Source: Candidatus Saccharimonadota bacterium
Lineage (GTDB): Bacteria > Patescibacteriota > Saccharimonadia > Saccharimonadales > Saccharimonadaceae
Length of the DNA: 64,000 bases
Direction of reading: 5' to 3'
NCBI GenBank assembly: GCA_017431105.1
Contig: JAFRLS010000034.1
Coordinates: 1 to 64,000, forward strand
Of the stretch, positions 1-64,000 are shown one piece after another. The position numbers were made by a program, and so were the translations under genes. Under the pieces are notes generated by a model, which saw nothing but the letters and a program-made list of their open reading frames with translations, ran no database searches and had not been told where the DNA came from. Numbering within the stretch: the stretch's first letter is position 1; each line of letters begins with the position of its first letter.

Positions 1-28
1 AGCCAGGATCAAACTCTCCATTAAAGTT
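1..28 (-). rRNA. rrs: 16S ribosomal RNA, 5' end only
   Basis: The reverse complement reads GGAGAGTTTGATCCTGGCT, the universally conserved start of bacterial 16S rRNA (the 27F primer site). The rest of the gene lies outside the window, to the left. The exact mature 5' end near position 28 is inferred from the usual 7-9 nt ahead of this motif. Confidence 0.95.
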
Positions 29-142
29 TGAACTCATAGTTCATAAAATAAAACTGACGATGATTAATTGCACAACTAAATTGTTAAAATATTTCTAAAG
101 ACTACTAAAATAACAAAGTTCTCGCAGCTTTAGACTGTTATC

Positions 143-171
143 ATCTTATCAAAAGCGGTGTTTTTTGTCAA
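143..171 (-). promoter_or_regulatory. rRNA operon promoter
   Basis: On the minus strand a perfect -35 TTGACA (166-171), a 17-nt spacer and a -10 TAAGAT (143-148) direct transcription leftward into the 16S gene. The expected start is near 136, leaving a leader of about 110 nt that would hold the antitermination and 5' processing sequences. Confidence 0.85.
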
Positions 172-214
172 GAGTTTTTTTGGGAAATTTTCTCAAATGC
201 GCCTTTGCAATAAA

Positions 215-1282
215 CTAATGAGATCTTTCCTCGGGCAAAAACCACCAAAAGATAAATATATCGCTTAAAAAGATGACAAAAATTGGGCACCAAATAGGTT
301 CTTTGTTTCTTTTAGATGAGCTGGCTGACTTCGTAAAGCTGCCGGTATTAGGATGATTGGGTATTGTATTGGAGGTTTTGTCTGCTAGCTGAGTAGCTAG
401 AGCATTGTTATCTTCTGTAGGGGTGGGGGCTGTTTCAGGATTGTCTATAGTTTCGTCTGAACCGCCCTCGATATCTTCGTTGTTTTCCCCGGTATTGTCG
501 CCTATTGCTCCGCCGTAGCCTTCTTCAGTAGAATAGGGGTTATAGACTGGAGAGTCGGAGCCTGGCCAAAACGGGAGAAAACTGAAATTGCCTGTCCCAT
601 CAAAGACCATTCGGCACTCCATTCCCTCTTCGAAAAAAGGCGACTCGATACAGCTACCGTAATCGTGCATCCCCGATACACTGGTATTTTCACCCTCCAT
701 AGTGAAGAAGATGTAATGTGGTGAATTTAGTAATGCTTCTGCGTGATCAATCTGGAGCTCTACTTCTTGATTTGGAGTAAACCATCCGTAACCATTGGTA
801 CTAGCATTACCGGAGAAAAGAAAATACATTTCCATATCATAATGGCTATGTTTAGCATAATAATTATTGAATATCACTGGTTGAGACGAAAACCAGGCGA
901 TAAAAATCTCGTCTAGTATTGCCGGCTCCGTCTCACCCATTCTGCGCATCATCGGGTTCTCGTCATGAAAGAGCACCTTTATAGTGGAGTTGCTAGGATT
1001 AATAGAGGTCACCAGGAGAAGCATGTTATTAAAACTATTAAGGACGCTGTATTTTCCTCCTCGCGCTAGAAGCTCAAAATGACGATTTTTCTCGCATTCG
1101 AGATCTTCATCACAGAGAGAGTCCCTTTCCATGATGTCCTCTTCTCTCAGTTCAATCAGCTCTGGTATGGTCCAGAATTTTTTATTGTTGCCCTCTGGTG
1201 TTTCCGCAAAAGTTGGCATACTGATACTTAGACTGCTAATTATGGTTAATACTAATAGGGGTAGAAAAATTTTTCTCTCCAT
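215..1282 (-). CDS. Secreted, C-terminally anchored surface protein
   Basis: The 355-residue product starts with a signal peptide (basic MERK, hydrophobic core, cleavage likely after TFA|E near residue 26). The middle is an unrecognised extracellular region with several cysteines. A Glu/Asp/Thr-rich low-complexity stalk (about 255-310) is followed by HPNTGSFTKSASSSKR, a hydrophobic segment and a short tail. That end resembles a sortase-type sorting signal, but with P-N-T-G instead of LPXTG; the same layout recurs in the protein at 42247-43272. A ribosome binding site (AAAGGAG) precedes the ATG, and a promoter lies at 1307-1335. The gene is separate from the gyrBA operon upstream. Function beyond surface display is unknown. 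Confidence 0.75.
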   Translation of the reverse strand: MERKIFLPLLVLTIISSLSISMPTFAETPEGNNKKFWTIPELIELREEDIMERDSLCDEDLECEKNRHFELLARGGKYSVLNSFNNMLLLVTSINPSNSTIKVLFHDENPMMRRMGETEPAILDEIFIAWFSSQPVIFNNYYAKHSHYDMEMYFLFSGNASTNGYGWFTPNQEVELQIDHAEALLNSPHYIFFTMEGENTSVSGMHDYGSCIESPFFEEGMECRMVFDGTGNFSFLPFWPGSDSPVYNPYSTEEGYGGAIGDNTGENNEDIEGGSDETIDNPETAPTPTEDNNALATQLADKTSNTIPNHPNTGSFTKSASSSKRNKEPIWCPIFVIFLSDIFIFWWFLPEERSH

Positions 1283-1306
1283 ATACTCCTTTGATTATTT
1301 TGCCGG

Positions 1307-1335
1307 AGTGTATGGATAAAGGTGGGAAAATGCAA
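1307..1335 (-). promoter_or_regulatory. Promoter of the surface protein gene at 215-1282
   Basis: Minus-strand -35 TTGCAT (1330-1335), 17-nt spacer, -10 TACACT (1307-1312). It sits between the gyrA stop and the surface-protein start, so that gene can be expressed independently of gyrBA. Confidence 0.55.
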
Positions 1336-1366
1336 CCCCCCATCTAGAATTCTATTCCGTCTAGGC

Positions 1367-3853
1367 TTAATTCTTCGTATCTTGGCCTTCCGCAGAGTCT
1401 TCTTCTGGCAAGACAATGCCAATAGAGGCTACGGTGTCACCTTCGCCCATCTTCATGATGCGAACGCCTTGGGTAGCGCGGCCAAGAGTTGGAATTTCTT
1501 TCATGGCTACGCGGATAGCTTGGCCCTTGGTAGACATCATGATTACCTCTTTAGCGAGTGGATCTAGCGTATGAACGGCGACAATTGGACCGGTTTTATC
1601 GGTTACCGCAGCAACTTTAATACCCACGCCGCCACGTTTATGGGGCGGGAAGTTGGAAACAAGGGTAGCTTTGCCATAGCCGTTGGCCGAAACAGCGATG
1701 AGCTTTTGGCCCGGGTCAGTAATAACATCCATACCGACAATTTCATCTTTTGGACGAAGCCTCATGCCACGAACGCCCATGGCGGAGCGGCCCATAGCGC
1801 GGACTTCTTTTTCGTTGAATCTAGTGGCTTGGCCAGCAGAGGTAGAAATTACGATGTCGTTTTCGCCGGTGGTCTCTTTAACCCACCTAAGCTCGTCATT
1901 ATTATCTAATTTGATAGCTATGAGACCATTGCTGCGTACATTGAAGAAATCCTTGATGGCAGATTTTTTGATAGTTCCCTTTTTGGTGGCCATAAAGAGG
2001 TATCCGTCAGCACCAGCATCACCCTGCTTGATGATGGCGGTGATTTTTTCTTCTGGATGCATATTGAGGAGATTGACAGCGGCAGTACCTTTAGCAGCAA
2101 GTGAAGCCTGTGGAACCTCGTAGGCCTTCATGCGGAAGAGACGGCCCTGGTTAGTAAAGAATAAGAGATAATCGTGCGAATTAGCGGTGAGAATCTGGGC
2201 AATAACGTCTTCCTCTTTGGTGGTCATGCCCCTTTTACCCTTACCGCCGCGGTTTTGACGACGGAAATCAGCTTGCGGAACACGTTTCATGTAATTTTCG
2301 GTAGTAAGAAGGATAACACTTTCTTCCTCTGGAATTAGCTCCTCTTCAGAGAATTTGCCAACCTCGTGATTAATAATCTTGGAACGGCGTGGATCGTCGT
2401 ATTTCTCTTTGATGGCAAGGAGCTCTTCCTTAACCACGCGGAGAACCTCTTTTTCGTCTGCAAGGATAGCCCCGAGTTTCTTAATTAACTCGTGGAGCTG
2501 TTTCAACTCTTCCTCAATCTTGTCACGCTCTAACCCCTGAAGACGGCGAAGTTGCATCTGTAAGATAGCGTTGGCCTGGATTTCAGAGAGACCGAACCTC
2601 TTCATGAGTTGTTTGTCCGCATCATCATAAGAGGCGCGGATAACTTTGATGACCTCGTCGATATTATCAAGTGCAATCTTTAAGCCCTCTAAGATGTGGG
2701 CGCGCTCTTTTGCTTTTCTTAAATCGAACTCAGTACGGCGACGAATCACTTTTTGGCGGTGTTTGATAAATTCAGCTAAGATCTCTTTAAGACCAAGGAT
2801 ACGGGGCTGAATGCCATCTACGAGAGCCAACATATTGTAATGGAAGGCGGTCTGGAGAGGGGTGAGCTTGTAGAGCTGGTTTAAAATCTTCTTCGGAAAA
2901 GCGTCTTTTTTAAGCTCTACCACCACGCGAACCTTGCCACGAGCGGACTCATCTCTGGCATCAGCAATGTGATCAAGTTTTTTAGACAAAACAAGGTCGC
3001 GAACTTTTTCGATGAAGTCCTCTTTGCTCATGCCGTAAGGCACCTCTGTGATTACGATGTTGTATCTACCATTCTTGCGCTCTTCGATGTTGGCAACAGC
3101 GCGAATCACGACTGAACCCTTACCGGTAGCGTAGGCTTGTTTCATCGGTGCACCACCGTAAACTTCGGCGCCAGTTGGGAAATCCGGACCTTTAACGTAT
3201 TTCATGAGGCCTTCGAGAGTAATCTCTGGGTCGTCAATCTGGGCGACGGTAGCATCAACAAGCTCACCAAGATTGTGTGGTGGAATATTAGTGGCCATGC
3301 CGACGGCGATACCCATCTGTCCGTTTAAGAGAATATTCGGTACGGCTGATGGCAAAACAGATGGTTCTTTTTCGGTGCCATCAAAGTTGTCGCGGAAATC
3401 TACAGTTTCCTTCTCGATATCAGCAAGTAGTTCAGCGCCGACCTTATCGAGACGAGCCTCGGTGTAACGTGAGGCGGCTGGTTCATCGCCATCCATAGAA
3501 CCGAAGTTACCCTGACCTTCCACTAGGGTGTAGCGCATTTTCCACGGCTGAGCTAGATTAACCATTGCATCATAAATAGAAGAGTCACCGTGTGGATGAT
3601 ACTTACCCATAACCTCGCCGACGATACGAGCAGATTTGACGGTGGCGTGAGGAGCTTTCCAGCCGTTTTTGTTCATAGCATATAAGATACGGCGATTGAC
3701 TGGCTTCAAACCGTCACGAACGTCTGGCAAGGCACGGTCGACGATAACAGAGAGCGAATAGCGAAGGAAGTAGTCCTCCATGGTATTTTCGACAGTGCGG
3801 AGTTCAATACCGGTTTCTGGTACGTTGTTAATCTTGTCGTTGTTTTCTTCCAT
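1367..3853 (-). CDS. gyrA: DNA gyrase subunit A
   Basis: The 828-residue protein is the breakage-reunion subunit of gyrase, which introduces negative supercoils together with GyrB. The winged-helix/tower region is at the N terminus, with the catalytic tyrosine in [10 protein letters not shown] (Tyr130). The quinolone-determining region reads [11 protein letters not shown] with Ser91 and Asp95, the sensitive-type residues. The C-terminal wrapping domain has a GyrA box QNRGGKG near residue 535, which separates it from ParC; the usual second residue of the box is R or K. It begins 9 bases after the gyrB stop, so the two form an operon read from the promoter at 5880-5908. Confidence 0.97.
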
Positions 3854-3862
3854 ATCTCCTCC

Positions 3863-5848
3863 TTAGAAATCCAAATCATCAAGATCAACAGATGCTGCTC
3901 TTGCCTGAATAAAGTTTTTACGAAGTTCGGCTTGGTCACCCATGAGCTTAGAGAAAATAGCGTCGGCCTTTTCGGCATCTTCTATGTTTACTCTAACCAA
4001 AATACGATTCTCTGGGTTCATGGTTGTTTCCCAGAGTTGGGCAGCATCCATTTCGCCAAGACCTTTGAAGCGTTGTTGAGCGGTGTAACCAGCCTGCTTA
4101 AAGCGTTCGGCGGTCTCATCAACTTTGACACCTTCGGCTTTTCTCTCCTCTATTTTCTTAGTAAGAGTTTCCTCCAAAGCTTGTTCATCGTAAATATAAT
4201 CAATTTTGCGGCCATTGCCAGTGCCTTTTATGAGGCCAAAGAGTGGTGGTTTGGCCAAATAGACGTGCCCAGCCTTGATTACATCTGGCATATAGCGGAA
4301 GAAGAAAGTAAGCAACAGTGTGGAAATGTGTGAGCCGTCGACATCGGCATCAGTCATGAAAACAATCTTATGATATCTTAAGCCATCGATATTAAATTGA
4401 TCGCCAATACCTACGCCTAGACCCTTGATAAGAGAGACTAGCTCGGCATTAGCAAGCATCTTGTCGAGACGAGCGCGCTCAGTATTCAGCACTTTACCAC
4501 GAAGAGGCAAAATGGCCTGAATACGTGAATCACGACCTTCTTTAGCAGAACCGGCAGCAGAATTACCCTCTACGATGAATAATTCGCATTCTTCAGCGTT
4601 CCTAGAGGAACAATCGGCTAGTTTAGATGGGAGGTTAAGCCCCTCAAAAGCGCCCTTTCTGATAACGTTGTCACGAGCGGCTCGAGCAGCTTTGCGAGCC
4701 CTGGCGGCCAGAGTAGCTTTACCAACGATTTTCTTAGCGATAGCAGGGTTTTCTTCGAGATAATAACCGAAGTATTCGGTCATAACCTTATCGACGTAGC
4801 CACGGACCTCTGGGTTACCTAATTTATTCTTGGTCTGGCCTTCAAACTGTGGATCTGGGAGCTTCACTAAAATAACTGCGGTGAGACCCTCTTTGATATC
4901 ATCTCCAGTGAGATTATCCTCTTTTTCTTTAAGGAGGCCATTCTTACGGGCATAATCATTAATAGTACGGTTTAAACCAGTACGAAAACCAACTACGTGC
5001 ATGCCACCATCAGGGGTAAGAACGTTATTGGCGAAAGGTTTCATGATTTCAGCAAAAGTATCGTTATATTGGAGGGCGATTTCGACGCCAGTATCACCAA
5101 CCTGCTTCTCAACATAGAATATATCGTCCGATAAAAGCTCTTTGCCGTTGTTTAGGCGCTTAACATAGCTCTTGATGCCACCTTCAAAGTAAAAGGCCTC
5201 GTGGGCGCCTGTACGTTCGTCTGAAACGGTAATTAGGATGCCCTTGGTGAGGTAGGCTTGGTGGCGAGCGTAGCTAGAAATCCAGTCATAGTCGAAATCA
5301 GTAGTTTCTTTAAAAATGGCAGGGTCCGGATAGAACGTGATAGCTGTACCATGTTCACGGGGAGAACCACTAGTGACTTTGAGATCCATAGTGGGTTTAC
5401 CGGTATCAAACTCAATATGGTGAGTTTTGCCATCTCTGTAAACTTCGGCAATCATACGGGTAGACAAAGCGTTGACCACAGAGGAACCAACACCATGAAG
5501 GCCAGATGATACCTTGTAACCACCGTCGCCAAACTTACCGCCAGCGTGTAAGACAGTTAAAACAGTTTCTAGGGTGGATTTTTTTGTCTTAGGGTGGATG
5601 TCTACAGGGATACCGCGTCCGTTATCATCGACGCGCACGCCACCATCTTTTAATATAGTGATATCTATTCTGTTGGCGAAGCCAGCAATTGCTTCATCGA
5701 TAGAGTTGTCGGCAATCTCTTTAACTAGGTGATGTAGACCATCGTAACCCGTGGAGCCAATATACATACCTGGGCGAAGACGCACCGGCTCTAGCCCTTC
5801 AAGCACCCGAATTTCTGATGAATCATAAGCTTCCGCTTTTTCGGCCAT
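3863..5848 (-). CDS. gyrB: DNA gyrase subunit B
   Basis: This 661-residue ATPase subunit of gyrase has the GHKL ATP-binding motifs EIADNSIDEAI, DNGRGIP and GLHGVGSSVVNAL in the first 130 residues. A transducer domain follows, then the TOPRIM domain (catalytic Glu in FIVEGNSAAGSA near 425, metal-binding MTDADVDGSH near 500) and the C-terminal KGLGEMDA region. The TOPRIM start reads EGNSAAG where most GyrBs have EGDSAGG; the acidic catalytic residues are kept. An SD-like GAGG sits before the ATG, and a consensus promoter is upstream. No second type II topoisomerase is seen in the window. Confidence 0.97.
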   Translation of the reverse strand: MAEKAEAYDSSEIRVLEGLEPVRLRPGMYIGSTGYDGLHHLVKEIADNSIDEAIAGFANRIDITILKDGGVRVDDNGRGIPVDIHPKTKKSTLETVLTVLHAGGKFGDGGYKVSSGLHGVGSSVVNALSTRMIAEVYRDGKTHHIEFDTGKPTMDLKVTSGSPREHGTAITFYPDPAIFKETTDFDYDWISSYARHQAYLTKGILITVSDERTGAHEAFYFEGGIKSYVKRLNNGKELLSDDIFYVEKQVGDTGVEIALQYNDTFAEIMKPFANNVLTPDGGMHVVGFRTGLNRTINDYARKNGLLKEKEDNLTGDDIKEGLTAVILVKLPDPQFEGQTKNKLGNPEVRGYVDKVMTEYFGYYLEENPAIAKKIVGKATLAARARKAARAARDNVIRKGAFEGLNLPSKLADCSSRNAEECELFIVEGNSAAGSAKEGRDSRIQAILPLRGKVLNTERARLDKMLANAELVSLIKGLGVGIGDQFNIDGLRYHKIVFMTDADVDGSHISTLLLTFFFRYMPDVIKAGHVYLAKPPLFGLIKGTGNGRKIDYIYDEQALEETLTKKIEERKAEGVKVDETAERFKQAGYTAQQRFKGLGEMDAAQLWETTMNPENRILVRVNIEDAEKADAIFSKLMGDQAELRKNFIQARAASVDLDDLDF

Positions 5849-5879
5849 TTTTATACCTCATCTTAAATATTCTTTCTCT

Positions 5880-5908
5880 ATTATACACCTTAGAGAAAGA
5901 TTTTTCAA
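5880..5908 (-). promoter_or_regulatory. gyrB-gyrA promoter
   Basis: Minus-strand -35 TTGAAA (5903-5908), 17-nt spacer, -10 TATAAT (5880-5885). The leader to the gyrB ATG is about 25 nt and carries an SD-like GAGG. Confidence 0.75.
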
Positions 5909-5923
5909 GAGTAGATGGGTGTT

Positions 5924-8743
5924 TTAGCGTATTCTAAGAACGACTTCTCCTGAATCGTTTTGGGGCGGCGTTGATTGCTTTAAAACAGGGGCTTCCGGAG
6001 CTGATTTTGGCTCTGGCGCTAGGGCTGGCACTGAAACTGGTACTGGGGTCGGCTTTGGTTCCGGTGTGAGTGGTGGGGTAGGTTGCGGCGTGGGAGTTGG
6101 CTCTGGAGTAGCGGGTTGTGGCATAGGGGCTAGTTTCGGGGCAGGAGATTTCTTTTGTGCCATCCAGTCATCCAAAAAACCTTTCTTCTCATCATCTGGA
6201 GCACTGATTAGTGGTTCAGGCTCTGTATTTGCCGCTACTGCCTTAGAAGCACTTGGCGAAGGAAGTTCTTCAGCCAACGACTTAGTGGCGTTTTTCTCTT
6301 TATTGGCCGCGTTCCAACGCTCGTTTATTTCTTTTTCTACTTCGGCGCGAGTTTTGGCATACTTAGTAGCAGAGTAAGTTTTGAGGCTTACCATTAAATC
6401 GTCATTCGGCTCGCCCATAGGTGGTGGAAGGTTCATAGTAAACGGAGCCGATGGCATACCAAACATCATGACTTTGCAAACGGCAGCATGATTTGGTGTC
6501 TTAGTAAGATCTTCGGCAGTAAAAGTAGGAGTAAAGGCTTTTACCATGAGGTCGGCATCTGTAACGCCTACACGACCACAGATAATGGTACCGACGTTGC
6601 CAAGTAGTGCTTCCCTGATCTTGTCGGTAAGCTGAGTCATGAACTGGTTGGCAACAATAAGGTTGAGGCGATACTTGCGAGCTTCAGAAAGGATAGATTC
6701 AAAGCTATCAGTCGCAAAGTTTTGGAACTCATCGACGTAGAGACAGAAATCTTTACGCTGATCTTCGGGGATGTCTTGGCGACTCATGGCAGCTTGTTGG
6801 AACTTCATCACGAAGATCATACCGAGGAGATTAGCGTTGATATCGCCGAGTCGCCCCTTAGAGAGGTTTACGAGGAAGATTTTCTTATTATCCATGATCT
6901 CACGGATGTTGAATCCCGATTTTACCTGACCGAGGGTGTTTCTCATAATGGTATTAGAAATGAATGGGCCCCATTTAGACGCGAACCAGGTAATAACTTC
7001 GCCAGCGTCACTACTCTTTTGTGAGGCTGGGAATTCCTTGGTCCAATAGTCATAAACTGCTTTATCTGTAACGTATTTTAGTTTCGACTTAACAAATTCC
7101 GGATCAGTAAAACATTGTGGAATATCAATGAAAGTAGCGCCAGCTGGGTCCGACATTAAGAGAAGCGCGGCATTTCTAAACATGTGCTGTCCACGAGGGC
7201 CGAAGAAACCTTGGTTCTGAGGATCGAAAAGAGATTGAAGCATCGAGATCCCCTCTTGGACAATAAAGTCTTTTTGATCCTCGCTTGTACATTCAAACAT
7301 ATTCATGCCTACTGGGTGTTCGATGTCGGCTGGGTCAAAGTAAATAATGTCATCTATGCGTTCCTCTGGAACGCGCTTTAATAGCGCTTCTACGGCATCA
7401 CCATGTGGATCGATAAAGGCAAAGCCGCGTCCGTCACACATATCTTGGAATGCAATATTTTCAAGAAATACAGATTTACCCATACCCGTTTGGCCAATAA
7501 CGTACATGTGGCGACGGCGGTCATCGTCGTCTAGATAGATAGCTTTTTGAACACCACGAAACTCGTTGGTGCCTAGAAGTACACCCTCAGTCGCTAACTT
7601 GGCTGGGCCATCAACCTGTTTTGTGAGCTGACGTTCTACTTGAGAGTTCGGTATAGCGTTCTGCTCTGGGAGATGGAAAATTGAAGCTAGTTCAACACTG
7701 TTCAGGATATTCGAACTTAGTTTTATTGGGAAGAAACGGAAAGTATAATCGATAGTAAGTTTTTTGGGGTCTTTAAAGATGTTAACTTTAAATCCGTTAA
7801 GAGTCGGTGAATCAAACTGAGAGAAAGCCGACACAACACCACCAACAATTGCATCGGAACGTGCCTTGTTATCAGAGCTGGCTATTATTCTGATTAGGGT
7901 TTCAAAGCCTGGAAAACGCATCTTGTTAGTGATAGCGTTAATTTCGTCTTGATTGATGCTCGTCATAGTGGTGCTTTCAGACGGCTTTTCATGCTCGCTT
8001 GGAACTTCCCAAGGAGCTCTAATAACGTCTATGGCGAACTGGCCGATGGCGGCACCACCAGTTTTGGTTTTTTTGCCTTTTTGGATATCTTCAACATATT
8101 TTTTGGCTGGCAGAGACCAATTTTTTTGTGCAGGGCGGAATAAGATTTGTACAGCCGCACCCTCATCTTTACTCACATTAGACAACGCGTTAAGTATGGC
8201 CATCGAAGCATCTCGTTTAGTGTCTTCGTAGGTTGCCAATGGAAAATAGAATTCTTTGTTAAGGGTAAGTTCGGCGCCAGCCACGGTGTCCAACGAGCCA
8301 TTAGGGGCAAAGATGTTTTCTTCCCTTTTTTCTTCAATACGGGCCGTAGGATATGCCGATTGGATAGACTGCTTAACTGTTTCCGTAAGAACAGATGGAA
8401 CGATAGCATAATATCTGATAAAACCATCTTTAGCGATGATCTCGAATGAAAAATGGCGTTGGCCGTATAACCTAGTTTTAAAACCTTTAGTGATTGTGGA
8501 GGCGAGGATGGAGTACATAATCTGAGCTTTAGAGATGGCTTCATTAGCAATATCGCGTTTGTCTCTGCCACCACCTTCGATATCATCTGTAGTAGGCGGC
8601 AAATGAATCAATAGTGGCACCATCTTGAGGCCACGCTCGTATCTTTTAGCTTTTCTAAGCTTAGATACTCTAGCAGAAAAAATGATTGCAATAATAATCA
8701 TGATTGATGCGACGAAGATTATTGCTACCACCCAAGGTTCCAT
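5924..8743 (-). CDS. VirD4/TraG-like membrane-anchored ATPase
   Basis: The 939-residue protein has one N-terminal membrane helix (about residues 5-24). A long region follows, then a RecA-like motor with Walker A GQTGMGKS near 417-424 and Walker B FCLYVDEFQNF near 663-673, which also holds the sensor-like VANQF. The last 140 residues are a Pro/Glu-rich disordered tail. This arrangement matches the type IV secretion coupling ATPase family (VirD4/TraD/TraG), widespread in CPR bacteria. It may pump DNA or protein across the membrane or serve uptake; no relaxase or VirB-like channel gene is nearby. Its start overlaps the upstream stop by one base (TAATG), so translation is probably coupled. Confidence 0.8.
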   Translation of the reverse strand: MEPWVVAIIFVASIMIIIAIIFSARVSKLRKAKRYERGLKMVPLLIHLPPTTDDIEGGGRDKRDIANEAISKAQIMYSILASTITKGFKTRLYGQRHFSFEIIAKDGFIRYYAIVPSVLTETVKQSIQSAYPTARIEEKREENIFAPNGSLDTVAGAELTLNKEFYFPLATYEDTKRDASMAILNALSNVSKDEGAAVQILFRPAQKNWSLPAKKYVEDIQKGKKTKTGGAAIGQFAIDVIRAPWEVPSEHEKPSESTTMTSINQDEINAITNKMRFPGFETLIRIIASSDNKARSDAIVGGVVSAFSQFDSPTLNGFKVNIFKDPKKLTIDYTFRFFPIKLSSNILNSVELASIFHLPEQNAIPNSQVERQLTKQVDGPAKLATEGVLLGTNEFRGVQKAIYLDDDDRRRHMYVIGQTGMGKSVFLENIAFQDMCDGRGFAFIDPHGDAVEALLKRVPEERIDDIIYFDPADIEHPVGMNMFECTSEDQKDFIVQEGISMLQSLFDPQNQGFFGPRGQHMFRNAALLLMSDPAGATFIDIPQCFTDPEFVKSKLKYVTDKAVYDYWTKEFPASQKSSDAGEVITWFASKWGPFISNTIMRNTLGQVKSGFNIREIMDNKKIFLVNLSKGRLGDINANLLGMIFVMKFQQAAMSRQDIPEDQRKDFCLYVDEFQNFATDSFESILSEARKYRLNLIVANQFMTQLTDKIREALLGNVGTIICGRVGVTDADLMVKAFTPTFTAEDLTKTPNHAAVCKVMMFGMPSAPFTMNLPPPMGEPNDDLMVSLKTYSATKYAKTRAEVEKEINERWNAANKEKNATKSLAEELPSPSASKAVAANTEPEPLISAPDDEKKGFLDDWMAQKKSPAPKLAPMPQPATPEPTPTPQPTPPLTPEPKPTPVPVSVPALAPEPKSAPEAPVLKQSTPPQNDSGEVVLRIR

Positions 8744-9264
8744 TATGCTATTTTCCTGTTAAATGAGTTGTCGAGATTGCTTCCTAGTAAGCCAGGATTA
8801 TCCTCGGGGTTATTTTTATCGCCACGAACCAAGTAGTAAAAATCTGCCGTATTTTTATCTTTTTCCAATTTATCGATGGTCTTATACGTCTCTTGAAGTG
8901 CTTTCTTGTCAATTCGGTCGCCTCTAGTAAGAATAAGTTTTTCGTTGAATACTGGGGGATTTGCTGGGGCTGAATCGGTTGATAAAGCTTGCATGGTTGG
9001 TGGAAGATCGGCATCTATGGTTTCGCCTAATCCATTATTAGATTTTTGGCCAGAAAGAGTCTCGTTGGTAGTAGTGTCTGTTTGATTTGCTGTTAATTCT
9101 TGAGGCTGTTCGGTAGTTTCAGTGGACCAGGAAGCTGTTTGATTGCTTAAATCAAGGTTATTTTCTGCGCCAAAACTGTTTTTATCGGGCGAAATGCTAC
9201 CTGCTCCAGCAGTAAAGAAGGCCTGCTCTTGGCTTCCTTGTTGACCTTGATTTTTATAATCCAT
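8743..9264 (-). CDS. Hypothetical Gln/Thr-rich protein, first gene of ATPase operon
   Basis: The 173-residue protein has no signal peptide or membrane segment. The first 110 residues are low-complexity (Q, S, T, N, G). The C-terminal 60 residues look folded (about LTRGDRIDKKALQETYKTID onward) and contain charged helices. I do not recognise a family. The stop and the ATPase start share one base, which suggests it works with the ATPase, for example as a cytosolic partner. The start codon lies 6 nt from a TAGAAT -10 box, so the mRNA is probably leaderless. Confidence 0.6.
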   Translation of the reverse strand: MDYKNQGQQGSQEQAFFTAGAGSISPDKNSFGAENNLDLSNQTASWSTETTEQPQELTANQTDTTTNETLSGQKSNNGLGETIDADLPPTMQALSTDSAPANPPVFNEKLILTRGDRIDKKALQETYKTIDKLEKDKNTADFYYLVRGDKNNPEDNPGLLGSNLDNSFNRKIA

Positions 9265-9270
9265 ATGCTT

Positions 9271-9276
9271 ATTCTA
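9271..9276 (-). promoter_or_regulatory. Extended -10 box of leaderless promoter
   Basis: Minus-strand TGATAGAAT places the -10 hexamer at 9271-9276, six bases before the ATG at 9264. Transcription would start on the start codon itself. No convincing -35 is present; the TG extension may compensate. Confidence 0.45.
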
Positions 9277-9282
9277 TCATAG

Positions 9283-9636
9283 TCATGCGCGTTTTGCTAC
9301 TAAAAATTCCGCTAAAGTCAAGAATATAACAATGAGGCTGACCGTCCAAATATTGATCGCACCAAATGAACGCGCCATGAGTAACATGATAGGACCGAAT
9401 GAGATAACTGCTGAATACAGATAATCTTTACTCGTGAACATGTTCTTCTTGAATGCGAGTCGATAGAATACCCGTAGGGCGATGCTTAGAATGCCAAATA
9501 TGGAAATGTATAATGTTGTAAAAAATAATAAAACACCGAATGGTCCAATCTCCATCGGTGATGTAAAAAGCAAAATAAGTATTAAAGCTGCGAGTCCGAT
9601 AATACTTACATATAACATAATACGGTTATGCTTCAT
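9283..9636 (-). CDS. Four-helix integral membrane protein
   Basis: The 117-residue protein consists almost wholly of four predicted transmembrane helices (about 7-25, 32-54, 70-88 and 94-112) joined by short loops with basic residues. I recognise no family. It lies 18 bp upstream of the 173-residue gene and shares its direction, but that gene has its own -10 box. The ATG sits exactly where transcription from the -10 box at 9643-9648 should begin. Confidence 0.6.
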   Translation of the reverse strand: MKHNRIMLYVSIIGLAALILILLFTSPMEIGPFGVLLFFTTLYISIFGILSIALRVFYRLAFKKNMFTSKDYLYSAVISFGPIMLLMARSFGAINIWTVSLIVIFLTLAEFLVAKRA

Positions 9637-9642
9637 AACCTT

Positions 9643-9671
9643 ATTATATCATAACTGGTTTAGTCCCCCAA
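9643..9671 (-). promoter_or_regulatory. Leaderless promoter of membrane protein gene
   Basis: Minus-strand -35 TTGGGG (9666-9671), 17-nt spacer, extended -10 TGATATAAT (hexamer 9643-9648). Six bases separate the hexamer from the ATG at 9636. Confidence 0.55.
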
Positions 9672-10016
9672 GATTTTTATCCCCCATCTAGGGGAAAGGG
9701 GGGTTATCCGGTGCTAAAATCACAACTATTGACCGCAACCCCGTCCTCTCCTTTTTGACCGCTTCACACAAGGTGAAGCATTGATCCTTGCTGTCTTTTT
9801 CTTTCATTCTTGTTTATGTATTTGAGAAGGTGCTAATGAAAGATTTGACTGCGCGCTCGACGTTTTTGGCGGAGCTCTAGGTAATTCCTACTTTTGTAAT
9901 TTATGGCTAGAAATTACCTTTTCGCCCGCCAAATTTTATGGTTTGTTTCTGATTTTTGGTTTACCTTTTTTCATTTTTTCGCCTTTTTGATGTTTTTATT
10001 TTAGTCATCTCGACTG
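9672..10016 (-). ncRNA. Candidate structured RNA or leader transcript, unrecognised
   Basis: No convincing protein gene lies here. A promoter (10022-10050) would start a minus-strand transcript near 10015. Within it, a two-layer stem (TTTGGCGG/CCGCCAAA, 9865-9872 with 9926-9933, enclosing AGGTAATT/AATTACCT at 9879-9886 with 9912-9919) is perfectly paired. A 7-bp hairpin GCTTCAC/GTGAAGC follows near 9760-9780, and a C/G-run hairpin near 9680-9690. A very short frame with a good SD (12 codons, MKKGKPKIRNKP) precedes the main stem, so a leader-peptide role is possible. It does not match tmRNA, RNase P or SRP RNA signatures that I know. The 3' end is unknown. Confidence 0.35.
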
Positions 10017-10021
10017 CTTTC

Positions 10022-10050
10022 ATGATATCACAAAGATAGCAAAAAATCAA
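10022..10050 (-). promoter_or_regulatory. Promoter of candidate RNA at 9672-10016
   Basis: Minus-strand -35 TTGATT (10045-10050), 17-nt spacer, -10 TATCAT (10022-10027). The A/T-rich sequence upstream of it (10051-10082) resembles that upstream of the other minus-strand promoter at 10723-10751. Confidence 0.45.
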
Positions 10051-10169
10051 TATGTTTGTTCGATAATTTTAATGTATTTTTTACAACGGTTACTCTATTA
10101 TTTCTCTGTTGTATAATTTTTTTGTACTTGTTGTGTTTTTTACAACAATAAACGTGTTTTTTTGTATTC

Positions 10170-10187
10170 TGGCACAAAAAAGTGCCA
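10170..10187. repeat. Perfect hairpin downstream of tmRNA
   Basis: TGGCAC, six A, GTGCCA. It lies 25 nt beyond the tmRNA 3' end but has no U-run on that strand, so it may be a processing or degradation-stop structure rather than a true intrinsic terminator. Confidence 0.4.
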
Positions 10188-10211
10188 CATAGATGGCAAT
10201 GTAAATAAAAA

Positions 10212-10567
10212 TGGTGGAGCTGCCGGATACTGCCTCCGGGTCCGAATTGTCACGTGGACATCATTCTACGTGCGTAGCTTTTTGTTTCATTTTGGCAAAA
10301 ATTATTAGCTGCAAAAAAACAAAACTAATAAACGCCGTGGCTATATTTTCGAACCATTTGCCGCCACGCAAACGGCCTTATTTTCGTTGTATGATAATTC
10401 CCGACCTACGAAAACTCGAACGAGAACCAGCCTAGAAATAATTAGGCATAAGCTGGCATGTACATGACATGCGCAGTTTTCGTGTTTTTAGCACTTATTT
10501 AATACTTACGGTATTCAATCGGCACGCCTGATGTCTGTTAACGATCCGTCTAAGCTTTGTCAGCCCC
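10212..10567 (-). ncRNA. ssrA: Transfer-messenger RNA (tmRNA)
   Basis: It rescues stalled ribosomes by acting as tRNA-Ala and then as mRNA. The 5' end GGGGCTG pairs with the 3' CAGCTCC, followed by A and an encoded CCA (10212-10214). The tag frame runs from a GCT resume codon (10492) to TAA (10442) and would encode A-KNTKTAHVMYMPAYA, ending in the Ala-Tyr-Ala type typical of protease tags. The stop codon lies in the loop of a CCAGC/GCTGG stem, as in helix 5 of known tmRNAs. The T-arm stem is CCGGA/TCCGG, but its loop reads GGCAGTA instead of the canonical TTCRANY. Length is 356 nt, within the normal range. The tag reading is my own translation. Confidence 0.88.
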
Positions 10568-10577
10568 AACTGTTTTT

Positions 10578-10606
10578 ATTATATCATATTAGCTTAAGTT
10601 TAACAA
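10578..10606 (-). promoter_or_regulatory. ssrA promoter
   Basis: Minus-strand -35 TTGTTA (10601-10606), 17-nt spacer, -10 TATAAT (10578-10583), with the tmRNA 5' end ten bases downstream. Confidence 0.7.
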
Positions 10607-10716
10607 TAGAAGAAGACCGGTAACTGCGAGGAAAACCGGTCTTCAAAGTAGAGTGTGGAGTTATTTTGGCTATATTTTTGTTTTTACCTTCTGAATAATT
10701 TTTTTATTCAGAAGCT
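10605..10716 (-). ncRNA. Candidate small RNA upstream of ssrA
   Basis: A consensus promoter at 10723-10751 would start a minus-strand transcript near 10716. The roughly 110-nt product opens with an 11-bp perfect hairpin (CTTCTGAATAA/TTATTCAGAAG, 10688-10714). It then has a 43-nt unpaired A/C-rich linker with ACTCCACACTC, and closes with a 10-bp hairpin (GAAGACCGGT/ACCGGTCTTC, 10612-10644) followed by TTCTATTGTT, a weak U-rich terminator tail. There is no start codon with an SD inside. The U-rich end overlaps the ssrA -35 box. It could be a regulatory sRNA or an upstream leader for tmRNA. Confidence 0.45.
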
Positions 10717-10722
10717 ACCTCT

Positions 10723-10751
10723 ATAATATCGTGAAAAAATACTAATGTCAA
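10723..10751 (-). promoter_or_regulatory. Strong promoter of candidate sRNA
   Basis: Minus-strand -35 TTGACA (10746-10751), 17-nt spacer, -10 TATTAT (10723-10728). This is among the best promoter matches in the window and lies in front of no protein gene on that strand. Confidence 0.65.
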
Positions 10752-10872
10752 TACGTTTTTTGAACAATTTTATGTATTTTTTGTGTTAGTTTTCCACAAG
10801 CATTTTCGTTAAATAATTCGAAAACTTTGGCGGGGGTTGTGATTATTTTTCTACTATGCTAAGTACGAGAGC

Positions 10873-12384
10873 ATGATAGCAAAAATACATTCTGCAATTC
10901 CCTGCGGCTTTATTGGAAGGCTGGTTGAAGTCGAGGGCGACATGAATCGTGGGCTACCAGCTTTCAATATTGTGGGCATGGCAAACAAAACTGTGAATGA
11001 AGCAAAAGAACGTGTGCGTAGTGCACTAACTAATTCTGGCTTTGTGTTTCCGAGCAAAAAAGTGACTATAAATTTGGCGCCGGCAGAATTGCCAAAAGAC
11101 GGAGCTTATTTAGATTTGCCAATTGCTTTATCGGTTTTGTTAATGTCTGGGCAAATTATAAAGTCTGATGTAGCCAAAAAACTATTTGTGGGGGAACTTT
11201 CGCTCGATGGTGAGCTTCGACCAGTGCGTGGCATCATAAATGTCGTGGAGGCGGCCAAAAAAGCAGGGTTTAAAGATGTTTATGTGCCACTAAAGAACCT
11301 GTCCCAGGCTTCTTTGGTGACTGATATTAATATTTATGGCGTTAATCGTCTCCAAGAGCTATTTTTGGCGCTAAAAAACCAAGTTAAATTACCATTAAGT
11401 GGTGGCGAACTTTCATATGGAACGAGCAACACAAAGAATAACAATGTATTTCTGGATCACATTAGGGGCCAAGACGTCGCTAAGCGTGCCATGATGATTG
11501 CGGTTGCGGGACATCATAATATTTTGATCTCTGGGCCACCAGGATCCGGTAAAACGATGTTAGCGAAAGCGGCGGCAAATTTGTTGCCGGATTTGGCCCC
11601 AGAAGAAGAAGTCGATATTACGAAAATTCATTCTATTGCTGGGTTAACTACAGATGAGGTCGTGAAAGAAAGGCCGTTTAGATTTCCGCACCATACTACT
11701 AGCATTATGTCGATCATCGGAGGTGGAGCGATGGCGGAACCAGGAGAAATTTCGCTGGCACACAAGGGCATTTTATTTCTAGATGAAATCCCGGAGTTTT
11801 CACGCTCAGTGCTGGAGGCCTTGAGACAACCTTTAGAGGATAAGAAAATTTCAATTTCTAGAACTAGCCGCAAGACTACTTACCCGGCAGACTTTATGTT
11901 GGTCGCGACGATGAACCCCTGCCCTTGTGGCTACCTGGGCGACCCGACACACGGATGTAAATGCACGGAACTCCAAATTCAAAATTATCAGAAGAAAATC
12001 TCTGGACCTTTGCTAGATCGAATTGATATGTATATCAATGTAGAAAAAGTAGATAACGCCGACTTACTAGCTCCTTCTGGCGATAATTCTGCTGAACATA
12101 TTGTTGTAAAAAATACTATAACAGGGGCGGTTGAGCGTCAAAAGGCACGTTATAGGCAAAGCGGAATCTATAATAGCAGTCTGTCTTCGTTCCAGGTTGC
12201 AAAAATGTTAGAGATGGAGCCGGCGGCCGAAAAACTTCTTGGACAGGCTTCAAAGAATTTAAACCTCTCGGCGAGGTCATATTTCAAGACTATAAAAGTA
12301 GCTAGGACTATCGCAGATTTGGATAATTCCAATATAATACTGGCTAAACATTTAGCTGAAGCGCTTACCTATCGTAAAAGATAA
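10873..12384 (+). CDS. comM: Mg-chelatase-like AAA+ ATPase, YifB/ComM family
   Basis: The 503-residue protein has the family layout: an N-terminal LonC-like domain (residues 1-190; IHSAIPCGFIG, VEVEGDMNRGLPAF), a AAA+ module with Walker A GPPGSGKTMLAKAAAN near 220-235 and Walker B ILFLDEIPEF, a zinc-like CPCGYLGDPTHGCKC, and a C-terminal lid domain (ARSYFKTIKVARTIADL). ComM is a helicase that extends heteroduplexes during natural transformation, so the gene fits DNA uptake in this lineage. The ATG follows a GAGAG-type SD. The gene is monocistronic and divergent from ssrA. Confidence 0.92.
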   Translation: MIAKIHSAIPCGFIGRLVEVEGDMNRGLPAFNIVGMANKTVNEAKERVRSALTNSGFVFPSKKVTINLAPAELPKDGAYLDLPIALSVLLMSGQIIKSDVAKKLFVGELSLDGELRPVRGIINVVEAAKKAGFKDVYVPLKNLSQASLVTDINIYGVNRLQELFLALKNQVKLPLSGGELSYGTSNTKNNNVFLDHIRGQDVAKRAMMIAVAGHHNILISGPPGSGKTMLAKAAANLLPDLAPEEEVDITKIHSIAGLTTDEVVKERPFRFPHHTTSIMSIIGGGAMAEPGEISLAHKGILFLDEIPEFSRSVLEALRQPLEDKKISISRTSRKTTYPADFMLVATMNPCPCGYLGDPTHGCKCTELQIQNYQKKISGPLLDRIDMYINVEKVDNADLLAPSGDNSAEHIVVKNTITGAVERQKARYRQSGIYNSSLSSFQVAKMLEMEPAAEKLLGQASKNLNLSARSYFKTIKVARTIADLDNSNIILAKHLAEALTYRKR

Positions 12385-12393
12385 CAAATTCTC

Positions 12394-12422
12394 TTGCTTT
12401 TTCCCTAAATATTTGGTATAAT
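12394..12422 (+). promoter_or_regulatory. infC-rpmI-rplT-rpmB promoter
   Basis: -35 TTGCTT (12394-12399), 17-nt spacer, -10 TATAAT (12417-12422), just after the comM stop. The leader to the infC start is about 30 nt. Confidence 0.75.
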
Positions 12423-12457
12423 CCTTACAGGTTAATTCAAGAGAAGAAAGGACTACC

Positions 12458-12976
12458 ATAAAAACTACATCACGCACCCGAATTAATGGAGAAATTCGTT
12501 ATCCGGAGGTACGCGTAATAGGTTCTAGCGGTGAACAGCTCGGTATTATGTCGAGTCGTGAAGCCCAACTTCTCGCGAAGGATCAGGGAGTGGATTTGGT
12601 AGAAATTGCTGCCAATGCCAACCCGCCAGTCGTTAAGATCATCGATTGGGGTAAATATCAATACCAAAAGGTGAAGGAAGAAGCCAAAAATCGTAAGAAA
12701 GCCCGTGAAAAGCAGTCCGAGCTGAAGCAAATGAAGATTGGCCTCAAGATTAGCGACAATGACCTTAACATCAAAGTCCGCAAGATGCGTGCGTTTCTCG
12801 ATGATGGTGACAGAGTAAAGATTATGGTGATATTCCGTGGTCGCGAAATGGCTCACAAAGAGATTGGCCAAGATTTACTAGATAGAGTTCTTGGTTTAAT
12901 TGGTGACGATATCGTCATTGAAGGAAAAGCACAGTTTAATGGACGTAACCTATCAGTCGGAATACGGAAGAAGTAA
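12458..12976 (+). CDS. infC: Translation initiation factor IF-3 (AUA start codon)
   Basis: IF-3 binds the 30S subunit and rejects wrong start codons. The nearest ATG (12548) would cut off most of the N-terminal domain. In-frame homology (RINGEIRYPEVRVIGSSGEQ) extends upstream to ATA at 12458, seven bases after AAGGA, with no ATG, GTG or TTG start giving a full-length protein. From ATA the product is 172 residues, normal for IF-3. infC is known to use a non-standard start (AUU in Escherichia coli) so that IF-3 represses its own translation; AUA here fits the same loop. The N domain, the Lys-rich linker and the C domain (LKISDNDLNIKVRK, FRGREMAHKEIG) are complete. It is first in the IF3-L35-L20-L28 operon. 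Confidence 0.9.
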   Translation: MKTTSRTRINGEIRYPEVRVIGSSGEQLGIMSSREAQLLAKDQGVDLVEIAANANPPVVKIIDWGKYQYQKVKEEAKNRKKAREKQSELKQMKIGLKISDNDLNIKVRKMRAFLDDGDRVKIMVIFRGREMAHKEIGQDLLDRVLGLIGDDIVIEGKAQFNGRNLSVGIRKK

Positions 12977-13013
12977 TTTCCTACTTCCACGGTTCTCTGG
13001 TTGCACATTTAAA

Positions 13014-13031
13014 TGCAGATTTCGATCTGCA
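13014..13031 (+). promoter_or_regulatory. UUCG-capped hairpin between infC and rpmI
   Basis: TGCAGAT-TTCG-ATCTGCA forms a 7-bp stem with a stable UUCG tetraloop 30 bases before the rpmI start. Known IF3-L35-L20 operons are feedback-controlled by L20 binding RNA near rpmI, so this hairpin is a candidate part of such a site (inference). No U-run follows, so it is not a terminator. Confidence 0.4.
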
Positions 13032-13060
13032 AAATATTAACTATAACTAAAGGAAAACCT

Positions 13061-13255
13061 ATGCCAAAACTAAAGACGCATAAAGGCACCGCTAAACGCA
13101 TTAAGATTACCGGTTCTGGTAAAATTACGCGTGGGCGTGCTTACGGGAATCACATTCTCGCAAAAAAATCTAAAGCCAGGAAGCGCAACATGAAAACTGC
13201 TGCCGCAATCAACGGCAAAATCAAGAAAAACGTTAAGACTGCATTAGGGGTTTAA
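13061..13255 (+). CDS. rpmI: 50S ribosomal protein L35
   Basis: The 64-residue basic protein starts [20 protein letters not shown], the L35 signature, and ends after the KNVKTALGV region. I chose the ATG at 13061 because AAAGGAAA lies just before it and homology begins there, although the frame stays open further upstream. It is the second gene of the infC operon, three bases from rplT. Confidence 0.95.
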
Positions 13256-13257
13256 TC

Positions 13258-13605
13258 ATGAGAGTAAAACGTGGCGTGGCCGCAATGGCCAAACATAAGA
13301 AAATTTTGAAAGCTGCCAAGGGCATGCAACATGCACGTACTCGTAGCTATCGCTTAGGTAAACAAGGTGTAATTAAGGCGCTTCGCTATAGTTATCGCGA
13401 TCGCCGTAATCGCAAACGCGATTTACGTGCGCTTTGGATTACTCGTATCAATAATGCTTCTAGAGAATTTGGTCTTTCCTATTCTCAACTTATCGCTGGG
13501 ATGAAGGCCAAGAATATTAACCTCGATCGCAAAGTTTTAGCCGATCTTGCAGTTAATAATCCAGAGGCGTTTAAAGCAATTGTAAACACGGTAAAGGAGA
13601 AATAA
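13258..13605 (+). CDS. rplT: 50S ribosomal protein L20
   Basis: The 115-residue early-assembly protein of the large subunit shows [20 protein letters not shown] at the N terminus, [10 protein letters not shown], and the conserved [21 protein letters not shown]20 commonly autoregulates the infC-rpmI-rplT operon. The N terminus lacks the usual MARVKRG Ala. It sits between rpmI and rpmB with gaps of two and one bases. Confidence 0.96.
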
Positions 13606-13606
13606 G

Positions 13607-13825
13607 ATGGCAATTTGTGAAGTCACCGGTAAAGGTAAAATGTATGGCCATAATGTTTCTTTCTCTCAGCGCCATACGCGCAAGGTGTTTAAACCGAATG
13701 TTTCAAAGAGAACTCTAGTTATCAATGGTCAGAAGATTAAGTGCAATGTTTCCACCTCAGCACTTAGGACTCTGAAGAAAAAGGGGATGATTGAGTCACC
13801 AAAAGCTAGGGCCGAAAAGAAATAA
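13607..13825 (+). CDS. rpmB: 50S ribosomal protein L28
   Basis: The 72-residue protein shows MAICEVTGKGKMYGHNVSFS, SQRHTRKVFKPNV and VSTSALRTLKKKG, all L28 hallmarks; there is no zinc-binding Cys pair. The ATG lies one base after the rplT stop, with an SD (AAAGGAGA) inside the rplT end. Placing L28 in the IF3-L35-L20 operon is not the common bacterial arrangement. A strong terminator follows. Confidence 0.94.
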   Translation: MAICEVTGKGKMYGHNVSFSQRHTRKVFKPNVSKRTLVINGQKIKCNVSTSALRTLKKKGMIESPKARAEKK

Positions 13826-13839
13826 AGAGTTGCCCCAGC

Positions 13840-13869
13840 AAAAATCCACCCCGTAAAGGGTGGATTTTT
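13840..13869 (+). terminator. Bidirectional terminator between rpmB and rnpB
   Basis: AAAAATCCACCC, a 6-base loop, GGGTGGATTTTT. The A-stem-T layout can end both the ribosomal protein operon on the plus strand and RNase P RNA on the minus strand. Confidence 0.85.
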
Positions 13870-13871
13870 GA

Positions 13872-14213
13872 TAGTGAGCCTTCAATAAGCCGGGTTCTGT
13901 ACTATATATTATAATATATAGCTAGCGATCATCTATCTAGACACTACATTGCTATAGTGCTCAAGCGGTGAGCGTGCATCCCCGAGCAGGGGTTTAGTAG
14001 CACTCCTTGCAACAGGTAGGGTTTGCCGCCGCGCTGTATCGCTACTGCGCGCTGTGAGCTCTTACCTCACTCTTTTCACCCTTACCGGCTAGGCCGGCGG
14101 TATTGTCTCTGTGGTACTTTCCCTATCCTTACGGACGGTCGCTGTTAGCGATTACCTTGCTCTATGTTGCCCGGACTTTCCTCTTTATAAAAAAGCGATC
14201 GCCTTTTAGGCTC
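13872..14213 (-). ncRNA. rnpB: RNase P RNA, bacterial class
   Basis: This is the catalytic RNA that trims tRNA 5' ends. The minus strand contains GAGGAAAGTCCGGGC near the 5' side (about 14170-14184) and ACAGAACCCGGCTTAT near the 3' end, the two universal bacterial signatures. The ends GGAGCCT/AGGCTC can pair as P1. Length is about 340 nt. The 5' end is placed from the promoter, the 3' end from P1 and the terminator; each may be off by a few bases. Confidence 0.93.
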
Positions 14214-14219
14214 CTCGTG

Positions 14220-14249
14220 ATTATACCACGACATCGAGAATCTGGTCAA
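14220..14249 (-). promoter_or_regulatory. rnpB promoter inside the upstream gene's 3' end
   Basis: Minus-strand -35 TTGACC (14244-14249), 18-nt spacer, -10 TATAAT (14220-14225) with a TGG extension. All but the -10 box lies in the last codons of the RNase HI fusion gene. Confidence 0.7.
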
Positions 14250-15072
14250 TAGCGGCGTTGGCCTGCGAATCGGCCTCTGTATTAAGTTCCCGTGGAATAT
14301 GTGTAAATGATGCGTTTTCAAAATTTTCTAGAAGTTTTTGGATACCCTCATAAATAGGCATAATGTCCTGATTTTTAACCGTAAAAATACCATTAAGCTG
14401 GTTAACGACCATCAGGCTATCTGAGAAGAAGTGGACTGTTTTGAAGCCTAGATTGATGGCTTTTTCAACACCGTTTCGCATAGCCAAGTATTCGGCTACG
14501 CGTGAAGTAGCGAAGCCGATAAACTCGCCGCCTTTTTCGATGGTGGTACCGTCAACATCGATAACGTGGTAGCCAATACCGGCTGGGCCAGGGTTACCGC
14601 GCGATGCACCATCAACATAGATAGCCACTGCGCTAGCAGTATCGCGTGAGGCAACATGGCTAGTGACTTTGCCTTCGGTGATTTCGAGCACCGAAAGGCT
14701 GGCTTCATTAAGGCGTACGTTACTAGAGGTAAAATCTTTAACAAACTTGTAGCTAGTATATCTATCTCTAGGGGTTGGTTTAGTGTCGCCGCTAATACCG
14801 ATTTCATAAACTATATAGAGATTACTGAGACGACTAGAGCCCTCAAGTGCCAAAAAAGTAATTACATCTTTTATTTTAATAGAGCTAGCCACAAGACCTG
14901 TATAATCAGTAAGCGATCTAGCGATAGCTTCTTCTGGTTGTTCGCCGAATTCAATTTTACCAGTGGGAAGTTCCCAAAAAACCGGGGCCTCAGAACGACC
15001 ACGGCTACGCTTTAAAACGAGTACCCCATCCTCGTTTCTAATAATCCCAACTACGCGAATTCTTTGTTTCAT
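14221..15072 (-). CDS. Nudix-like domain fused to RNase HI
   Basis: With the ATG at 15072 the product is 283 residues. Residues 1-135 form a Nudix fold, but the Nudix box (38-60, GKIEFGEQPEEAIARSLTDY then TGL) has S, D and Y where the catalytic REUXEE glutamates belong, so hydrolase activity is doubtful. Residues 150-283 are RNase HI with YVDGASRGNPG, AEYLAMR, FSDSLMV and NTEADSQAN, so the four acidic catalytic residues (D, E, D, D) are present; it should cut RNA in RNA-DNA hybrids. I chose 15072 over an in-frame ATG at 15201 because AAGGTGGGC precedes it and the extra 43 codons overlap a structured leader. Confidence 0.82.
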   Translation of the reverse strand: MKQRIRVVGIIRNEDGVLVLKRSRGRSEAPVFWELPTGKIEFGEQPEEAIARSLTDYTGLVASSIKIKDVITFLALEGSSRLSNLYIVYEIGISGDTKPTPRDRYTSYKFVKDFTSSNVRLNEASLSVLEITEGKVTSHVASRDTASAVAIYVDGASRGNPGPAGIGYHVIDVDGTTIEKGGEFIGFATSRVAEYLAMRNGVEKAINLGFKTVHFFSDSLMVVNQLNGIFTVKNQDIMPIYEGIQKLLENFENASFTHIPRELNTEADSQANAAIDQILDVVV

Positions 15073-15219
15073 GCCCACCTTTTTGGTTACCCTATCGGCC
15101 TGTTTTCCCCGTAATATATACAAGGTGGGTAAAATCTTATGCGATACATCCGCAGATGTAAGCCACGAAATCCCTATAACATGATTATTCAGGAAAATCA
15201 TGCTGCCGATAGGGCTAAC
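15073..15219 (-). promoter_or_regulatory. Structured mRNA leader with possible SD-sequestering switch
   Basis: Transcription from the -10 box at 15223-15228 starts almost on a closing stem: GTTAGCCCTATCGGC (15205-15219) pairs with GCCGATAGGGTAAC (15086-15099), 14 bp with one bulged G. Inside are CATGATT/AATCATG and ACATC/GATGT hairpins. CCCACCTT (15122-15129), inside the closed domain, is fully complementary to AAGGTGGG (15074-15081), which holds the SD of the gene. The two pairings cannot easily coexist in one compact fold, so the leader could switch translation. I do not recognise a known riboswitch class. An alternative is that the region is simply coding from the ATG at 15201. Confidence 0.5.
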
Positions 15220-15222
15220 TTA

Positions 15223-15228
15223 ATTATA
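15223..15228 (-). promoter_or_regulatory. -10 box for the structured leader
   Basis: Extended -10 TGATATAAT on the minus strand (hexamer 15223-15228). No good -35 is present 17 nt upstream. Expected start is 15216-15219. Confidence 0.55.
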
Positions 15229-15237
15229 TCATAAGGA

Positions 15238-15339
15238 GGCATTAAATATATACTTTTAGAGCACACTCCGGGGCGTTACTTCGTACGCCTTCGGCGAGCG
15301 TCCAAGTCTATGGTCCTAAAAATATATATTTTTAATGCC
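15238..15339. repeat. 102-bp palindromic repeat with GC-rich core
   Basis: The arms GGCATTAAA... and ...TTTAATGCC form a long imperfect inverted repeat of A/T-rich sequence. It encloses a GC-rich core containing CGCCTTCGGCG. Positions 15293-15317 align with 40033-40057 in ileS at about 18 of 25 bases. It covers the intergenic space and the last codons of the downstream M50 protease gene (minus strand). Confidence 0.55.
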
Positions 15340-15976
15340 CCACCAATAGATAGAAGAAGTTAAGCACTGCCTGCATGCCGCTAACCATGATATTTGAGAA
15401 TGCGTTGCCGAAGAGGAAAATTAAGAGGTAGACGATGATGAAGCCGTAGCGTTCCATACTCATCATGAGAGCGCGAACCGCGTCCGAGGCGATAGCATAA
15501 AGTAGACGTGAACCATCCAGTGGTGGAATCGGAATAAGATTAAAAATCATAAAGCCGAGATTAATAAAAATTATTTCAACGAAGATAAAATATAATAATT
15601 CCCCGCTGGGTCTATAGAGGATACCAGAAAAATGGGCAATCAAGAATGCAACAAGAGCGAGGAGAAAATTAGTAAATGGGCCGGCAAGTGCAACGAGTGC
15701 CATACCCCATTCGCGCCATTTAAGGTTATGAGAATTGATTGGCACAGGCTTGGCACCACCAAAAACTGGGGCGCCTATAATATATAGCACGACTGGCACT
15801 ATAATGGACATAAAGGGGTCAATATGCTTAATGGGATTAAAAGTAAGACGTCCAGCTTCCTTAGCGGTGTTATCACCTAACCAATAAGCGACAATACCAT
15901 GGGCTAACTCATGTAAAATAACGGAGCCTACTACGATAATTAGTATAATTACAACTTTGCCGAAATTAATATCCAT
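15332..15976 (-). CDS. Site-2 protease family (M50) membrane metalloprotease
   Basis: The 214-residue protein has about six membrane helices. The zinc motif HELAHG (residues 22-27) lies in the first helix and the third ligand region NLIPIPPLDGSR near 145-156, placing it in the compact YwhC/FtsEX-type S2P branch without a PDZ domain. Such enzymes cut membrane-embedded substrates, often anti-sigma factors or signal peptides. Its ATG overlaps the stop of the upstream gene by one base (TAATG), so the two are coupled. The C terminus runs into a palindromic repeat. Confidence 0.88.
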   Translation of the reverse strand: MDINFGKVVIILIIVVGSVILHELAHGIVAYWLGDNTAKEAGRLTFNPIKHIDPFMSIIVPVVLYIIGAPVFGGAKPVPINSHNLKWREWGMALVALAGPFTNFLLALVAFLIAHFSGILYRPSGELLYFIFVEIIFINLGFMIFNLIPIPPLDGSRLLYAIASDAVRALMMSMERYGFIIVYLLIFLFGNAFSNIMVSGMQAVLNFFYLLVGH

Positions 15977-16422
15977 TAGTTCAATACTACCACTTCTTTA
16001 GTGGTTGGCAAGCTATCTAGGGATTTGACTTTAAACTTCTTCTCGGTGTGAGCAGAAAGTTTAAGTTCGGAAACCATGCCATCAACATTACCCATCGAAA
16101 CAACTAGTTTTGGTTCAATTTCTCTAACTGCACGAACAGATGAAGTACATAGTATATCGGCAACGATATCATCTAAATTCTCTTCGATCCCACCAAGGAT
16201 ACCAGTATGAACGCCACCAATCTCTATATCATAGATAGTTCTGCCACTCTCGGTTGCAATGCCACGAATAGTGGCGTCGCCGATTTCAAATTCGCCTGGA
16301 CCAGTAATCTTACCAACTGGAAGACTGGCATCGATAACGGATTCCGCTACATTAACCTTGATGGTGGTCTTTTTGGTAGAGATGATAATTTCATCTGGAT
16401 TTTTACTCTCAATCTCAAACAT
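15976..16422 (-). CDS. Truncated metallo-beta-lactamase-fold protein, UlaG-like
   Basis: The 148-residue protein carries the strand pattern and GPGEFEIGDATIRGIATES block typical of UlaG-like MBL-fold proteins of CPR bacteria. It has no HxHxDH zinc motif and no other histidine cluster, so it is unlikely to be a metal hydrolase. It may be a structural or regulatory relic. It is translationally coupled to the M50 protease (TAATG) and lies 10 bp after the HTH gene. Confidence 0.55.
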   Translation of the reverse strand: MFEIESKNPDEIIISTKKTTIKVNVAESVIDASLPVGKITGPGEFEIGDATIRGIATESGRTIYDIEIGGVHTGILGGIEENLDDIVADILCTSSVRAVREIEPKLVVSMGNVDGMVSELKLSAHTEKKFKVKSLDSLPTTKEVVVLN

Positions 16423-16432
16423 ATTGCTCCTC

Positions 16433-17035
16433 TTACTTTATGATTTTATCTGGATCGTAAATTTCGGAAATTTCCATTTCCATAATGTCATCGATAAAAC
16501 GGTCCCTGACGCTCTTACGATAGCCGAAATCATCGGCCGACATGATTACGTAATTAATTGGTTTACCCTGTTTCTTCTCAATTATTTCAGCCCAGCGTGT
16601 GAGTTTCTTGGTTTTGTCATTACCGATAATAAGAAGATCTACGCCGTCTTGGCCCGGCAAACGATTCGTAACAATGAGGCCTTTCAGATAATTTTTAACT
16701 GGACGACAATATTCTTCCCACGTTGTTTCGTGAATATCTTTTTCACGAGTTGTATCAACTTTTTTCGAGAAAATATCAATGAGTGGACGACAAAATGGGT
16801 GTTTGCTGTTGGCTGAGTAATAAACTTTGTTGTCGAAAGTTTCATTCTTAATAACTCCGATGCTCTCGAGGTTCAAAAGTTCACGACGGACAGAGTTAAT
16901 CTGTTCGTCAATCACCCTTGTCATCTCCCTGACGTAAAAAGATTTCTCAGGGTTTTCAAAAAATAATTTTAAGAGTTTAGCTCTAGTCTTAGAACCAAAC
17001 AATTTTTCGGTTGGTGTGCTAGTTTCTTTACTCAT
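16433..17035 (-). CDS. Winged-helix regulator with C-terminal nucleotidyltransferase-like domain
   Basis: The 200-residue protein begins with a winged helix (residues 10-75; LFGSKTRAKLLKLFFENPEK, VRRELLNLESIGVI) of the ArsR/MarR-like type. The second half (about 105-190; VDLLIIGNDKTKKLTRWAEI) resembles the MNT-type nucleotidyltransferase fold without an obvious GSxxxGxxxxxSD signature. In archaea and CPR such fusions act as transcriptional repressors. It is first of a three-gene unit with the MBL-like and M50 genes. Confidence 0.65.
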   Translation of the reverse strand: MSKETSTPTEKLFGSKTRAKLLKLFFENPEKSFYVREMTRVIDEQINSVRRELLNLESIGVIKNETFDNKVYYSANSKHPFCRPLIDIFSKKVDTTREKDIHETTWEEYCRPVKNYLKGLIVTNRLPGQDGVDLLIIGNDKTKKLTRWAEIIEKKQGKPINYVIMSADDFGYRKSVRDRFIDDIMEMEISEIYDPDKIIK

Positions 17036-17047
17036 CTTGTATATATT

Positions 17048-17809
17048 TTAACACGGTTTGGATAAATATTTAAATTTATCCATAACATAGGGATAAACTT
17101 CCTCTAAGCTTAGCCAGATTATATCCTTATTGCGCTTGAACCAGGTAAGCTGGCGCTTGGCTAGATGATAATCTTCATAAAAACATTGCTCTTTGGCCTC
17201 ATCTAGGCTTAGTTCTCCATTGAGATACTTCCACGCATATTCGTAGATATCGCTTTTCATGGATTGATTGTTCCAGCTATATTGTTTGTTGAGGACCTGG
17301 ACTTCATCGTATAAATCCTGATTAAACATTTTATCGATGCGAGATCTCAAGCGTTTACGGAGTTCTTTAGTGGGCCATTTAATACCTATCAATAAATAGT
17401 TACCTTTAATTTTTTTACGATCAGAGCAAGTTTTTTGTTCTATATCACCAATTTTATGTCCGGTGGGGCCTTTGAAATGATAGTCATAGATAAGTGCATC
17501 AATATAAAGCCCGGTGCCACCAACGATAATCGGAACTTTGCCACGCGCTTTAATGTTTTTAATCTTGTCTTCTGCATATTTTTTCCAATCGGCAACCGTG
17601 AATCTTTCGTCTGGCATAACTAAATCCAGGCCATAATGCGGAATACCTTGTTGTTCTTCCAGGGTAGGTTTAGCGGTGCCAATGTCCATACCTTTATAGA
17701 TGGCGCGTGAATCAGCAGAGATAATCTCACCATCTAGCGCTTTGGCAAGCTCTATAGAGACACTGGTTTTACCGGAACCGGTAGGCCCCAAAATGATTAA
17801 AGTTTGCAT
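17048..17809 (-). CDS. miaA: tRNA dimethylallyltransferase
   Basis: MiaA attaches an isopentenyl group to A37 of tRNAs reading UNN codons. The 253-residue protein has the P-loop LGPTGSGKTSVSIELA, DSRAIYKGMDIGTAKP, HYGLDLV, VGGTGLYIDAL and the C-terminal KRQLTWFKRN. It is shorter than the usual 300 residues, missing part of the C-terminal region. The start overlaps the 3' end of thrS by 13 bases, so it belongs to the thrS operon. Confidence 0.93.
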   Translation of the reverse strand: MQTLIILGPTGSGKTSVSIELAKALDGEIISADSRAIYKGMDIGTAKPTLEEQQGIPHYGLDLVMPDERFTVADWKKYAEDKIKNIKARGKVPIIVGGTGLYIDALIYDYHFKGPTGHKIGDIEQKTCSDRKKIKGNYLLIGIKWPTKELRKRLRSRIDKMFNQDLYDEVQVLNKQYSWNNQSMKSDIYEYAWKYLNGELSLDEAKEQCFYEDYHLAKRQLTWFKRNKDIIWLSLEEVYPYVMDKFKYLSKPC

Positions 17810-19539
17810 AGATATTCGGCAAGGTCGGTAAGTTTGATTTTCTCTTCTTTGTCGCGTAAGCGAATGGAAACAACATTCTCCTTGGCATCTTTTGGACCAA
17901 CGATGATAATAACTGGGATTTTGAGGTCTACGGCGCGACGAATCTTCTTGCCAAGTGAATCATCGGCATCATCTACAGAATAGCGTAATTTGTTTTCTGG
18001 GATTGGATTATCTAGGATTACCTCGTCGAGGACTTTGGTGATTTTAGCGACATAATCTTTAACTTCATTATTTACTGTCACGATACGGACATTCTCTGGC
18101 GCACACCAAAGTGGTAGCCAACCAGCCGTATGTTCCAAATAGACACTCATAAAGCGTTCAATAGAACCAATCAACGCGCAGTGAATCATGATTGGAGTCT
18201 TTTTGCTGCCATCGGCATCGGTGTATTCTAGATTAAAGCGTGCTGGCAAGGCATAATCTAGTTGCACGGTAGCAAGTTGCCACTCACGGCCAAGCGCATC
18301 TACGGCCATGAAATCCATCTTAGGCCCATACATAGCGGCTTCGCCTTCACCGATGAAGTAGTCCATCTTGAATTTGTCGGCCATTTTTTTGATTGCAGAT
18401 TCGGCCTTCTTCCACATTTCTGGTGTACCAATGTAGCCATCACCATCATCGCGGAAAGAAAGACGAAGATGCAACTTCATGTCAATCTTTTGGTAGAGGT
18501 CTTTAGCCGACTCAATTAGCTCGCCGAAGATGTCACCGATTTGATCTTCAGTACAGAAAACGTGAGAATCATCCTGAGTAATAGCACGGACACGAGAGAG
18601 GCCACCAAGTTCACCCTTACGTTCGTCACGATAAACCATCGTAGTCTCAAGATATTTGATTGGCAAATCTTTGTAAGAGCGTGGGGAGCTAGCAAAGATC
18701 TGGGAGTGATGTGGACATGAGACTGGTTTCAAAGCGAGATGGTCACCACTTTCTTGAGAAATGAATTGGAACATCTCTGGAAACTTTTCGTAATGACCGG
18801 AGGTTTTGTAAAGATCAATGTTGGCGATGTGCGGAATGCAAACTTTTTTGTAGCCACGCTTGATACGGTAACTTTGAGTAAACTCATTAAGTAGATCGCG
18901 CAAGATAGTACCACGCGGAGTAAATAGTGGTAGACCTGAGCCGACGAGATTAGAATAACAGAATAAGTCTAGCTCTTTGCCAAGTTTACGATGGTCACGG
19001 GCCTTGGCTTCTTCTTGACGTTTCAGATACTCTTCGAGTTCTTTTTCGGTATCAAAAGCTACACCATAAATACGAGTAAGCATTTCGCGTTTTTCATCGC
19101 CACGCCAATAGGCGCCGGCAACGCGTGTTAATTTAAAAGCGCCGATCTTGGACAAATCTTTAAGATGTGGGCCTTTACAAAGATCGGTAAAAAGATCGTC
19201 CATATCGTAAAATGTAATCTCTTCTCCATCTGGTAGCTCTCCAATGAGCTCTATTTTGTATTTCTGATTATTATCTTTTGCCCATTTCAAAGCCTCTGAC
19301 CTAGAAGTAGTGCGCTTCTTCATGGCGAGTTTGCGAGCGATGATGCCACGCATCTTTTTCTCAATCTTTGGTAAATCTGTATCAGAAATTTTAGTGTTAC
19401 CAAAGTCAATATCATAGTAAAAACCATCTTCTATTGCTGGGCCAATACCAAATGTGGCTGTTGGATAAAGTTCCCGTACCGCAGCAGCGAGTACATGGCT
19501 TAAAGTGTGTCGCATTTTTTCTAGATTGTCAGAATCCAT
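17797..19539 (-). CDS. thrS: Threonyl-tRNA synthetase, lacking the TGS domain
   Basis: It charges tRNA-Thr. The 580-residue protein starts directly at the editing domain (HTLSHVLAAA, with the HxxxH zinc site) and lacks the usual N-terminal TGS domain of about 60 residues. The catalytic core has the zinc ligands in SCPHH, QDDSHVFC and MIHCALIGSIERF, and the C terminus is the anticodon-binding domain (VPVIIIVGPKDA-like). The ATG at 19539 follows AAAGGATAAAG and a TATAAT box (19565-19570). Motif 3 reads HC where HR is common. Confidence 0.96.
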   Translation of the reverse strand: MDSDNLEKMRHTLSHVLAAAVRELYPTATFGIGPAIEDGFYYDIDFGNTKISDTDLPKIEKKMRGIIARKLAMKKRTTSRSEALKWAKDNNQKYKIELIGELPDGEEITFYDMDDLFTDLCKGPHLKDLSKIGAFKLTRVAGAYWRGDEKREMLTRIYGVAFDTEKELEEYLKRQEEAKARDHRKLGKELDLFCYSNLVGSGLPLFTPRGTILRDLLNEFTQSYRIKRGYKKVCIPHIANIDLYKTSGHYEKFPEMFQFISQESGDHLALKPVSCPHHSQIFASSPRSYKDLPIKYLETTMVYRDERKGELGGLSRVRAITQDDSHVFCTEDQIGDIFGELIESAKDLYQKIDMKLHLRLSFRDDGDGYIGTPEMWKKAESAIKKMADKFKMDYFIGEGEAAMYGPKMDFMAVDALGREWQLATVQLDYALPARFNLEYTDADGSKKTPIMIHCALIGSIERFMSVYLEHTAGWLPLWCAPENVRIVTVNNEVKDYVAKITKVLDEVILDNPIPENKLRYSVDDADDSLGKKIRRAVDLKIPVIIIVGPKDAKENVVSIRLRDKEEKIKLTDLAEYLCKL

Positions 19540-19564
19540 CTTTATCCTTTCTTTTTATCTTATT

Positions 19565-19570
19565 ATTATA
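19565..19570 (-). promoter_or_regulatory. -10 box of thrS-miaA
   Basis: Minus-strand TGG-TATAAT; the hexamer lies 25 nt from the thrS ATG. No clear -35. No T-box-like leader is present. Confidence 0.5.
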
Positions 19571-19592
19571 CCATATTATTCGGTTTTTGGGG

Positions 19593-20522
19593 TTACTGTC
19601 CCAAGAGAAGAAAAACCATCAATGGCATAGTGACAATTGAAAAAAGAGTAGAGATGGTGACGAGTTCGGAAGACTCCGTAGCATTACCGCCATATTTGAC
19701 GGCGAAGAGACCAAGTGACGTAGCGGTTGGTAAAGCTTGGATTAAAGTGCAGACTTGGACAACTTCAATCGGGAAATTTAATAATCTGAGGGCGCCAAAA
19801 GTTACTAGTGGGCCTAAGGTGAGCTGGATAATAGCGGTAAGAGAAAGTCGCCATTTTTTGAATACTGTTAGAAGCTTGGCTTGGGATAACATATAACCAA
19901 TACAGATAATCGAGAGTGGTGTTGTAGCTCCGCCAATATATCTTACGGAATCGGTAAGAAAATCTGGCAACTTGATGCCGACAAGAAAAACAATCATGCC
20001 TAATATCACCGCAATAATGTTGGGGTTAAAAATGATACTGGTAAATAGCTTAGGGGTGATTTTGCGTTCAAATAGCCAAATACCGTATGAGAATAAAGCG
20101 ATATTAAAAGAGATAATAAAACCGCAATAAGCTAGAATACCACTTGAACCAAAGGTGCTAGCAACAATCGGGTAACCTAGAAAGGTGGCGTTATTAAAAA
20201 TCAAAGCAAACTGCGATTCAAAGCCGAGTTCACCTTTGAACCATTTTTTATTAAAAATAATCTTGGCAAGAATGATTAGAAGCACCATCACGAGAGCACC
20301 ACCAGCTAAGCCGGAGAAGAAAAGATTGGCCGACGCTTCATCATAAGAAGACGGGAAGGCGACAAAAAGAGATGCCGGCATAAACACAACTAGGAGTAAG
20401 TTGGTTAGTTCTTTATTGGTTTTACTACTGATCAGTTTAAGTTTGCCCAAAATGAAGCCCAGCGCAAGAATAACCGCAATTGAGCCAAGACGCGTATAAA
20501 ATGCGGTGAGCTCTATCTGCAT
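19593..20522 (-). CDS. AEC-family membrane transporter (auxin efflux carrier fold)
   Basis: The 309-residue protein has ten predicted membrane helices in two five-helix halves. The family's conserved asparagine/proline signatures are seen (LIFNNATFLGYPIV near 110; FNPNIIAVILGMIVFLVGIK near 170). AEC members export or exchange organic acids and related anions; the substrate cannot be told from sequence. A TATAAT box (20531-20536) is 8 nt from the ATG, so the mRNA has almost no leader. Confidence 0.85.
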   Translation of the reverse strand: MQIELTAFYTRLGSIAVILALGFILGKLKLISSKTNKELTNLLLVVFMPASLFVAFPSSYDEASANLFFSGLAGGALVMVLLIILAKIIFNKKWFKGELGFESQFALIFNNATFLGYPIVASTFGSSGILAYCGFIISFNIALFSYGIWLFERKITPKLFTSIIFNPNIIAVILGMIVFLVGIKLPDFLTDSVRYIGGATTPLSIICIGYMLSQAKLLTVFKKWRLSLTAIIQLTLGPLVTFGALRLLNFPIEVVQVCTLIQALPTATSLGLFAVKYGGNATESSELVTISTLFSIVTMPLMVFLLLGQ

Positions 20523-20544
20523 ATGCTTAAATTATAACATAATT

Positions 20545-21201
20545 TTATTTGATTTTCTTGAGCGCACCACGGAGTTTGAGCGTCTGGCAAGTTTCACGCA
20601 AAGCCGACTCGAAACCGTCAATTATTTTAGTGTTATGCCCGAAGAATTTAATAAATTCGCTCTTTAAATCTACGAATTGGCTGCAACCAAGAACAATTTG
20701 CTCAGGTGCAAAACCATTATTTTGGGAAAGATAAGTTCTGAGATCACGTCTAATTTTATGGCCAGTTAATTCCCCGTCATCAATTAGGGTCGGCCAATCG
20801 TCTAGGATGATAGTCTTGGCTTGAATCTGACGTGAAAACCAATAATAATTAAAGGTTTTGGTAAGGCTTTTGGTGGCAAGAATAAGAGTTGGTTTGTTTA
20901 CGATCTTTGTATTATTTAGTTTTAAACCAACAAAGGGTTGGCTTTTATATTTACGACAGAAATATTTAAGACTAGTGAGCGACAGTAAGTAATTGGCGAA
21001 AACAATTAGATCAACCTTATTTATATATGGCTGGAGAGCTTTTTCGGCAGCCCCTCTTGCAAATTTAGGACTTTTTAAGATCTGATTAGCGTTGCGCCAA
21101 TCTATAACACGTATGACCTCAAGTATTGGTAGTTCCTCCTCTAAATAATCTGCAAATAATTCCCCACCGTAGCCGCTATCAAATACTACGACTTTTAACA
21201 T
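20545..21201 (-). CDS. Glutamate/aspartate racemase-like protein
   Basis: From the ATG at 21201 (AAAGGA seven bases before) the product is 218 residues, about 50 short of typical MurI. The N-terminal VVVFDSGYGGELFADYL matches the racemase family phosphate loop (IGVFDSGVGG). The second catalytic cysteine is present in VLGCSQF, but the first (usually ACNTAS) is replaced (VFANYLLS has Asn at the Cys position). Two-base racemisation should fail without it, so the role is uncertain; a ligand-binding or one-base reaction is possible. An upstream in-frame ATG at 21258 has no SD. Confidence 0.6.
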   Translation of the reverse strand: MLKVVVFDSGYGGELFADYLEEELPILEVIRVIDWRNANQILKSPKFARGAAEKALQPYINKVDLIVFANYLLSLTSLKYFCRKYKSQPFVGLKLNNTKIVNKPTLILATKSLTKTFNYYWFSRQIQAKTIILDDWPTLIDDGELTGHKIRRDLRTYLSQNNGFAPEQIVLGCSQFVDLKSEFIKFFGHNTKIIDGFESALRETCQTLKLRGALKKIK

Positions 21202-21319
21202 AAGATAATCCTTTCTACCTCCAATGGGGGAAATTCTAGCATAAACACCTGGTAGCATCTTTCTGAAGTTTTTAGTTGTGCTACAAATGAGGTATAACTC
21301 TTTTAATCTAAGACAAAAT

Positions 21320-21338
21320 AAAGAGCCTTTGGCTCTTT
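21320..21338. terminator. AAAGAGCC/GGCTCTTT hairpin between divergent genes
   Basis: An 8-bp stem with a TTT loop and U-rich sequence on both sides. It lies between a minus-strand and a plus-strand gene start, where no annotated transcript should end, so it may close an unannotated short transcript. Confidence 0.4.
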
Positions 21339-21345
21339 CTTTAGT

Positions 21346-21425
21346 TTCTGGTGGGGCTTAACAGGTATCAACGGTATACGAAAAAGATTTATATTGAAAA
21401 TGATATAATGTTATAAAAGGATAAA
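21346..21425. repeat. Short repeat resembling 22256-22340
   Basis: TGGTGGGGCTT followed by TTAACAGG and GATTTATATTGAAAATGATATAATG is echoed at 22256-22340 (TGGTGGGGCTT..., TTTAACAG, GATTTATATC...TATAATG). Each copy precedes a plus-strand gene and carries its -10 box. Confidence 0.5.
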
Positions 21426-21427
21426 AA

Positions 21428-22078
21428 ATGAGACTATATCTAGCTAGCCATAATTTAGGCCCATATACAAATGAGTTGTTAAAGTTAGTGGGAGAAGGTA
21501 GGAAGGCACTCTTTATTGAGAATGCACGAGATTACTATTCGGATGAGAAACGCGCAAATGATTTACAAGAAAAACTAGCAATGCTATCTGAACTTGGATT
21601 TGAAGTCGAAGAGTTGAATCTTCGTGATTATTTCGGTGAGCCAGATAAGTTGAGAAATTTTATAGATTCATATAAGCCCGACTTAATATATGCTAGTGGT
21701 GGAAATGTCTTTTTGCTTGCTACCGCCTATCGTCTGAGTGGTTTTGATGAGATTTTACGAGAAGATCTTGCGAAGGATAAATACGTATATGGTGGATTTA
21801 GTGCGGGAATTATGGCTATTTGTAAAACAATAAAATACTACGGACATGACCACCTCATACCAGAACGCGTGCCAGAGATTTATGGAGTTGATGCGGCGTT
21901 GGATGGTGTTGGTCTCGTAGACTATCAATTAATTCCTCATGCAGATGCTCCAAAGCATCTTGAAATAACGAAGGAATATATTAAGCGTATCGAGTTGGCC
22001 GGCCTAAAAGCCTTACCGCTAAACCAAGAAGCGGTTATCGTCATAAATGGCAACAACCAACGAATACTTGGGCAATAA
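21428..22078 (+). CDS. Peptidase S51 family (dipeptidase E-like)
   Basis: The 216-residue protein shows the S51 layout: YASGGNVFLLA near residues 90-100 and the nucleophile elbow GGFSAGIMAI (Ser about 126), with His in LIPHADAP. This family hydrolyses Asp-X dipeptides or related peptides in the cytosol. Promoter TATAAT (about 21405-21410) and an AAAGGA SD lie upstream. The gene stands alone in a repeat-rich region and may help an epibiont scavenge amino acids. Confidence 0.82.
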   Translation: MRLYLASHNLGPYTNELLKLVGEGRKALFIENARDYYSDEKRANDLQEKLAMLSELGFEVEELNLRDYFGEPDKLRNFIDSYKPDLIYASGGNVFLLATAYRLSGFDEILREDLAKDKYVYGGFSAGIMAICKTIKYYGHDHLIPERVPEIYGVDAALDGVGLVDYQLIPHADAPKHLEITKEYIKRIELAGLKALPLNQEAVIVINGNNQRILGQ

Positions 22079-22108
22079 CCGTTTATACAAATTCTAGACC
22101 AAATTGTT

Positions 22109-22266
22109 GGGGATTTAACAGCTAGATTATAGAGACAAATTATGGTTTTTGACGTGTTTTTGTCGCAAAAATGGCACAAAAACAGCCCTCTATTTCTACA
22201 AGGGATTTAACAGATATTTATAGATTACGTAATAGTTGAAAACAATTTTATAAACCGTTTGGTGGG
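22109..22266. repeat. Direct repeat A (158 bp), partner of 23000-23157
   Basis: It begins GGGGATTTAAC, repeats GGGATTTAACAG 93 bases later, contains TGTCGCAAAAATGG, TAGATTACG and AATAGTTGA, and ends GGTGGG. The partner copy B has the same landmarks at the same offsets; about four of five bases agree by eye. Confidence 0.75.
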
Positions 22267-22371
22267 GCTTGCTTAGCCAGGCTTTAACAGACTATGAAGA
22301 AGATTTATATCAAAAAATGGTATAATGATTATATAACACAGTGATTTTGACAAGAAAAGAGTTAAAAATAA

Positions 22372-22677
22372 ATGCCAATTATATTTATAGTACAATTAGT
22401 TTCTATATCTTTATTTATTATTCTCAGCGCCATTGAGGCTCGCCTATTTATGCCTGGACATTATTTCGATAACCATCTCAGAATAACAGATCATTGGGCC
22501 ATATATCCATCCGTCTCTGGTAGTAGAAAGAGAACAAAAGTCGAACCCATTGACCCATATGATAAACAGTGCATAAATGCAAATCTAGTTTACCATGCTA
22601 TTTTTATGCCACTCGCCTTCATTCTGCTTCTCGCATCTTTTCCTCTTTCGCTAGTTTTCGTTATATTTAAGAAATAG
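22372..22677 (+). CDS. Small membrane protein, two helices
   Basis: The 101-residue protein has an N-terminal hydrophobic helix (residues 2-22), a hydrophilic middle with many His/Arg/Tyr, and a second helix (75-97) followed by KK. No family is recognised. A TATAATG box lies about 45 nt upstream; the SD is weak. It sits between direct repeats A and B, so it may have been duplicated or mobilised with them. Confidence 0.5.
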   Translation: MPIIFIVQLVSISLFIILSAIEARLFMPGHYFDNHLRITDHWAIYPSVSGSRKRTKVEPIDPYDKQCINANLVYHAIFMPLAFILLLASFPLSLVFVIFKK

Positions 22678-22773
22678 TAGAAGAGGACAATTTTCAAAAT
22701 AAGACAGATATTTGAGCTCCTGATTAGTAAAACAAAGCCACAAACCATATTGTCTGTTATTCAATACGAGCCA

Positions 22774-22872
22774 CTATTTGAGCTTTGCTTTTATGCAATC
22801 GAGAGTATTTGCTATTTTACCAAGAGTAAAAGCAATCTGCTCCAGAGAATCTTCACTACTTTGCGTCGCCAT
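22774..22872 (-). CDS. Possible 32-residue small protein
   Basis: ATG with a strong SD (AGAAAGGAAAAA) opens a 32-codon frame, MATQSSEDSLEQIAFTLGKI then ANTLDCIKAKLK. It looks like one amphipathic helix. It is too short for coding statistics; the SD and acceptable composition are the only support. It lies between the two 158-bp repeats. Nothing else is evident in 22678-22999. Confidence 0.35.
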   Translation of the reverse strand: MATQSSEDSLEQIAFTLGKIANTLDCIKAKLK

Positions 22873-22999
22873 TTTTTCCTTTCTCCCCCTTTAAGATTAT
22901 TTGCTATACCCCACCGTATATCAATTGTCTCACAAGAACAACCCAAAAATAAAAAATTTAGCTACGATATATATAATAAGTCGAACAATTAAAATTAGT

Positions 23000-23157
23000 G
23001 GGGATTTAACGGACAAAATTATAGGGGCAAATTGCGGTTTTTGACATATTTTGTCGCAAAAATGGTATAAAAATACCCCTCTATTTTTGCAGGGGATTTA
23101 ACAGACATTTATAGATTACGAAATAGTTGATAATTATTTCATAGCCCGAATGGTGGG
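23000..23157. repeat. Direct repeat B (158 bp), abutting tRNA-Val
   Basis: Partner of 22109-22266. Its last 7 bases are the CCA end and discriminator region of tRNA-Val. Copy A has only tRNA-3'-like remains (TGGTGGGGCTTGC) at that place, suggesting a duplication followed by loss of the tRNA in copy A. Confidence 0.75.
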
Positions 23158-23227
23158 TGATGAGGGGCTCGAACCCCCGACCTTCTCGGTGTAAACGAGA
23201 CGCTCTAGCCAACTGAGCTAATCACCC
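23151..23227 (-). tRNA. tRNA-Val (anticodon UAC)
   Basis: The cloverleaf is complete: GGGTGAT/ATCACCC acceptor, anticodon stem TCTCG/CGAGA with loop TTTACAC, T-loop TTCGAGC, discriminator A and an encoded CCA (23151-23153). Confidence 0.95.
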
Positions 23228-23251
23228 GTGTTTTTTATTATATCATATTAA

Positions 23252-24136
23252 TTAGATTTCGACTAGTTTGTATTCGCGAGAACCGAGGCCGAGTTTTTCA
23301 GCGTATGGTAAAATTTCGCGGCCTAGCCGAGAATCGATACGTTCTTGTAGCTTTTTAGCGCCCGGATCTTTTGATGCCCAAATGAGATCAATGAATGCTT
23401 GGTCATTAGCGACCGGGTCGAGCGAAGCAACAATACCAAGATCTGCCATAACTGGGTCACCCTGTTTAGAATCACAATCACAATCAACCGACAAAGCATT
23501 CATCACCGTAATATATACTATCGGTTTTCCCTGTTCTTTGAGATAGTCTGCAACCGCAGTAGCGGCTTCAGCCATTGATTCAATAAAATCGATTTGGTCA
23601 TGCTTTGATATCCAGCAAAAGCGTGGACTGGTAGTTTTGCCACAAGAGTGGATATAGGCCTTTCCTTTCCTCGAAGCAATACCGATAGATTGGTTCTTAA
23701 GATTGGCGCCAAAACCACCCATGGCGTGACCTTTACCGTGGGCAAGATTGACAATGGAATCGTATTTTTTGAAATGCTCGCCGACGAGATCATATTTAAG
23801 GTGCTTGCCTTTCGAAAAAGGAATCTTGAAGTCGCCATCAGCGTCCATAATATCTACATCAGCGAAACTAGTAAAACCATGTTTTTTAGCGACTTCGGTG
23901 TGATTTTTCGTGTTGGTACGAGCGCCAGGATAAGCGGTGTTACACTCTATGATAGTGCCATTTATTTTTTTAACAAACGGAGCAATTAAATCGGCTTTAA
24001 GATAACCTTTGGCTCCGTCTTCGCCGGTAGAGACTTTGATGCCAACTTTGCCAGGCAGGTCTATTTTTAGTGCTTGATAGACTTTAATTAGACTTTCTGG
24101 TGTGATTTTTTTAGTAAAATAAACTTGACTAGACAT
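23252..24136 (-). CDS. DUF362 domain protein
   Basis: The 294-residue protein matches the DUF362 family: VGIKVSTGEDGAKGYLKADL, IIECNTAYPGARTNT, GHAMGGFGANLKNQSIGIAS, and a Cys-containing ALSVDCDCDSKQGDP. DUF362 proteins often carry a ferredoxin domain; this one does not, though the Cys cluster could hold a metal. Function is unknown. It lies just before the glycosyltransferase gene's stop, 9 bp away in the same direction. Confidence 0.8.
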   Translation of the reverse strand: MSSQVYFTKKITPESLIKVYQALKIDLPGKVGIKVSTGEDGAKGYLKADLIAPFVKKINGTIIECNTAYPGARTNTKNHTEVAKKHGFTSFADVDIMDADGDFKIPFSKGKHLKYDLVGEHFKKYDSIVNLAHGKGHAMGGFGANLKNQSIGIASRKGKAYIHSCGKTTSPRFCWISKHDQIDFIESMAEAATAVADYLKEQGKPIVYITVMNALSVDCDCDSKQGDPVMADLGIVASLDPVANDQAFIDLIWASKDPGAKKLQERIDSRLGREILPYAEKLGLGSREYKLVEI

Positions 24137-24145
24137 CTTTACCCT

Positions 24146-25771
24146 TTACTTCTTAACCACTTTTTTAGTGACGTCAAATTTTTCCATGTATAAGCCCAGC
24201 ATCAGGCGAGTTTGGGCATAGAAAGCAGCAAGTGATTGATAGAGTATAGAGGTGACCGGTATCAAAACCCATTGCAAAAGCATGAGAATATTTTTGCTTT
24301 TGCGGTATTTAGCGGGACGCTTTGGTAGCATTTTGAACGAAACCAAAACAGATATAATAATACCTGCAGAAGCAAAAGTTTCAACAACACTAACAATGTT
24401 GGGTAGATTATAGGCAACCATGGTGTGCGCCGAGACATTCATGATCATTGGTACCCAACCACCGAAGGCTACAATGGGCGCTAAAATTGCAAGAGTAATA
24501 TGACCATCTAGAAGTCGCCAGAACTTCGGGAACAAACGCCAGAATGACACAGGGCGTTTATCTCCCGAGGTAAAGAGTTTTGTGCCAACATAGGCAACGT
24601 CTGAAGCGCCATAATACCAGCGACGTACCTGGACAAATTGAGCTTTAACGGTTTTGAAGAAGGTTTCGTCTATTACAGCGTCTTGATAAATCGGGATGCG
24701 GATTGGCAAAACTGAATAGTCGCCATTGAAGAAAAATAAACTACGCCAGTATTGGTGGCCGTCCTCAACAATAGTACGCTTGCTCCAGAAATGCATGGCC
24801 TCTAAGGCTTGGAGCGGTTGAGAATGCGATGCAAAATTACGCAAAGCGTGTGGGCGCATGGTAGTAATAACATTAAAGAACGAATTTGAAATAGCGATAA
24901 CACGAGTGGGGGCTGGAGCATCCCAAATGTTGTTCATGAACAAAGAGACTGGTTGGTAGCTGAGGCGTTGACGATTTGGATGGGTAATAAACTCGTAGGC
25001 TACTGCATCAAGATATTTTGGTGCCATACGATTATCACTGTCTAGTGATGTAACTATAACATTTTCAACTGGGAGATGATTCTTGCTAACATACTCCGCA
25101 ACGGCTTCGCCAGCATAGGTAAGATTAGGCCCTTTGCCAATTACTTCGCCTGGCAAATCGGCTGGATGCTTAACTAAGAGAAAATCTTTAAATACTCCTT
25201 TAAATTTTTTGTGCAAATCTTGTGCCATGGCCTCCATCTGCTCACCACCCCTCGACTCATAAGCTAAGGCCATAATAATATGGTCGTTTGGAAAGGTGGA
25301 GTCTTTAACCGCTTCTATGGATGGACCGAGTATCTCAATCCCCTCGTCGTAGGCAGTGATAATCACGACGTGATAGACTTTGCTCGGGTTGGGATATTCG
25401 TTCCCCATTGCTGCGATTAATTTTAAATTTTCGAGATGATCATCAAAATGGTAACTTTTTGTATCGTCGTCTCTTAATCTTTCGTAGGCTTCATGTGGGC
25501 TCGCGAGATCTTCTACGCGCTTGCGCCAATCTACACGTCCGGCACGCTTGATCACCTTATAGCCCTGAATAGTCCGATAAGCAATACCTATGGCCTTAAC
25601 CAATGTCGAGGCAATGAGAATAAAAAGATAAATTGCGCCGAGTGTTGGATCTACCCAAGATAGAATGAACAATAAAATTATGGCGCCATAAGAAATAACG
25701 CCTGGGAGAATCTCAAAAAAACGATATCCCAGCGTGCGTTTGCCCTGCGGAATTTCTAAATTCTTACGCAT
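24146..25771 (-). CDS. Membrane glycosyltransferase, family 2-like
   Basis: The 541-residue protein has two N-terminal membrane helices (about 22-65), a GT-A domain (VVIITAYDEGIEILGPSIEA; metal site TSLDSDNRM near 245; VEDGHQ near 335), the QVRRWYYGASD motif of processive GT2 enzymes near 385, and three to four C-terminal helices. It probably builds or exports a surface polysaccharide from nucleotide sugars. Its ATG directly follows the stop of the small membrane protein upstream, indicating an operon with 25772-26741. Confidence 0.82.
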   Translation of the reverse strand: MRKNLEIPQGKRTLGYRFFEILPGVISYGAIILLFILSWVDPTLGAIYLFILIASTLVKAIGIAYRTIQGYKVIKRAGRVDWRKRVEDLASPHEAYERLRDDDTKSYHFDDHLENLKLIAAMGNEYPNPSKVYHVVIITAYDEGIEILGPSIEAVKDSTFPNDHIIMALAYESRGGEQMEAMAQDLHKKFKGVFKDFLLVKHPADLPGEVIGKGPNLTYAGEAVAEYVSKNHLPVENVIVTSLDSDNRMAPKYLDAVAYEFITHPNRQRLSYQPVSLFMNNIWDAPAPTRVIAISNSFFNVITTMRPHALRNFASHSQPLQALEAMHFWSKRTIVEDGHQYWRSLFFFNGDYSVLPIRIPIYQDAVIDETFFKTVKAQFVQVRRWYYGASDVAYVGTKLFTSGDKRPVSFWRLFPKFWRLLDGHITLAILAPIVAFGGWVPMIMNVSAHTMVAYNLPNIVSVVETFASAGIIISVLVSFKMLPKRPAKYRKSKNILMLLQWVLIPVTSILYQSLAAFYAQTRLMLGLYMEKFDVTKKVVKK

Positions 25772-26134
25772 TTAACCTTCTTTCGTAAGCCGAATCAGGA
25801 CGATAAAAGCCCCTATGATTAATGCTGTAGTTGTAACAAGGAAAAATTTAGTCATGCCTGCACCACGCTTTCTAAAAATACGAACAGCGATAAGATTATG
25901 AAGAACGCCGAAAACGATGGCAAATAATGGAAACGCCAGCATGTCGGCCCAAGAGCCATCACGATAACCGCCAATATCGCCGTAGCCAACTTTAACTACA
26001 GCGCTACTCGGGCTTAGCTTAATTATACCAACAATGAAAAGGCTAATTGATGCTAGCAGATTAAGAATCATCATAATCAGCATTAGCCGTTCATTGAGAT
26101 AGATTGTTTTGATGTCAGCAAAAAAGTTTTTCAT
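25772..26134 (-). CDS. Three-helix membrane protein
   Basis: The 120-residue protein has helices near 18-38, 68-85 and 98-115 and a GYGDIGGYRDGSW loop likely outside the membrane. No family is recognised. It is between the HdeD-like gene (one base apart) and the glycosyltransferase gene, so it may be a helper of the latter. Confidence 0.6.
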   Translation of the reverse strand: MKNFFADIKTIYLNERLMLIMMILNLLASISLFIVGIIKLSPSSAVVKVGYGDIGGYRDGSWADMLAFPLFAIVFGVLHNLIAVRIFRKRGAGMTKFFLVTTTALIIGAFIVLIRLTKEG

Positions 26135-26135
26135 G

Positions 26136-26741
26136 TTAGTCGCCTTGGTTCTTTCCGGTGACTTTTTCTACTATTTTATTAACATACTGGATAAACATAA
26201 CGTCGTCGACAATGCCGATAAGGCCAGTTATAACCATAGTCCAACCGATAAGTTCAACAACTGCTCCTGAATTGAACGTGATAAAAATACCTAGGACCAA
26301 CATCACGAGAGCTAATATTAATACGTATTTCCAAATGACAATGCCAGCTGCGTTAAGTTTGATGGCGGTATTCATACGGACAAGAGATTCATAGGTTAGC
26401 CAAATGCCGATAATGACACGGAAGACACCTGCTAATTCTTGCCCCATTACTAGAGCAGCGATGCCAATCAAAGTTGAAACTATACCAAATAGCAAATTAT
26501 TGTTGAAGAAATCGTTTTGACCCTTAACTAGGAAATAATTGATGATTTGATATGCTCCCTTAACGACAAAGAATATACCAATAACATAAGCAAGTGCTTG
26601 AATAATTACGTCTGGCCACACAATTAGTAATATGCCAAGAATCATGGTGATTAACGACTCGGCAACTGCGCTCCAAGCGGATTTTTTGAGATTGTCACTA
26701 ACCTTTTCAACTGGGCGTTTGATGATCTCCACCTTAGACAT
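26136..26741 (-). CDS. HdeD/DUF308-like membrane protein
   Basis: The 201-residue protein has six hydrophobic segments with repeated G-I-W-L patterns (ILGILLIVWPDVIIQAL, FRVIIGIWLTYESLVR), characteristic of the DUF308/HdeD family. The role is unclear; HdeD is linked to acid resistance in enterobacteria. SD AAGGAG precedes the ATG. A promoter TTACAT-16-TATAAT upstream overlaps the divergent tRNA-Thr promoter. Confidence 0.72.
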   Translation of the reverse strand: MSKVEIIKRPVEKVSDNLKKSAWSAVAESLITMILGILLIVWPDVIIQALAYVIGIFFVVKGAYQIINYFLVKGQNDFFNNNLLFGIVSTLIGIAALVMGQELAGVFRVIIGIWLTYESLVRMNTAIKLNAAGIVIWKYVLILALVMLVLGIFITFNSGAVVELIGWTMVITGLIGIVDDVMFIQYVNKIVEKVTGKNQGD

Positions 26742-26780
26742 AGCTTCTCCTTAACTGTTATAATTATAACACAAATATGC

Positions 26781-26786
26781 TATAAT
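26781..26786 (+). promoter_or_regulatory. tRNA-Thr -10 box
   Basis: Extended TGC-TATAAT nine bases before the tRNA 5' end. It overlaps the divergent promoter for the operon at 26741. Confidence 0.6.
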
Positions 26787-26795
26787 GTAACAAAT

Positions 26796-26871
26796 GCCGA
26801 TGTAGCTCAGTTGGTAGAGCAGCTCATTCGTAACGAGCAGGTCACAGGTTCGATCCCTGCCATCGGCTCCA
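26796..26871 (+). tRNA. tRNA-Thr (anticodon CGU)
   Basis: Acceptor GCCGATG/CATCGGC, loop TTCGTAA, T-loop TTCGATC, discriminator U and encoded CCA. Two stem positions are mismatched (A-C at the anticodon stem base near the loop and at the start of the T stem). Confidence 0.93.
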
Positions 26872-26937
26872 TTTTTGTTTCACAAAAATCTCGCCGGAGC
26901 GTCCCAGGGGGCTAGCGGCTCCATTTTTGTTTCACAA
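26864..26937. repeat. 22-bp direct repeat of tRNA-Thr 3' end
   Basis: The last 8 bases of tRNA-Thr plus 14 flanking bases (26864-26885) recur exactly at 26916-26937, where they run over the stop codon of the giant gene. The 30 bases between are GC-rich (CGCCGGAGCGTCCCAGGGGG). The second copy creates a GGAGC/GCTCC stem with a following T-rich run, a possible terminator for the tRNA. Confidence 0.7.
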
Positions 26938-29900
26938 TACAATCTCTATACCGGAGGCCTGACGTTCGCCAGATGTTCTGGCGCCTTTACCGCCAAATTC
27001 TATATAATGGTCGCCAAATCCGGAGGCTGGGATGTTAAAGCTGCCGTCGGTCACATCCAAAACGGTTGCACCTGTTGGGAATTCTATTCTGGCTGCCAAT
27101 TCCTCGGCAGATACAGTGACGCTACAACTCGCAGTCGTGGTGTTTGGTATAAATACAGTAATAGGAACTTCTGGAAATTGCTTTTTTAGTTCGGACGCCT
27201 TTTTAATAATAGTCCCGACATGGCTCATAAATATATCGCTATTCTTGCGCCCATAAATTTGGTCCATCACAAAGCTCATACTACGGCCACCATCATGCTC
27301 ACTCGGGACGAAATAAACTATCTCGTCCGACGTGCTACCTTCTGTTGATGTCCCATTGCTAGAATATAAATAAAATTTATAGCTTTCACCAAAAGTAAGA
27401 TCCGTGTCGTTATTAATGCCTTTGGTTTTGCCGCTGAGACATGCTCGCATGTTTTCGATAATAGTTGTCATACTATTAGTACACGTCGTCGTAACAACTG
27501 TTTGTGAGTTTATTCCGTGGACAATGCCGCTAACCTCTGCTATCTCTGTATGTAGTTGGTCTGCTTCGGTACCGTGTACGGATTTTTCAAATTTTTCAAA
27601 GCTTTGGGCGATTTTATCATAAATTTTTTCTAGCTCGCTCATTTTTGCCCTAATAGTACCAATATACTCTTTAACAACAGCCTTTTCGTCCTCCGTAAGT
27701 TGATCTTCGTGTTTTACGATAAGATTTTCCAAATAATCCAGGTCGGCGCCCACCGCTAGAACACCGGATTTTGGCTGAAATTCTTCACCGAGTTTGCCAA
27801 AAATATGTGCGACGTCGTCAGGGGGCGTTAACGAACGCTGAAGTTCAGATATCGCCTCGATTGCATGGCTATCCTCAACGACCTGCCTAATATTAAACGG
27901 CATCTTAATAGCATTAAATCCATCCTGCAAATATGTCTTAATATTTTCCGGTGTCATACTTGCACTTTGGTCTTTCATAAGTTCTGCAAGATCATCCGCT
28001 ATGGCTTCCTCTTCATCGCTTAATCGAATATCTCTACCATTGGCACGCTGCCACATTTTTGCTGCTACTGATCCTACGGATTTTGGAGAGTATCGTTCTA
28101 GGATTGCAATTTTTTTCTTGTCTATTTCGTCTGGATACAAGTCTGGGTCCGTCAAATCTTCTATATTGCTAATCAGATTTTGTAAACGTTGGTCTATGGT
28201 TTGGGTATTCCCGATGTGCATAGTACTCACTTCGCCCTGGAGAGCGCTTCGAAATTCGCGTAGTCTTTCTGTATCTGATATTCTAGTGTTTTCTTGGTTG
28301 ACTGGATTGTTTGCTCGGCTTAATAACACGGCAGCCTGCAAGGCAGAACGCTCACTAGAATCAACTTCTAGATAACCGTCTGGGTTAATCTCTTCTCCCA
28401 TACGTAATTTATCCCACCCATCAGATTTGCCGAGCCGAAGTGCCAGGAACAATCCGATTAAATTCTTCTTAAGTGACGTAGGCATGGCTACGTTGCTCAA
28501 ATACAAGGTCATGTCTTCAATTAGTCTGATGTCAGATTTGCCAAACTCTTCTGGTATGGCTTCAGGGCGAATGCCGAGTTTAGTGTGGAATAAATCTGTA
28601 ATTTCTCCAAGAATTATTTCACGGACTCTGCCTATTCCCTCCCGACGTTTGTCTGGGGATAACTCTTGAAGATTGAACGGCAACAACGCGTTATGGAGCT
28701 GGTCTCTTAGAGCCTCTTTGTCAACAGATTTATAATTCACTGTACTAAATCCATGGCCGATCCCATAGCTTGATTCATTATAGTCTCTAAGCAACGTTAA
28801 TTTCGCACGATAGAGTGGGTAAATTTCTTTAGTAAATGTTTCGAAATCTTTCTTGTCTTTAATGTTGACGAACAATTCTGCAAACTCATGATAAATTTCT
28901 GGGCTAGCCTGAATTACTTCTGCAGAAACTGCATAAAAATTGGTTTTATCTTGGTTGTCCCAGCGATCCTTTTTCATTCTATCTTCAATGGCTGCCGTCA
29001 AAATTTTACCCTTGTCACCGGTTGAGCTTAGAGCGCCGGCAAAATCCAAGAATGCTTCTATCTGAACAAGTGGACCGGCTCCATCTTGTTGATGCATGTA
29101 TGACGACAACGCCGCCAGCCCAACTGGAAATTCAGTTCCCTCTTCACTCTGTAAGTAGTGCTTGTATTCTTGTTTAAGATATTCTAAAACTAGATTTTTT
29201 GTCTCATTATCAGCAAAGGCTTCGCGTATTTTTAAAGCGTTCTCAGTTGCCAAATACCAATCGTTTGCATCCATTTTAAGAAATTTTGTAAACGCTATAA
29301 TAATATTTGAAGAATCCAATGGGAAATTAATGGGTACGCGATTGCCTACGGCCAACACAAATTGCATAGATAGATCATCGAGGTCAGATTTTTTAATTGT
29401 TTCTTCGTCTGCTATGCCAAACGCATCAAACTCACCGTTAATTAGGCATTTTTTTATGAACTCTGGTTTTGGTCCATTTTCGTCAAAGTATTCTGGGATA
29501 TTCTTCGTCCATGATTCTGTCTTTGTCTCACCATTTTCATCAATATATGTATGCTCAGCAAGTATAAAATTCGGTAACTTTGCTGCACCGTAGCGCCGAT
29601 AAAGCTCGATGAACCGTTGGGTCGTAGCATCAAACCCGAAATTTTGTCGAATTTTCTCTGGTTGACTCATGAGGAAATCAAAACTTTTCTTTTCTAGAGC
29701 TTTCTGCCAAAAGGTGGGCTTTGGGCCATTTTCGTCAAAGTATTCGTCGATATTGTCGGTTGTTATTTGCTCTGCTACATAATCTAATTTATAAGACGAT
29801 ATCTTCGTGAAAGCCGCGAGACCCCTGCATGCTTTTGAATGCCCATCTAACATCTCCAGAAAATCTTCTTCGGATTTGCAGCCTGTTGAGTCCCAGTAAC

Positions 29901-31506
29901 GGAAATCTGGAAATTCTTCCCTAAAATCTATACCTATTAGCTGTTTATCGGTATAGTGGTTCTTCCATTTTTCATCAATGAAGGGTAAAAATTTTTTAGG
30001 ATTACAATGAGCTATTCGGCCGTAGTCGAAGAAGGCTGCCGTGGGATTACCATCTTCGTCGAAAAATTTTATATCTTCCCATTGTTCCGTCTCTGCATTC
30101 CATTCCGATGCGAAGCGATCGCTCCCTTGAGCCATATAATTTAGATATGCCAGTCTAGCCGCTGCCGTTTCTTTTTCTGTTTCACATTGTATTTTTGCCC
30201 AATTTGCTATGAACCCCCTCATGTTGCAATCTTCGATTTTATCTAAATTATTAGCGAAGAAAGCCATCAAATCGGCATCATACTCATCACCGCGATCAGA
30301 ACCGGGACGATAAAACATAAACTTTAAGCCGTATAACGGAGAGCCTATTGCACTATTATTGAAAAGTTCTTCATTTGGCGTGAGTTTGTCTGACCAAAAA
30401 GTCGATTCGGCATCACCAAATAATCTTCTCGATCCTGAACCTCTACGTATCGAACTGGCAACTACTACCATAGCATCGAAACCGCATTTTTTGTCTTGTT
30501 CTCTCCAGTATTGTGCAATTTCGTCGTCTTTTTCAGGTTCTAGCCAGTCTGGGATAGAATAAGCTTCCTTGAGGCGCCTCCTATTATCACCTAGATGGGC
30601 TGATCGCCCATCTTCGTCGTCATCGCCCTTTGAATATTCAGCCATTTTTTGAGCTTTTATACGGTACATTGCACTAACTACACCGCTGTCCATGAAACCA
30701 AGCTGATCTAGTACGTGACATTTAGTATCACGACCAAATAGACCAGAGACTTTTTTCTCTCTTTCTCCTTCGTCCTCGCTTGAAAAATAATCATAGCCGA
30801 GTCGCTTCAGTAATCCGACTCTTCTCTTAATTCTTCCCATTCTTTTTTCATCATCAACAATATAGCTCAAGGCGGCGGCTTCACAAACTTCATCACCACA
30901 CCTGTTTATGGCGTCCTCTCCGACATCTTTTATTATTTTTTCTCTAGTATCTTCATCGTTAATCACGTCTTCGAGTATGATTTGCAACAAAGTCTCTTCG
31001 CTATGAACGGAATCGTCCACAAGTTGTTCTCCAGGCGAGTGGAGCGAAAGTCGAATATGCGAGCCGTCTGAACTATCGTCGCCCTTCAAAAAGCCCGTAA
31101 AGTGAGATACTGCCAGGTCTCTAACGTGTTTATTTTTCAAAATTTTTTCTTTTTCGACGCCCTTACCAATAACTAATCCGTAGTATAGCTGGGATTCATT
31201 AAAAGTGTCGTATGAATTCAATACCGCCTCTAATACTCTGTCGTCTGAGACATCTACGAAATCAAGCAGCCCGCGTAACCTTTTTCTGTCTGATTCATCA
31301 TCACTTTGAGCTAGGCGTTCGATTTCTGCGATTCTTGCTAGAGTCTCTATCTCGCGCCTCTGTTCGTTTCGATTTTGGATGGCAGCATTTATCTTATTCC
31401 CAATACGTTTAAATAAGCTCCTTGGTCTTTCTGCTTCTTGGCTGTTGTCGACCGCGTTAACATTATCCGCATTATTTACTGAATAATTTTCGCCAGATCC
31501 TCTCAT
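26932..31506 (-). CDS. Giant cytoplasmic protein of unknown function
   Basis: At 1524 residues this is the largest gene here. There is no signal peptide or membrane helix. The N-terminal 300 residues are highly charged. Two copies of EYFDENGPKP followed by a charged helix lie about 80 residues apart (near 585 and 668), hinting at a solenoid of helical repeats. A coiled-coil-like stretch is near 1290-1340. The last 200 residues have a different, strand-rich, Ser/Thr/Gly-rich character (FGESYKFYLYSSNGTS, VPITVFIPNTTTASCS) and may be a separate domain. No catalytic motif is evident and I recognise no family. The ATG overlaps the relA stop (ATGA), making it the last gene of parA-parB-relA. Confidence 0.75.
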   Translation of the reverse strand: MRGSGENYSVNNADNVNAVDNSQEAERPRSLFKRIGNKINAAIQNRNEQRREIETLARIAEIERLAQSDDESDRKRLRGLLDFVDVSDDRVLEAVLNSYDTFNESQLYYGLVIGKGVEKEKILKNKHVRDLAVSHFTGFLKGDDSSDGSHIRLSLHSPGEQLVDDSVHSEETLLQIILEDVINDEDTREKIIKDVGEDAINRCGDEVCEAAALSYIVDDEKRMGRIKRRVGLLKRLGYDYFSSEDEGEREKKVSGLFGRDTKCHVLDQLGFMDSGVVSAMYRIKAQKMAEYSKGDDDEDGRSAHLGDNRRRLKEAYSIPDWLEPEKDDEIAQYWREQDKKCGFDAMVVVASSIRRGSGSRRLFGDAESTFWSDKLTPNEELFNNSAIGSPLYGLKFMFYRPGSDRGDEYDADLMAFFANNLDKIEDCNMRGFIANWAKIQCETEKETAAARLAYLNYMAQGSDRFASEWNAETEQWEDIKFFDEDGNPTAAFFDYGRIAHCNPKKFLPFIDEKWKNHYTDKQLIGIDFREEFPDFRYWDSTGCKSEEDFLEMLDGHSKACRGLAAFTKISSYKLDYVAEQITTDNIDEYFDENGPKPTFWQKALEKKSFDFLMSQPEKIRQNFGFDATTQRFIELYRRYGAAKLPNFILAEHTYIDENGETKTESWTKNIPEYFDENGPKPEFIKKCLINGEFDAFGIADEETIKKSDLDDLSMQFVLAVGNRVPINFPLDSSNIIIAFTKFLKMDANDWYLATENALKIREAFADNETKNLVLEYLKQEYKHYLQSEEGTEFPVGLAALSSYMHQQDGAGPLVQIEAFLDFAGALSSTGDKGKILTAAIEDRMKKDRWDNQDKTNFYAVSAEVIQASPEIYHEFAELFVNIKDKKDFETFTKEIYPLYRAKLTLLRDYNESSYGIGHGFSTVNYKSVDKEALRDQLHNALLPFNLQELSPDKRREGIGRVREIILGEITDLFHTKLGIRPEAIPEEFGKSDIRLIEDMTLYLSNVAMPTSLKKNLIGLFLALRLGKSDGWDKLRMGEEINPDGYLEVDSSERSALQAAVLLSRANNPVNQENTRISDTERLREFRSALQGEVSTMHIGNTQTIDQRLQNLISNIEDLTDPDLYPDEIDKKKIAILERYSPKSVGSVAAKMWQRANGRDIRLSDEEEAIADDLAELMKDQSASMTPENIKTYLQDGFNAIKMPFNIRQVVEDSHAIEAISELQRSLTPPDDVAHIFGKLGEEFQPKSGVLAVGADLDYLENLIVKHEDQLTEDEKAVVKEYIGTIRAKMSELEKIYDKIAQSFEKFEKSVHGTEADQLHTEIAEVSGIVHGINSQTVVTTTCTNSMTTIIENMRACLSGKTKGINNDTDLTFGESYKFYLYSSNGTSTEGSTSDEIVYFVPSEHDGGRSMSFVMDQIYGRKNSDIFMSHVGTIIKKASELKKQFPEVPITVFIPNTTTASCSVTVSAEELAARIEFPTGATVLDVTDGSFNIPASGFGDHYIEFGGKGARTSGERQASGIEIVL

Positions 31507-32984
31507 TTGTTATCTCCTTTATTTTTTGTCTTTTTCTTTGACCCTAAATTTGGATGAGCAATGCTGTTGAGGCGATGAATAAGTTTTTGTCTGGCGTGTG
31601 AAGTAAAGATTTTACCGAGCCAGGAGGATTTTGGAGTCTGATTTTTGGAGGTGAGAATCTCAACCACGTCGCCCTGTTCTAATTTTTTATTCAAGTTACT
31701 CATTTTGCCGTTGATTTTAACACCTACAACGTGGTCACCAATTTCGGAATGAAGACGGTAGGCAAAATCGAGTGGCAGGGCGCCTTTTGGCAAATCAATG
31801 ATGTCGCCTTTGGGTGTGTAGACGAAAATTTTGTCGGCAAAAAGATTGAGTTTAAGTTTTTTGAGATCTACTTTCTTACCTTCGCGAAGCCTAGCGGCGG
31901 TAGTCTGCAATTCAGTGATCCAGAGTAAATTGGTGGGGAGATGTTCGATCTTCCCTTTTTTATAATTCTCGGTTAGCTTTTGCTCGTTGTAATAAAAGCT
32001 AGCGGCAAGACCACGTTCGGCGTATTCGTGCATAGCGCGAGTACGAATTTGAAATTCAACGATATGTTTATCCTTTGTGATAACAGTAGTATGGAGAGAT
32101 TGATAACCATTCTGTTTTGGCATGGCAATATAATCTTTGATGCGGCCACCCATCGGAGTGTAAAGCGCGTGAATGACGCCGAGGGTCAAATAGCAGTCGG
32201 TAACGTCTTCAACGATGACACGAAGGGCGGTAAAATCGTAAATCTCACCGATGTTTTGATTGTGTTTGGCGAGTTTCTTGTGGAGAGAGTATACTGATTT
32301 AACACGACCAGAGATTTCGAACCTAATTTTTTCTTTCTCTAGAGCTTCAGAAACTTCTTCTTCGATCTTTTTCAAGGATTTAGCGGCAGATTTATTATAC
32401 TTTTCAATTAAATCTTTAAGGTAGTCGTAACGTTTTGGGTCTACATATTTAAAGGCAAGATCTGCCATTTCGACACGAAGCAAGCCCATGTTGAGACGGT
32501 CTGCCAAGGGGGCAAAAACTTCAAGGGACTCTTTGGCGACTTTCTTCTGTTTGTCTGGCGGGAGGGCGGAGAGTGTACGAAGATTATGGAGACGGTCGGC
32601 AAGTTTGATAATTAAAACACGAATATCGTCACCAAGTGCAATCATGAGGCGGAGAAAGTTATCTTTGGTCTCTGGGAGATAAGTATCAATATCGCGCATA
32701 CCAGCGCGCGCAGTAGAAAGCTTAGTTACGCCGTCAACGAGGAAGGCGACTGATTCACCGAATTCTTTACGGATATCCTCTAACGTAAGTGAGGTGTCTT
32801 CGACTGTATCGTGCAAGATGCCGGCAATAATCGTGTCTTCGTCCATACCCCACTCTTCAAGGATTTTCTTGACCGCCAACGGGTGTACAATATATGGTTC
32901 GCCGGTTTTGCGAAATTGGCCCTCATGGGCTTTTTTAGCCACCTCGACCGCATGGATAATGCGGGGCGAATCTTTTTCCTTCAT
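31503..32984 (-). CDS. relA: Bifunctional (p)ppGpp synthetase/hydrolase, RelA/SpoT family
   Basis: The 493-residue protein has an HD hydrolase domain (HAVEVAKKAHEGQFRKTG, GILHDTVEDT near 56-66), a synthetase domain (RVIVEDVTDCYLTLGVIHAL, YIAMPKQNGYQSLHTTV) and a TGS domain (FVYTPKGDIIDLP). The C-terminal helical/ACT regulatory part is missing, so it is shorter than the usual 700-plus residues. The retained HD residues suggest it can degrade as well as make the alarmone. It lies 7 bp after parB and overlaps the giant gene. Confidence 0.93.
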   Translation of the reverse strand: MKEKDSPRIIHAVEVAKKAHEGQFRKTGEPYIVHPLAVKKILEEWGMDEDTIIAGILHDTVEDTSLTLEDIRKEFGESVAFLVDGVTKLSTARAGMRDIDTYLPETKDNFLRLMIALGDDIRVLIIKLADRLHNLRTLSALPPDKQKKVAKESLEVFAPLADRLNMGLLRVEMADLAFKYVDPKRYDYLKDLIEKYNKSAAKSLKKIEEEVSEALEKEKIRFEISGRVKSVYSLHKKLAKHNQNIGEIYDFTALRVIVEDVTDCYLTLGVIHALYTPMGGRIKDYIAMPKQNGYQSLHTTVITKDKHIVEFQIRTRAMHEYAERGLAASFYYNEQKLTENYKKGKIEHLPTNLLWITELQTTAARLREGKKVDLKKLKLNLFADKIFVYTPKGDIIDLPKGALPLDFAYRLHSEIGDHVVGVKINGKMSNLNKKLEQGDVVEILTSKNQTPKSSWLGKIFTSHARQKLIHRLNSIAHPNLGSKKKTKNKGDNK

Positions 32985-32991
32985 AATTCAA

Positions 32992-33840
32992 TTATAACAG
33001 AGTTTTAATGAGGGATTTTAGTTCGGTAGTGTTTTTGCATTTGAAGGTGAGGGAGCGGCCGGAAATCTTGACCGTAACACCGAATTTTTTGGATAAAGCA
33101 TCTTCGTCTTTATGGGATTCGTGCTTTTTGATGAGGGCGGCACTGGATTTTTTCTTGTTGTCTTGAAGATAACGTTCAACTTTGCGGGCAGTCCAGCCTT
33201 CTTTAATAATCTTGGGCAGAACTTTCTTGATTATTGATTCATCAGAAGTGGCGAGTGGTCGCATTACGCCTTCGGTGAGCTTTTCTTTCACCATAATCTT
33301 TTTGACGTCATCTGGCAAATTAAGTAGACGCATGGTGCCTTGGATTGAAGCCTCACTCTTCCCTACTTTGGCGGCAATATCTGCGGTAGAAAGATTAAAC
33401 TGAGTTTTTAGTTTGGCGTAAGCTGTGGCAAGCTCGATAGCGTTCAAGTCTTCGCGCTGAGCGTTTTCGATAATCGAAAGTTCGAGGCGATTTTGAGAAT
33501 CCAAGGTACGAATGATGGCAGGGATCTTATCTAAACCAGCGATTTTACTGGCGCGCCAACGGCGTTCGCCGGCGACGATTTTGTATTTGCCGTCTTCCTT
33601 AGTAACGACGATTGGCTGAAGCACGCCATGCTCTTTAATTGAAGTAGCCAACGCGTTAATAGCGTCTTCATCAAAATCACGACGTGGTTGGTTCTCGTCG
33701 CGAATAATATCAGAAATTTTGAGCTTTTTTAATTCGCTATTATCTTTATCCTCTTTGGCGGTGGGGTCAAATTCCTCATCGATTAACTCTGTGGGGATGA
33801 GAGATTCAAACCCGCGTCCGAGACCTTTTCCTAAACTCAT
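32992..33840 (-). CDS. parB: Chromosome partitioning protein ParB
   Basis: The 282-residue protein has the N-terminal GKGLGRGFESLIP, the CTP-binding ParB/Srx domain (ENQPRRDFDEDAINALATSI, GERRWRASKIAGL), a central HTH (STADIAAKVGKSEASIQ) and a C-terminal dimer domain. It loads at parS and organises the origin region. The start overlaps the parA stop by four bases. I did not find a confident parS in the window. Confidence 0.95.
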   Translation of the reverse strand: MSLGKGLGRGFESLIPTELIDEEFDPTAKEDKDNSELKKLKISDIIRDENQPRRDFDEDAINALATSIKEHGVLQPIVVTKEDGKYKIVAGERRWRASKIAGLDKIPAIIRTLDSQNRLELSIIENAQREDLNAIELATAYAKLKTQFNLSTADIAAKVGKSEASIQGTMRLLNLPDDVKKIMVKEKLTEGVMRPLATSDESIIKKVLPKIIKEGWTARKVERYLQDNKKKSSAALIKKHESHKDEDALSKKFGVTVKISGRSLTFKCKNTTELKSLIKTLL

Positions 33841-34613
33841 TTTGTTCTTGCCTCCACTTCTTTGGTGAATTCTTTATAGGCTTTAGCGCCTTTACTAAAC
33901 TTATCATATGCGCCAACCGGCACGCCATGACTAGGCGCTTCAGCTACACGCACATTGCGTGGAATAGTAGTTTTAAAGGTGAGGGCTTTGAAGTATTTCT
34001 TAATTTCGGTGAAAACCTGAGCCGAGAGTGAAGTGCGTTTGTCGTACATAGTAGCAAGTACACCGAGAAGTTTGAGATTTGGGTTCGCCTGCTTCATGAC
34101 TAACTTCATAGATTCTAGCAACTGCGCAACGCCTTCAAGGGCATAGAATTCGGTTTGGACCGGGAGAAGTAAATAGTTTGAAGCGATCATACCATTAACC
34201 GTGAGTAAGGACAACGAAGGTGGCGAGTCAATGATGATATAATCATAACTTTCTGCTACCGACCGAACCGCATCACGTAAGCGAACGAATTTACGTTGCA
34301 TGCCGGTAATCTCGACCTCAGCGTTAGCGAGTTCTGGAGTGGCTGGAGCGAGATCAAAATTTTTGTACTTGGTAGGACGAATGCATTCTTGTATTTTGGC
34401 GGTGCCGAGAACGACTTCTGTCATAGTAATGCCAAGTTCGTCAGGATTGTTTTTCTCAACGCCAAGTCCTGAAGTAGCATTGCCCTGAGGATCAAAATCT
34501 ATCAATAAAGTCTTGAATTTATCTTTGGCGAGATAATAACTGAGATTGACAGCGGTTGTAGTTTTCCCTACACCGCCTTTTTGGTTAGTTACACATATTA
34601 CCTTCGCACTCAT
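33837..34613 (-). CDS. parA: Chromosome partitioning ATPase ParA
   Basis: From ATG 34613 the product is 258 residues, beginning MSAKVICVTNQKGGVGKTTT with the deviant Walker A of MinD/ParA. It also has DFDPQGNATSGLG and DYIIIDSPPSLSLLT. I prefer this start to the in-frame ATG at 34634 because the TATAAT box (34623-34628) lies between them and homology starts here. The mRNA would have a leader of about 3 nt. It is first in the parA-parB-relA-giant operon. Confidence 0.94.
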   Translation of the reverse strand: MSAKVICVTNQKGGVGKTTTAVNLSYYLAKDKFKTLLIDFDPQGNATSGLGVEKNNPDELGITMTEVVLGTAKIQECIRPTKYKNFDLAPATPELANAEVEITGMQRKFVRLRDAVRSVAESYDYIIIDSPPSLSLLTVNGMIASNYLLLPVQTEFYALEGVAQLLESMKLVMKQANPNLKLLGVLATMYDKRTSLSAQVFTEIKKYFKALTFKTTIPRNVRVAEAPSHGVPVGAYDKFSKGAKAYKEFTKEVEARTK

Positions 34614-34622
34614 ACTGCTTAT

Positions 34623-34652
34623 ATTATAACACACTCAAATACTAACAATCAA
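34623..34652 (-). promoter_or_regulatory. parA operon promoter
   Basis: Minus-strand -35 TTGATT (34647-34652), 18-nt spacer, extended -10 TGT-TATAAT (34623-34628). The -35 touches the upstream terminator stem. Confidence 0.65.
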
Positions 34653-34687
34653 AAAACACCTTTCGGGAGCCCCTCGAGGTGTTTTTT
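34651..34687 (-). terminator. rplU terminator
   Basis: AAAAAACACCT and AGGTGTTTTTT frame a 15-base loop; the flanks AACAATC/GATTGTT extend the pairing. It follows the rplU stop and could also act on the other strand. Confidence 0.85.
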
Positions 34688-34698
34688 CTGATTGTTAA

Positions 34699-35007
34699 TT
34701 AAGCGATTTTAGTGATTTCGATTTCGCTGTATTTTTGGCGGTGACCAGTTTCTTTGTGGACACGCTTTTTGGAATGATAGCGAATCACACGGAGCTTGTC
34801 GCCTTTGACTTCCTCGGTTTTGACTTTGGCTGAAACCTTAACGCCTTTTACCGTAGGAGTGCCGACAGTAGTTTTGTCGCCATCGATTACGAGTAAAGCA
34901 TCAGTTTCGAGCTCTTTGGTGCCTGCCGGGAGGAGGTCCACCCGTAGGGTCTCTTTTTCCTCAACGAGATATTGTTTCCCGCCAACGAGGATAACTGCTT
35001 TCTTCAT
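34699..35007 (-). CDS. rplU: 50S ribosomal protein L21
   Basis: The 102-residue protein shows KKAVILVGGKQYLVEE at the N terminus and the conserved end VIRYHSKKRVHKETGHRQKY, both L21 signatures. It stands alone; the usual partners rpmA (L27) and obg are not next to it. An isolated rplU is unusual. Its own terminator follows. Confidence 0.95.
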   Translation of the reverse strand: MKKAVILVGGKQYLVEEKETLRVDLLPAGTKELETDALLVIDGDKTTVGTPTVKGVKVSAKVKTEEVKGDKLRVIRYHSKKRVHKETGHRQKYSEIEITKIA

Positions 35008-35064
35008 ATTATTCCTTTAATTATTTCGATATATTATAGCATACCTTGGGGTTTTTGGGAAGAG

Positions 35065-36450
35065 CTACTTCTTTTCCTCGGTATCTTCTGGAACAGTTGG
35101 TTTTTCTGGGGCTTCCGAGATTTTGCCAACAACTTCTTTCTCGACATTCTTGAGGGTTTTACGAGTGCGATATAAGTAAAATGCGCCGCCGGCGATGCCA
35201 AGGATAATTACTGTAGCCATAGCGATTTCGACTGGGCCAGTATTAACGATTTCGTCTGGGAGAGGCTCATCTGGTTCTGGATCACCACAACCTTCAAGAC
35301 TGGGATTCGTGTCGCAATTATCAAGAGGGATTTCTGGTTCCTCACAATCAGTCTTCTTAACAGTAATGGTAGTGGATGCGGTCTTGCTATCGCCAGAAGA
35401 GACATCGCTGTCATAAGTAAGAGTGGCGTTATTTGTTAATTCGGTGCCGGTGCAGTCAAAATCGGCGCCAGCGGTAGCGCGATAAGTAATATAAACTGTA
35501 TTACCAGTGCCAATAGTGCCAAGATTATAGCCCGTGCCTATGATATTGTCGGAAAGAGGCTCTATAGTAGTAGAATCATTGGCGCGAAGCCCAACACTAC
35601 CAGGAACTAGGGTGAGGCCCGTAGGTAAAACATCTTTAACGGTGGCGTTAGTGAGCGCGACGTCGCCAGTATTAGCGATGGCGAGTTGGAAAGTGACTTC
35701 TTCGCCCGGGGCGATATTGACGCTTTCTTTAAAATTAGTGCCGTCTTTAGAAACTAATTTGTCAATCGAACCACCAAGCTCTTCAGCTTGTAATACATAA
35801 GTGACTACGCCATGATATTCTTCACAACCTGGGATAACTCCGTTTAGCGCATTAAGACCAAGCAAAGTTCCCTCTTCAGTGAAAAGGCTAGATGGCATAA
35901 CTGAACCGTTGGCTTTCCAATCATTATAAATATGCGCAGAACCAGCAACGTAGTGCAAAAGGACTTTTTCGGTAGAAGTAGTCATGTAAGCCTCATCCCA
36001 GACCGACCCAGGGTCAGAATTGTCGGCCGTGATGGTGGCCGAGATGGTACCCTTATTAGATGGTGTGATAACGGTAGAAAAGGCTGACGACATACGCGTG
36101 CGTAAAGCTACGCCAGAGTTATTGTGAGCAGAATCGTTAAATGTGGACGAGGCGTTATTATGAAAGTAAATATAAACTAAGTATTGCCGACCTGGCACAA
36201 TATTGATTTCATTTTTTAGATCTGTGACCTCGGCGTTAACTTCACCTATACGGACAAAATCACGCTCATCTCCAATGGTTGGATTATTCGTGATAGAGTT
36301 GAACGTAGGATAGGTGGCCGGGTTTTCCATCGTGAAAGTAGTACGTTCTGGCCCCCAAGCGAATACCGAATGAACGCCAAAAGCAAGACTAAATAATATA
36401 GCACCTAGCCAGCAGAGGTGTAATTTGGTTTTAAATGTAATTTTTTTCAT
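35065..36450 (-). CDS. Surface protein with DUF11-like repeat and C-terminal anchor
   Basis: From ATG 36450 (SD AGAAGGA) the product is 461 residues; an earlier ATG (36468) overlapping the upstream stop is possible. A signal peptide ends near HSVFA|WG. An Asn/Thr-rich extracellular region follows, then a DUF11-type beta domain (about 245-370; VNIAPGEEVTFQLAIANTGD, VKDVLPTGLTLVPGSV), a Cys/Glu/Pro stalk, IVNTGP, a membrane helix and a long charged cytoplasmic tail. NTGP before the helix is reminiscent of sortase signals but the long tail argues for simple membrane anchoring. It is the last of a three-gene surface operon. Confidence 0.75.
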   Translation of the reverse strand: MKKITFKTKLHLCWLGAILFSLAFGVHSVFAWGPERTTFTMENPATYPTFNSITNNPTIGDERDFVRIGEVNAEVTDLKNEINIVPGRQYLVYIYFHNNASSTFNDSAHNNSGVALRTRMSSAFSTVITPSNKGTISATITADNSDPGSVWDEAYMTTSTEKVLLHYVAGSAHIYNDWKANGSVMPSSLFTEEGTLLGLNALNGVIPGCEEYHGVVTYVLQAEELGGSIDKLVSKDGTNFKESVNIAPGEEVTFQLAIANTGDVALTNATVKDVLPTGLTLVPGSVGLRANDSTTIEPLSDNIIGTGYNLGTIGTGNTVYITYRATAGADFDCTGTELTNNATLTYDSDVSSGDSKTASTTITVKKTDCEEPEIPLDNCDTNPSLEGCGDPEPDEPLPDEIVNTGPVEIAMATVIILGIAGGAFYLYRTRKTLKNVEKEVVGKISEAPEKPTVPEDTEEKK

Positions 36451-36467
36451 ATTTTCCTTCTCCACCA

Positions 36468-38270
36468 TTAATTAATTCCTAGATCACTCAAAATATCATC
36501 AAGAGCTTCACCCTCAACTGGTGCTTCTTCGATAGCCGTTTCGGCGGCATCGGCTGCGGCCTGAGCGGCTTCATCTGCTTGGACTGGTGCATATTCGCCA
36601 GCATTAGCGCCGCCAAGGTCTTCGCTATAATTATTCTCTGGGCTGGCGGGCGGCGCTACAGATTCGGCCGTTTTAGATGCGTCATTCTGAACGATAGTCG
36701 CCTCAGTGCCTTCGTAACTTTCTGGCGCCGGTTTTTCTGTAATGGTGCTAGTGTCGACGCTAGTTTTTTCGACTTGGACCTCTCCGGAACCAATATCTTC
36801 TGCAATATCCTCCTGAATATTATCATCTATACGGGTGAGGTTTTCAGCATCTTTAGGAGCGATTTCTGGAGTTGGAGTAACTGGTGTCGGAGTGACCGGT
36901 GGTGGAGTAACTGGAGGTGGAGTGACCGGTGGTGGGGTAACTTCCGGAGTTGGGGTTGGATCGTCTGGGACGATTTCTGGCAAGTTATCATAAATTTTGT
37001 TGTTTTCACCAACTGGGGTAACAACCTGTTCGCAACCTTCAAAGCCTACAATGGCACCTTCTTCGTCGTAGACCGGTATTAGTTTCACGCGCATCGAACC
37101 CATCTCCTGTGCACCGTCTTTGGTAGGCCAATAAAATTCAGTTACTTCTAGACCTTGTTCGTTAGTGACACACTTAACGAGCTGCATATTGCCGTGTTTT
37201 ACATCTCCACTGCGATCTTTGAGAGCCATATAGGCATTGTTTTGGGAGCCATTAATTGTGACGCGACGAGTGAAAGCGTCGTCCATAACATCATTAAAAT
37301 ACTCTAGGGTTTTGTCGTAATCTTCGGGGCTAAGCGATTCAAGCTTAGTTTCGGTCTCCAGAATACTAAGGCCCTTAAATCCTTCTGGTTGTAATTCTTC
37401 TGGGAGGTTAGCTAGGTAATCAGCAAAGCTCTCTACCTGATTTTTTGCAGTATATTTAATCATTTCGCATTCGTCGTTTTCGCAGACTTCTGCAACTTCC
37501 GAGGCTTTAGCAAAGTTATATGGCCCGGCTTTGCCTTCTGAGAGCCACATACCTTTTTCGCCATAACCGTCGTAAATACCTCTTTCGGTCTCAGCCTCCT
37601 CGATCTGAGTTACCGTTGCCGCCTCGGAATTGGGATTAGGTTTGTTGTCGTTGTTGTTTTTGTGGCTACCAATGAATATACCACCTACTAATATACCAGC
37701 AGCAATAGCACCGGCTGCTACGTGAGTAAGGACTGTTTTGAGATTGCGATTCTTTTTGGCTTTTTCAGTAGTGGTTTGGATTTGCTCGGCAGTGGGCTCT
37801 TCTTTTTCACCTTCCTCGGAAGATTCTGGAGTAGGTTCACTAGTAGCCTCGCTGCCTTCGGCCGCCGTCTCCACTGCTGCTTCTGCTGGCGTTTCACTCA
37901 CATTGCTGTCTGGAGCTGCTTCCCCGGTGTTTATAATTGGTACCACTGGCGGGACAGTCTCTGACGACTGTTCAGGCTCTGGTTGTGTAGATTCTGGTTG
38001 TTCGGCCACTGAACCGCTTGGCTCTGTGTTTTCGGGTTCTGTATTAATCGGGGCCTTATCCTGTTCAGCCTTATTACCGTCGCGAAGCATTGTGAGTTCC
38101 GCATTAATTTCTGCTAAACGTTTGTCGATTTGTTTCAAGCGTTCAGCCTTATAAGACTCAAATGTTTTGCGGCCACGCTCTGCGCTTACTCCACGCGGGG
38201 CTTCACCTGCCTTTTCGCCGACAGAGCCTGCAGATTCGTTAGTTTTTGGGGCACTTTCAAAATTAGGCAT
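36468..38270 (-). CDS. Single-pass membrane protein with low-complexity Pro/Thr repeats
   Basis: The 600-residue protein has a 175-residue charged, Glu/Pro/Thr-rich N-terminal half in the cytosol, one membrane helix (about 183-203, VLTHVAAGAIAAGILVGGIF), and an outside domain (about 215-400) with four cysteines. A PPPVT tandem repeat near 425-450 and an Ala/Glu-rich end follow. No catalytic motif is visible. It overlaps the DUF5663-like gene at its start and the DUF11 gene at its stop, so the three are expected to act together at the surface. Confidence 0.65.
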   Translation of the reverse strand: MPNFESAPKTNESAGSVGEKAGEAPRGVSAERGRKTFESYKAERLKQIDKRLAEINAELTMLRDGNKAEQDKAPINTEPENTEPSGSVAEQPESTQPEPEQSSETVPPVVPIINTGEAAPDSNVSETPAEAAVETAAEGSEATSEPTPESSEEGEKEEPTAEQIQTTTEKAKKNRNLKTVLTHVAAGAIAAGILVGGIFIGSHKNNNDNKPNPNSEAATVTQIEEAETERGIYDGYGEKGMWLSEGKAGPYNFAKASEVAEVCENDECEMIKYTAKNQVESFADYLANLPEELQPEGFKGLSILETETKLESLSPEDYDKTLEYFNDVMDDAFTRRVTINGSQNNAYMALKDRSGDVKHGNMQLVKCVTNEQGLEVTEFYWPTKDGAQEMGSMRVKLIPVYDEEGAIVGFEGCEQVVTPVGENNKIYDNLPEIVPDDPTPTPEVTPPPVTPPPVTPPPVTPTPVTPTPEIAPKDAENLTRIDDNIQEDIAEDIGSGEVQVEKTSVDTSTITEKPAPESYEGTEATIVQNDASKTAESVAPPASPENNYSEDLGGANAGEYAPVQADEAAQAAADAAETAIEEAPVEGEALDDILSDLGIN

Positions 38271-38583
38271 TCTCGCCTCCTAAAAATTCATTACCGAAGT
38301 CTTGCATAGTTTTCGTAATAATTGTTTCGAGATCAACTCCAGCGCGATTGAAGAAATCTTGAAATGCTTGGTCATCAGTTTCATCTTGGTCTAATATAGT
38401 GTTGATTTCATCAAGTTGATTTTTGGTTAAACTACCAAAAATAGATTGACTTATACGATCGTCCAATTTTTTGATAGTTTCCTCGCGCAAAGCGTCCGGA
38501 TCCTCAATTGGTTGAGTTTTTTTAGCAATAAGACTATCGACAAACTCGGCCAATGTCTCGCGCTCAATGAGATAATTTTCCAT
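38263..38583 (-). CDS. Small acidic helical protein, DUF5663-like
   Basis: The 106-residue protein is acidic and helical (LAEFVDSLIAKKTQ, LREETIKKLDDRISQSIF, LTKNQLDEINTILDQ), which resembles the CPR family DUF5663 from memory. No membrane segment is present. It overlaps the next gene by eight bases and has a consensus promoter, so it heads the surface operon. Confidence 0.6.
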   Translation of the reverse strand: MENYLIERETLAEFVDSLIAKKTQPIEDPDALREETIKKLDDRISQSIFGSLTKNQLDEINTILDQDETDDQAFQDFFNRAGVDLETIITKTMQDFGNEFLGGENA

Positions 38584-38616
38584 GTTATTAATTTTTGATG
38601 ACCTTTCTTAGTGTTT

Positions 38617-38645
38617 ATCTTAGCGTAAGCTTTATCTTTTGTCAA
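38617..38645 (-). promoter_or_regulatory. Promoter of the surface operon 38583-35065
   Basis: Minus-strand -35 TTGACA (38640-38645), 17-nt spacer, -10 TAAGAT (38617-38622), the same hexamers as the rRNA promoter at 143-171. Confidence 0.75.
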
Positions 38646-38653
38646 ATTATCTT

Positions 38654-38694
38654 AAACTAAAAAACCGAACGTTATGTTCGGTTTTTTAGTTTTT
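38654..38694 (-). terminator. Terminator of the 66-residue gene
   Basis: AAAAAACCGAAC, five-base loop, GTTCGGTTTTTTAG. Symmetric A/T flanks make it able to work in both directions. Confidence 0.85.
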
Positions 38695-38767
38695 ATGGCT
38701 AATCTGTGATAAGTTAGATATTATTTTACATTGGCAAGCTCCTTTACTAAGGTTTTAGGCTTATGTC

Positions 38768-38968
38768 TCAAGCTGTAAGTTTATCTTTTAAAGTAAAGAG
38801 TGCTACGCGACCAAGTTTGCGCTTTTTAATCATATTAATACTCTCTTTACTTACTTCGGTTGGAGAAATATATTCTTTCTCATTGTCGTAGGTGACGTAG
38901 CCTTCATCAATGTCATCTCTCCAGTTTGAATTGACTGCTTCTTTTGGTATTTTTAATGTTTCCGTCAT
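38768..38968 (-). CDS. Small hypothetical protein, 66 residues
   Basis: The product MTETLKIPKEAVNSNWRDDI... has no membrane segment and mixes acidic and basic stretches. An SD AAAGGA lies before the ATG, with a consensus promoter and a terminator around it, so it is a complete single-gene unit. I recognise no family. The unusually A-rich, C/G-poor leader of about 75 nt may be unstructured on purpose to favour ribosome loading. Confidence 0.65.
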   Translation of the reverse strand: MTETLKIPKEAVNSNWRDDIDEGYVTYDNEKEYISPTEVSKESINMIKKRKLGRVALFTLKDKLTA

Positions 38969-39047
38969 TTTGTTCCTTTTTTTGTTTTTGTTAGTTTTTA
39001 TTTTTGTTGTTTGTTAGAATTTTTATTTTATTTTCTAACTTAGTTTG

Positions 39048-39076
39048 AGTATAGCACACTTTACCAAAAAAGTCAA
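39048..39076 (-). promoter_or_regulatory. Promoter of the 66-residue gene
   Basis: Minus-strand -35 TTGACT (39071-39076), 17-nt spacer, -10 TATACT (39048-39053) with TGC extension. Confidence 0.7.
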
Positions 39077-39170
39077 TAGTGTTTATGCTTATTTTCTGGT
39101 ATTTTGTCAAATTAACTGGGGTAAAAATAAGTCTGCAAAATGGCAGACTTATTCAGATTTTGGGGTTTTA

Positions 39171-42100
39171 TTAAATTTTTTCTAGCGAGATAGTGACGTT
39201 CTCGCCATTAACTTTGGCAATTTCGTCGTAAGTATAATTGGCGGATTTTGCAAATTCGTCCGCTAGTACTTCTGTCTTAACCAAATCCTCAAATCCGGTC
39301 GGCAAATCAATGGAGAGCGACAGACGGATACGGTCGTCCATGTTTAATTTGGCGTTTTTGCGAGCAGATTGGATGGCGCGAATGAGGTCGCGGGCGTGCC
39401 CTTCTCTTCTTAATTCTTCAGTGAGGGTTTTGTCGAGAATGAGCTCAGCGCCGTTTTCAACTTTCTTTACATTTACTTCATCAGCGATAATTTGCTCATA
39501 GAAATCTGGTAGTTTGTCGCCTGGATAAACGAGCTTTGAAAGTGGTTGACGGACCTTGATTTGCTCTTCAGTATCGGATTTCTGCATACGGAGAGCAAGA
39601 GCATCGGTGATGATTTGACGAGTGCGAGACATCCGCTCTAAAACGTCGGTATCGATGGTGCCAACTTTCGGCCAATCTAAGAGATGGACGGATTCGTTTT
39701 TGTCGGTCATTTTTTGGTAAAGTTCCTCGGCCAAGAATGGCGTAAACGGAGCGAGAAGCTTAGTGGTATATACCAACACATAGTATAGAGTGGCGAAGGC
39801 CTGTTTTTTGTCCTCCATGTCATCGTTTTTAGAGAAGCGACGACGAGAACGGCGGACAAACCAGTTGGAAAGATCATCTATAAACGGCAAGACGCCAGCC
39901 AGAGCGGTAGGAATATTATAATTGTTCATATTTTCGGTAATCTCTGTCTGCAATTGATGGACTCTGGACGTAATCCAAATATCTAAAGGATTAGAAAAGA
40001 CCTCAGACCGTTTTTCTTCGGACACGCTCAAGGGCGCTCGCCCAAGCTTACGGTCCTCAGAAAAAGGTCTCACGATCTTTTCTAATGTTTCGCTATCGAT
40101 ATCATTAATTTCGGCGTAGGTGGTAAAGAAATCGTAGACGTTCCAGAGCATAGCGAGCTTGCGATTGACGTCGGAGACGTCTTTATCGAGAAGCGCAAAG
40201 TCTTCACCTGAGAGGACTGGGCTGGAAAGTAGCAAGAAGCGAAGTGAATCGGCTGAATATTGATCCATTAAGATGTTTGGATCGGTGAAATTGCCAAGGG
40301 ATTTGCTCATCTTGCGGCCATCGTTCCCCGCCAAAGTACCGGTGGTAATAACGTTTTTATAGGCGTTTTTGTGGCCGTTTTTGGCTTTGTCACCAAAGGC
40401 GCCAATCTCGGCAAGGGCGGTATTTACAGCGTGAACATAGTAGAACCAGGCACGAACTTGGCCGACGTATTCAACGATGAAATCAGCTGGGTAATTACGC
40501 TCAAACTTCTCTTTATTCTCAAATGGGTAATGGAGTTGGGCGAATGGCATGGAGCCAGATTCAAACCAACAGTCTAGTACTTTTTCGATGCGGGTAAAAT
40601 GCTCGCCATTGATATCAAAGGTGATTTCGTCAACCCAGGGGCGATGATAATCTTCGAGGGTTTTGCCAGAAAGCTCTTCGAGCTCTTTGTAGGAGCCGAC
40701 GACTTTAATGGAGCCTTTGTCGCCCTTCCAGACCGGCATAGCAGTAGCCCAGAAGCGATCACGAGAGAGGTTCCAATCTGGTGCTTGTTCAATATTTTTA
40801 GCAAAGCGGCCGTGTTTTAAGTATTCTGGGAACCAATTGATATTCTCGTTTTCGGAGAGCATAAGCGACTTTTGTCCTTCAATATCAAAGAACCAAGATG
40901 GGAAAGCGCGGTACATAATACGCTCTTTGGAGCGCGGATTGAACGGATATTCGTGCTGAATATACTCGATTTTGTAGATAATTCCCTTTTCCTCGAGGCA
41001 TTTGGCGATGAATTTATTGCCAGCCCAAGCCTGAATACCATTTTCGTCCGTATCACGAACTCCAAGCTCATGGAGCTTTTCGGCCATTTCTGGCAAATAG
41101 TAGCCGTTTTCATCAAGACAGTCGACAAAATCTATTTCGTGTTTCTCAGCGAGGGCGTAGTCGTCTTCACCATAGGCGGGGGCAATATGAACGATGCCGG
41201 TACCATCTTCGGCGGATACAAAATCGCCTGGGAGTACCGTATAAGTATCTTTGCGCACAACTGTGCCTTGGTCGCCACGAAGGCCTAAGTCATAAAGGCC
41301 GTCGGCAACCGCGATGATTGGCTCATATTTTTTGCCTAATAAATGAGCGCCTTTGAAGGCTTGCTCTGGTTTTGCATCTGGAAAAAGAATTTTGCCGCGC
41401 TCGAGAGCAACAATGTATTTTTCGCCATCTATATTATAGATACCGTAATCGAGCTCTGGATTGATGGCGAGAGCCATGTTGGCTGGCAAAGTCCAGGGGG
41501 TAGTAGTCCAAGCAAGAAGATATTCTTCGGCTTCTTTCAATCTAAACTTAACGTAAGCGCTGGGGTCAGTGACGGTTTGGTAAGCATCGTTGTCCATGGT
41601 GACTTCGGCCTTAGAGACTGGGGTAGCAAATTTAGTATCGTACATTAATACTTTACGACCTTCATAGATTTTACCGGCTTCGTAAAGCTCCTTAAATGCC
41701 CACCAAACCGACTCCATGAAGTCCTTGTTCATGGTGCGGTAACAGTTATCAAAATCAACCCAACGACCAATACGGTCGATGGTAGAGCGCCAAGTTTCAG
41801 AATTGGCGACCATGGACTCGCGAGCCTTAATGATGTAATCTTCAAGAGACCACTTAGTGCCGATTTCGCGGCGATCAATGATGCCAAGTTGTTTTTCAAC
41901 GAAATTTTCAGCTGGAAGACCGTGACAATCCCAACCCCAACGGCGTTCAACGCGGTAGCCGTTCATGGTCCAGTAACGCGGCACGGCGTCTTTAACAATA
42001 GAGCTGAGCAATGTGCCGTGATGCGGATTACCAGTGATAAATGGAGGGCCATCATAAAAAACGTATGATTTCTCAATTGGACGATTTTCAACCGATTGTT

Positions 42101-42185
42101 CAAAAGTTTTATTCTTTTTCCACCAATCGGCGATGGCTTTTTCGTATTCTACGCTTTTTCTGCGCTCTCCAGCTCTGTATTTCAT
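39171..42185 (-). CDS. ileS: Isoleucyl-tRNA synthetase, archaeal/eukaryotic-like type
   Basis: The 1004-residue enzyme charges tRNA-Ile. It has the HIGH-region as NPHHGTLL (last His replaced by Thr), WGWDCHGLPAE, the CP1 editing domain, and KMSKS in DGRKMSKSLGNF near 625. The C terminus lacks the zinc finger of the common bacterial type, which places it in the IleS2-like class often linked to mupirocin tolerance. Residues about 706-727 are encoded by a 66-bp in-frame palindrome just before the anticodon-binding domain (LDIWITSR). The ATG lies 7 nt after a TATAAT box, so the mRNA is leaderless. Confidence 0.95.
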   Translation of the reverse strand: MKYRAGERRKSVEYEKAIADWWKKNKTFEQSVENRPIEKSYVFYDGPPFITGNPHHGTLLSSIVKDAVPRYWTMNGYRVERRWGWDCHGLPAENFVEKQLGIIDRREIGTKWSLEDYIIKARESMVANSETWRSTIDRIGRWVDFDNCYRTMNKDFMESVWWAFKELYEAGKIYEGRKVLMYDTKFATPVSKAEVTMDNDAYQTVTDPSAYVKFRLKEAEEYLLAWTTTPWTLPANMALAINPELDYGIYNIDGEKYIVALERGKILFPDAKPEQAFKGAHLLGKKYEPIIAVADGLYDLGLRGDQGTVVRKDTYTVLPGDFVSAEDGTGIVHIAPAYGEDDYALAEKHEIDFVDCLDENGYYLPEMAEKLHELGVRDTDENGIQAWAGNKFIAKCLEEKGIIYKIEYIQHEYPFNPRSKERIMYRAFPSWFFDIEGQKSLMLSENENINWFPEYLKHGRFAKNIEQAPDWNLSRDRFWATAMPVWKGDKGSIKVVGSYKELEELSGKTLEDYHRPWVDEITFDINGEHFTRIEKVLDCWFESGSMPFAQLHYPFENKEKFERNYPADFIVEYVGQVRAWFYYVHAVNTALAEIGAFGDKAKNGHKNAYKNVITTGTLAGNDGRKMSKSLGNFTDPNILMDQYSADSLRFLLLSSPVLSGEDFALLDKDVSDVNRKLAMLWNVYDFFTTYAEINDIDSETLEKIVRPFSEDRKLGRAPLSVSEEKRSEVFSNPLDIWITSRVHQLQTEITENMNNYNIPTALAGVLPFIDDLSNWFVRRSRRRFSKNDDMEDKKQAFATLYYVLVYTTKLLAPFTPFLAEELYQKMTDKNESVHLLDWPKVGTIDTDVLERMSRTRQIITDALALRMQKSDTEEQIKVRQPLSKLVYPGDKLPDFYEQIIADEVNVKKVENGAELILDKTLTEELRREGHARDLIRAIQSARKNAKLNMDDRIRLSLSIDLPTGFEDLVKTEVLADEFAKSANYTYDEIAKVNGENVTISLEKI
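40005..40070. repeat. 66-bp palindromic insertion in ileS
   Basis: Arms starting AGACCGTTTTTCT and ending AGAAAAAGGTCT fold back with a central GGGCG-CT-CGCCC. The length is exactly 22 codons. The 25 bases 40033-40057 align with 15293-15317 in the intergenic palindrome at about 18 of 25. Confidence 0.6.
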
Positions 42186-42192
42186 AAGGAAT

Positions 42193-42198
42193 ATTATA
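42193..42198 (-). promoter_or_regulatory. ileS leaderless -10 box
   Basis: Extended TGG-TATAAT on the minus strand, 7 nt from the ileS ATG. The -35 region falls in the terminator hairpin of the upstream gene. Confidence 0.55.
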
Positions 42199-42202
42199 CC
42201 AT

Positions 42203-42226
42203 AAAACCCCGCTATAAGCGGGGTTT
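42203..42226 (-). terminator. Terminator of the surface protein gene 42247-43272
   Basis: AAACCCCGCT-TAT-AGCGGGGTTTTA on the minus strand, directly after the gene and before the ileS -10 box. Confidence 0.85.
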
Positions 42227-42246
42227 AGTGCGGACCAGAAAACAAC

Positions 42247-43272
42247 TTATTTTTTATTACTAAAACTTACTTTAGCCTTTTGACGTTCTCTGATATAGTG
42301 GAGCACGTAAGCAACAAAGCCAAATAATGAGATTGCTAAGACAGATAATGTAGCAATGCCCACTCTTGCGTCTTTGGTATAAGCTCCAGTATCTGGAGTT
42401 AAGATCTCCTTAGAATCTGCATCTTCTTGTGTAACCTTTACTTTGCTTGACTTGCCGTCCGAATCTACGCATGCGTAGCCAGCGAAGCCTTTTTGAGCAT
42501 CTCCGGTAAATTCGTCGCAGTCTAGCACAGCTTGGACCCCATCAAAGTACACCCATTCAGATGTAGGGCTTGGACGGTAAAAAATACCAACGTAGTTCTC
42601 TATGTCAATTTCCGTGTATTGATATGGCTCATAATCACTATTAACTATTTTCGGCGAAAGATTATCTGAAAAAGTGTCCGGTAAAATTGGGTAGGCGTTC
42701 TCTTTTTTGTAATAAGCCTTACCGATGCCATTAATATAATCTTTCCATTCTTCCTTTAAGCTATTTTGCCAATTAATGTGTCCACAGCCGATATCAAATC
42801 CGTTGATGAGAACCGCGCAAATAACACCACTTTCATCATTGATATACTGGCTATAAGCGGGGTAATAATATGTGCCATATTCTTCGAACCCCAATGTTTC
42901 TAAGAGCTCCGTGATTACGTCGTAATTCATATCACGTATACATCCACTTGCTACGCAATCCTGAACGTATTCGACATAAACAGAGTGGGCCTTGTTTAGA
43001 CGAAGAAAAGCATTTAATGTATCTGGCTTATAGAACGGGCCGTAGTAAGTTTCCGTTTCGGTTTCTGCGACTTGCAATTCGGTGCCTGGGTTTGCAGTAT
43101 GATAGGCGTCAACTTCTTGTTGGATGGCTGTTTTTAGTTGCTCTATGACGTTCGTAACGGCAGTTTCTTCCGCGTCCGTTGCGTGAGCGGAAATGGGGGT
43201 AAATAATAACCCCGCACTAAGACCGCAGCACACTAGTATGCTTAGTAGCAGTGGGTTAATTTTTGTTTTCAT
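42247..43272 (-). CDS. Secreted, C-terminally anchored surface protein with PDTG motif
   Basis: The 341-residue protein has a signal peptide (cleavage near SAHA|TD, residue 31) and a Tyr-rich extracellular region with about six cysteines (for example CVASGC, CDEF, YACVD). It ends in ILTPDTGAYTKDARV, a membrane helix and a basic tail, RERQKAKVSFSNKK. The P-D-T-G-A-Y-T-K stretch parallels P-N-T-G-S-F-T-K in the protein at 215-1282, although the rest of the two proteins is unrelated. Own promoter (43313-43341) and terminator. Confidence 0.78.
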   Translation of the reverse strand: MKTKINPLLLSILVCCGLSAGLLFTPISAHATDAEETAVTNVIEQLKTAIQQEVDAYHTANPGTELQVAETETETYYGPFYKPDTLNAFLRLNKAHSVYVEYVQDCVASGCIRDMNYDVITELLETLGFEEYGTYYYPAYSQYINDESGVICAVLINGFDIGCGHINWQNSLKEEWKDYINGIGKAYYKKENAYPILPDTFSDNLSPKIVNSDYEPYQYTEIDIENYVGIFYRPSPTSEWVYFDGVQAVLDCDEFTGDAQKGFAGYACVDSDGKSSKVKVTQEDADSKEILTPDTGAYTKDARVGIATLSVLAISLFGFVAYVLHYIRERQKAKVSFSNKK

Positions 43273-43312
43273 TTTGGGCCTTTCTATTTTTATGTATAAC
43301 CTTTATGCTTTC

Positions 43313-43341
43313 ATACTAACACTCTCCCCATATTTTGTCAA
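43313..43341 (-). promoter_or_regulatory. Promoter of the PDTG surface protein gene
   Basis: Minus-strand -35 TTGACA (43336-43341), 17-nt spacer, -10 TAGTAT (43313-43318). Confidence 0.75.
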
Positions 43342-43390
43342 GATAGATTAGGTAAGAAGGCAAGGATTTAGTTATCAACAACGTAGCGTT

Positions 43391-43576
43391 TTAGTGGAGC
43401 CAGCTGATGAAGGCTGGGTTATATAAATCTCCTCCGCTCCCGATGGTGACGGTCGCATCGACCGTTGCGCTGCCACTGGCATGGGCAGGCGGGAGAGTTA
43501 AGCCTAGTACAGAAACAAAGACCGCTGGTAAAAGGACGCTAAGCAAAGCGCACAATAATTTGTCGCTTTTATGCAT
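43391..43576 (-). CDS. Short secreted peptide or truncated surface protein
   Basis: The 61-residue product has a clear signal peptide (MHKSDKLLCALLSVLLPAVF...; cleavage after AHA near residue 33), leaving a mature peptide of only about 28 residues that ends in FISWLH. It has its own promoter. No continuing frame is seen past the stop, so it is either a true mini-peptide or the start of a decayed surface-protein gene. The SD is imperfect (GGAG 10 nt from the ATG). Confidence 0.5.
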   Translation of the reverse strand: MHKSDKLLCALLSVLLPAVFVSVLGLTLPPAHASGSATVDATVTIGSGGDLYNPAFISWLH

Positions 43577-43612
43577 TCCTAAATAACTCCGACACTTAAT
43601 ATTTGTGCTTTT

Positions 43613-43641
43613 ACGATAGCACGCCTGCCCGCCGCGGTCAA
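43613..43641 (-). promoter_or_regulatory. Promoter of the 61-residue gene
   Basis: Minus-strand -35 TTGACC (43636-43641), 17-nt GC-rich spacer, -10 TATCGT (43613-43618) with TGC extension. Confidence 0.6.
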
Positions 43642-43642
43642 A

Positions 43643-44326
43643 TTATTTTCGATGAATATCTACTTGATTATATGGAAGCAAAATCTTGTGATTAGCAAAA
43701 GTATTAACTATAATACCAAGACAATCGCGACGGGTTTGAAGTTGATTCATGGGATCACAAGTAATCTGAAGTTGGTAATTAAGCGATGAATTCGTGATAT
43801 TGCTAACGCCTTGATTAACTACCGACGTAGCATTTGGCAAAGTTTGAATCTCTTTGGCGATTTCAAGCATAATGCTGTCTGCAGCGGATGGTTTAATGCG
43901 GAGCGGAAATGGCACTGGAAGATAAATATAGCCGGTGAGAACCTCAACATGGTCGATATTACGATTGGCAATTGACACAACATTCATGGTGTTGATGTCT
44001 TGAATTTTGGTGGTACGTAGATTGATAGATAAAACTTGTCCAACATTATCGTTGTATTTAATAACATCACCGATATCGTAATAATTATCCGAGACAATTT
44101 CAAGGCCACGGAAGATATCTTTCATAGCATCTTGAAGAGCAAAGCCAATTACAATGCTGGCAATACCGACACCAGCAAGCATGGAACTAACATTAACCCC
44201 AAGAAGTTGTAGAACAACTAAAACTATAATAATTAAGATAACGGCAGCAATTATGCTTCTTAACATGCGCAAATAAGTTTTACGCTTTTTATTAGAAAAA
44301 ACTTTTGAAGCCTTTTTGATGCCCAT
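43643..44326 (-). CDS. mscS: Small-conductance mechanosensitive channel (MscS)
   Basis: The 227-residue protein has a basic N terminus, a membrane helix (about 22-43), the pore helix with Gly/Ala packing (MLAGVGIASIVIGFALQDAM) and the beta domain (DNYYDIGDVIKYNDNVGQVLSINLRTTKIQ). It opens under membrane tension to release solutes. It is smaller than the E. coli protein, with fewer outer helices. It follows the thioredoxin-like gene by 7 bp. Confidence 0.9.
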   Translation of the reverse strand: MGIKKASKVFSNKKRKTYLRMLRSIIAAVILIIIVLVVLQLLGVNVSSMLAGVGIASIVIGFALQDAMKDIFRGLEIVSDNYYDIGDVIKYNDNVGQVLSINLRTTKIQDINTMNVVSIANRNIDHVEVLTGYIYLPVPFPLRIKPSAADSIMLEIAKEIQTLPNATSVVNQGVSNITNSSLNYQLQITCDPMNQLQTRRDCLGIIVNTFANHKILLPYNQVDIHRK

Positions 44327-44333
44327 GCTTATA

Positions 44334-44588
44334 TTATATCACGTAATACAGAACTTCATTTATTAGTGGCAGCGTGCGGCCGCGCCAAGAAGCGCGGACA
44401 TCGCCGGAATCGCTAAGTGCTATAATAGTTGGATATTCAACAATGTCGTAAGTCTCGCAAAAATTAGTGTTTTCGTCTGGGTTCATGACTTCGATTTCGT
44501 GACCAGTTTGGCGATGAAAATTCTCAAGCCAATCGGTGACGCTTCTACTATAATCTTCGTTCTCCCTAAAAATACAGATTACGCGCAC
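44334..44588 (-). CDS. Thioredoxin-fold protein without CXXC
   Basis: The 84-residue protein has the strand-helix-strand layout of a thioredoxin/glutaredoxin (ICIFRENEDYSRSVTDWLENF, YDIVEYPTIIALSDSGDV with the cis-Pro). The catalytic Cys pair is absent, so it is not a disulfide reductase; a binding role is likely. It overlaps the nrdR stop by one base. Confidence 0.6.
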   Translation of the reverse strand: MRVICIFRENEDYSRSVTDWLENFHRQTGHEIEVMNPDENTNFCETYDIVEYPTIIALSDSGDVRASWRGRTLPLINEVLYYVI

Positions 44589-45040
44589 TAGGATCTTCTT
44601 CCCTTTTGCTCTTTCAAAATCTTTTCGAAATCTTCTAAGGTTTTGAATTCACGGAATACACTAGCAAAACGAACATAGGCCACCTCATTAACTTCAGCCA
44701 ATACGTCTAAAACTGCTTCACCAATTTGTTTACTGGTGATTTGGTCCGTACCGTAGCTATACAAAATATCTGATGCACGGTTTACGACCTCTTCAATTTC
44801 GAGTTCGGAACCAAAAAACTTACCAACGCTACGCTTAACAGCAAGGAGAAGCTTGTCGCGATCAAAAATTTCTTTATTGCCGCTGCGTTTGGTGACAGTG
44901 AGCTGTGGCATCTCGATACGTTCGTAAGTAGTGAATCTACGCCCATCAGTAGATTCTCGGCGCCGACGAATCATGGTGCCATCTACTGTCTCACGACTTT
45001 CCAAGACTTTGCTGTCACCAATGCGGAAGTTATATTCCAT
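44588..45040 (-). CDS. nrdR: NrdR-family repressor without zinc-ribbon cysteines
   Basis: NrdR represses ribonucleotide reductase genes by binding paired NrdR boxes when loaded with ATP/dATP. The 150-residue protein keeps the family frame: SKVLESRETVDGTMIRRRRE, RRFTTYERIE, and an intact ATP-cone (VTKRSGNKEIFDRDKLLLAV to VAYVRFASVFREFKTLEDF). The four cysteines of the N-terminal zinc ribbon are all missing (normally CPxC and CxxC; here EYNF and ESTDG), and no upstream extension can supply them because ftsZ ends 18 bases before. It therefore must bind DNA without zinc or work differently. Twin NrdR-like boxes at 56861-56909 show a regulon still exists. Confidence 0.88.
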   Translation of the reverse strand: MEYNFRIGDSKVLESRETVDGTMIRRRRESTDGRRFTTYERIEMPQLTVTKRSGNKEIFDRDKLLLAVKRSVGKFFGSELEIEEVVNRASDILYSYGTDQITSKQIGEAVLDVLAEVNEVAYVRFASVFREFKTLEDFEKILKEQKGRRS

Positions 45041-45058
45041 ATTCGCCCACTTTCTTTT

Positions 45059-46219
45059 TTAATCTTTTTTCTTCTTTCCTCTCAAGCGCTCTCTGAGTGA
45101 AGGCGGAACATCCATTTCGTCGTCCGAAGCTACCGGTTCGGGTTCGGGCTCATTCTTGATCGAATCCCACATGTTAGACTTATTTTCTACTGCAAAATCT
45201 TTAGCCTCGGTAGTTGGCTTTTCGTTGCTTGGTTCAACTGCCGGTTTTTCTTCTGTGTTTGATTCATTGTAGTATTCAGAATCAAAGCCAGTAGCAACTA
45301 CGGTAACAACAATCTCATCCTCGAGCTCCGGACGAATTGATGCACCAAAGATAATATTGGCATCTGGAGAAACAGCGCCAGTAATAACCTCGGCAGCCTC
45401 TTGAACTTCGGACATTGACATATCATAGCCGCCGGCCACCGAGAAGAGTACGCCACGGGCGCCCTCGATTTTAACCTCGATAAGTGGAGATTCAACAGCT
45501 TGCTGAGCAGCAATAACGGCACGATTTTCGCCAGAAGCACGGCCAATGCCCATAAGAGCAGAGCCGGCATTTTTCATAATAGCTTTGACGTCGGCGAAGT
45601 CAAGATTAATGAGTGAATGTTCGGTAATAAGCTCGGAAATGCCTTGGACGCCTTGACGAAGTACATCGTCAGCGATTTTGAAGGTTTCGAGAAGTGGGGT
45701 GCGAGGATCGATAGTTTGAAGCAACCTATCGTTTGGAATAGTAATAAGCGCATCGACTTGGCGAGCAAGTTTGTCTATGGCGAGGTCGGCATTGACACGA
45801 CGACGAGCACCTTCGAACGTGAATGGCTTAGTAGCCACACCTACAGTAAGAATGTCTTTCTTGCGAGCCTCTTCGGCAACAATAGGGCCAGCACCAGAAC
45901 CAGTACCACCACCGGCACCAAGCGTAATAAACACCATATCTGCGCCGTCAAGAGCCTTATCAATGGCTTCACGGCCTTCCTCGGCAGCCTCACGACCTTT
46001 TTCTGGGTCGCCACCGGCACCAAGACCTTTACCAATATGAACTTTTGTGTCTGCGGAAGAATGATGGAGTGCCTGAGCATCGGTGTTGATAGCAACAAAC
46101 TCGACGCCGACAAGACCTACTTCTTTCATGCGTTCCACTGCGGAGCCACCGGCACCGCCGACGCCCACAACTTTAATGCTTGCTTTGCTTTCCACCTCTG
46201 TCGGTTTAATTTCTGGCAT
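45059..46219 (-). CDS. ftsZ: Cell division GTPase FtsZ
   Basis: The 386-residue tubulin homologue forms the Z-ring. It has [15 protein letters not shown], the GTP loop [13 protein letters not shown] near 113, NDRLL, and the conserved C-terminal peptide [10 protein letters not shown] that binds FtsA. An acidic Pro/Glu linker precedes it. SD GAGGAATT lies before the ATG. It follows ftsA and precedes nrdR. Confidence 0.97.
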
Positions 46220-46282
46220 AATAATTCCTCGCTTTATATAGCTTTAGTATACCCCATCGTCTATCTAATTGCAAGGATTTCT

Positions 46283-47518
46283 CTAGAACTTTGAGAAGAT
46301 TTTCTTAAAAATATTGGCTTTCGGAACCTTCTTCTTATCTTTCTTAGATTTTTTAGTTGAGAGACTAACTTCGTGAGAATCTTCGGCAGCTAACATAGCG
46401 AGACCAACCGCGGTAGCAAATTCTGGTTTTTCCACGGCATCCGCGACGCCATCTAGGCCTTGCGGAACACCGATTTTGACTGCTGCCTCTAATACTTGTT
46501 TGGCGAACAAATCTATGTCGCGCATTTTAGCGCCACCGCCAGTAAGAATAATGCCCTCTGGAAGACGCTGGTCGTATTTAGTGGCTTTAAGCTTTTTGCG
46601 AATTTCGTTAAAAATTTCATCAAGGCGAGCTTTAACAACATCTTCAACCTCCTTACGCTCGAAAGCGCGTTCGCCTTTGCCATCTTTCCCTACCCTAATA
46701 ACCGGGCTTTTTTCGGATTTAAAATTACCAGTAACAAAACGGGTTTTGATTTCTTCGGCCATATTCGGATCAATAGCAAGAACGATTGCAAGATCATTGG
46801 TAATATTGTTGGAGCCAGCTGGAACTACGCCAACATACTGCAAGTCGCCCTCTTCGTAAACTGCAACTGCCGTAGTCGTGGCGCCCATATCAATAACCGC
46901 TACGCCATTTTCTTTTTGGCGTTCAGATAAAACTGCCTTAGCGGCCGCTACGACGCTTGGAACGAATCTTTCTGCTTTGACATCTGCAGCTTCGGTAGCT
47001 TTGCGAAGATTTTCGCAGTTTGGAGTAAGGGCCGAGATGACATTGGCACGAATTTCGAGGCGGGCACCAGACATACCAAGTGGGTCTTTGATGCCACCCT
47101 GGCCGTCTAAAGCATACTCTAGCGGGACAACGTCTAACACATCACGATTAGCCGGGATACGACCAGTAACTGCGACGTCTTCAACGCGATCCAAATCTTC
47201 ACCGTTGATTTCATGTTCTACCGTACCAACGGCAATCATGCCTTCAGTTTTAGTAGAAAGAATTTGCGAGCCATTAATAGATACGTAGGCTGAATGAACC
47301 TCATAACCGCCCATGCGTTCGGCTTCGCCGAGCATTTTATCAATCGAACTGGCGGGACCAGTAAGATTTGCGGGGATACCCTTGCGCATACCGGCAGATT
47401 TGCCTTCGTTGTAACCAACAACCGCAAGGTGACCATCTTTATTTACTGATGCAATAACGGCCCGGACGTTTTCTGTACCGACGTCCAAACCTGTAACAAA
47501 ACGGCTAGCTTCATCCAT
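46283..47518 (-). CDS. ftsA: Cell division protein FtsA
   Basis: The 411-residue actin-like protein tethers FtsZ to the membrane. It shows TGLDVGTENVRAVIA, the SHS2-like domain (AYVSINGSQI), the phosphate loop IDMGATTTAVAVYEEG, GIILTGGGAKMRDI, and a C-terminal amphipathic helix (KANIFKKIFSKF). The gene has a TTGACA-18-TATAAT promoter whose -10 lies 6 nt from the ATG. Confidence 0.96.
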   Translation of the reverse strand: MDEASRFVTGLDVGTENVRAVIASVNKDGHLAVVGYNEGKSAGMRKGIPANLTGPASSIDKMLGEAERMGGYEVHSAYVSINGSQILSTKTEGMIAVGTVEHEINGEDLDRVEDVAVTGRIPANRDVLDVVPLEYALDGQGGIKDPLGMSGARLEIRANVISALTPNCENLRKATEAADVKAERFVPSVVAAAKAVLSERQKENGVAVIDMGATTTAVAVYEEGDLQYVGVVPAGSNNITNDLAIVLAIDPNMAEEIKTRFVTGNFKSEKSPVIRVGKDGKGERAFERKEVEDVVKARLDEIFNEIRKKLKATKYDQRLPEGIILTGGGAKMRDIDLFAKQVLEAAVKIGVPQGLDGVADAVEKPEFATAVGLAMLAAEDSHEVSLSTKKSKKDKKKVPKANIFKKIFSKF

Positions 47519-47524
47519 AAGCGT

Positions 47525-47554
47525 ATTATAGCACGATTAATCTGGAAGTGTCAA
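47525..47554 (-). promoter_or_regulatory. ftsA-ftsZ leaderless promoter
   Basis: Minus-strand -35 TTGACA (47549-47554), 18-nt spacer, extended -10 TGC-TATAAT (47525-47530). The -35 is inside the end of map; the -10 is six bases from the ftsA ATG, so transcription should start on the start codon. Confidence 0.75.
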
Positions 47555-48313
47555 AACTTCGTAGCCATCTTTGGTGACAAGAACAGTGTGCTCGCAGTGA
47601 CAACCTGTAGAACCATCGTTCATTTTAACTGTCCAATTGTCTTCGCCTTCAACATGGTTGGCTGGTTTACCGAGACAAGACATCGGCTCAATGCAAATAG
47701 TGTCGCCCTCTACTAACTTGTAACCATGGCCTTTCTTGCCATAATTTGGTACTTCGGGTGCAGAATGCATCTCTTTGTCGATGCCATGGCCAACATAGTT
47801 TTCAATGACACCAAGGTGGCCGGCACGCAAGACTTTCTCTACGGCGGAGGCGATATCACCAATACGTGCGCCAGGTTTTACCTGTTCGATGCCTTCCCAC
47901 ATAGCAGACTCAGTGACACTGATCATTTTTTTAATGGCAGGCGAACCAGTGCCACCTACTAACATAGTAAAAGCAGAGTCCGTGAAATAACCTTTGTAGT
48001 AAATGTCTAAATCAAAAGAGACTTTATCGCCAGCTTCTAAAGGCTCATCTTTAGGGGCGCCGTGAACCAATTCGTCGTTGATTGAAATACAGATAGCGCC
48101 CGGGAATTCATCGTCAAGCATATCATAAGCTACTTTAGCCCCACGGGCAATAATCTCTTTGCGTACCCAGGCATCTATTTCTTTGCCAGTCATGCCAGGC
48201 TTAACGTAATTTTTAAGATCTCTTAGGAGATTACCGAGAATTTTACCACCTTCACGCATAGCCGTAATTTTAGCCTGCAATTCTGCTGGCGAGCTGTTTT
48301 CTTTATTCACCAT
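47537..48313 (-). CDS. map: Methionine aminopeptidase type I
   Basis: It removes the initiator methionine. From ATG 48313 the product is 258 residues; an in-frame ATG at 48337 would add eight. Metal ligands are seen in DEFPGAICISINDELVHG, FDLDIYYKGYFTDSAF (two Asp), GHGIDKEMHSAPEVPN (His), CIEPM (Glu) and HCEHTVLV (Glu). It overlaps the end of adk by 11 bases, so the two are co-translated. Confidence 0.95.
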   Translation of the reverse strand: MVNKENSSPAELQAKITAMREGGKILGNLLRDLKNYVKPGMTGKEIDAWVRKEIIARGAKVAYDMLDDEFPGAICISINDELVHGAPKDEPLEAGDKVSFDLDIYYKGYFTDSAFTMLVGGTGSPAIKKMISVTESAMWEGIEQVKPGARIGDIASAVEKVLRAGHLGVIENYVGHGIDKEMHSAPEVPNYGKKGHGYKLVEGDTICIEPMSCLGKPANHVEGEDNWTVKMNDGSTGCHCEHTVLVTKDGYEVLTLPD

Positions 48314-48896
48314 AACTTTTTTCAATCTCCTCGCCATTCACATCGTTTTCTTGTTCGCAAACGTCTGGGTTGATTTCTTTGACTACTTTTATTAAACGTT
48401 CTGTAACTTCATCAACTGGACCGACTCCATCTACGTGTTTAATAGGGATATTTTTCGCTTCTAGTAGTGGTAAAATTGAACAAATATTTTGTTCAAAGAC
48501 TTCAAGACGACGCTCGATACTGCTGCGTTCTTTATCGTCGTCGCGACCGCGCAAAAGAAGGCGCTCAAATAATTCTTCTTTAGGGACTTCCAAGATAATG
48601 GCACCGTCTATTTTATCGCTCATATTATCCATCAACCATTTAGCTTGTTCTTCTGTGCGCGGATAGCCATCCAAAATTACATCAAAACCTTCAGCTTCAG
48701 ATTTTTGAATTTGTCTATTCATAAGGTCAATAACATCTGAGTCTGGAATAAGATTGCCTTTATCAATAGTATTAGCATAGTCACCGGTATTACGAATCAC
48801 TTGGCCAACTGAAAGCCAGCGCCAGCCAAAAATCTCTGAAAGTGCCTTACCCTGTGTTCCCTTGCCTGAGCCTGCTAGTCCAAATAGAATGATCAT
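48303..48896 (-). CDS. adk: Adenylate kinase
   Basis: It interconverts 2 ADP and ATP plus AMP. The 197-residue short form has the P-loop GLAGSGKGTQGKAL, VGQVIR and DGYPRTEEQA, with a reduced lid lacking the zinc cysteines (RGRDDDKERSSIERRL). TATAAT and AAAGGAG lie just upstream. It precedes map, a common ribosomal-region neighbour, though secY is not here. Confidence 0.94.
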   Translation of the reverse strand: MIILFGLAGSGKGTQGKALSEIFGWRWLSVGQVIRNTGDYANTIDKGNLIPDSDVIDLMNRQIQKSEAEGFDVILDGYPRTEEQAKWLMDNMSDKIDGAIILEVPKEELFERLLLRGRDDDKERSSIERRLEVFEQNICSILPLLEAKNIPIKHVDGVGPVDEVTERLIKVVKEINPDVCEQENDVNGEEIEKSYGE

Positions 48897-48924
48897 ATTG
48901 TCTCCTTTTCTTTATTATAACATC

Positions 48925-48952
48925 AAAAATCTCCCCCTAGGGGGAGATTTTT
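48925..48952 (-). terminator. rpsU terminator
   Basis: A perfect palindrome AAAAATCTCCCC-CTAG-GGGGAGATTTTT. It ends rpsU and separates it from adk. Confidence 0.92.
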
Positions 48953-49169
48953 ATTTAAGTCCTAACTTGATACGTTCGGTCTTTTCGGCTTTCCGAGCTT
49001 CACGGATAATGGCCTTTAGACGACGCTCGCGCTTGGAAATAGGTTTTGTAAAGCGAAGTTGCGACTTTTTAAGAGGCATAATACCGCTCTGAAGAACCTT
49101 GCGGTTGAAACGACGAATAATATTCTCGTTTGCTTCACCCTGATCTTTTCTAGTAACTTTGATAGCCAT
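48951..49169 (-). CDS. rpsU: 30S ribosomal protein S21
   Basis: The 72-residue basic protein shows DQGEANENIIRRFNRKVLQSG and KRERRLKAIIREARKAE, typical of S21. It aids start-site selection near the anti-SD of 16S rRNA. The -10 lies ten bases from the ATG, leaving a leader of about 3 nt with no SD; S21 is thus made from a near-leaderless mRNA. Confidence 0.93.
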   Translation of the reverse strand: MAIKVTRKDQGEANENIIRRFNRKVLQSGIMPLKKSQLRFTKPISKRERRLKAIIREARKAEKTERIKLGLK

Positions 49170-49179
49170 ATTGGAAAGT

Positions 49180-49208
49180 ATTATACCATAGATTACTGAT
49201 TACTACAA
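49180..49208 (-). promoter_or_regulatory. rpsU promoter
   Basis: Minus-strand -35 TTGTAG (49203-49208), 17-nt spacer, extended -10 TGG-TATAAT (49180-49185). Its integrity places the left boundary of the neighbouring mobile element to the right of 49208. Confidence 0.7.
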
Positions 49209-49230
49209 TACTTAATCTTAATAAGGAATT

Positions 49231-49440
49231 TTGGGACAAAAAATTCGCCCGGAGGCGACAATCTTGTGTGGCGGTGCTTGTGAAACACAAATTGAACCCC
49301 ACGAAACTGCTAATATATTGCCAATTGCCGACGTTATGGAGAAATTAAGACGATTTAGACAACTCTTATCTGATATAGCCTGCGGACGGCACGAAGATAT
49401 GATAAAATATAAGGGAGGAGCCATCAACTATGAACTATAA
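49231..49440 (+). CDS. Small hypothetical protein of the mobile element (TTG start)
   Basis: The frame of 69 codons opens with TTG behind AAGGA. The product (MGQKIRPEATILCGGACETQ... then a helical LPIADVMEKLRRFRQLLSDI stretch) has two close cysteines and no known family. Its end overlaps the next gene by 11 bases, which supports real translation. Confidence 0.45.
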   Translation: MGQKIRPEATILCGGACETQIEPHETANILPIADVMEKLRRFRQLLSDIACGRHEDMIKYKGGAINYEL

Positions 49441-49729
49441 CGAAACGACTTTATCCGAAAAAAGAAAAGCACTCAATAAGAGCCTGAGCGAGTTGGTCAA
49501 TATTCTAGATGATATAGCCACGAATGGCGGTGGGAGTGATACTTTTACGGATAGTGATGGCAATGAAATACGTCTTGAAATTGATACTGCCGAAGACCAA
49601 GGTATTATCAACCTTGACTTACGCCAGCGAGACTCGAATATATACATATCTATTACCGAACCCGTAAAACAAATGCAGAAAGAGTTGAGAGGAGGCAATC
49701 TTTTCAATGTGTACTGCAAAAAGAAGTAG
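49430..49729 (+). CDS. Small hypothetical protein of the mobile element
   Basis: The 99-residue product has a helical N-terminal third (LSEKRKALNKSLSELVNILD) and a strand-rich middle (GNEIRLEIDTAEDQGIINLD). A strong SD GGGAGG precedes the ATG. It overlaps the following gene by 23 bases. No family is recognised. Confidence 0.6.
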   Translation: MNYNETTLSEKRKALNKSLSELVNILDDIATNGGGSDTFTDSDGNEIRLEIDTAEDQGIINLDLRQRDSNIYISITEPVKQMQKELRGGNLFNVYCKKK

Positions 49730-50171
49730 TCACCCCTCTGTTGCCGAACGAATGGCGATAGACGCCGACCGATTATTGAATTATCAAGATAAACGCTACA
49801 AGATAGCCAGTGATGGTTCTCTGCGAGATAGTAAGGGCAAGTTTGTTAGAGGGACAAGAACTACTGGTGGTTTTGATTTTCACCCAGAAAATAGAAGAGA
49901 GGGCGGAGGCTGGGACAAAAGAATGACTGCCTCATATCAATATAGGCGATATTGGGCTATGGAAAAACGAGAGTTTATAGCATTGGGCAAAAGGTATCGT
50001 GCCATAAGGTTGGAGGACGGAGAAAACCTTGATGATTACCCATATGAAGACCATACGATAGTTGAAGAAAGTTCCCTTATTACTGTTTGGTTAGGTCTCG
50101 ATAGTCTTAAACACGTAAAGGAAATAACCAACCGAGTAGAGGGACGCCCAACCAAAGCCTACGCTCCATAG
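49707..50171 (+). CDS. Hypothetical phage-type protein, possibly small-terminase-like
   Basis: The 154-residue product has DGSLRDSKGKFVRGTRTTGG followed by FDFHPENRREGGGWDKRMTA, a Gly/Arg-rich block like the N-terminal motif of some phage small-terminase or DUF5681-type proteins. An acidic C-terminal half follows. The assignment is tentative; no large terminase is nearby. It overlaps the preceding gene, so the first three genes form one transcript. Confidence 0.45.
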   Translation: MCTAKRSSHPSVAERMAIDADRLLNYQDKRYKIASDGSLRDSKGKFVRGTRTTGGFDFHPENRREGGGWDKRMTASYQYRRYWAMEKREFIALGKRYRAIRLEDGENLDDYPYEDHTIVEESSLITVWLGLDSLKHVKEITNRVEGRPTKAYAP

Positions 50172-50221
50172 ACATCTACTGGCTGAAGAGTGGCTCGCTG
50201 GTAATCATAAGCAAAGTGTGT

Positions 50222-50227
50222 TATAAT
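50222..50227 (+). promoter_or_regulatory. -10 box of the structured RNA
   Basis: Extended TGT-TATAAT; the predicted start, seven bases on, is 50234, the first base of the closing stem of the RNA. Confidence 0.6.
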
Positions 50228-50233
50228 TGAACT

Positions 50234-50385
50234 GTTCGAAGTCCCAACTCTACAACAAGTTTACCCCCGACGAGGTAAGCAAAGAGTTAAGTCCCTTGTG
50301 GAGCACTCGCTCCAGTCGGCTTAACCGCTTGCTGTAGAAAATGGAACTTCGAACACTCCTAGCGAGTGTTCCATTTGGTTTTAAG
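50234..50385 (+). ncRNA. Novel structured RNA of the mobile element
   Basis: The closing stem GTTCGAAGT (50234-50242) pairs with ACTTCGAAC (50346-50354). Inside, TCTACAACAAG/CTTGCTGTAGA (50249-50259 with 50328-50338, one mismatch) encloses a three-way junction of TTACC/GGTAA (50261-50265, 50274-50278) and GTTAAG/CTTAAC (50286-50291, 50320-50325), the latter capped by TGGAGC/GCTCCA. A terminator-like stem GAACACTC/GAGTGTTC (50351-50371) with a T-rich tail competes with the closing stem. CTAGCGA/TCGCTAG (50359-50365, 50391-50397) offers a third fold. It may be a stand-alone RNA or a switch for the gene at 50437. No family is recognised. Confidence 0.6.
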
Positions 50386-50436
50386 GAGTATCGCTAGAAG
50401 ATAAGGTTAAAGCGGTATTTCGCAGGAGAAAAATCT

Positions 50437-50976
50437 ATGGCTCAATGTCCTAAATGTGGAAGCGAAAACGTAACCGTTCAGATGGTTACGACTGGAATGA
50501 AAACAAAAAACTACAGCACGGGCTTTGGTGGCAAAGCGCATAACGCTGGGCGCTCTATGCTAGCCATCGGGACGCTCGGAATGTCTAACCTATTTATTCG
50601 CAAACGAGGAGGCGAAGAAGATACAAAGGTAGGCTCAAAAAAGGTATTTATCTGTCAAAACTGCGGTTTCTCTGGAGGACAATGGCAATTCAGCACATCT
50701 ACACTTAAACCTATTTCCTCGTCATCCGAAGAAGAACTCAGTTTTAGCCCAAATGACCCGATTGTTAGGAAAGCAGTCGAGATATGTATCAAGAAAAAGA
50801 AGTTCTCAACCGCCCTCCTGCAAACCTATCTTGGCAGAGGTCATAACTACGTTACAAGTTTGGGGACGTGGCTTGCTGACATAGGAGTAATTGAACCACC
50901 AAATGGTTCAGTTAAGCCAAGAGCCGTTCTGATAAATAGCCTAGAGGAGTTCGACCAACTGGCAAATAAGAAATAG
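50437..50976 (+). CDS. Zinc-ribbon protein with FtsK gamma-like DNA-binding domain
   Basis: The 179-residue product has an N-terminal zinc ribbon (CPKC at 4-7 and CQNC near 78-81) flanking a Gly-rich insert. The C-terminal winged helix (about 105-175; DPIVRKAVEICIKKKKFSTA, VTSLGTWLADIGVIEPPNG) resembles the FtsK gamma domain, which reads KOPS sites. There is no motor domain. Such stand-alone gamma domains on mobile elements may direct or borrow host segregation/recombination. SD AGGAG precedes the ATG. Confidence 0.7.
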   Translation: MAQCPKCGSENVTVQMVTTGMKTKNYSTGFGGKAHNAGRSMLAIGTLGMSNLFIRKRGGEEDTKVGSKKVFICQNCGFSGGQWQFSTSTLKPISSSSEEELSFSPNDPIVRKAVEICIKKKKFSTALLQTYLGRGHNYVTSLGTWLADIGVIEPPNGSVKPRAVLINSLEEFDQLANKK

Positions 50977-50985
50977 ATATAGAGC

Positions 50986-51005
50986 CACCCGAAGGGGTGG
51001 TTTTA
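50986..51005 (+). terminator. Terminator after the FtsK gamma-like gene
   Basis: CCACCC-GAAG-GGGTGG followed by TTTTA. Confidence 0.75.
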
Positions 51006-51034
51006 TGATGTCCAAAAATAATGAAAGGAGAGAA

Positions 51035-51352
51035 ATGTTCCCGATAAATAAAAACAAACAAAATCAAGATTATACTGACGCTAGACAAATTGTAGCAAGC
51101 TTAAAATGGCGAAGTGCGAAAACATACGAAAAAACTGCCCCACACGAATATTGTTGCCATTACGAAAATGACCAGGAGAAAATGTATCGCTTGTTGGAAA
51201 TTATGGACTTATATGGGGTAGTAGAGAGTTTTTACGGGCATAAATATAGGTATTTTTATTTGGACGACAAAAAGTATTTTGGAACTGGACCAAAAACCCG
51301 TGGTGGGGCGTGGCAGATAAACCGTTGCGACAAGAACAAGAGATACTGTTAG
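51035..51352 (+). CDS. Small conserved phage/mobile-element protein
   Basis: The ATG at 51035 follows AAAGGAGAGA; an earlier in-frame ATG lies in the terminator tail and is unlikely. The 105-residue product contains ARQIVASLKWRSAKTYEKTA, PHEYCCHYEN and YFYLDDKKYF...INR, a pattern I associate with small proteins common in bacterial mobile elements, of unknown function. Confidence 0.6.
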   Translation: MFPINKNKQNQDYTDARQIVASLKWRSAKTYEKTAPHEYCCHYENDQEKMYRLLEIMDLYGVVESFYGHKYRYFYLDDKKYFGTGPKTRGGAWQINRCDKNKRYC

Positions 51353-51434
51353 CCTCTGTCAAAAAAGTTCGAGAAACTAGCATTATTTTTCATTTTGTGA
51401 TATAATTGTGAATATAAAACGGAAAAATTGAACT

Positions 51435-53045
51435 ATGGAACGAAATCAAAGTTTTACAGGGTTAGAAAAGCCCTTACGATTTGCTATTTATGCTAGAAAA
51501 TCGACTGAGGGGAGCGAAAAGCAACAACGGTCAATAAAAGACCAGGTTAGCGACTGTATGGAACTCGCCCGAAACAAGGGCTTAATGGTTGTTGGCGAGC
51601 CAATGACAGAGAGAAAATCTGCCAAAACCTACGGCAAAAGACCAATGTTTAAAGAGTTGGTGAAGCGTGTAAGAAATGGCGAGATTGACGGAATAATAAC
51701 TTGGCACCCTGACCGTTTGGCTCGTAATATGAGAGACGCAAGTATAATTATGGACTTGCTTGAGATGGAGAGATTAAAAGAACTGGAGTTCTGCACGTTC
51801 TCTTTTGACAATAGTCCAGCGGGAAGGCTCTCGCTAAATATCTTGTTCGCTGTCGCAGCGCATTACTCTGAAGATTTGTCACAAAAGGCTAAACGTGGAA
51901 TACGCAAAAAGTTTAGTGAGGGTGGTCTCGGTGGTTACCATAAAAATGGCTATGTACAAGAGGGTGGCTATTACTTCCCTGACGAACACAATAACAACTT
52001 TGGTCTGATACAAGAGGCTTGGAGAATGCGAGCCGACGGAAAAACGTTCGAAGAAATAATCGAGTTTTTGAAAAATAATAATTATTCAGAGAGGCAAAAA
52101 GATGGTAGTTATGTTCCTCGAGTTTTGAATAAACCAGCCTTAACGAGAATGTTCAATGACAGTTTCTACTTTGGTATTGCCGTTCAAGCAGACCAAACGG
52201 TTGATTTGAGAAAGATACTCCCAGATTTTCAAGCCGTAACTGACGAGAGAACTTTTGCTATAGTTCAAGAAAGGAATCGCTCTGCTACGAGAGGAGATGG
52301 AAAAATACGTTCGCAATTTTTGCCTTTCAGAGATTGTATTTATTGCGGAACGTGTCATGACCCGAGACCAATGGCGGTATATAAGGCTCGGAGTGCGAGA
52401 GGTGTGTATTATGTTTATTTTAAATGCAAGAATAAGGACTGCCCCCATACCCCAAGAGACATAAAAGGAGTTACAGTAACAAATGCCATTGAGAAGGTGC
52501 TAGAAAATGTTGCTAAAAGGCTCTCAAACGACGCCTACGACGTTTATCTGAATGAGACGAAGGAATTGTCGTCTGTCCAAAAGAAAGCCCTTAGAAACGC
52601 AAATACGGGGCTTATGGTTAGAAACAAATGGCTGGAAGAAAAGTGTAGTGAAGACACAAAAGAATTAAGTGCGGTTAGAGACCAACGAATGAAAGAAATT
52701 ATACAAGTAAGGATAACGAATAGGCTAGACGAAATCGAGAAAAATAATAATACGATAAAGGAAAATGAGGAAAAATTGAGAAGAACCTCGAGCAAAACAG
52801 TCAGTCGTGAATGGTTTAATACTTTGGTTCAAGAATTATCAGAAAATTATTCGAAAGGTTCCATAGTTCAAAAAGATTTAATTGTAAGAAATATTTTCTC
52901 GAACCTCGAATTTGATGGCAAAAAAATAACGAATGTCCTCTGTAAAGAGCCATTCGCTAGTATTCTAGGTAACGATTTTGTTACGCGTGGCGGATCCGAC
53001 GAGACTCGAACTCGCGACCTCTGCCGTGACAGGGCAGCGCTCTAA
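51435..53045 (+). CDS. Large serine recombinase (integrase)
   Basis: The 536-residue enzyme has a resolvase catalytic domain (AIYARKSTEG with Ser23; GIITWHPDRLARN; AGRLSLNILFAVAAHYSEDL), the recombinase domain (about 165-275), a zinc ribbon (CIYCGTC and CKNKDCPH), and a coiled coil (about 370-450) that controls directionality. It likely integrates and excises the element. The last 18 codons (from GGSDETRTRD) are the antisense of tRNA-Asp, which means that the frame runs across the attachment junction. A TGATATAAT box lies 30 nt before the ATG; the SD is weak. Confidence 0.92.
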   Translation: MERNQSFTGLEKPLRFAIYARKSTEGSEKQQRSIKDQVSDCMELARNKGLMVVGEPMTERKSAKTYGKRPMFKELVKRVRNGEIDGIITWHPDRLARNMRDASIIMDLLEMERLKELEFCTFSFDNSPAGRLSLNILFAVAAHYSEDLSQKAKRGIRKKFSEGGLGGYHKNGYVQEGGYYFPDEHNNNFGLIQEAWRMRADGKTFEEIIEFLKNNNYSERQKDGSYVPRVLNKPALTRMFNDSFYFGIAVQADQTVDLRKILPDFQAVTDERTFAIVQERNRSATRGDGKIRSQFLPFRDCIYCGTCHDPRPMAVYKARSARGVYYVYFKCKNKDCPHTPRDIKGVTVTNAIEKVLENVAKRLSNDAYDVYLNETKELSSVQKKALRNANTGLMVRNKWLEEKCSEDTKELSAVRDQRMKEIIQVRITNRLDEIEKNNNTIKENEEKLRRTSSKTVSREWFNTLVQELSENYSKGSIVQKDLIVRNIFSNLEFDGKKITNVLCKEPFASILGNDFVTRGGSDETRTRDLCRDRAAL

Positions 53046-53064
53046 CCAACTGAGCTACGAATCC
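52988..53064 (-). tRNA. tRNA-Asp (anticodon GUC)
   Basis: Acceptor GGATTCG/CGGATCC, anticodon stem CTGCC/GGCAG with loop CTGTCAC, T-loop TTCGAGT, discriminator G and encoded CCA (52988-52990). Its 3' end faces the mobile element and overlaps the recombinase frame. Confidence 0.95.
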
Positions 53065-53112
53065 ACTACGCTATATAGTATAGCGCATTTCCGTAGGAAA
53101 ATCAATATTTGG

Positions 53113-54963
53113 TTACTGTATGCCTGGAATTCTAAAAGCATCTGGATTGGAAACTTGTGGAGCATAAACTTGATCTTGCATGGCGGGTTGAGGACCGAGC
53201 GGGGCTGGAGTAGCTTCTGGGGTTGCAATTGCGTCTGAGACTGGTGGCAAAGTAGCTGGTTCTTCTGGAGTCATAGTCGTAGAGCCTGGCATCGCTGCAG
53301 CGCCGAAATCGACTGGTGGTGCAGGCGGAGGAGGAAGTACCTCGTCCCCGGGCATTGGCATATAGTTAATTTCCGGCACGCCATTAATCTCTGGCTCGGT
53401 AGCAACGGCTGGGGCACTAGACATTGCCGGATTGGCAAAACCGGCATCTTGATTATTGCTTTCGGCGAGAGCATCTTCCAGCATCTGACCGTATTTATTG
53501 GTTCCCTCCCCAAGCGTTTCCGTTGCAAAATCTTCTGGTGGAGTAATAACTTTTTCAGGTTTGATATCGGAGGTGAAATCATTGTTTGCAGTGGATTCTG
53601 TGGGTGGTGCCACTGGCGCGGGAGTCTCCGCAGCCTCTGAAACGGTTGGTTCTGGAAGTGGTTCTGAAATTGGCGTAGGCTCTATTGTTGGTGCTGTAGA
53701 TGAGGCAGATAAATCTGGTTCGTCGTTAATACGAAGTGGTTCATTAGTGGCTTCTGGGGTAACTTCGGCGGCAGCGTTGGCAAGACTAGCTTCTGCGGCT
53801 TTGAGGTCTTCTAAGAGAGTAGATTCTTTTTCGGTGACTACGGTGTCTACTTCTTTTGTCTCATCGACATTTTCTTCGTTGCCATGTTCAATATCTAATT
53901 TGGTTGGATCGTCTTGAGTGGTTTTGCCCTTGCTTAAGCTAGTAAGGCCGAATAGCTCGTTATCTATATCTGGCGTAATATTCTTTGAAATCAGTTGCTG
54001 ATTAGCTCCGGAATCCATCAAACGCGAAGATATTTCCATGGTCTTAGGAGTGGTACTAGCGCTAGCAAAACGATTAGTAGCTGCTACGATACCGGTGAGG
54101 AATGCAGTAGCTTCTTCTTTTTCAATTTTTTCTTTACCGCCTATCTTATAAAGCAGTTCGGCAATCATTTCAGAAACTGAGCTGGATGTTTTATCGCTCC
54201 ACTCGATTTCACCTAATTTACCTGGGTTGCCAGTAGTGATATTAATGACTACGGCATCGTGCATAATACGGCCGTGTTCACGAAGCGCAGCGTCGAGATC
54301 TACGCCATTAGCAACGTCGAGGGCTAAAACTAAATCTACGTTGAAATCGCCGTAAGAAAACTCAAGATCTTCATTAGAAATGCGCGAACGATATGGCGTG
54401 ATAAAAATTTTAACGTAATCACCATCTAGTTTATAGCGAAGGTGATCGGCTTTTTCTTTATTAAGCGCAATAACAAAATCTTGCAAAATATCTGCATCCT
54501 GTTCGAAAGTCTCTTCTGGCTTTAAGAATTCAAGTGCATTTGGTGTATTGCCAGAGTAAATAGCTGTGACACGTTTGCCAAACCTATCTAGAAAGAGGGT
54601 GAGACCGATGGCGGCACACATTTCATCAACAGACGGATCAGAAGAAAGCGCAATAAGAATATTGTGGGCATCGTTAATTTTAGTAGCAACATCGGCAAGA
54701 ATGCCAGAATTGTCGACAGCTGGTTCTGGTCCCGCTTCGGCAACATCTACACTCTGAGCTGGAGTATCTGGTTGGGTCATGGCTTCGTCAGGGATGATTG
54801 GGGTCGGGGCTTCTGGCTCAGCCGGTTCAGTCGGCTCAGCCAGTGTAGCCGGTGTAGCAACGGGCTCAGTTGGTGCAACCGGGGTAGCCGCAGCGGCAGG
54901 ATTATCCGATGTGGACGAAGTTATAGTTGGTTGTGTGACATTCGTATCGTTTTGATCAGGCAT
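53113..54963 (-). CDS. DHH phosphoesterase-like protein with long disordered arms
   Basis: The 616-residue protein has a core (about 90-330) resembling the DHH/NrnA-like fold: NILIALSSDPSVDEMCAAIG, VDLVLALDVANGVDLDAAL, TTGNPG, and EEATAFLTGIVAATNRF. The DHH signature itself is absent (no DHH triad), so nuclease activity is uncertain. Both ends are Pro/Ala/Glu/Thr-rich and disordered. SD AAAGG before the ATG. Such proteins are frequent in Saccharibacteria-type genomes. Confidence 0.65.
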   Translation of the reverse strand: MPDQNDTNVTQPTITSSTSDNPAAAATPVAPTEPVATPATLAEPTEPAEPEAPTPIIPDEAMTQPDTPAQSVDVAEAGPEPAVDNSGILADVATKINDAHNILIALSSDPSVDEMCAAIGLTLFLDRFGKRVTAIYSGNTPNALEFLKPEETFEQDADILQDFVIALNKEKADHLRYKLDGDYVKIFITPYRSRISNEDLEFSYGDFNVDLVLALDVANGVDLDAALREHGRIMHDAVVINITTGNPGKLGEIEWSDKTSSSVSEMIAELLYKIGGKEKIEKEEATAFLTGIVAATNRFASASTTPKTMEISSRLMDSGANQQLISKNITPDIDNELFGLTSLSKGKTTQDDPTKLDIEHGNEENVDETKEVDTVVTEKESTLLEDLKAAEASLANAAAEVTPEATNEPLRINDEPDLSASSTAPTIEPTPISEPLPEPTVSEAAETPAPVAPPTESTANNDFTSDIKPEKVITPPEDFATETLGEGTNKYGQMLEDALAESNNQDAGFANPAMSSAPAVATEPEINGVPEINYMPMPGDEVLPPPPAPPVDFGAAAMPGSTTMTPEEPATLPPVSDAIATPEATPAPLGPQPAMQDQVYAPQVSNPDAFRIPGIQ

Positions 54964-55033
54964 TTTTACCTTTCTATATATAATATATTAGCATAAGCTT
55001 GAAATATCATCAAGAATTTTATCTTTACTTCCC

Positions 55034-55062
55034 TTTACTTTTTAGATAAAAAGAGTTATAAT
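55034..55062 (+). promoter_or_regulatory. rpsT promoter
   Basis: -35 TTTACT (55034-55039), 17-nt spacer, -10 TATAAT (55057-55062). Confidence 0.65.
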
Positions 55063-55101
55063 GTTTGAAAATAATTAATTTTTAATTTATATAGGAAAAA
55101 A

Positions 55102-55374
55102 ATGCCGATTATTAAATCTGCCAAAAAGGCTGCTCGCCAAGCGACAAAGCGTACAGAGCACAATGTCGAGATAAAGAAAGACATCAAGGCTGCCGTAAAA
55201 GCTTTTAAGGCTAAGCCAACCAAAACTAGCTTAGCAAAGGCCCAATCCGAGTATGACAAGGCTGTAAAAAAAGATCTTTTAAAGAAGAACACCGCTTCGC
55301 GCCGCAAAGTTGCGCTCTACGCTTTTGCGAAGAAAGCTGGCGTTAAATTAACTCAGGCTAAAAAGTCTAAGTAA
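55102..55374 (+). CDS. rpsT: 30S ribosomal protein S20
   Basis: The 90-residue Lys/Ala-rich protein shows MPIIKSAKKAARQATKR and KKNTASRRKVALYAFAKKA, as in S20. It starts with ATG behind AGGAAAAAA. Its stop codon lies inside the 3' end of the convergent holA gene (27-bp overlap). Confidence 0.95.
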   Translation: MPIIKSAKKAARQATKRTEHNVEIKKDIKAAVKAFKAKPTKTSLAKAQSEYDKAVKKDLLKKNTASRRKVALYAFAKKAGVKLTQAKKSK

Positions 55375-55956
55375 AAACGATTCGATTAGCAACCAAGGTT
55401 CGACCTTGGTTGTTTTTATTTGCAAATCAACTTTGGAAAGCTCTTTCAAAATTTTCTTTTCTTTGGTTCCCTGGCGGGCGGAGAAATCCTTGATAGTCTG
55501 CGACGCTAAAAGACCAAAAAACATAATCGGGTCTTCATCCTGTTTGATTTTTTCTAACATGGCGACAGCTTTTAGTCCATCATGTTTGGCGGTTCTATAG
55601 ATATCGAAAACAAGGTTTAAATTTGGGTTTTTTGGTAAAACAAATTCTCTGAACTCAATCTTATCTTTCAAAACTTTGTAGACCGTACTGCGTTTATCTA
55701 ATTTGGACTCGAAGAGGATGATTTTATGAGGTGAATCTATGAATTTGGGCAATTCGTTATAGATGGCCTTGTTTTCTGCGAAGTCACGGATTAGGATTGA
55801 GCGGTCTGACGAAAGCAAGGAAGCTCCGAAAAAAATACTGGGAAGATCGTCAATATCGATATCGGCGCCATCTAGAATTTCGTAGTTCTCGCCTAGAAAA
55901 TCTTTAATGGCCGCTTTGGCGCGAACTCGGTCATCACCATAAAAAACTTTAATCAT
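55348..55956 (-). CDS. holA: DNA polymerase III delta subunit-like clamp loader protein
   Basis: From ATG 55956 (SD GGAGAAGG) the product is 202 residues, about 120 short of typical HolA. It keeps the N-terminal layout MIKVFYGDDRVRAKAAIKDF, LLSSDRSILIRDF, and the C-terminal helical part (DPIMFFGLLASQTIKDF). The delta subunit opens the sliding clamp. It overlaps mutM by eight bases at its start and rpsT by 27 at its end. Confidence 0.75.
   Translation of the reverse strand: MIKVFYGDDRVRAKAAIKDFLGENYEILDGADIDIDDLPSIFFGASLLSSDRSILIRDFAENKAIYNELPKFIDSPHKIILFESKLDKRSTVYKVLKDKIEFREFVLPKNPNLNLVFDIYRTAKHDGLKAVAMLEKIKQDEDPIMFFGLLASQTIKDFSARQGTKEKKILKELSKVDLQIKTTKVEPWLLIESFLLRLFSLS
55391..55418 (+). 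terminator. rpsT terminator inside holA
   Basis: AACCAAGGT-TCG-ACCTTGGTT then GTTTTTATTT on the plus strand. It lies wholly within the holA coding sequence on the other strand. Confidence 0.85.
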
Positions 55957-56809
55957 AGACCTTCTCCTGACAATGTGGGCAGATATGGGTACCCCGCCCA
56001 GCAACACGAATTTTGATAATTTGGTTGCCGCAGCGGGGGCAGGCTTGGCCTTCACGACGGAAGACTTGGGCAAATTTCTCGAGGTAATCGCCCCGAGTAC
56101 CATCGGCTTTTACGTAGGTAGCCATAGTGGAACCGCCAGAATCAATCGAGCGATCCATGACTTCGCGAGCAGCTTCTAGTAATAATTTGGCCTCAGCCTT
56201 GGTGAGACTACCAGACTTGCGCTCCGGATGGATGCGAGAAGCAAAAAGAGCTTCGTCGGCATAAATGTTCCCTAGCCCACAAATAATAGTTTGGTCTAAG
56301 ATCGTAGCCTTGATACAAGAGTTCTTGTGTTTTTGAAGTTTTTCATAAAACAGCTCTGGACCCATAGTCCATGGTTCAGGTGCTAATTTTTGGATAAAAC
56401 TATCGTTCTCTACTTCTGTGGTCTTAAGAACTTTAATAAAACCAAATTTACGCTGATCATTAAAGTATAAAGTGCCACTACTGAGGGTTATAATCACGCG
56501 AGTCTGTTTGTTTGGCAGGGTGCTAACAAAATTTTCGCTTGGGTGGCCAGCGGCATAACGTTCGTCCGTATGATTTTTGCCGTCATAAATTAACTGGCCG
56601 GTCATGCGAAGGTGTATCATGAGAGAATTACCATTGTCTAAATCAATAACTAAGGCTTTACCAAAACGCCTCAAGGCCACGACTGTGCCTGTGGTGGGTT
56701 GGCCAAGAAAGGATTTGTCACACAAAATATCAATCTTCTGAATTTTTTTCTTCAAAATGAATTTACTGAGACCACGACGAATCGTCTCTACTTCGGGCAA
56801 TTCTGGCAT
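55949..56809 (-). CDS. mutM: Formamidopyrimidine-DNA glycosylase
   Basis: It removes 8-oxoguanine and other oxidised purines. The 286-residue protein has the catalytic MPELPEVE start (Pro2, Glu3), MIHLRMTGQL (Lys/Met loop), an H2TH segment with CGLGNIYADEALF, and a C-terminal zinc finger CPRCGNQ...CPHCQ. A conserved GRGTHICP precedes the second Cys pair. It is followed by holA with overlap. Confidence 0.96.
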   Translation of the reverse strand: MPELPEVETIRRGLSKFILKKKIQKIDILCDKSFLGQPTTGTVVALRRFGKALVIDLDNGNSLMIHLRMTGQLIYDGKNHTDERYAAGHPSENFVSTLPNKQTRVIITLSSGTLYFNDQRKFGFIKVLKTTEVENDSFIQKLAPEPWTMGPELFYEKLQKHKNSCIKATILDQTIICGLGNIYADEALFASRIHPERKSGSLTKAEAKLLLEAAREVMDRSIDSGGSTMATYVKADGTRGDYLEKFAQVFRREGQACPRCGNQIIKIRVAGRGTHICPHCQEKVYD

Positions 56810-56860
56810 AAAAAACTCCTTTTCCCTGATTTTAGCATATTTTAAGAAAATTGTGGAAAA

Positions 56861-56909
56861 ACGCTATATTTAGTGTGAAAAAAGTATTGACATACACTAT
56901 ATATGGGGT
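56861..56909 (+). promoter_or_regulatory. Twin NrdR-like boxes over the promoter at 56887
   Basis: Box 1 ACGCTATATTTAGTGT (56861-56876) and box 2 ACACTATATATGGGGT (56894-56909) match the NrdR consensus ACACTATATATAGTGT at about 14 and 13 of 16. Their spacing is 33 bp start to start, about three helical turns as in known NrdR sites. Box 2 fills the spacer between -35 and -10. Confidence 0.75.
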
Positions 56910-56915
56910 TAGAAT
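56887..56915 (+). promoter_or_regulatory. Promoter of the NrdD-like small gene
   Basis: -35 TTGACA (56887-56892), 17-nt spacer, -10 TAGAAT (56910-56915). A second TATAAT lies nearer the gene at about 56933-56938. Confidence 0.7.
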
Positions 56916-56958
56916 AAATATCAGGTAATGCTTATAATAAATTTAAAAAGGAAAAACC

Positions 56959-57396
56959 ATGAAGAAAATAATTTACAGAAGCCAGAACGATGCCGAAAAC
57001 TTTGATATGAAAAGGTTTTTAAAATCGCTTAACAAATACGCAAAGATTTCTGAAAAGGAAGCAAAAGAAGCTTTGGCTGATTTTGAGCAGTATGAGACTA
57101 TGCATGTTTCCTGCTTAGTAGAAGTTGGCATGAAGCTTATCGAGGAAAAGAAAGGCGAGAAAGTAGCAAAAGAATACTTCGATGAAAATTCTGAATACTT
57201 TGATGAAGGTAAGTTTGAGAGGTTGCGTCGGATTACTGGCTACCTTGTAGGCACCCTCGATCGTTGGAATGATGCTAAAAAGGCCGAGGAAAAAGCTCGC
57301 GTAAAACACTGCGTAAATTCTGCAATTGATGATGCGGAGCGTCTAGCAGCACTAGAAACTCAGGCGATGGAACACAATATCGCCTACGCTCACTAA
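56959..57396 (+). CDS. Small protein with NrdD C-terminal-like motif, NrdR-controlled
   Basis: The 145-residue protein is mostly helical. Residues about 88-115 (FERLRRITGYLVGTLDRWND, then KKAEEKARVKH) resemble the C-terminal end of class III ribonucleotide reductases (RITGY...W...K..E...R), but the glycyl-radical site and zinc cysteines of NrdD are absent. Paired NrdR boxes upstream and this motif together suggest a role in nucleotide reduction, for example as an accessory or regulator of NrdD. SD AAAAAGG precedes the ATG. It is a single-gene unit, convergent with polA 16 bp away. Confidence 0.6.
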   Translation: MKKIIYRSQNDAENFDMKRFLKSLNKYAKISEKEAKEALADFEQYETMHVSCLVEVGMKLIEEKKGEKVAKEYFDENSEYFDEGKFERLRRITGYLVGTLDRWNDAKKAEEKARVKHCVNSAIDDAERLAALETQAMEHNIAYAH

Positions 57397-57412
57397 TATT
57401 AACAAAGCTCTA

Positions 57413-59839
57413 TCAAAGCTCGCCCCAGTTGTGACCAACGGCCACATCGACGGCGAGTTTTATTTTGAGTTCGGGAGCTATGGTCTCCATTTTGGTTTTA
57501 AGAATTTTAGCTACTTCCTCGGAGATGGATTCATCACACTCTACAATGAGAGAGTCGTGGACCTGCATTACGAGGTCGGCACCTTGTGGCAGGGCCTGAT
57601 CAACATTAATCATGGCGCGTTTCATAAGATCCGCTTCAGTGCCCTGAATTGGCATATTAGCGGCGGCACGCTCCGCGGCTTGACGAATTAAGAAATTGGC
57701 GGATTTTACATCTGGTGTAGGACGACGACGCCCATAAAAAGTTTCAACGAACCCTTCGGTGCGAGCTTGAGTTAAAATACTCTCTAATTTTTGCTTAATA
57801 GGGGCACGGAGTTTAAAATAATTATCAATGAAATTCTTGGCTTCTGGCACCGACATACCTGTAGCGTCTGAAAGCCCCTTGACGCTCATGCCATACAAAA
57901 TGCCGAAGTTGATAACCTTAGCGGCACGACGTTGAGCCTTAGTGACCTCTGAGAATGGTACATGAAAAGCCTCGGAGGCGGTCTTGGTATGGATATCTAC
58001 ACCAGAATTAAAATCTGAAATTAGATCGGCGTCGTCAGAAAGGATAGCGGCTAGGCGTAGTTCGAATTGAGAATAATCGGCTGAGACCAAGACTCTGCCA
58101 GGAGAGGCAATAAAGCCAGTACGAATGCGCTTCCCCTCTTCAGTGCGTACTGGGATATTCTGAAGATTCGGATTTTGCGAAGAAAGGCGACCGGTGGCAG
58201 TAACGTTTTGAGTGAAAGTCGTATGGATACGGTCTTCTTGATCGGCAAGATCGGGAATAGGCGTAATGTAGGTAGATAATAGCTTGGCGGCTTCGCGATA
58301 TTCAATAATCTTAGGGATGACTGGATGAAGATCTTTTAGTTTGTCGAGTTCTTTGGCGCCAGTAGAATAGCCACGGGAAGTTTTTTTAATGCCCTTAGTT
58401 GGCAAACGTAAACCTATAAACAATATTTCTGACAACTGAACTGGTGAATTCACATTAAACTCTTTGCCGGCAAGCTTATGGATTTCTTGTTCAAGATGGT
58501 GGACCTCCAGAGCGTACTCTTTTTGAAGCTTGGTGAAATAATTACGATCAATTAACATTCCCTTCTTTTCCATCTTATAAAGGATTGGGATGAGAGGGAG
58601 ATCAAAATCTGTATATATATTATATAGTTTAGGGTATTTTTGAAGTTCTACTAGTTGTTTTTCATATTCTTCTTCTGGGACAGCTAGATGAGGGTCTTCT
58701 CTAGCTAGAGGGTTTAACAAAAAGGCGGCCTGGGAGAGGTCCCAAAAAGGTTTGCCGGATAAGATTTCTTGGGCGACTTTGGTATCGCTGTGCATTAAGC
58801 TCTTAATATCCCAAGCTATTATCATATTGTGGGCGCTATCATTCTTGGGGCCGCGTCCGTCCGGCCCGTCGCCACGGGTGGACGATGCTAATCCCTCGCT
58901 TCGCTCGCGCGTCCCAAGGGGCGAACGTGCTGCCGCACTCCGGAATGCCCCAAGAACGACAGCGTCCCCATTATCCTCACTGTGTTTCTCGAGTTTGCGG
59001 ATGAGGGAGTTGAATTCGAGTTTCCTCAGGCCAGAGATGGTGCGGTCATGGTTAAATTGGAAGTCTGAAATATCGTTAAGATTGATTGGTGCATCGAACA
59101 TAATTTGAGCAAGTTTTTTGGATAGGTAGGCGGAGTCTTTACCTGCTTCGAGCTTAGTACGAGTAGAGCCGGAAATTTTATCTATATTATTATATATGCT
59201 GTCTAGTGAGCCGTAGTCGTTTAGGAGTTTGGCGGCAGTCTTTTCGCCAATGCCTGGAACGCCAGGAATATTGTCGGAAGAGTCTCCTTTCAAGGCCTTA
59301 AGGTCTAGGAACTGGGATTTTCTGATACCATATTTCGCCTCAAGTTCTGGAACATTTATTTGTTCGATGTTGGTAAATCCTTTGAGGATACGCCACATGT
59401 GGGTATTATCATCCACGATTTGCAACATGTCGAGATCGGAAGAGATGATATATGTCTCATAATCGCTGGCTTCGTCGGCTTCACGGCTAAGCGTGCCAAT
59501 GATGTCGTCAGCTTCGTAACCGTCTAATTCAATAAATTCCCAGCCGAGATCTTTAACGAGCTCTTTTAGTAAAGGTATTTGAGCATAAAAATCATCGCCT
59601 GGTTTAATGCGACCGGCTTTATAGTCTTGGTAGAGTGCTCGACGCTTGCTAACCGAAGTTTTCGAATCCCAGGCTACTACAACTTTGGTGGGATTTAATT
59701 TATCGACGATTTCCATAGCAATAGCAGCAAAACCATAGACCCCACCAGTAGGGGTGCCGTCGGATAAACTAAGCGGACCCATTGCATAATATCCTCGGTA
59801 GAAAACCGATTTTCCGTCAATCAATACTAAGCGTTTCAT
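57413..59839 (-). CDS. polA: DNA polymerase I without proofreading motifs
   Basis: The 808-residue protein has a 5' nuclease domain (residues 1-285; VLIDGKSVFYRGYYA, GYEADDIIGTL, SSDLDMLQI), a degenerate central domain lacking the DxE exonuclease site, and the polymerase domain (ADYSQFELRLAAI motif A; RRAAKVINFGILYGMS motif B; QVHDSLIVE motif C). Motif C has Ser where VHDE is usual. Residues about 292-335, in the linker after the nuclease domain, are encoded by a GC-rich element (58834-58964) unlike the rest of the gene. The start shares one base with the upstream stop (TAATG). Confidence 0.95.
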   Translation of the reverse strand: MKRLVLIDGKSVFYRGYYAMGPLSLSDGTPTGGVYGFAAIAMEIVDKLNPTKVVVAWDSKTSVSKRRALYQDYKAGRIKPGDDFYAQIPLLKELVKDLGWEFIELDGYEADDIIGTLSREADEASDYETYIISSDLDMLQIVDDNTHMWRILKGFTNIEQINVPELEAKYGIRKSQFLDLKALKGDSSDNIPGVPGIGEKTAAKLLNDYGSLDSIYNNIDKISGSTRTKLEAGKDSAYLSKKLAQIMFDAPINLNDISDFQFNHDRTISGLRKLEFNSLIRKLEKHSEDNGDAVVLGAFRSAAARSPLGTRERSEGLASSTRGDGPDGRGPKNDSAHNMIIAWDIKSLMHSDTKVAQEILSGKPFWDLSQAAFLLNPLAREDPHLAVPEEEYEKQLVELQKYPKLYNIYTDFDLPLIPILYKMEKKGMLIDRNYFTKLQKEYALEVHHLEQEIHKLAGKEFNVNSPVQLSEILFIGLRLPTKGIKKTSRGYSTGAKELDKLKDLHPVIPKIIEYREAAKLLSTYITPIPDLADQEDRIHTTFTQNVTATGRLSSQNPNLQNIPVRTEEGKRIRTGFIASPGRVLVSADYSQFELRLAAILSDDADLISDFNSGVDIHTKTASEAFHVPFSEVTKAQRRAAKVINFGILYGMSVKGLSDATGMSVPEAKNFIDNYFKLRAPIKQKLESILTQARTEGFVETFYGRRRPTPDVKSANFLIRQAAERAAANMPIQGTEADLMKRAMINVDQALPQGADLVMQVHDSLIVECDESISEEVAKILKTKMETIAPELKIKLAVDVAVGHNWGEL
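58834..58964. repeat. 131-bp GC-rich element with 18-bp inverted ends inside polA
   Basis: Left end CGCTATCATTCTTGGGGC (58834-58851) and right end GCCCCAAGAACGACAGCG (58947-58964) are inverted repeats at 16 of 18, both differences being transitions. Inside are small hairpins (CGTCC..CCCGT/ACGGG..GGACG; CGTCC-CAAG-GGGCG; GTGC-TGCC-GCAC). GC content is far above the flanks. It shares GCGTCCCAAGGGG with 26898-26910 (one difference). Confidence 0.65.
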
Positions 59840-60276
59840 TATACTCCTATATATTCGCGGCCCACTTTACGCGAGATTAGATTTTTAATAACGGCGAGAA
59901 CTTTGGGGCGCTCATAACAGGCTCCGAGCTCACAAACCTCTGTAACATCGTCCGCATTATAGCTAAGGCTAGTCGTGCTAATACCGTCATAAATCATCAA
60001 AGCACGGTTAACGGCATTGTCGTCGAAACTTTCATCTTCAACTATAATATGATCTTTGTAGACGTAGTAAGTAGTACGAACTTTGCTACCTTCATTATAA
60101 TTATCAGTCACAGAGAAACGGTAACCCTCAGGCACGGCGGCAGAAATTTCGCTGTTCATCACATTGATAAAAGTAGAGATTAAGATTGCGATGCAAACTG
60201 CAGCTAGGCCCCAGAGCGTATAACGCATCCAGTTACCTTTTTTATAGGCAACATTACTGAGCTGGTCGAGGCTCAA
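59839..60276 (-). CDS. Single-pass membrane protein (TTG start)
   Basis: The 145-residue protein has a short cytosolic start, one membrane helix (about 20-40, LWGLAAVCIAILISTFINVM) and an outside domain with a Cys pair (CELGAC). No family is recognised. It begins with TTG overlapping the kinase stop (TTGA) behind AAGGAG, and its stop overlaps the polA start. Confidence 0.6.
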   Translation of the reverse strand: MSLDQLSNVAYKKGNWMRYTLWGLAAVCIAILISTFINVMNSEISAAVPEGYRFSVTDNYNEGSKVRTTYYVYKDHIIVEDESFDDNAVNRALMIYDGISTTSLSYNADDVTEVCELGACYERPKVLAVIKNLISRKVGREYIGV

Positions 60277-60833
60277 AACTCAATCTCCTTTAAAATTTTG
60301 TCGAGATTGTCTTGCACGTCTTTAATGGTACCGTTGTTCAAAATGTAGTAGTCAGCAATGACAATTGGGCCGCCTTTCTCGAGATTTTCGATTTCAGAAC
60401 GGTCACGTTCGCGAATAGCGGAAGCATCAAATGGGCGAACTGGGCGTTTAGCGACTCGGTCATAGCGAAGCTTTTTGTCAACTATTACCGCAATGAAAGT
60501 AAGAGCTTTTTGAAATTCTTTTTTAAGGATTTTATATTCGGTCCAAGAATAAACCCCATCTAGAACAATACGTTTCTGACCGGCAGCAATTAAGTCCTTT
60601 GTTTCAGCAATAGCCTGTTTGACAACCCAATCATTTCCTTCTTTTTCACGGATTTGTTCACGGAATTGTTTTTCATTGTCTGGTGTGATTTCAATCCCCC
60701 GTCGTTTCATTTCGTTTAAAATCATACCGCCAAAGTATACTTTTGGATAACCTTTAGAAGTAAGATAATCAACCACCACAGACTTGCCGCTACCACTCAT
60801 GCCGACAATAGCAAGAATTTTTACATTTTCCAT
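60273..60833 (-). CDS. P-loop small-molecule kinase, CoaE/NMP-kinase-like
   Basis: From ATG 60833 the product is 186 residues. It has the P-loop IVGMSGSGKSVVVDYL, an Asp in VLDGVYSWTEY, and a lid-like RPFDASAIRERDRSE. It resembles dephospho-CoA kinase or archaeal-type nucleotide kinases; the substrate is undecided. A longer in-frame ATG at 60950 would run across the promoter and the divergent gene and is rejected. The -10 TATACT is six bases from the ATG, so the mRNA is leaderless. Confidence 0.7.
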   Translation of the reverse strand: MENVKILAIVGMSGSGKSVVVDYLTSKGYPKVYFGGMILNEMKRRGIEITPDNEKQFREQIREKEGNDWVVKQAIAETKDLIAAGQKRIVLDGVYSWTEYKILKKEFQKALTFIAVIVDKKLRYDRVAKRPVRPFDASAIRERDRSEIENLEKGGPIVIADYYILNNGTIKDVQDNLDKILKEIEF

Positions 60834-60839
60834 GAAATA

Positions 60840-60857
60840 AGTATACCATGATATAAT
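60840..60857. promoter_or_regulatory. Back-to-back leaderless -10 boxes
   Basis: TATACT (60840-60845, minus) and TATAAT (60852-60857, plus) are each six bases from the ATG of the gene they serve (60833 and 60864). The two start codons are only 30 bp apart, so the two transcripts compete for the same DNA. Confidence 0.65.
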
Positions 60858-60863
60858 TATCTT

Positions 60864-61676
60864 ATGGCGATTTTTTTTACTAATGACGATCCCCTGGACA
60901 AAATCATTGCCGCGACTTTCCCCGAGAAGAAAATTATTGATACGAAACATATTTTAACTGGGTGGACGAATATAGTAATTGAGGTATCCACGAATGGTGG
61001 AAATTATTTCTTTAGATTTCCGCGGAATCCGTTTTGGTCTAAGATGATTGTAAAAGATGCTGCAGTATGCAATTTTGTGGATGGGAAAACTAGTTTTTAT
61101 ACGCCGCAGATGGAATTACATTACGATGAAAAAGGGCGGCCGTTTTCGGTGCATCAAAAGATCGAAGGTTATACTTTGGGTGATAGAATTTACCACTTGT
61201 CGCATACGGCGCTCACTGGGGCGGCTTACGATGTGGCTAAGTTTATTAAGGAGCTTTCTGGCATTGATTTAAGTAGAGCGCCGGAAGAGGTAAAATACCC
61301 ATTGTCTAATTTTTTGCACGAGCTAGATTATGAACATTATAAAAAGCATATTGATACCGACCATGAATATATTAAAGCAACTGAAACGAGACAAATGGTG
61401 CATGGCGATCTCAATCTAGGTAATATTTTGTTAGATGAAAATGATAAGGTAATTGGCGTGATTGATTTTTGCTTTGCGGGGACTGGGAACCCTAATATGG
61501 ATGTGGCGAGAATGGTCTCCCGCCCAGCGCCAAAAGAGTTTGAAGAAGTTTTACTAAGTCAGTTTAACGATAGCGGCGAAATTGAACGTATGAGAACCGC
61601 TTGGAAACATATTGATGCCGGATATGCCGAACACATTCGGACGAACTTTCCGGAGATAAATTTGAATCAGCTATAG
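60864..61676 (+). CDS. Aminoglycoside phosphotransferase/choline kinase family protein
   Basis: The 270-residue protein has the kinase-like fold: TNIVIEVSTNGGNYFFRFPR (with the ATP-binding region), the catalytic loop MVHGDLNLGNILLDE and the metal-binding VIDFCFAGTG. Members phosphorylate choline, sugars or antibiotics. With no resistance context, a housekeeping small-molecule kinase is more likely. The mRNA is leaderless; no SD is seen. Confidence 0.8.
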   Translation: MAIFFTNDDPLDKIIAATFPEKKIIDTKHILTGWTNIVIEVSTNGGNYFFRFPRNPFWSKMIVKDAAVCNFVDGKTSFYTPQMELHYDEKGRPFSVHQKIEGYTLGDRIYHLSHTALTGAAYDVAKFIKELSGIDLSRAPEEVKYPLSNFLHELDYEHYKKHIDTDHEYIKATETRQMVHGDLNLGNILLDENDKVIGVIDFCFAGTGNPNMDVARMVSRPAPKEFEEVLLSQFNDSGEIERMRTAWKHIDAGYAEHIRTNFPEINLNQL

Positions 61677-61697
61677 GATATTTAGTAAATTCTCGTG

Positions 61698-62261
61698 TTA
61701 ATCAAGGTTGTCTGTGACTAGGTTAAGCAACTCCGGGAATTGTTCCATCCCGCTCCTTTTGCCCATATGCCCTATGTTTGGGATTAGAATTGGTTCAGCA
61801 TTAATTTCCTTTGGATAGGCATTGAGCGCATTAAACGGAACGATATGATCATCGTCGCTATATATGGCGTAACGTTTTTTGCTCAGAGAGATAAATTTCT
61901 GTTTCTCCTCGTCGTTAACTAAAAACTTCTCAACTGCTATATTTAAAGCTTCTTTACCTTCGTGATGAAATTTTTCGGCAAAGCCAGCCAGCCCGATATA
62001 GGTGTCTATCGGCAAATTTTTCTCAGCAAGATATTTAATGATAAATTCATTACCAATTGAATGACAAACCACAATGGAATTGTCGTTTATATACTCTTTA
62101 TACTTATCTAGAATTCTTGCCCAATCTTCATAGATTACGCCTTCTTGTGGCGGGAAACTTGGTAAGATAACTTTAACACTTTGAGCTTCCAGCTTAGCCT
62201 TCAGCCATTCATATATTTTCGGGATTCCGTTAAAACCGTGAATCAAGATAACATTTTTCAC
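61698..62261 (-). CDS. Alpha/beta hydrolase, RBBP9/YdeN family (GTG start)
   Basis: The 187-residue protein has the hydrolase triad: Ser in VVCHSIGNEF, Asp in YSDDDHIVP and His in NIGHMG, with HGFNG near the N terminus as oxyanion loop. The family includes serine hydrolases of unknown substrate. It starts with GTG three bases from the end of the zeta-like gene, so it is in the same operon. Confidence 0.82.
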   Translation of the reverse strand: MKNVILIHGFNGIPKIYEWLKAKLEAQSVKVILPSFPPQEGVIYEDWARILDKYKEYINDNSIVVCHSIGNEFIIKYLAEKNLPIDTYIGLAGFAEKFHHEGKEALNIAVEKFLVNDEEKQKFISLSKKRYAIYSDDDHIVPFNALNAYPKEINAEPILIPNIGHMGKRSGMEQFPELLNLVTDNLD

Positions 62262-62263
62262 AA

Positions 62264-63067
62264 TTACTCCATTCCTTCTAAATATTTAATTTTAGCTTCG
62301 CGGCGGGCGTCGTCGTCCTTTTTAGGTAAGTCGGTGCGTGAAGAATAGTCATTGAATACTTCTAGGCATCCTGAGATTTTGCCGTCGTAAATTGGTGGTT
62401 TATCATAGGCGCTCCAAAGGATAATGTGTAAATCGCCCCAAGATTTGGCATAAAATTCCAAAGCATGAGATGTGGCACGGATAAATTCTTTCTCGGCCTC
62501 TTTCGTGTGGCGCCATGCACGGCCGGTAAGGTAATGTTCAGTGACTTCCGGAGATACGGCGAGCATGAGAAAGAGAGCTTCATAATTCCCTGCTTTTAGC
62601 ATTTTGACTAAAATTTCTTCCATGGATGGGTCAAGTAGTGTAACATCTAAGACAATATCGTACCCGCCCTTAACTAATTCTGACAAAGTCATAAATAGCA
62701 TAATCGTGCTAAACTCGTCGGTCATTTTGCGAAGGTTTTCATCACCGTAAAAATCTTTAATTTCTTGATAATATGGATGATATTCTACGAAGCGGCGGGC
62801 GGCAAGAAGAATGGGCTCATAATTGTTTTTTGCGCAATAAGCCTCTACGGCGGGGAGAATCTGAGTGGTTTTGCCGGAACCAGAGACGCCAGCGATACGG
62901 ATAAAGCGGTGGTTTTTAGTAGCAGCTAGCGTAAAATCCTCTAGAACTTTTGGGAGGATTTTCGGATATTCGGCTAAGCCAACTTGCCATTCGGGTTTTA
63001 CCTCGCTTGGCCAGTGAGCCCGCATATACGCCATGATTTTTGCTAATTCTGAATTACCTTCAGACAT
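62264..63067 (-). CDS. Zeta-toxin-like P-loop kinase
   Basis: The 267-residue protein has AGVSGSGKTTQILPAVEAYC (Walker A), YDIVLDVTLLDPSMEE, and an Arg-rich lid GRAWRHTKEAEKEFIRATSH. The layout fits zeta toxin/UDP-GlcNAc kinases. No epsilon antitoxin is seen nearby, and the operon with a DAGK and a hydrolase suggests a metabolic rather than toxic role. It overlaps the dagK-like gene by 25 bases and has its own SD (AAAGGCG). Confidence 0.65.
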   Translation of the reverse strand: MSEGNSELAKIMAYMRAHWPSEVKPEWQVGLAEYPKILPKVLEDFTLAATKNHRFIRIAGVSGSGKTTQILPAVEAYCAKNNYEPILLAARRFVEYHPYYQEIKDFYGDENLRKMTDEFSTIMLFMTLSELVKGGYDIVLDVTLLDPSMEEILVKMLKAGNYEALFLMLAVSPEVTEHYLTGRAWRHTKEAEKEFIRATSHALEFYAKSWGDLHIILWSAYDKPPIYDGKISGCLEVFNDYSSRTDLPKKDDDARREAKIKYLEGME

Positions 63068-63957
63068 GTTTCGCCTTTCTTGACTTCAATTTTTTTAATA
63101 TTTTCAAAAACTTTATATTCTCCTTCGGCCTGTAGTTCTACAGTGGTAGGACTGGAGAATTCTAAAATGTCCCCGGTAGTTTCAATGCCTGGAACACGAT
63201 GAAAAATGCTCTTGGTCATAAGTGTGGTGAGGTTCCAGAAATTAGCTAACGGGGCGGCCATACTACGGAAAATTTTTGGCCTTAGATAATCATCACCACC
63301 CTTCATGACGCGACACATGGATTTACCATTAACTGCAGCATAGTCTGAAGTCTTTCTATGTTGTTTAACACCATTGATTGATAAACCTGGTAAATAAATT
63401 TTCGTATGGCGATTTTTAAAATACCATTTTGCAAGGCCTAAATATGAGCGCCATGAACTTTTGCGGCCTTTTTGAAGAGTCTTGCGGACCTCGGGTTGAT
63501 CGAAAATCTCAACCGCTTCCCCAGTCATCCCCATGGTGACATAACAGCTAGCATAGCGCCAATGTTTACCATCGACGGCAATGTCTAATGGATATAACTT
63601 TTTAATATGCCTAGGATTGATATTCCGCAGAATATCATCGAGCTTCTTGGTGCCTAAAGTGCGAGCCAAATCGTTAAAATTACCGTATGACAGAACAGCA
63701 AGGGTGGTGGATTTATCAGACCTAATAATAGCATTCATGGCCATAGAGGCGGTGGCGTCGCCACCAGCGGAAATCACAATATCGTCGTCTTTTATAATTT
63801 TAGCTAGGCGCGAAACGTTATCTTCGAAATTGGTTTTTTTAATAATATACTTACCGATGATGTAGCCTTTAAGTTCAGGGAGACGGTCTAGAATTTCGGT
63901 ACGAACATGAATATACTGTGATGAGTTCTCGTTATAAACAATGAGGAGGCGTTGCAT
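63043..63957 (-). CDS. Diacylglycerol/sphingosine kinase-like protein
   Basis: The 304-residue protein has the lipid-kinase catalytic core VISAGGDATASMAMNAI (GGDGT family; GGDAT here), LSYGNFNDLARTLGT, DYAAVNGKSMCRVMKGG, and a C-terminal strand region with VELQAEGEYKVF. It probably phosphorylates a lipid or recycles diacylglycerol. SD AAAGG precedes the ATG at 63957. It heads the operon with the zeta-like kinase and hydrolase. Confidence 0.82.
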   Translation of the reverse strand: MQRLLIVYNENSSQYIHVRTEILDRLPELKGYIIGKYIIKKTNFEDNVSRLAKIIKDDDIVISAGGDATASMAMNAIIRSDKSTTLAVLSYGNFNDLARTLGTKKLDDILRNINPRHIKKLYPLDIAVDGKHWRYASCYVTMGMTGEAVEIFDQPEVRKTLQKGRKSSWRSYLGLAKWYFKNRHTKIYLPGLSINGVKQHRKTSDYAAVNGKSMCRVMKGGDDYLRPKIFRSMAAPLANFWNLTTLMTKSIFHRVPGIETTGDILEFSSPTTVELQAEGEYKVFENIKKIEVKKGETCLKVIQN

Positions 63958-64000
63958 GATGGCCTTTCGGGATTAGACCCCGTTGAAGCCTGGCAATAAC

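Follow-up and report, generated by a model that had tools for sequence, protein, structure and literature searches.

A probable compact 6S RNA upstream of a Nudix-RNase HI gene in a Nanosyncoccus-like member of the Saccharibacteria

6S RNA is a rod-shaped RNA with a bubble that mimics an open promoter; its complex with the sigma holoenzyme is resolved by pRNA synthesis. Members of this family (SsrS, Rfam RF00013) are ~150-200 nt in length. The 6S RNA of Aquifex aeolicus, at ~160 nt, has been termed one of the shortest (PMC9130861). B. subtilis 6S-1 RNAs shortened to a bubble with two short arms remain able to complete the cycle of binding and release in vitro, and free full-length 6S-1 carries a small hairpin on the 3' side of the bubble, whereas a hairpin on the 5' side is weakly predicted and unconfirmed by probing (PMC8876501). 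In Actinobacteria, the 6S-like polymerase-binding RNA Ms1 was found via its conserved gene neighbourhood (PMC9130861). Translational riboswitches and protein-bound leaders are structured RNAs of another kind, directly 5' of a gene, to whose start region part of the RNA is complementary.

Here we describe an RNA on the minus strand of a stretch of 64,000 nucleotides from a Candidatus Saccharimonadota bacterium (hereafter, the window). It is very probably a compact, ~130-nt 6S RNA (ssrS) of a Nanosyncoccus-like Saccharibacterium, presumably sequestering the housekeeping RNA polymerase. Like established 6S RNAs, including Patescibacterial members of RF00013 that score above threshold, it is a single-copy RNA with its own promoter and a closing helix, and the 3' side of its bubble carries CCCACCT, the 5' side CCUGAAUA...UAGGGA; with the Patescibacterial 6S RNAs it also shares a terminal arm with a CCGUGG loop. 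In contrast to these RNAs it is shorter (also than that of A. aeolicus), has a very short terminal arm and a covarying hairpin on the 5' bubble side, and is not found directly by RF00013. The 3'-bubble hairpin of free 6S-1 is predicted here too, whereas the hairpin on the 5' side, in contrast to that of B. subtilis, shows compensatory changes. As the shortened 6S-1 is functional in vitro, a natural 6S RNA of ~130 nt is plausible. For Ms1, the likeness lies in the neighbourhood and in polymerase binding, which here would follow by analogy; Ms1 differs in that it binds core polymerase and has other neighbours (a HAD hydrolase), and no corresponding Rfam match is found at the present RNA. The riboswitch-like placement before a gene is likewise shared, but this RNA is separable from the gene and is kept without it.

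A literature search, with subscription papers mostly outside it, yielded no paper that treats 6S RNA together with either Saccharibacteria or the candidate phyla radiation, and the combination of 6S RNA and Patescibacteria gave a single match, on the signal recognition particle. 6S RNA itself is a known kind of RNA; what is new, as far as tested, is its compact form, the hairpin on the 5' bubble side and its occurrence in this lineage.

Structure, conservation and promoter of the RNA

The features of the locus are as follows:

15086-15219, minus strand: 6S-like RNA (ssrS), matched by the genus model R1 (161 bits at 15088-15223) and, as its sole match in the window, by the outgroup model R2; RF00013 matches in syntenic relatives
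15205-15219, minus strand: closing stem, 5' strand, GTT-A-GCCCTATCGGC, with a covarying 11-bp core
15086-15099, minus strand: closing stem, 3' strand, GCCGATAGGGTAAC; the equivalent strand in loci L120 and L122 is followed by TTTTTT
15180-15202, minus strand: 5'-bubble-side hairpin CATGAT/ATCATG with loop TTTCCTGAATA; compensatory changes in the genus, the loop being common to outgroup 6S RNAs
15127-15174, minus strand: upper arm, GGG (15174-15172) with CCC (15129-15127), an irregular stem and a terminal hairpin (15160-15145)
15107-15129, minus strand: 3' side of the central bubble, with the CCCACCTT motif (15129-15122) and a small hairpin CCTTGTA/TTACGGGG
15223-15231, minus strand: putative extended -10 of the RNA, TGATATAAT, with TATAAT at 15228-15223
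15074-15081, minus strand: AAGGTGGG beside the start codon; in 62 of 80 genus members a GGTGG is found no more than 20 nt from the start
14221-15072, minus strand: Nudix-RNase HI fusion gene (Pfam NUDIX, RNase_H, RVT_3), start at 15072, downstream of the RNA; same-genus orthologues

The two strands of the closing stem (15219-15205 and 15099-15086) form 14 bp with one bulged A and enclose 134 nt of the minus strand. This stem, proposed in a preliminary description of the DNA, exists in the sequence, is present in the MFE fold and covaries. A 186-nt stretch folds better than its dinucleotide shuffles (z = -3.19), with one of 200 shuffles folding as well, and the MFE fold has more branches than the classic 6S rod and carries the extra hairpin on the 5' bubble side.

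Orthologues of the Nudix-RNase HI gene occur in a genus of Saccharibacteria, of which Candidatus Nanosyncoccus alces is a named relative, and the RNA lies before this gene in nearly every member. In ~80 genomes of this Nanosyncoccus-like genus the RNA is almost invariant, except for the closing stem and the terminal hairpin. Covariation of the closing helix across related leaders, to which the preliminary description had pointed as a check, was strong: in the core of the stem, two-sided changes were found at 10 of 11 aligned pairs. For the structure as a whole (closing stem, 5'-bubble hairpin, upper arm and 3'-bubble hairpin), assessed in 33 aligned genus members, 93.9% of cells are paired and 17 pairs show two-sided changes; the 112 two-sided cells compare with a mean of 36.5 in shuffled alignments, none of 500 shuffles reaching as high, and with 8-24 in slid controls. 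The 5'-bubble hairpin is mostly invariant, and its variants TATGAT and CAAGAT, in place of CATGAT, are compensated. The 3'-bubble hairpin is paired in 98% of the genus and CCCACC is invariant, while the terminal hairpin of the upper arm covaries and outgroups share the layout GGGA-CCGTGG-CCCACC. The closing helix, large central bubble and terminal arm that make up the 6S architecture are thus all found here, with a covarying stem and terminal hairpin and invariant bubble motifs.

Ten genus genomes, including the nearly complete G036 and G066, have no detectable copy of the RNA. The gene is kept in G066, with TATAAT directly upstream of it. Another contig (C9, 6.4 kb) of the assembly from which the window derives carries a second 6S-like RNA with a Nudix/RNase HI gene (69% protein identity); this contig probably belongs to another species, the assembly being rated 7.69% contaminated.

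Just upstream of the RNA, at the foot of the closing stem, TATAAT is extended by a TG, which predicts a start near 15216; the earlier placement of the stem's 5' strand near the transcription start agrees with this. Of 79 genus members, 69 have TATAAT at the equivalent place and 70 have an extended -10. A simple scan for -35/-10 promoters and terminators found no site for the RNA. The predicted transcript runs from ~15216 to ~15086. With a conserved extended -10, persistence without the gene and variable spacing to the gene, the sequence comparisons point to an independent small RNA with its own promoter, the ends being predicted. Directly upstream of the RNA promoter, at 15238-15339, lies a dispersed repeat of ~100 bp with terminal inverted repeats (27 nt, 78%); it is MITE-like, and three similar copies are found elsewhere in the genome (contigs C41 and C36).

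Relationship to the 6S RNA family

Rfam searches of the whole window and of 15000-15340 found no family matching the RNA, the only match of the leader being an insignificant one on the plus strand (E 0.49). RF00013 gave no match on a short stretch of the window even at E 10, and no direct match in any genus member. The window RNA fails the RF00013 gathering score of 46.4 bits; relatives from the same order reach 22.9-43.9 bits, significant and sub-threshold. The best of these same-order matches are full length, with E 1e-8 to 1e-5 per genome. Full-length matches were found in the relatives G113, G127 and G091, and matches just upstream of RNase HI in G113, G119 and G127, as well as in two further relatives scanned directly, G114 (38.0 bits) and G124 (35.9 bits). 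In the Rfam alignments the consensus caCCCACCUgg is aligned to the CCCACCU of the relatives. An RF00013 match in G352 (L159), near tRNA-Ile and tRNA-Ala and unmatched by R1, was excluded for these two reasons.

R1, a covariance model built from genus members only, independently matches the RF00013 loci in G114, G124 and G127, and in G353 (L162), from the same family, the matches of RF00013 (31.8 bits) and R1 (43.7 bits) coincide. As R1 has no matches in the distant Patescibacterial 6S RNAs above threshold, an intermediate model, R2, was built from 13 non-genus relatives only. Among 60 same-order genomes from outside the genus, 49 have exactly one R2 match each, seven of the 49 having contributed to the model; R2 also matches 41 genus genomes at the R1 positions. 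Its sole match in the window, at 15080-15224, has a modest score (22.1 bits, E 0.04). In five distant Patescibacterial 6S RNAs R2 likewise matches the core, at the RF00013 positions; four of the five are above the Rfam cut-off. The core common to the order consists of TTTCCTGAATA, GGGA, the CCGTGG terminal loop and ACCCACCT, in that order. By these comparisons the genus RNA appears homologous to established 6S RNAs, transitively through the intermediates; RF00013 itself does not detect the genus members directly.

The failure of RF00013 on the genus version and the extra 5'-bubble hairpin would also fit a structured small RNA of 6S-like architecture that has another partner, either core RNA polymerase, as for actinobacterial Ms1, a structural relative of 6S RNA with a different target (PMC9130861), or some other protein. 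We consider this very unlikely, as RF00013 is the sole Rfam family to match the region below E 0.1 in syntenic relatives, and R1 and R2 connect these relatives to the genus with the bubble motifs kept.

The start-codon complement and the neighbouring gene

The gene downstream of the RNA was described at the outset as a Nudix/RNase HI fusion, and Pfam bears this out. It is directly followed by the RNase P RNA gene (13871-14214). CCCACCTT, inside the closed domain, is a perfect 8-base complement of AAGGTGGG outside it, as had been noticed, and AAGGTGGG is separated from the ATG at 15072 by 1 nt. The preliminary description took AAGGTGGG for the SD and read the RNA as a translational switch for Nudix/RNase HI, a riboswitch or protein-bound leader in which opening and closing of the domain lets CCCACCTT mask or free AAGGTGGG of the mRNA. 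Its view of the RNA as structured and non-coding, starting at a promoter and closed by a stem, is retained, the RNA being conserved and the stem covarying; the switch is not supported. In addition to the perfect complement, the proximity of GGTGG to the start codon and the adjacency of RNA and gene in most of the genus speak for such a cis-acting leader, but several observations make it highly improbable.

First, the motif is common to 6S RNAs of other families that lie 80-7030 nt from RNase HI, often beyond a tRNA gene. CCCACC is invariant in the genus, so that its pairing with the start region cannot covary, and variants on the start side (GAGTGGG, GGGTGGC, GGTAGG) are uncompensated. CCCACCT is most probably the conserved central-bubble motif of 6S RNA rather than an evolved anti-SD. 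Forcing the alternative pairing in the window costs 9 kcal/mol (-47.6 versus -56.6). Moreover, GGTGG is retained where the RNA is displaced (G040, G013, G024) and is absent in G041, where the RNA is adjacent.

Second, RNA and gene are separable. G069, from the same genus, has lost the Nudix/RNase HI gene but retains an intact RNA and promoter-like site, with the RNase P RNA immediately next. In the relatives L120 and L122 a run of six T comes after the closing stem, and the gene, ~190-240 nt further on, has its own promoter-like site beside the ATG. In the rest of the order, 43 of 44 same-contig cases have the RNA on the RNase HI strand and upstream of that gene, at the distances given above, often with tRNA-Pro(GGG) between them. 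A riboswitch would occupy an obligate position before the gene it regulates; here one genus member has the RNA without the gene, and up to 7 kb separates the two in the order. The gene loss, the promoter-like sites and the variable spacing point to a conserved neighbourhood of RNA and RNase HI rather than a leader. RNA, RNase HI and RNase P RNA occur together in several same-order genomes (L091, L092, L094), with tRNA-Pro(GGG) between. Six genus members have extra sequence between RNA and gene (L058, L064, L067, L068, L071, L179), which in G050 (L068) includes a promoter-like site, TATGATATAAT, before the gene.

As an SD, AAGGTGGG is not typical for the genome, as most other genes in the window have AAGG or GGAGG ~5-10 nt from the start. 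The 16S tail is GGAUCACCUCC, and the start-proximal GGTGG could be a match to it, or reflect a minor cis effect. When 16S 3' ends were sought for a shifted-register anti-SD match in the genomes examined, no 16S was found and the exact 3'-end pattern was absent. GGTGG or GTGGG sits beside the start codon in most genus members, and another gene in the window (44591-45040, minus strand) likewise has GTGGGCGAAT before its ATG.

Finally, an N-terminal extension of Nudix-RNase HI encoded by this region, with its start at 15201, can be dismissed with near certainty: the frame is open in the window and in five other genus members, but in-frame stops interrupt it within the RNA or leader in 67 of 73 genus members, in agreement with the earlier view that the open reading is accidental, the RNA-to-ATG distances are spread over all three frames (23/18/32), and conservation tracks base pairing.

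Proposed action and significance

As a 6S RNA, the transcript would be made from its own extended -10 and end at, or be trimmed back to, the closing stem. Its fold would comprise the closing helix, a short terminal arm and, between them, a large internal bubble mimicking melted promoter DNA; the RNA would bind the housekeeping sigma-RNA polymerase holoenzyme, which would thereby be held inactive. The polymerase would be released by transcribing a short pRNA from the 5' side of the bubble, around TTTCCTGAATA; the loop in the 5'-bubble hairpin is the presumed template region. Polymerase binding, inhibition, pRNA release and abundance are here expected by analogy with the 6S family. It is conceivable, though we think it unlikely, that a genus-specific wiring has been added, in which the start-codon GGTGGG of read-through transcripts would pair with CCCACC, making mature 6S RNA production and Nudix/RNase HI translation mutually exclusive, with the conserved 5'-bubble hairpin as a new layer of control over polymerase capture or the initiation of the pRNA.

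6S RNA restrains transcription globally, and an order-wide 6S orthologue in Saccharibacteria, whose genomes in our set are mostly 0.5-1.2 Mb, would mean that these reduced epibionts have kept it. The Rfam model misses the versions in the genus, so that annotation based on it would record no 6S RNA in such genomes. The compact form, with its ~130 nt, very short upper arm and 5'-bubble hairpin, would offer a natural test of the minimal open-promoter mimic, and what was supposed to be an orphan riboswitch would become a gene with a testable product.
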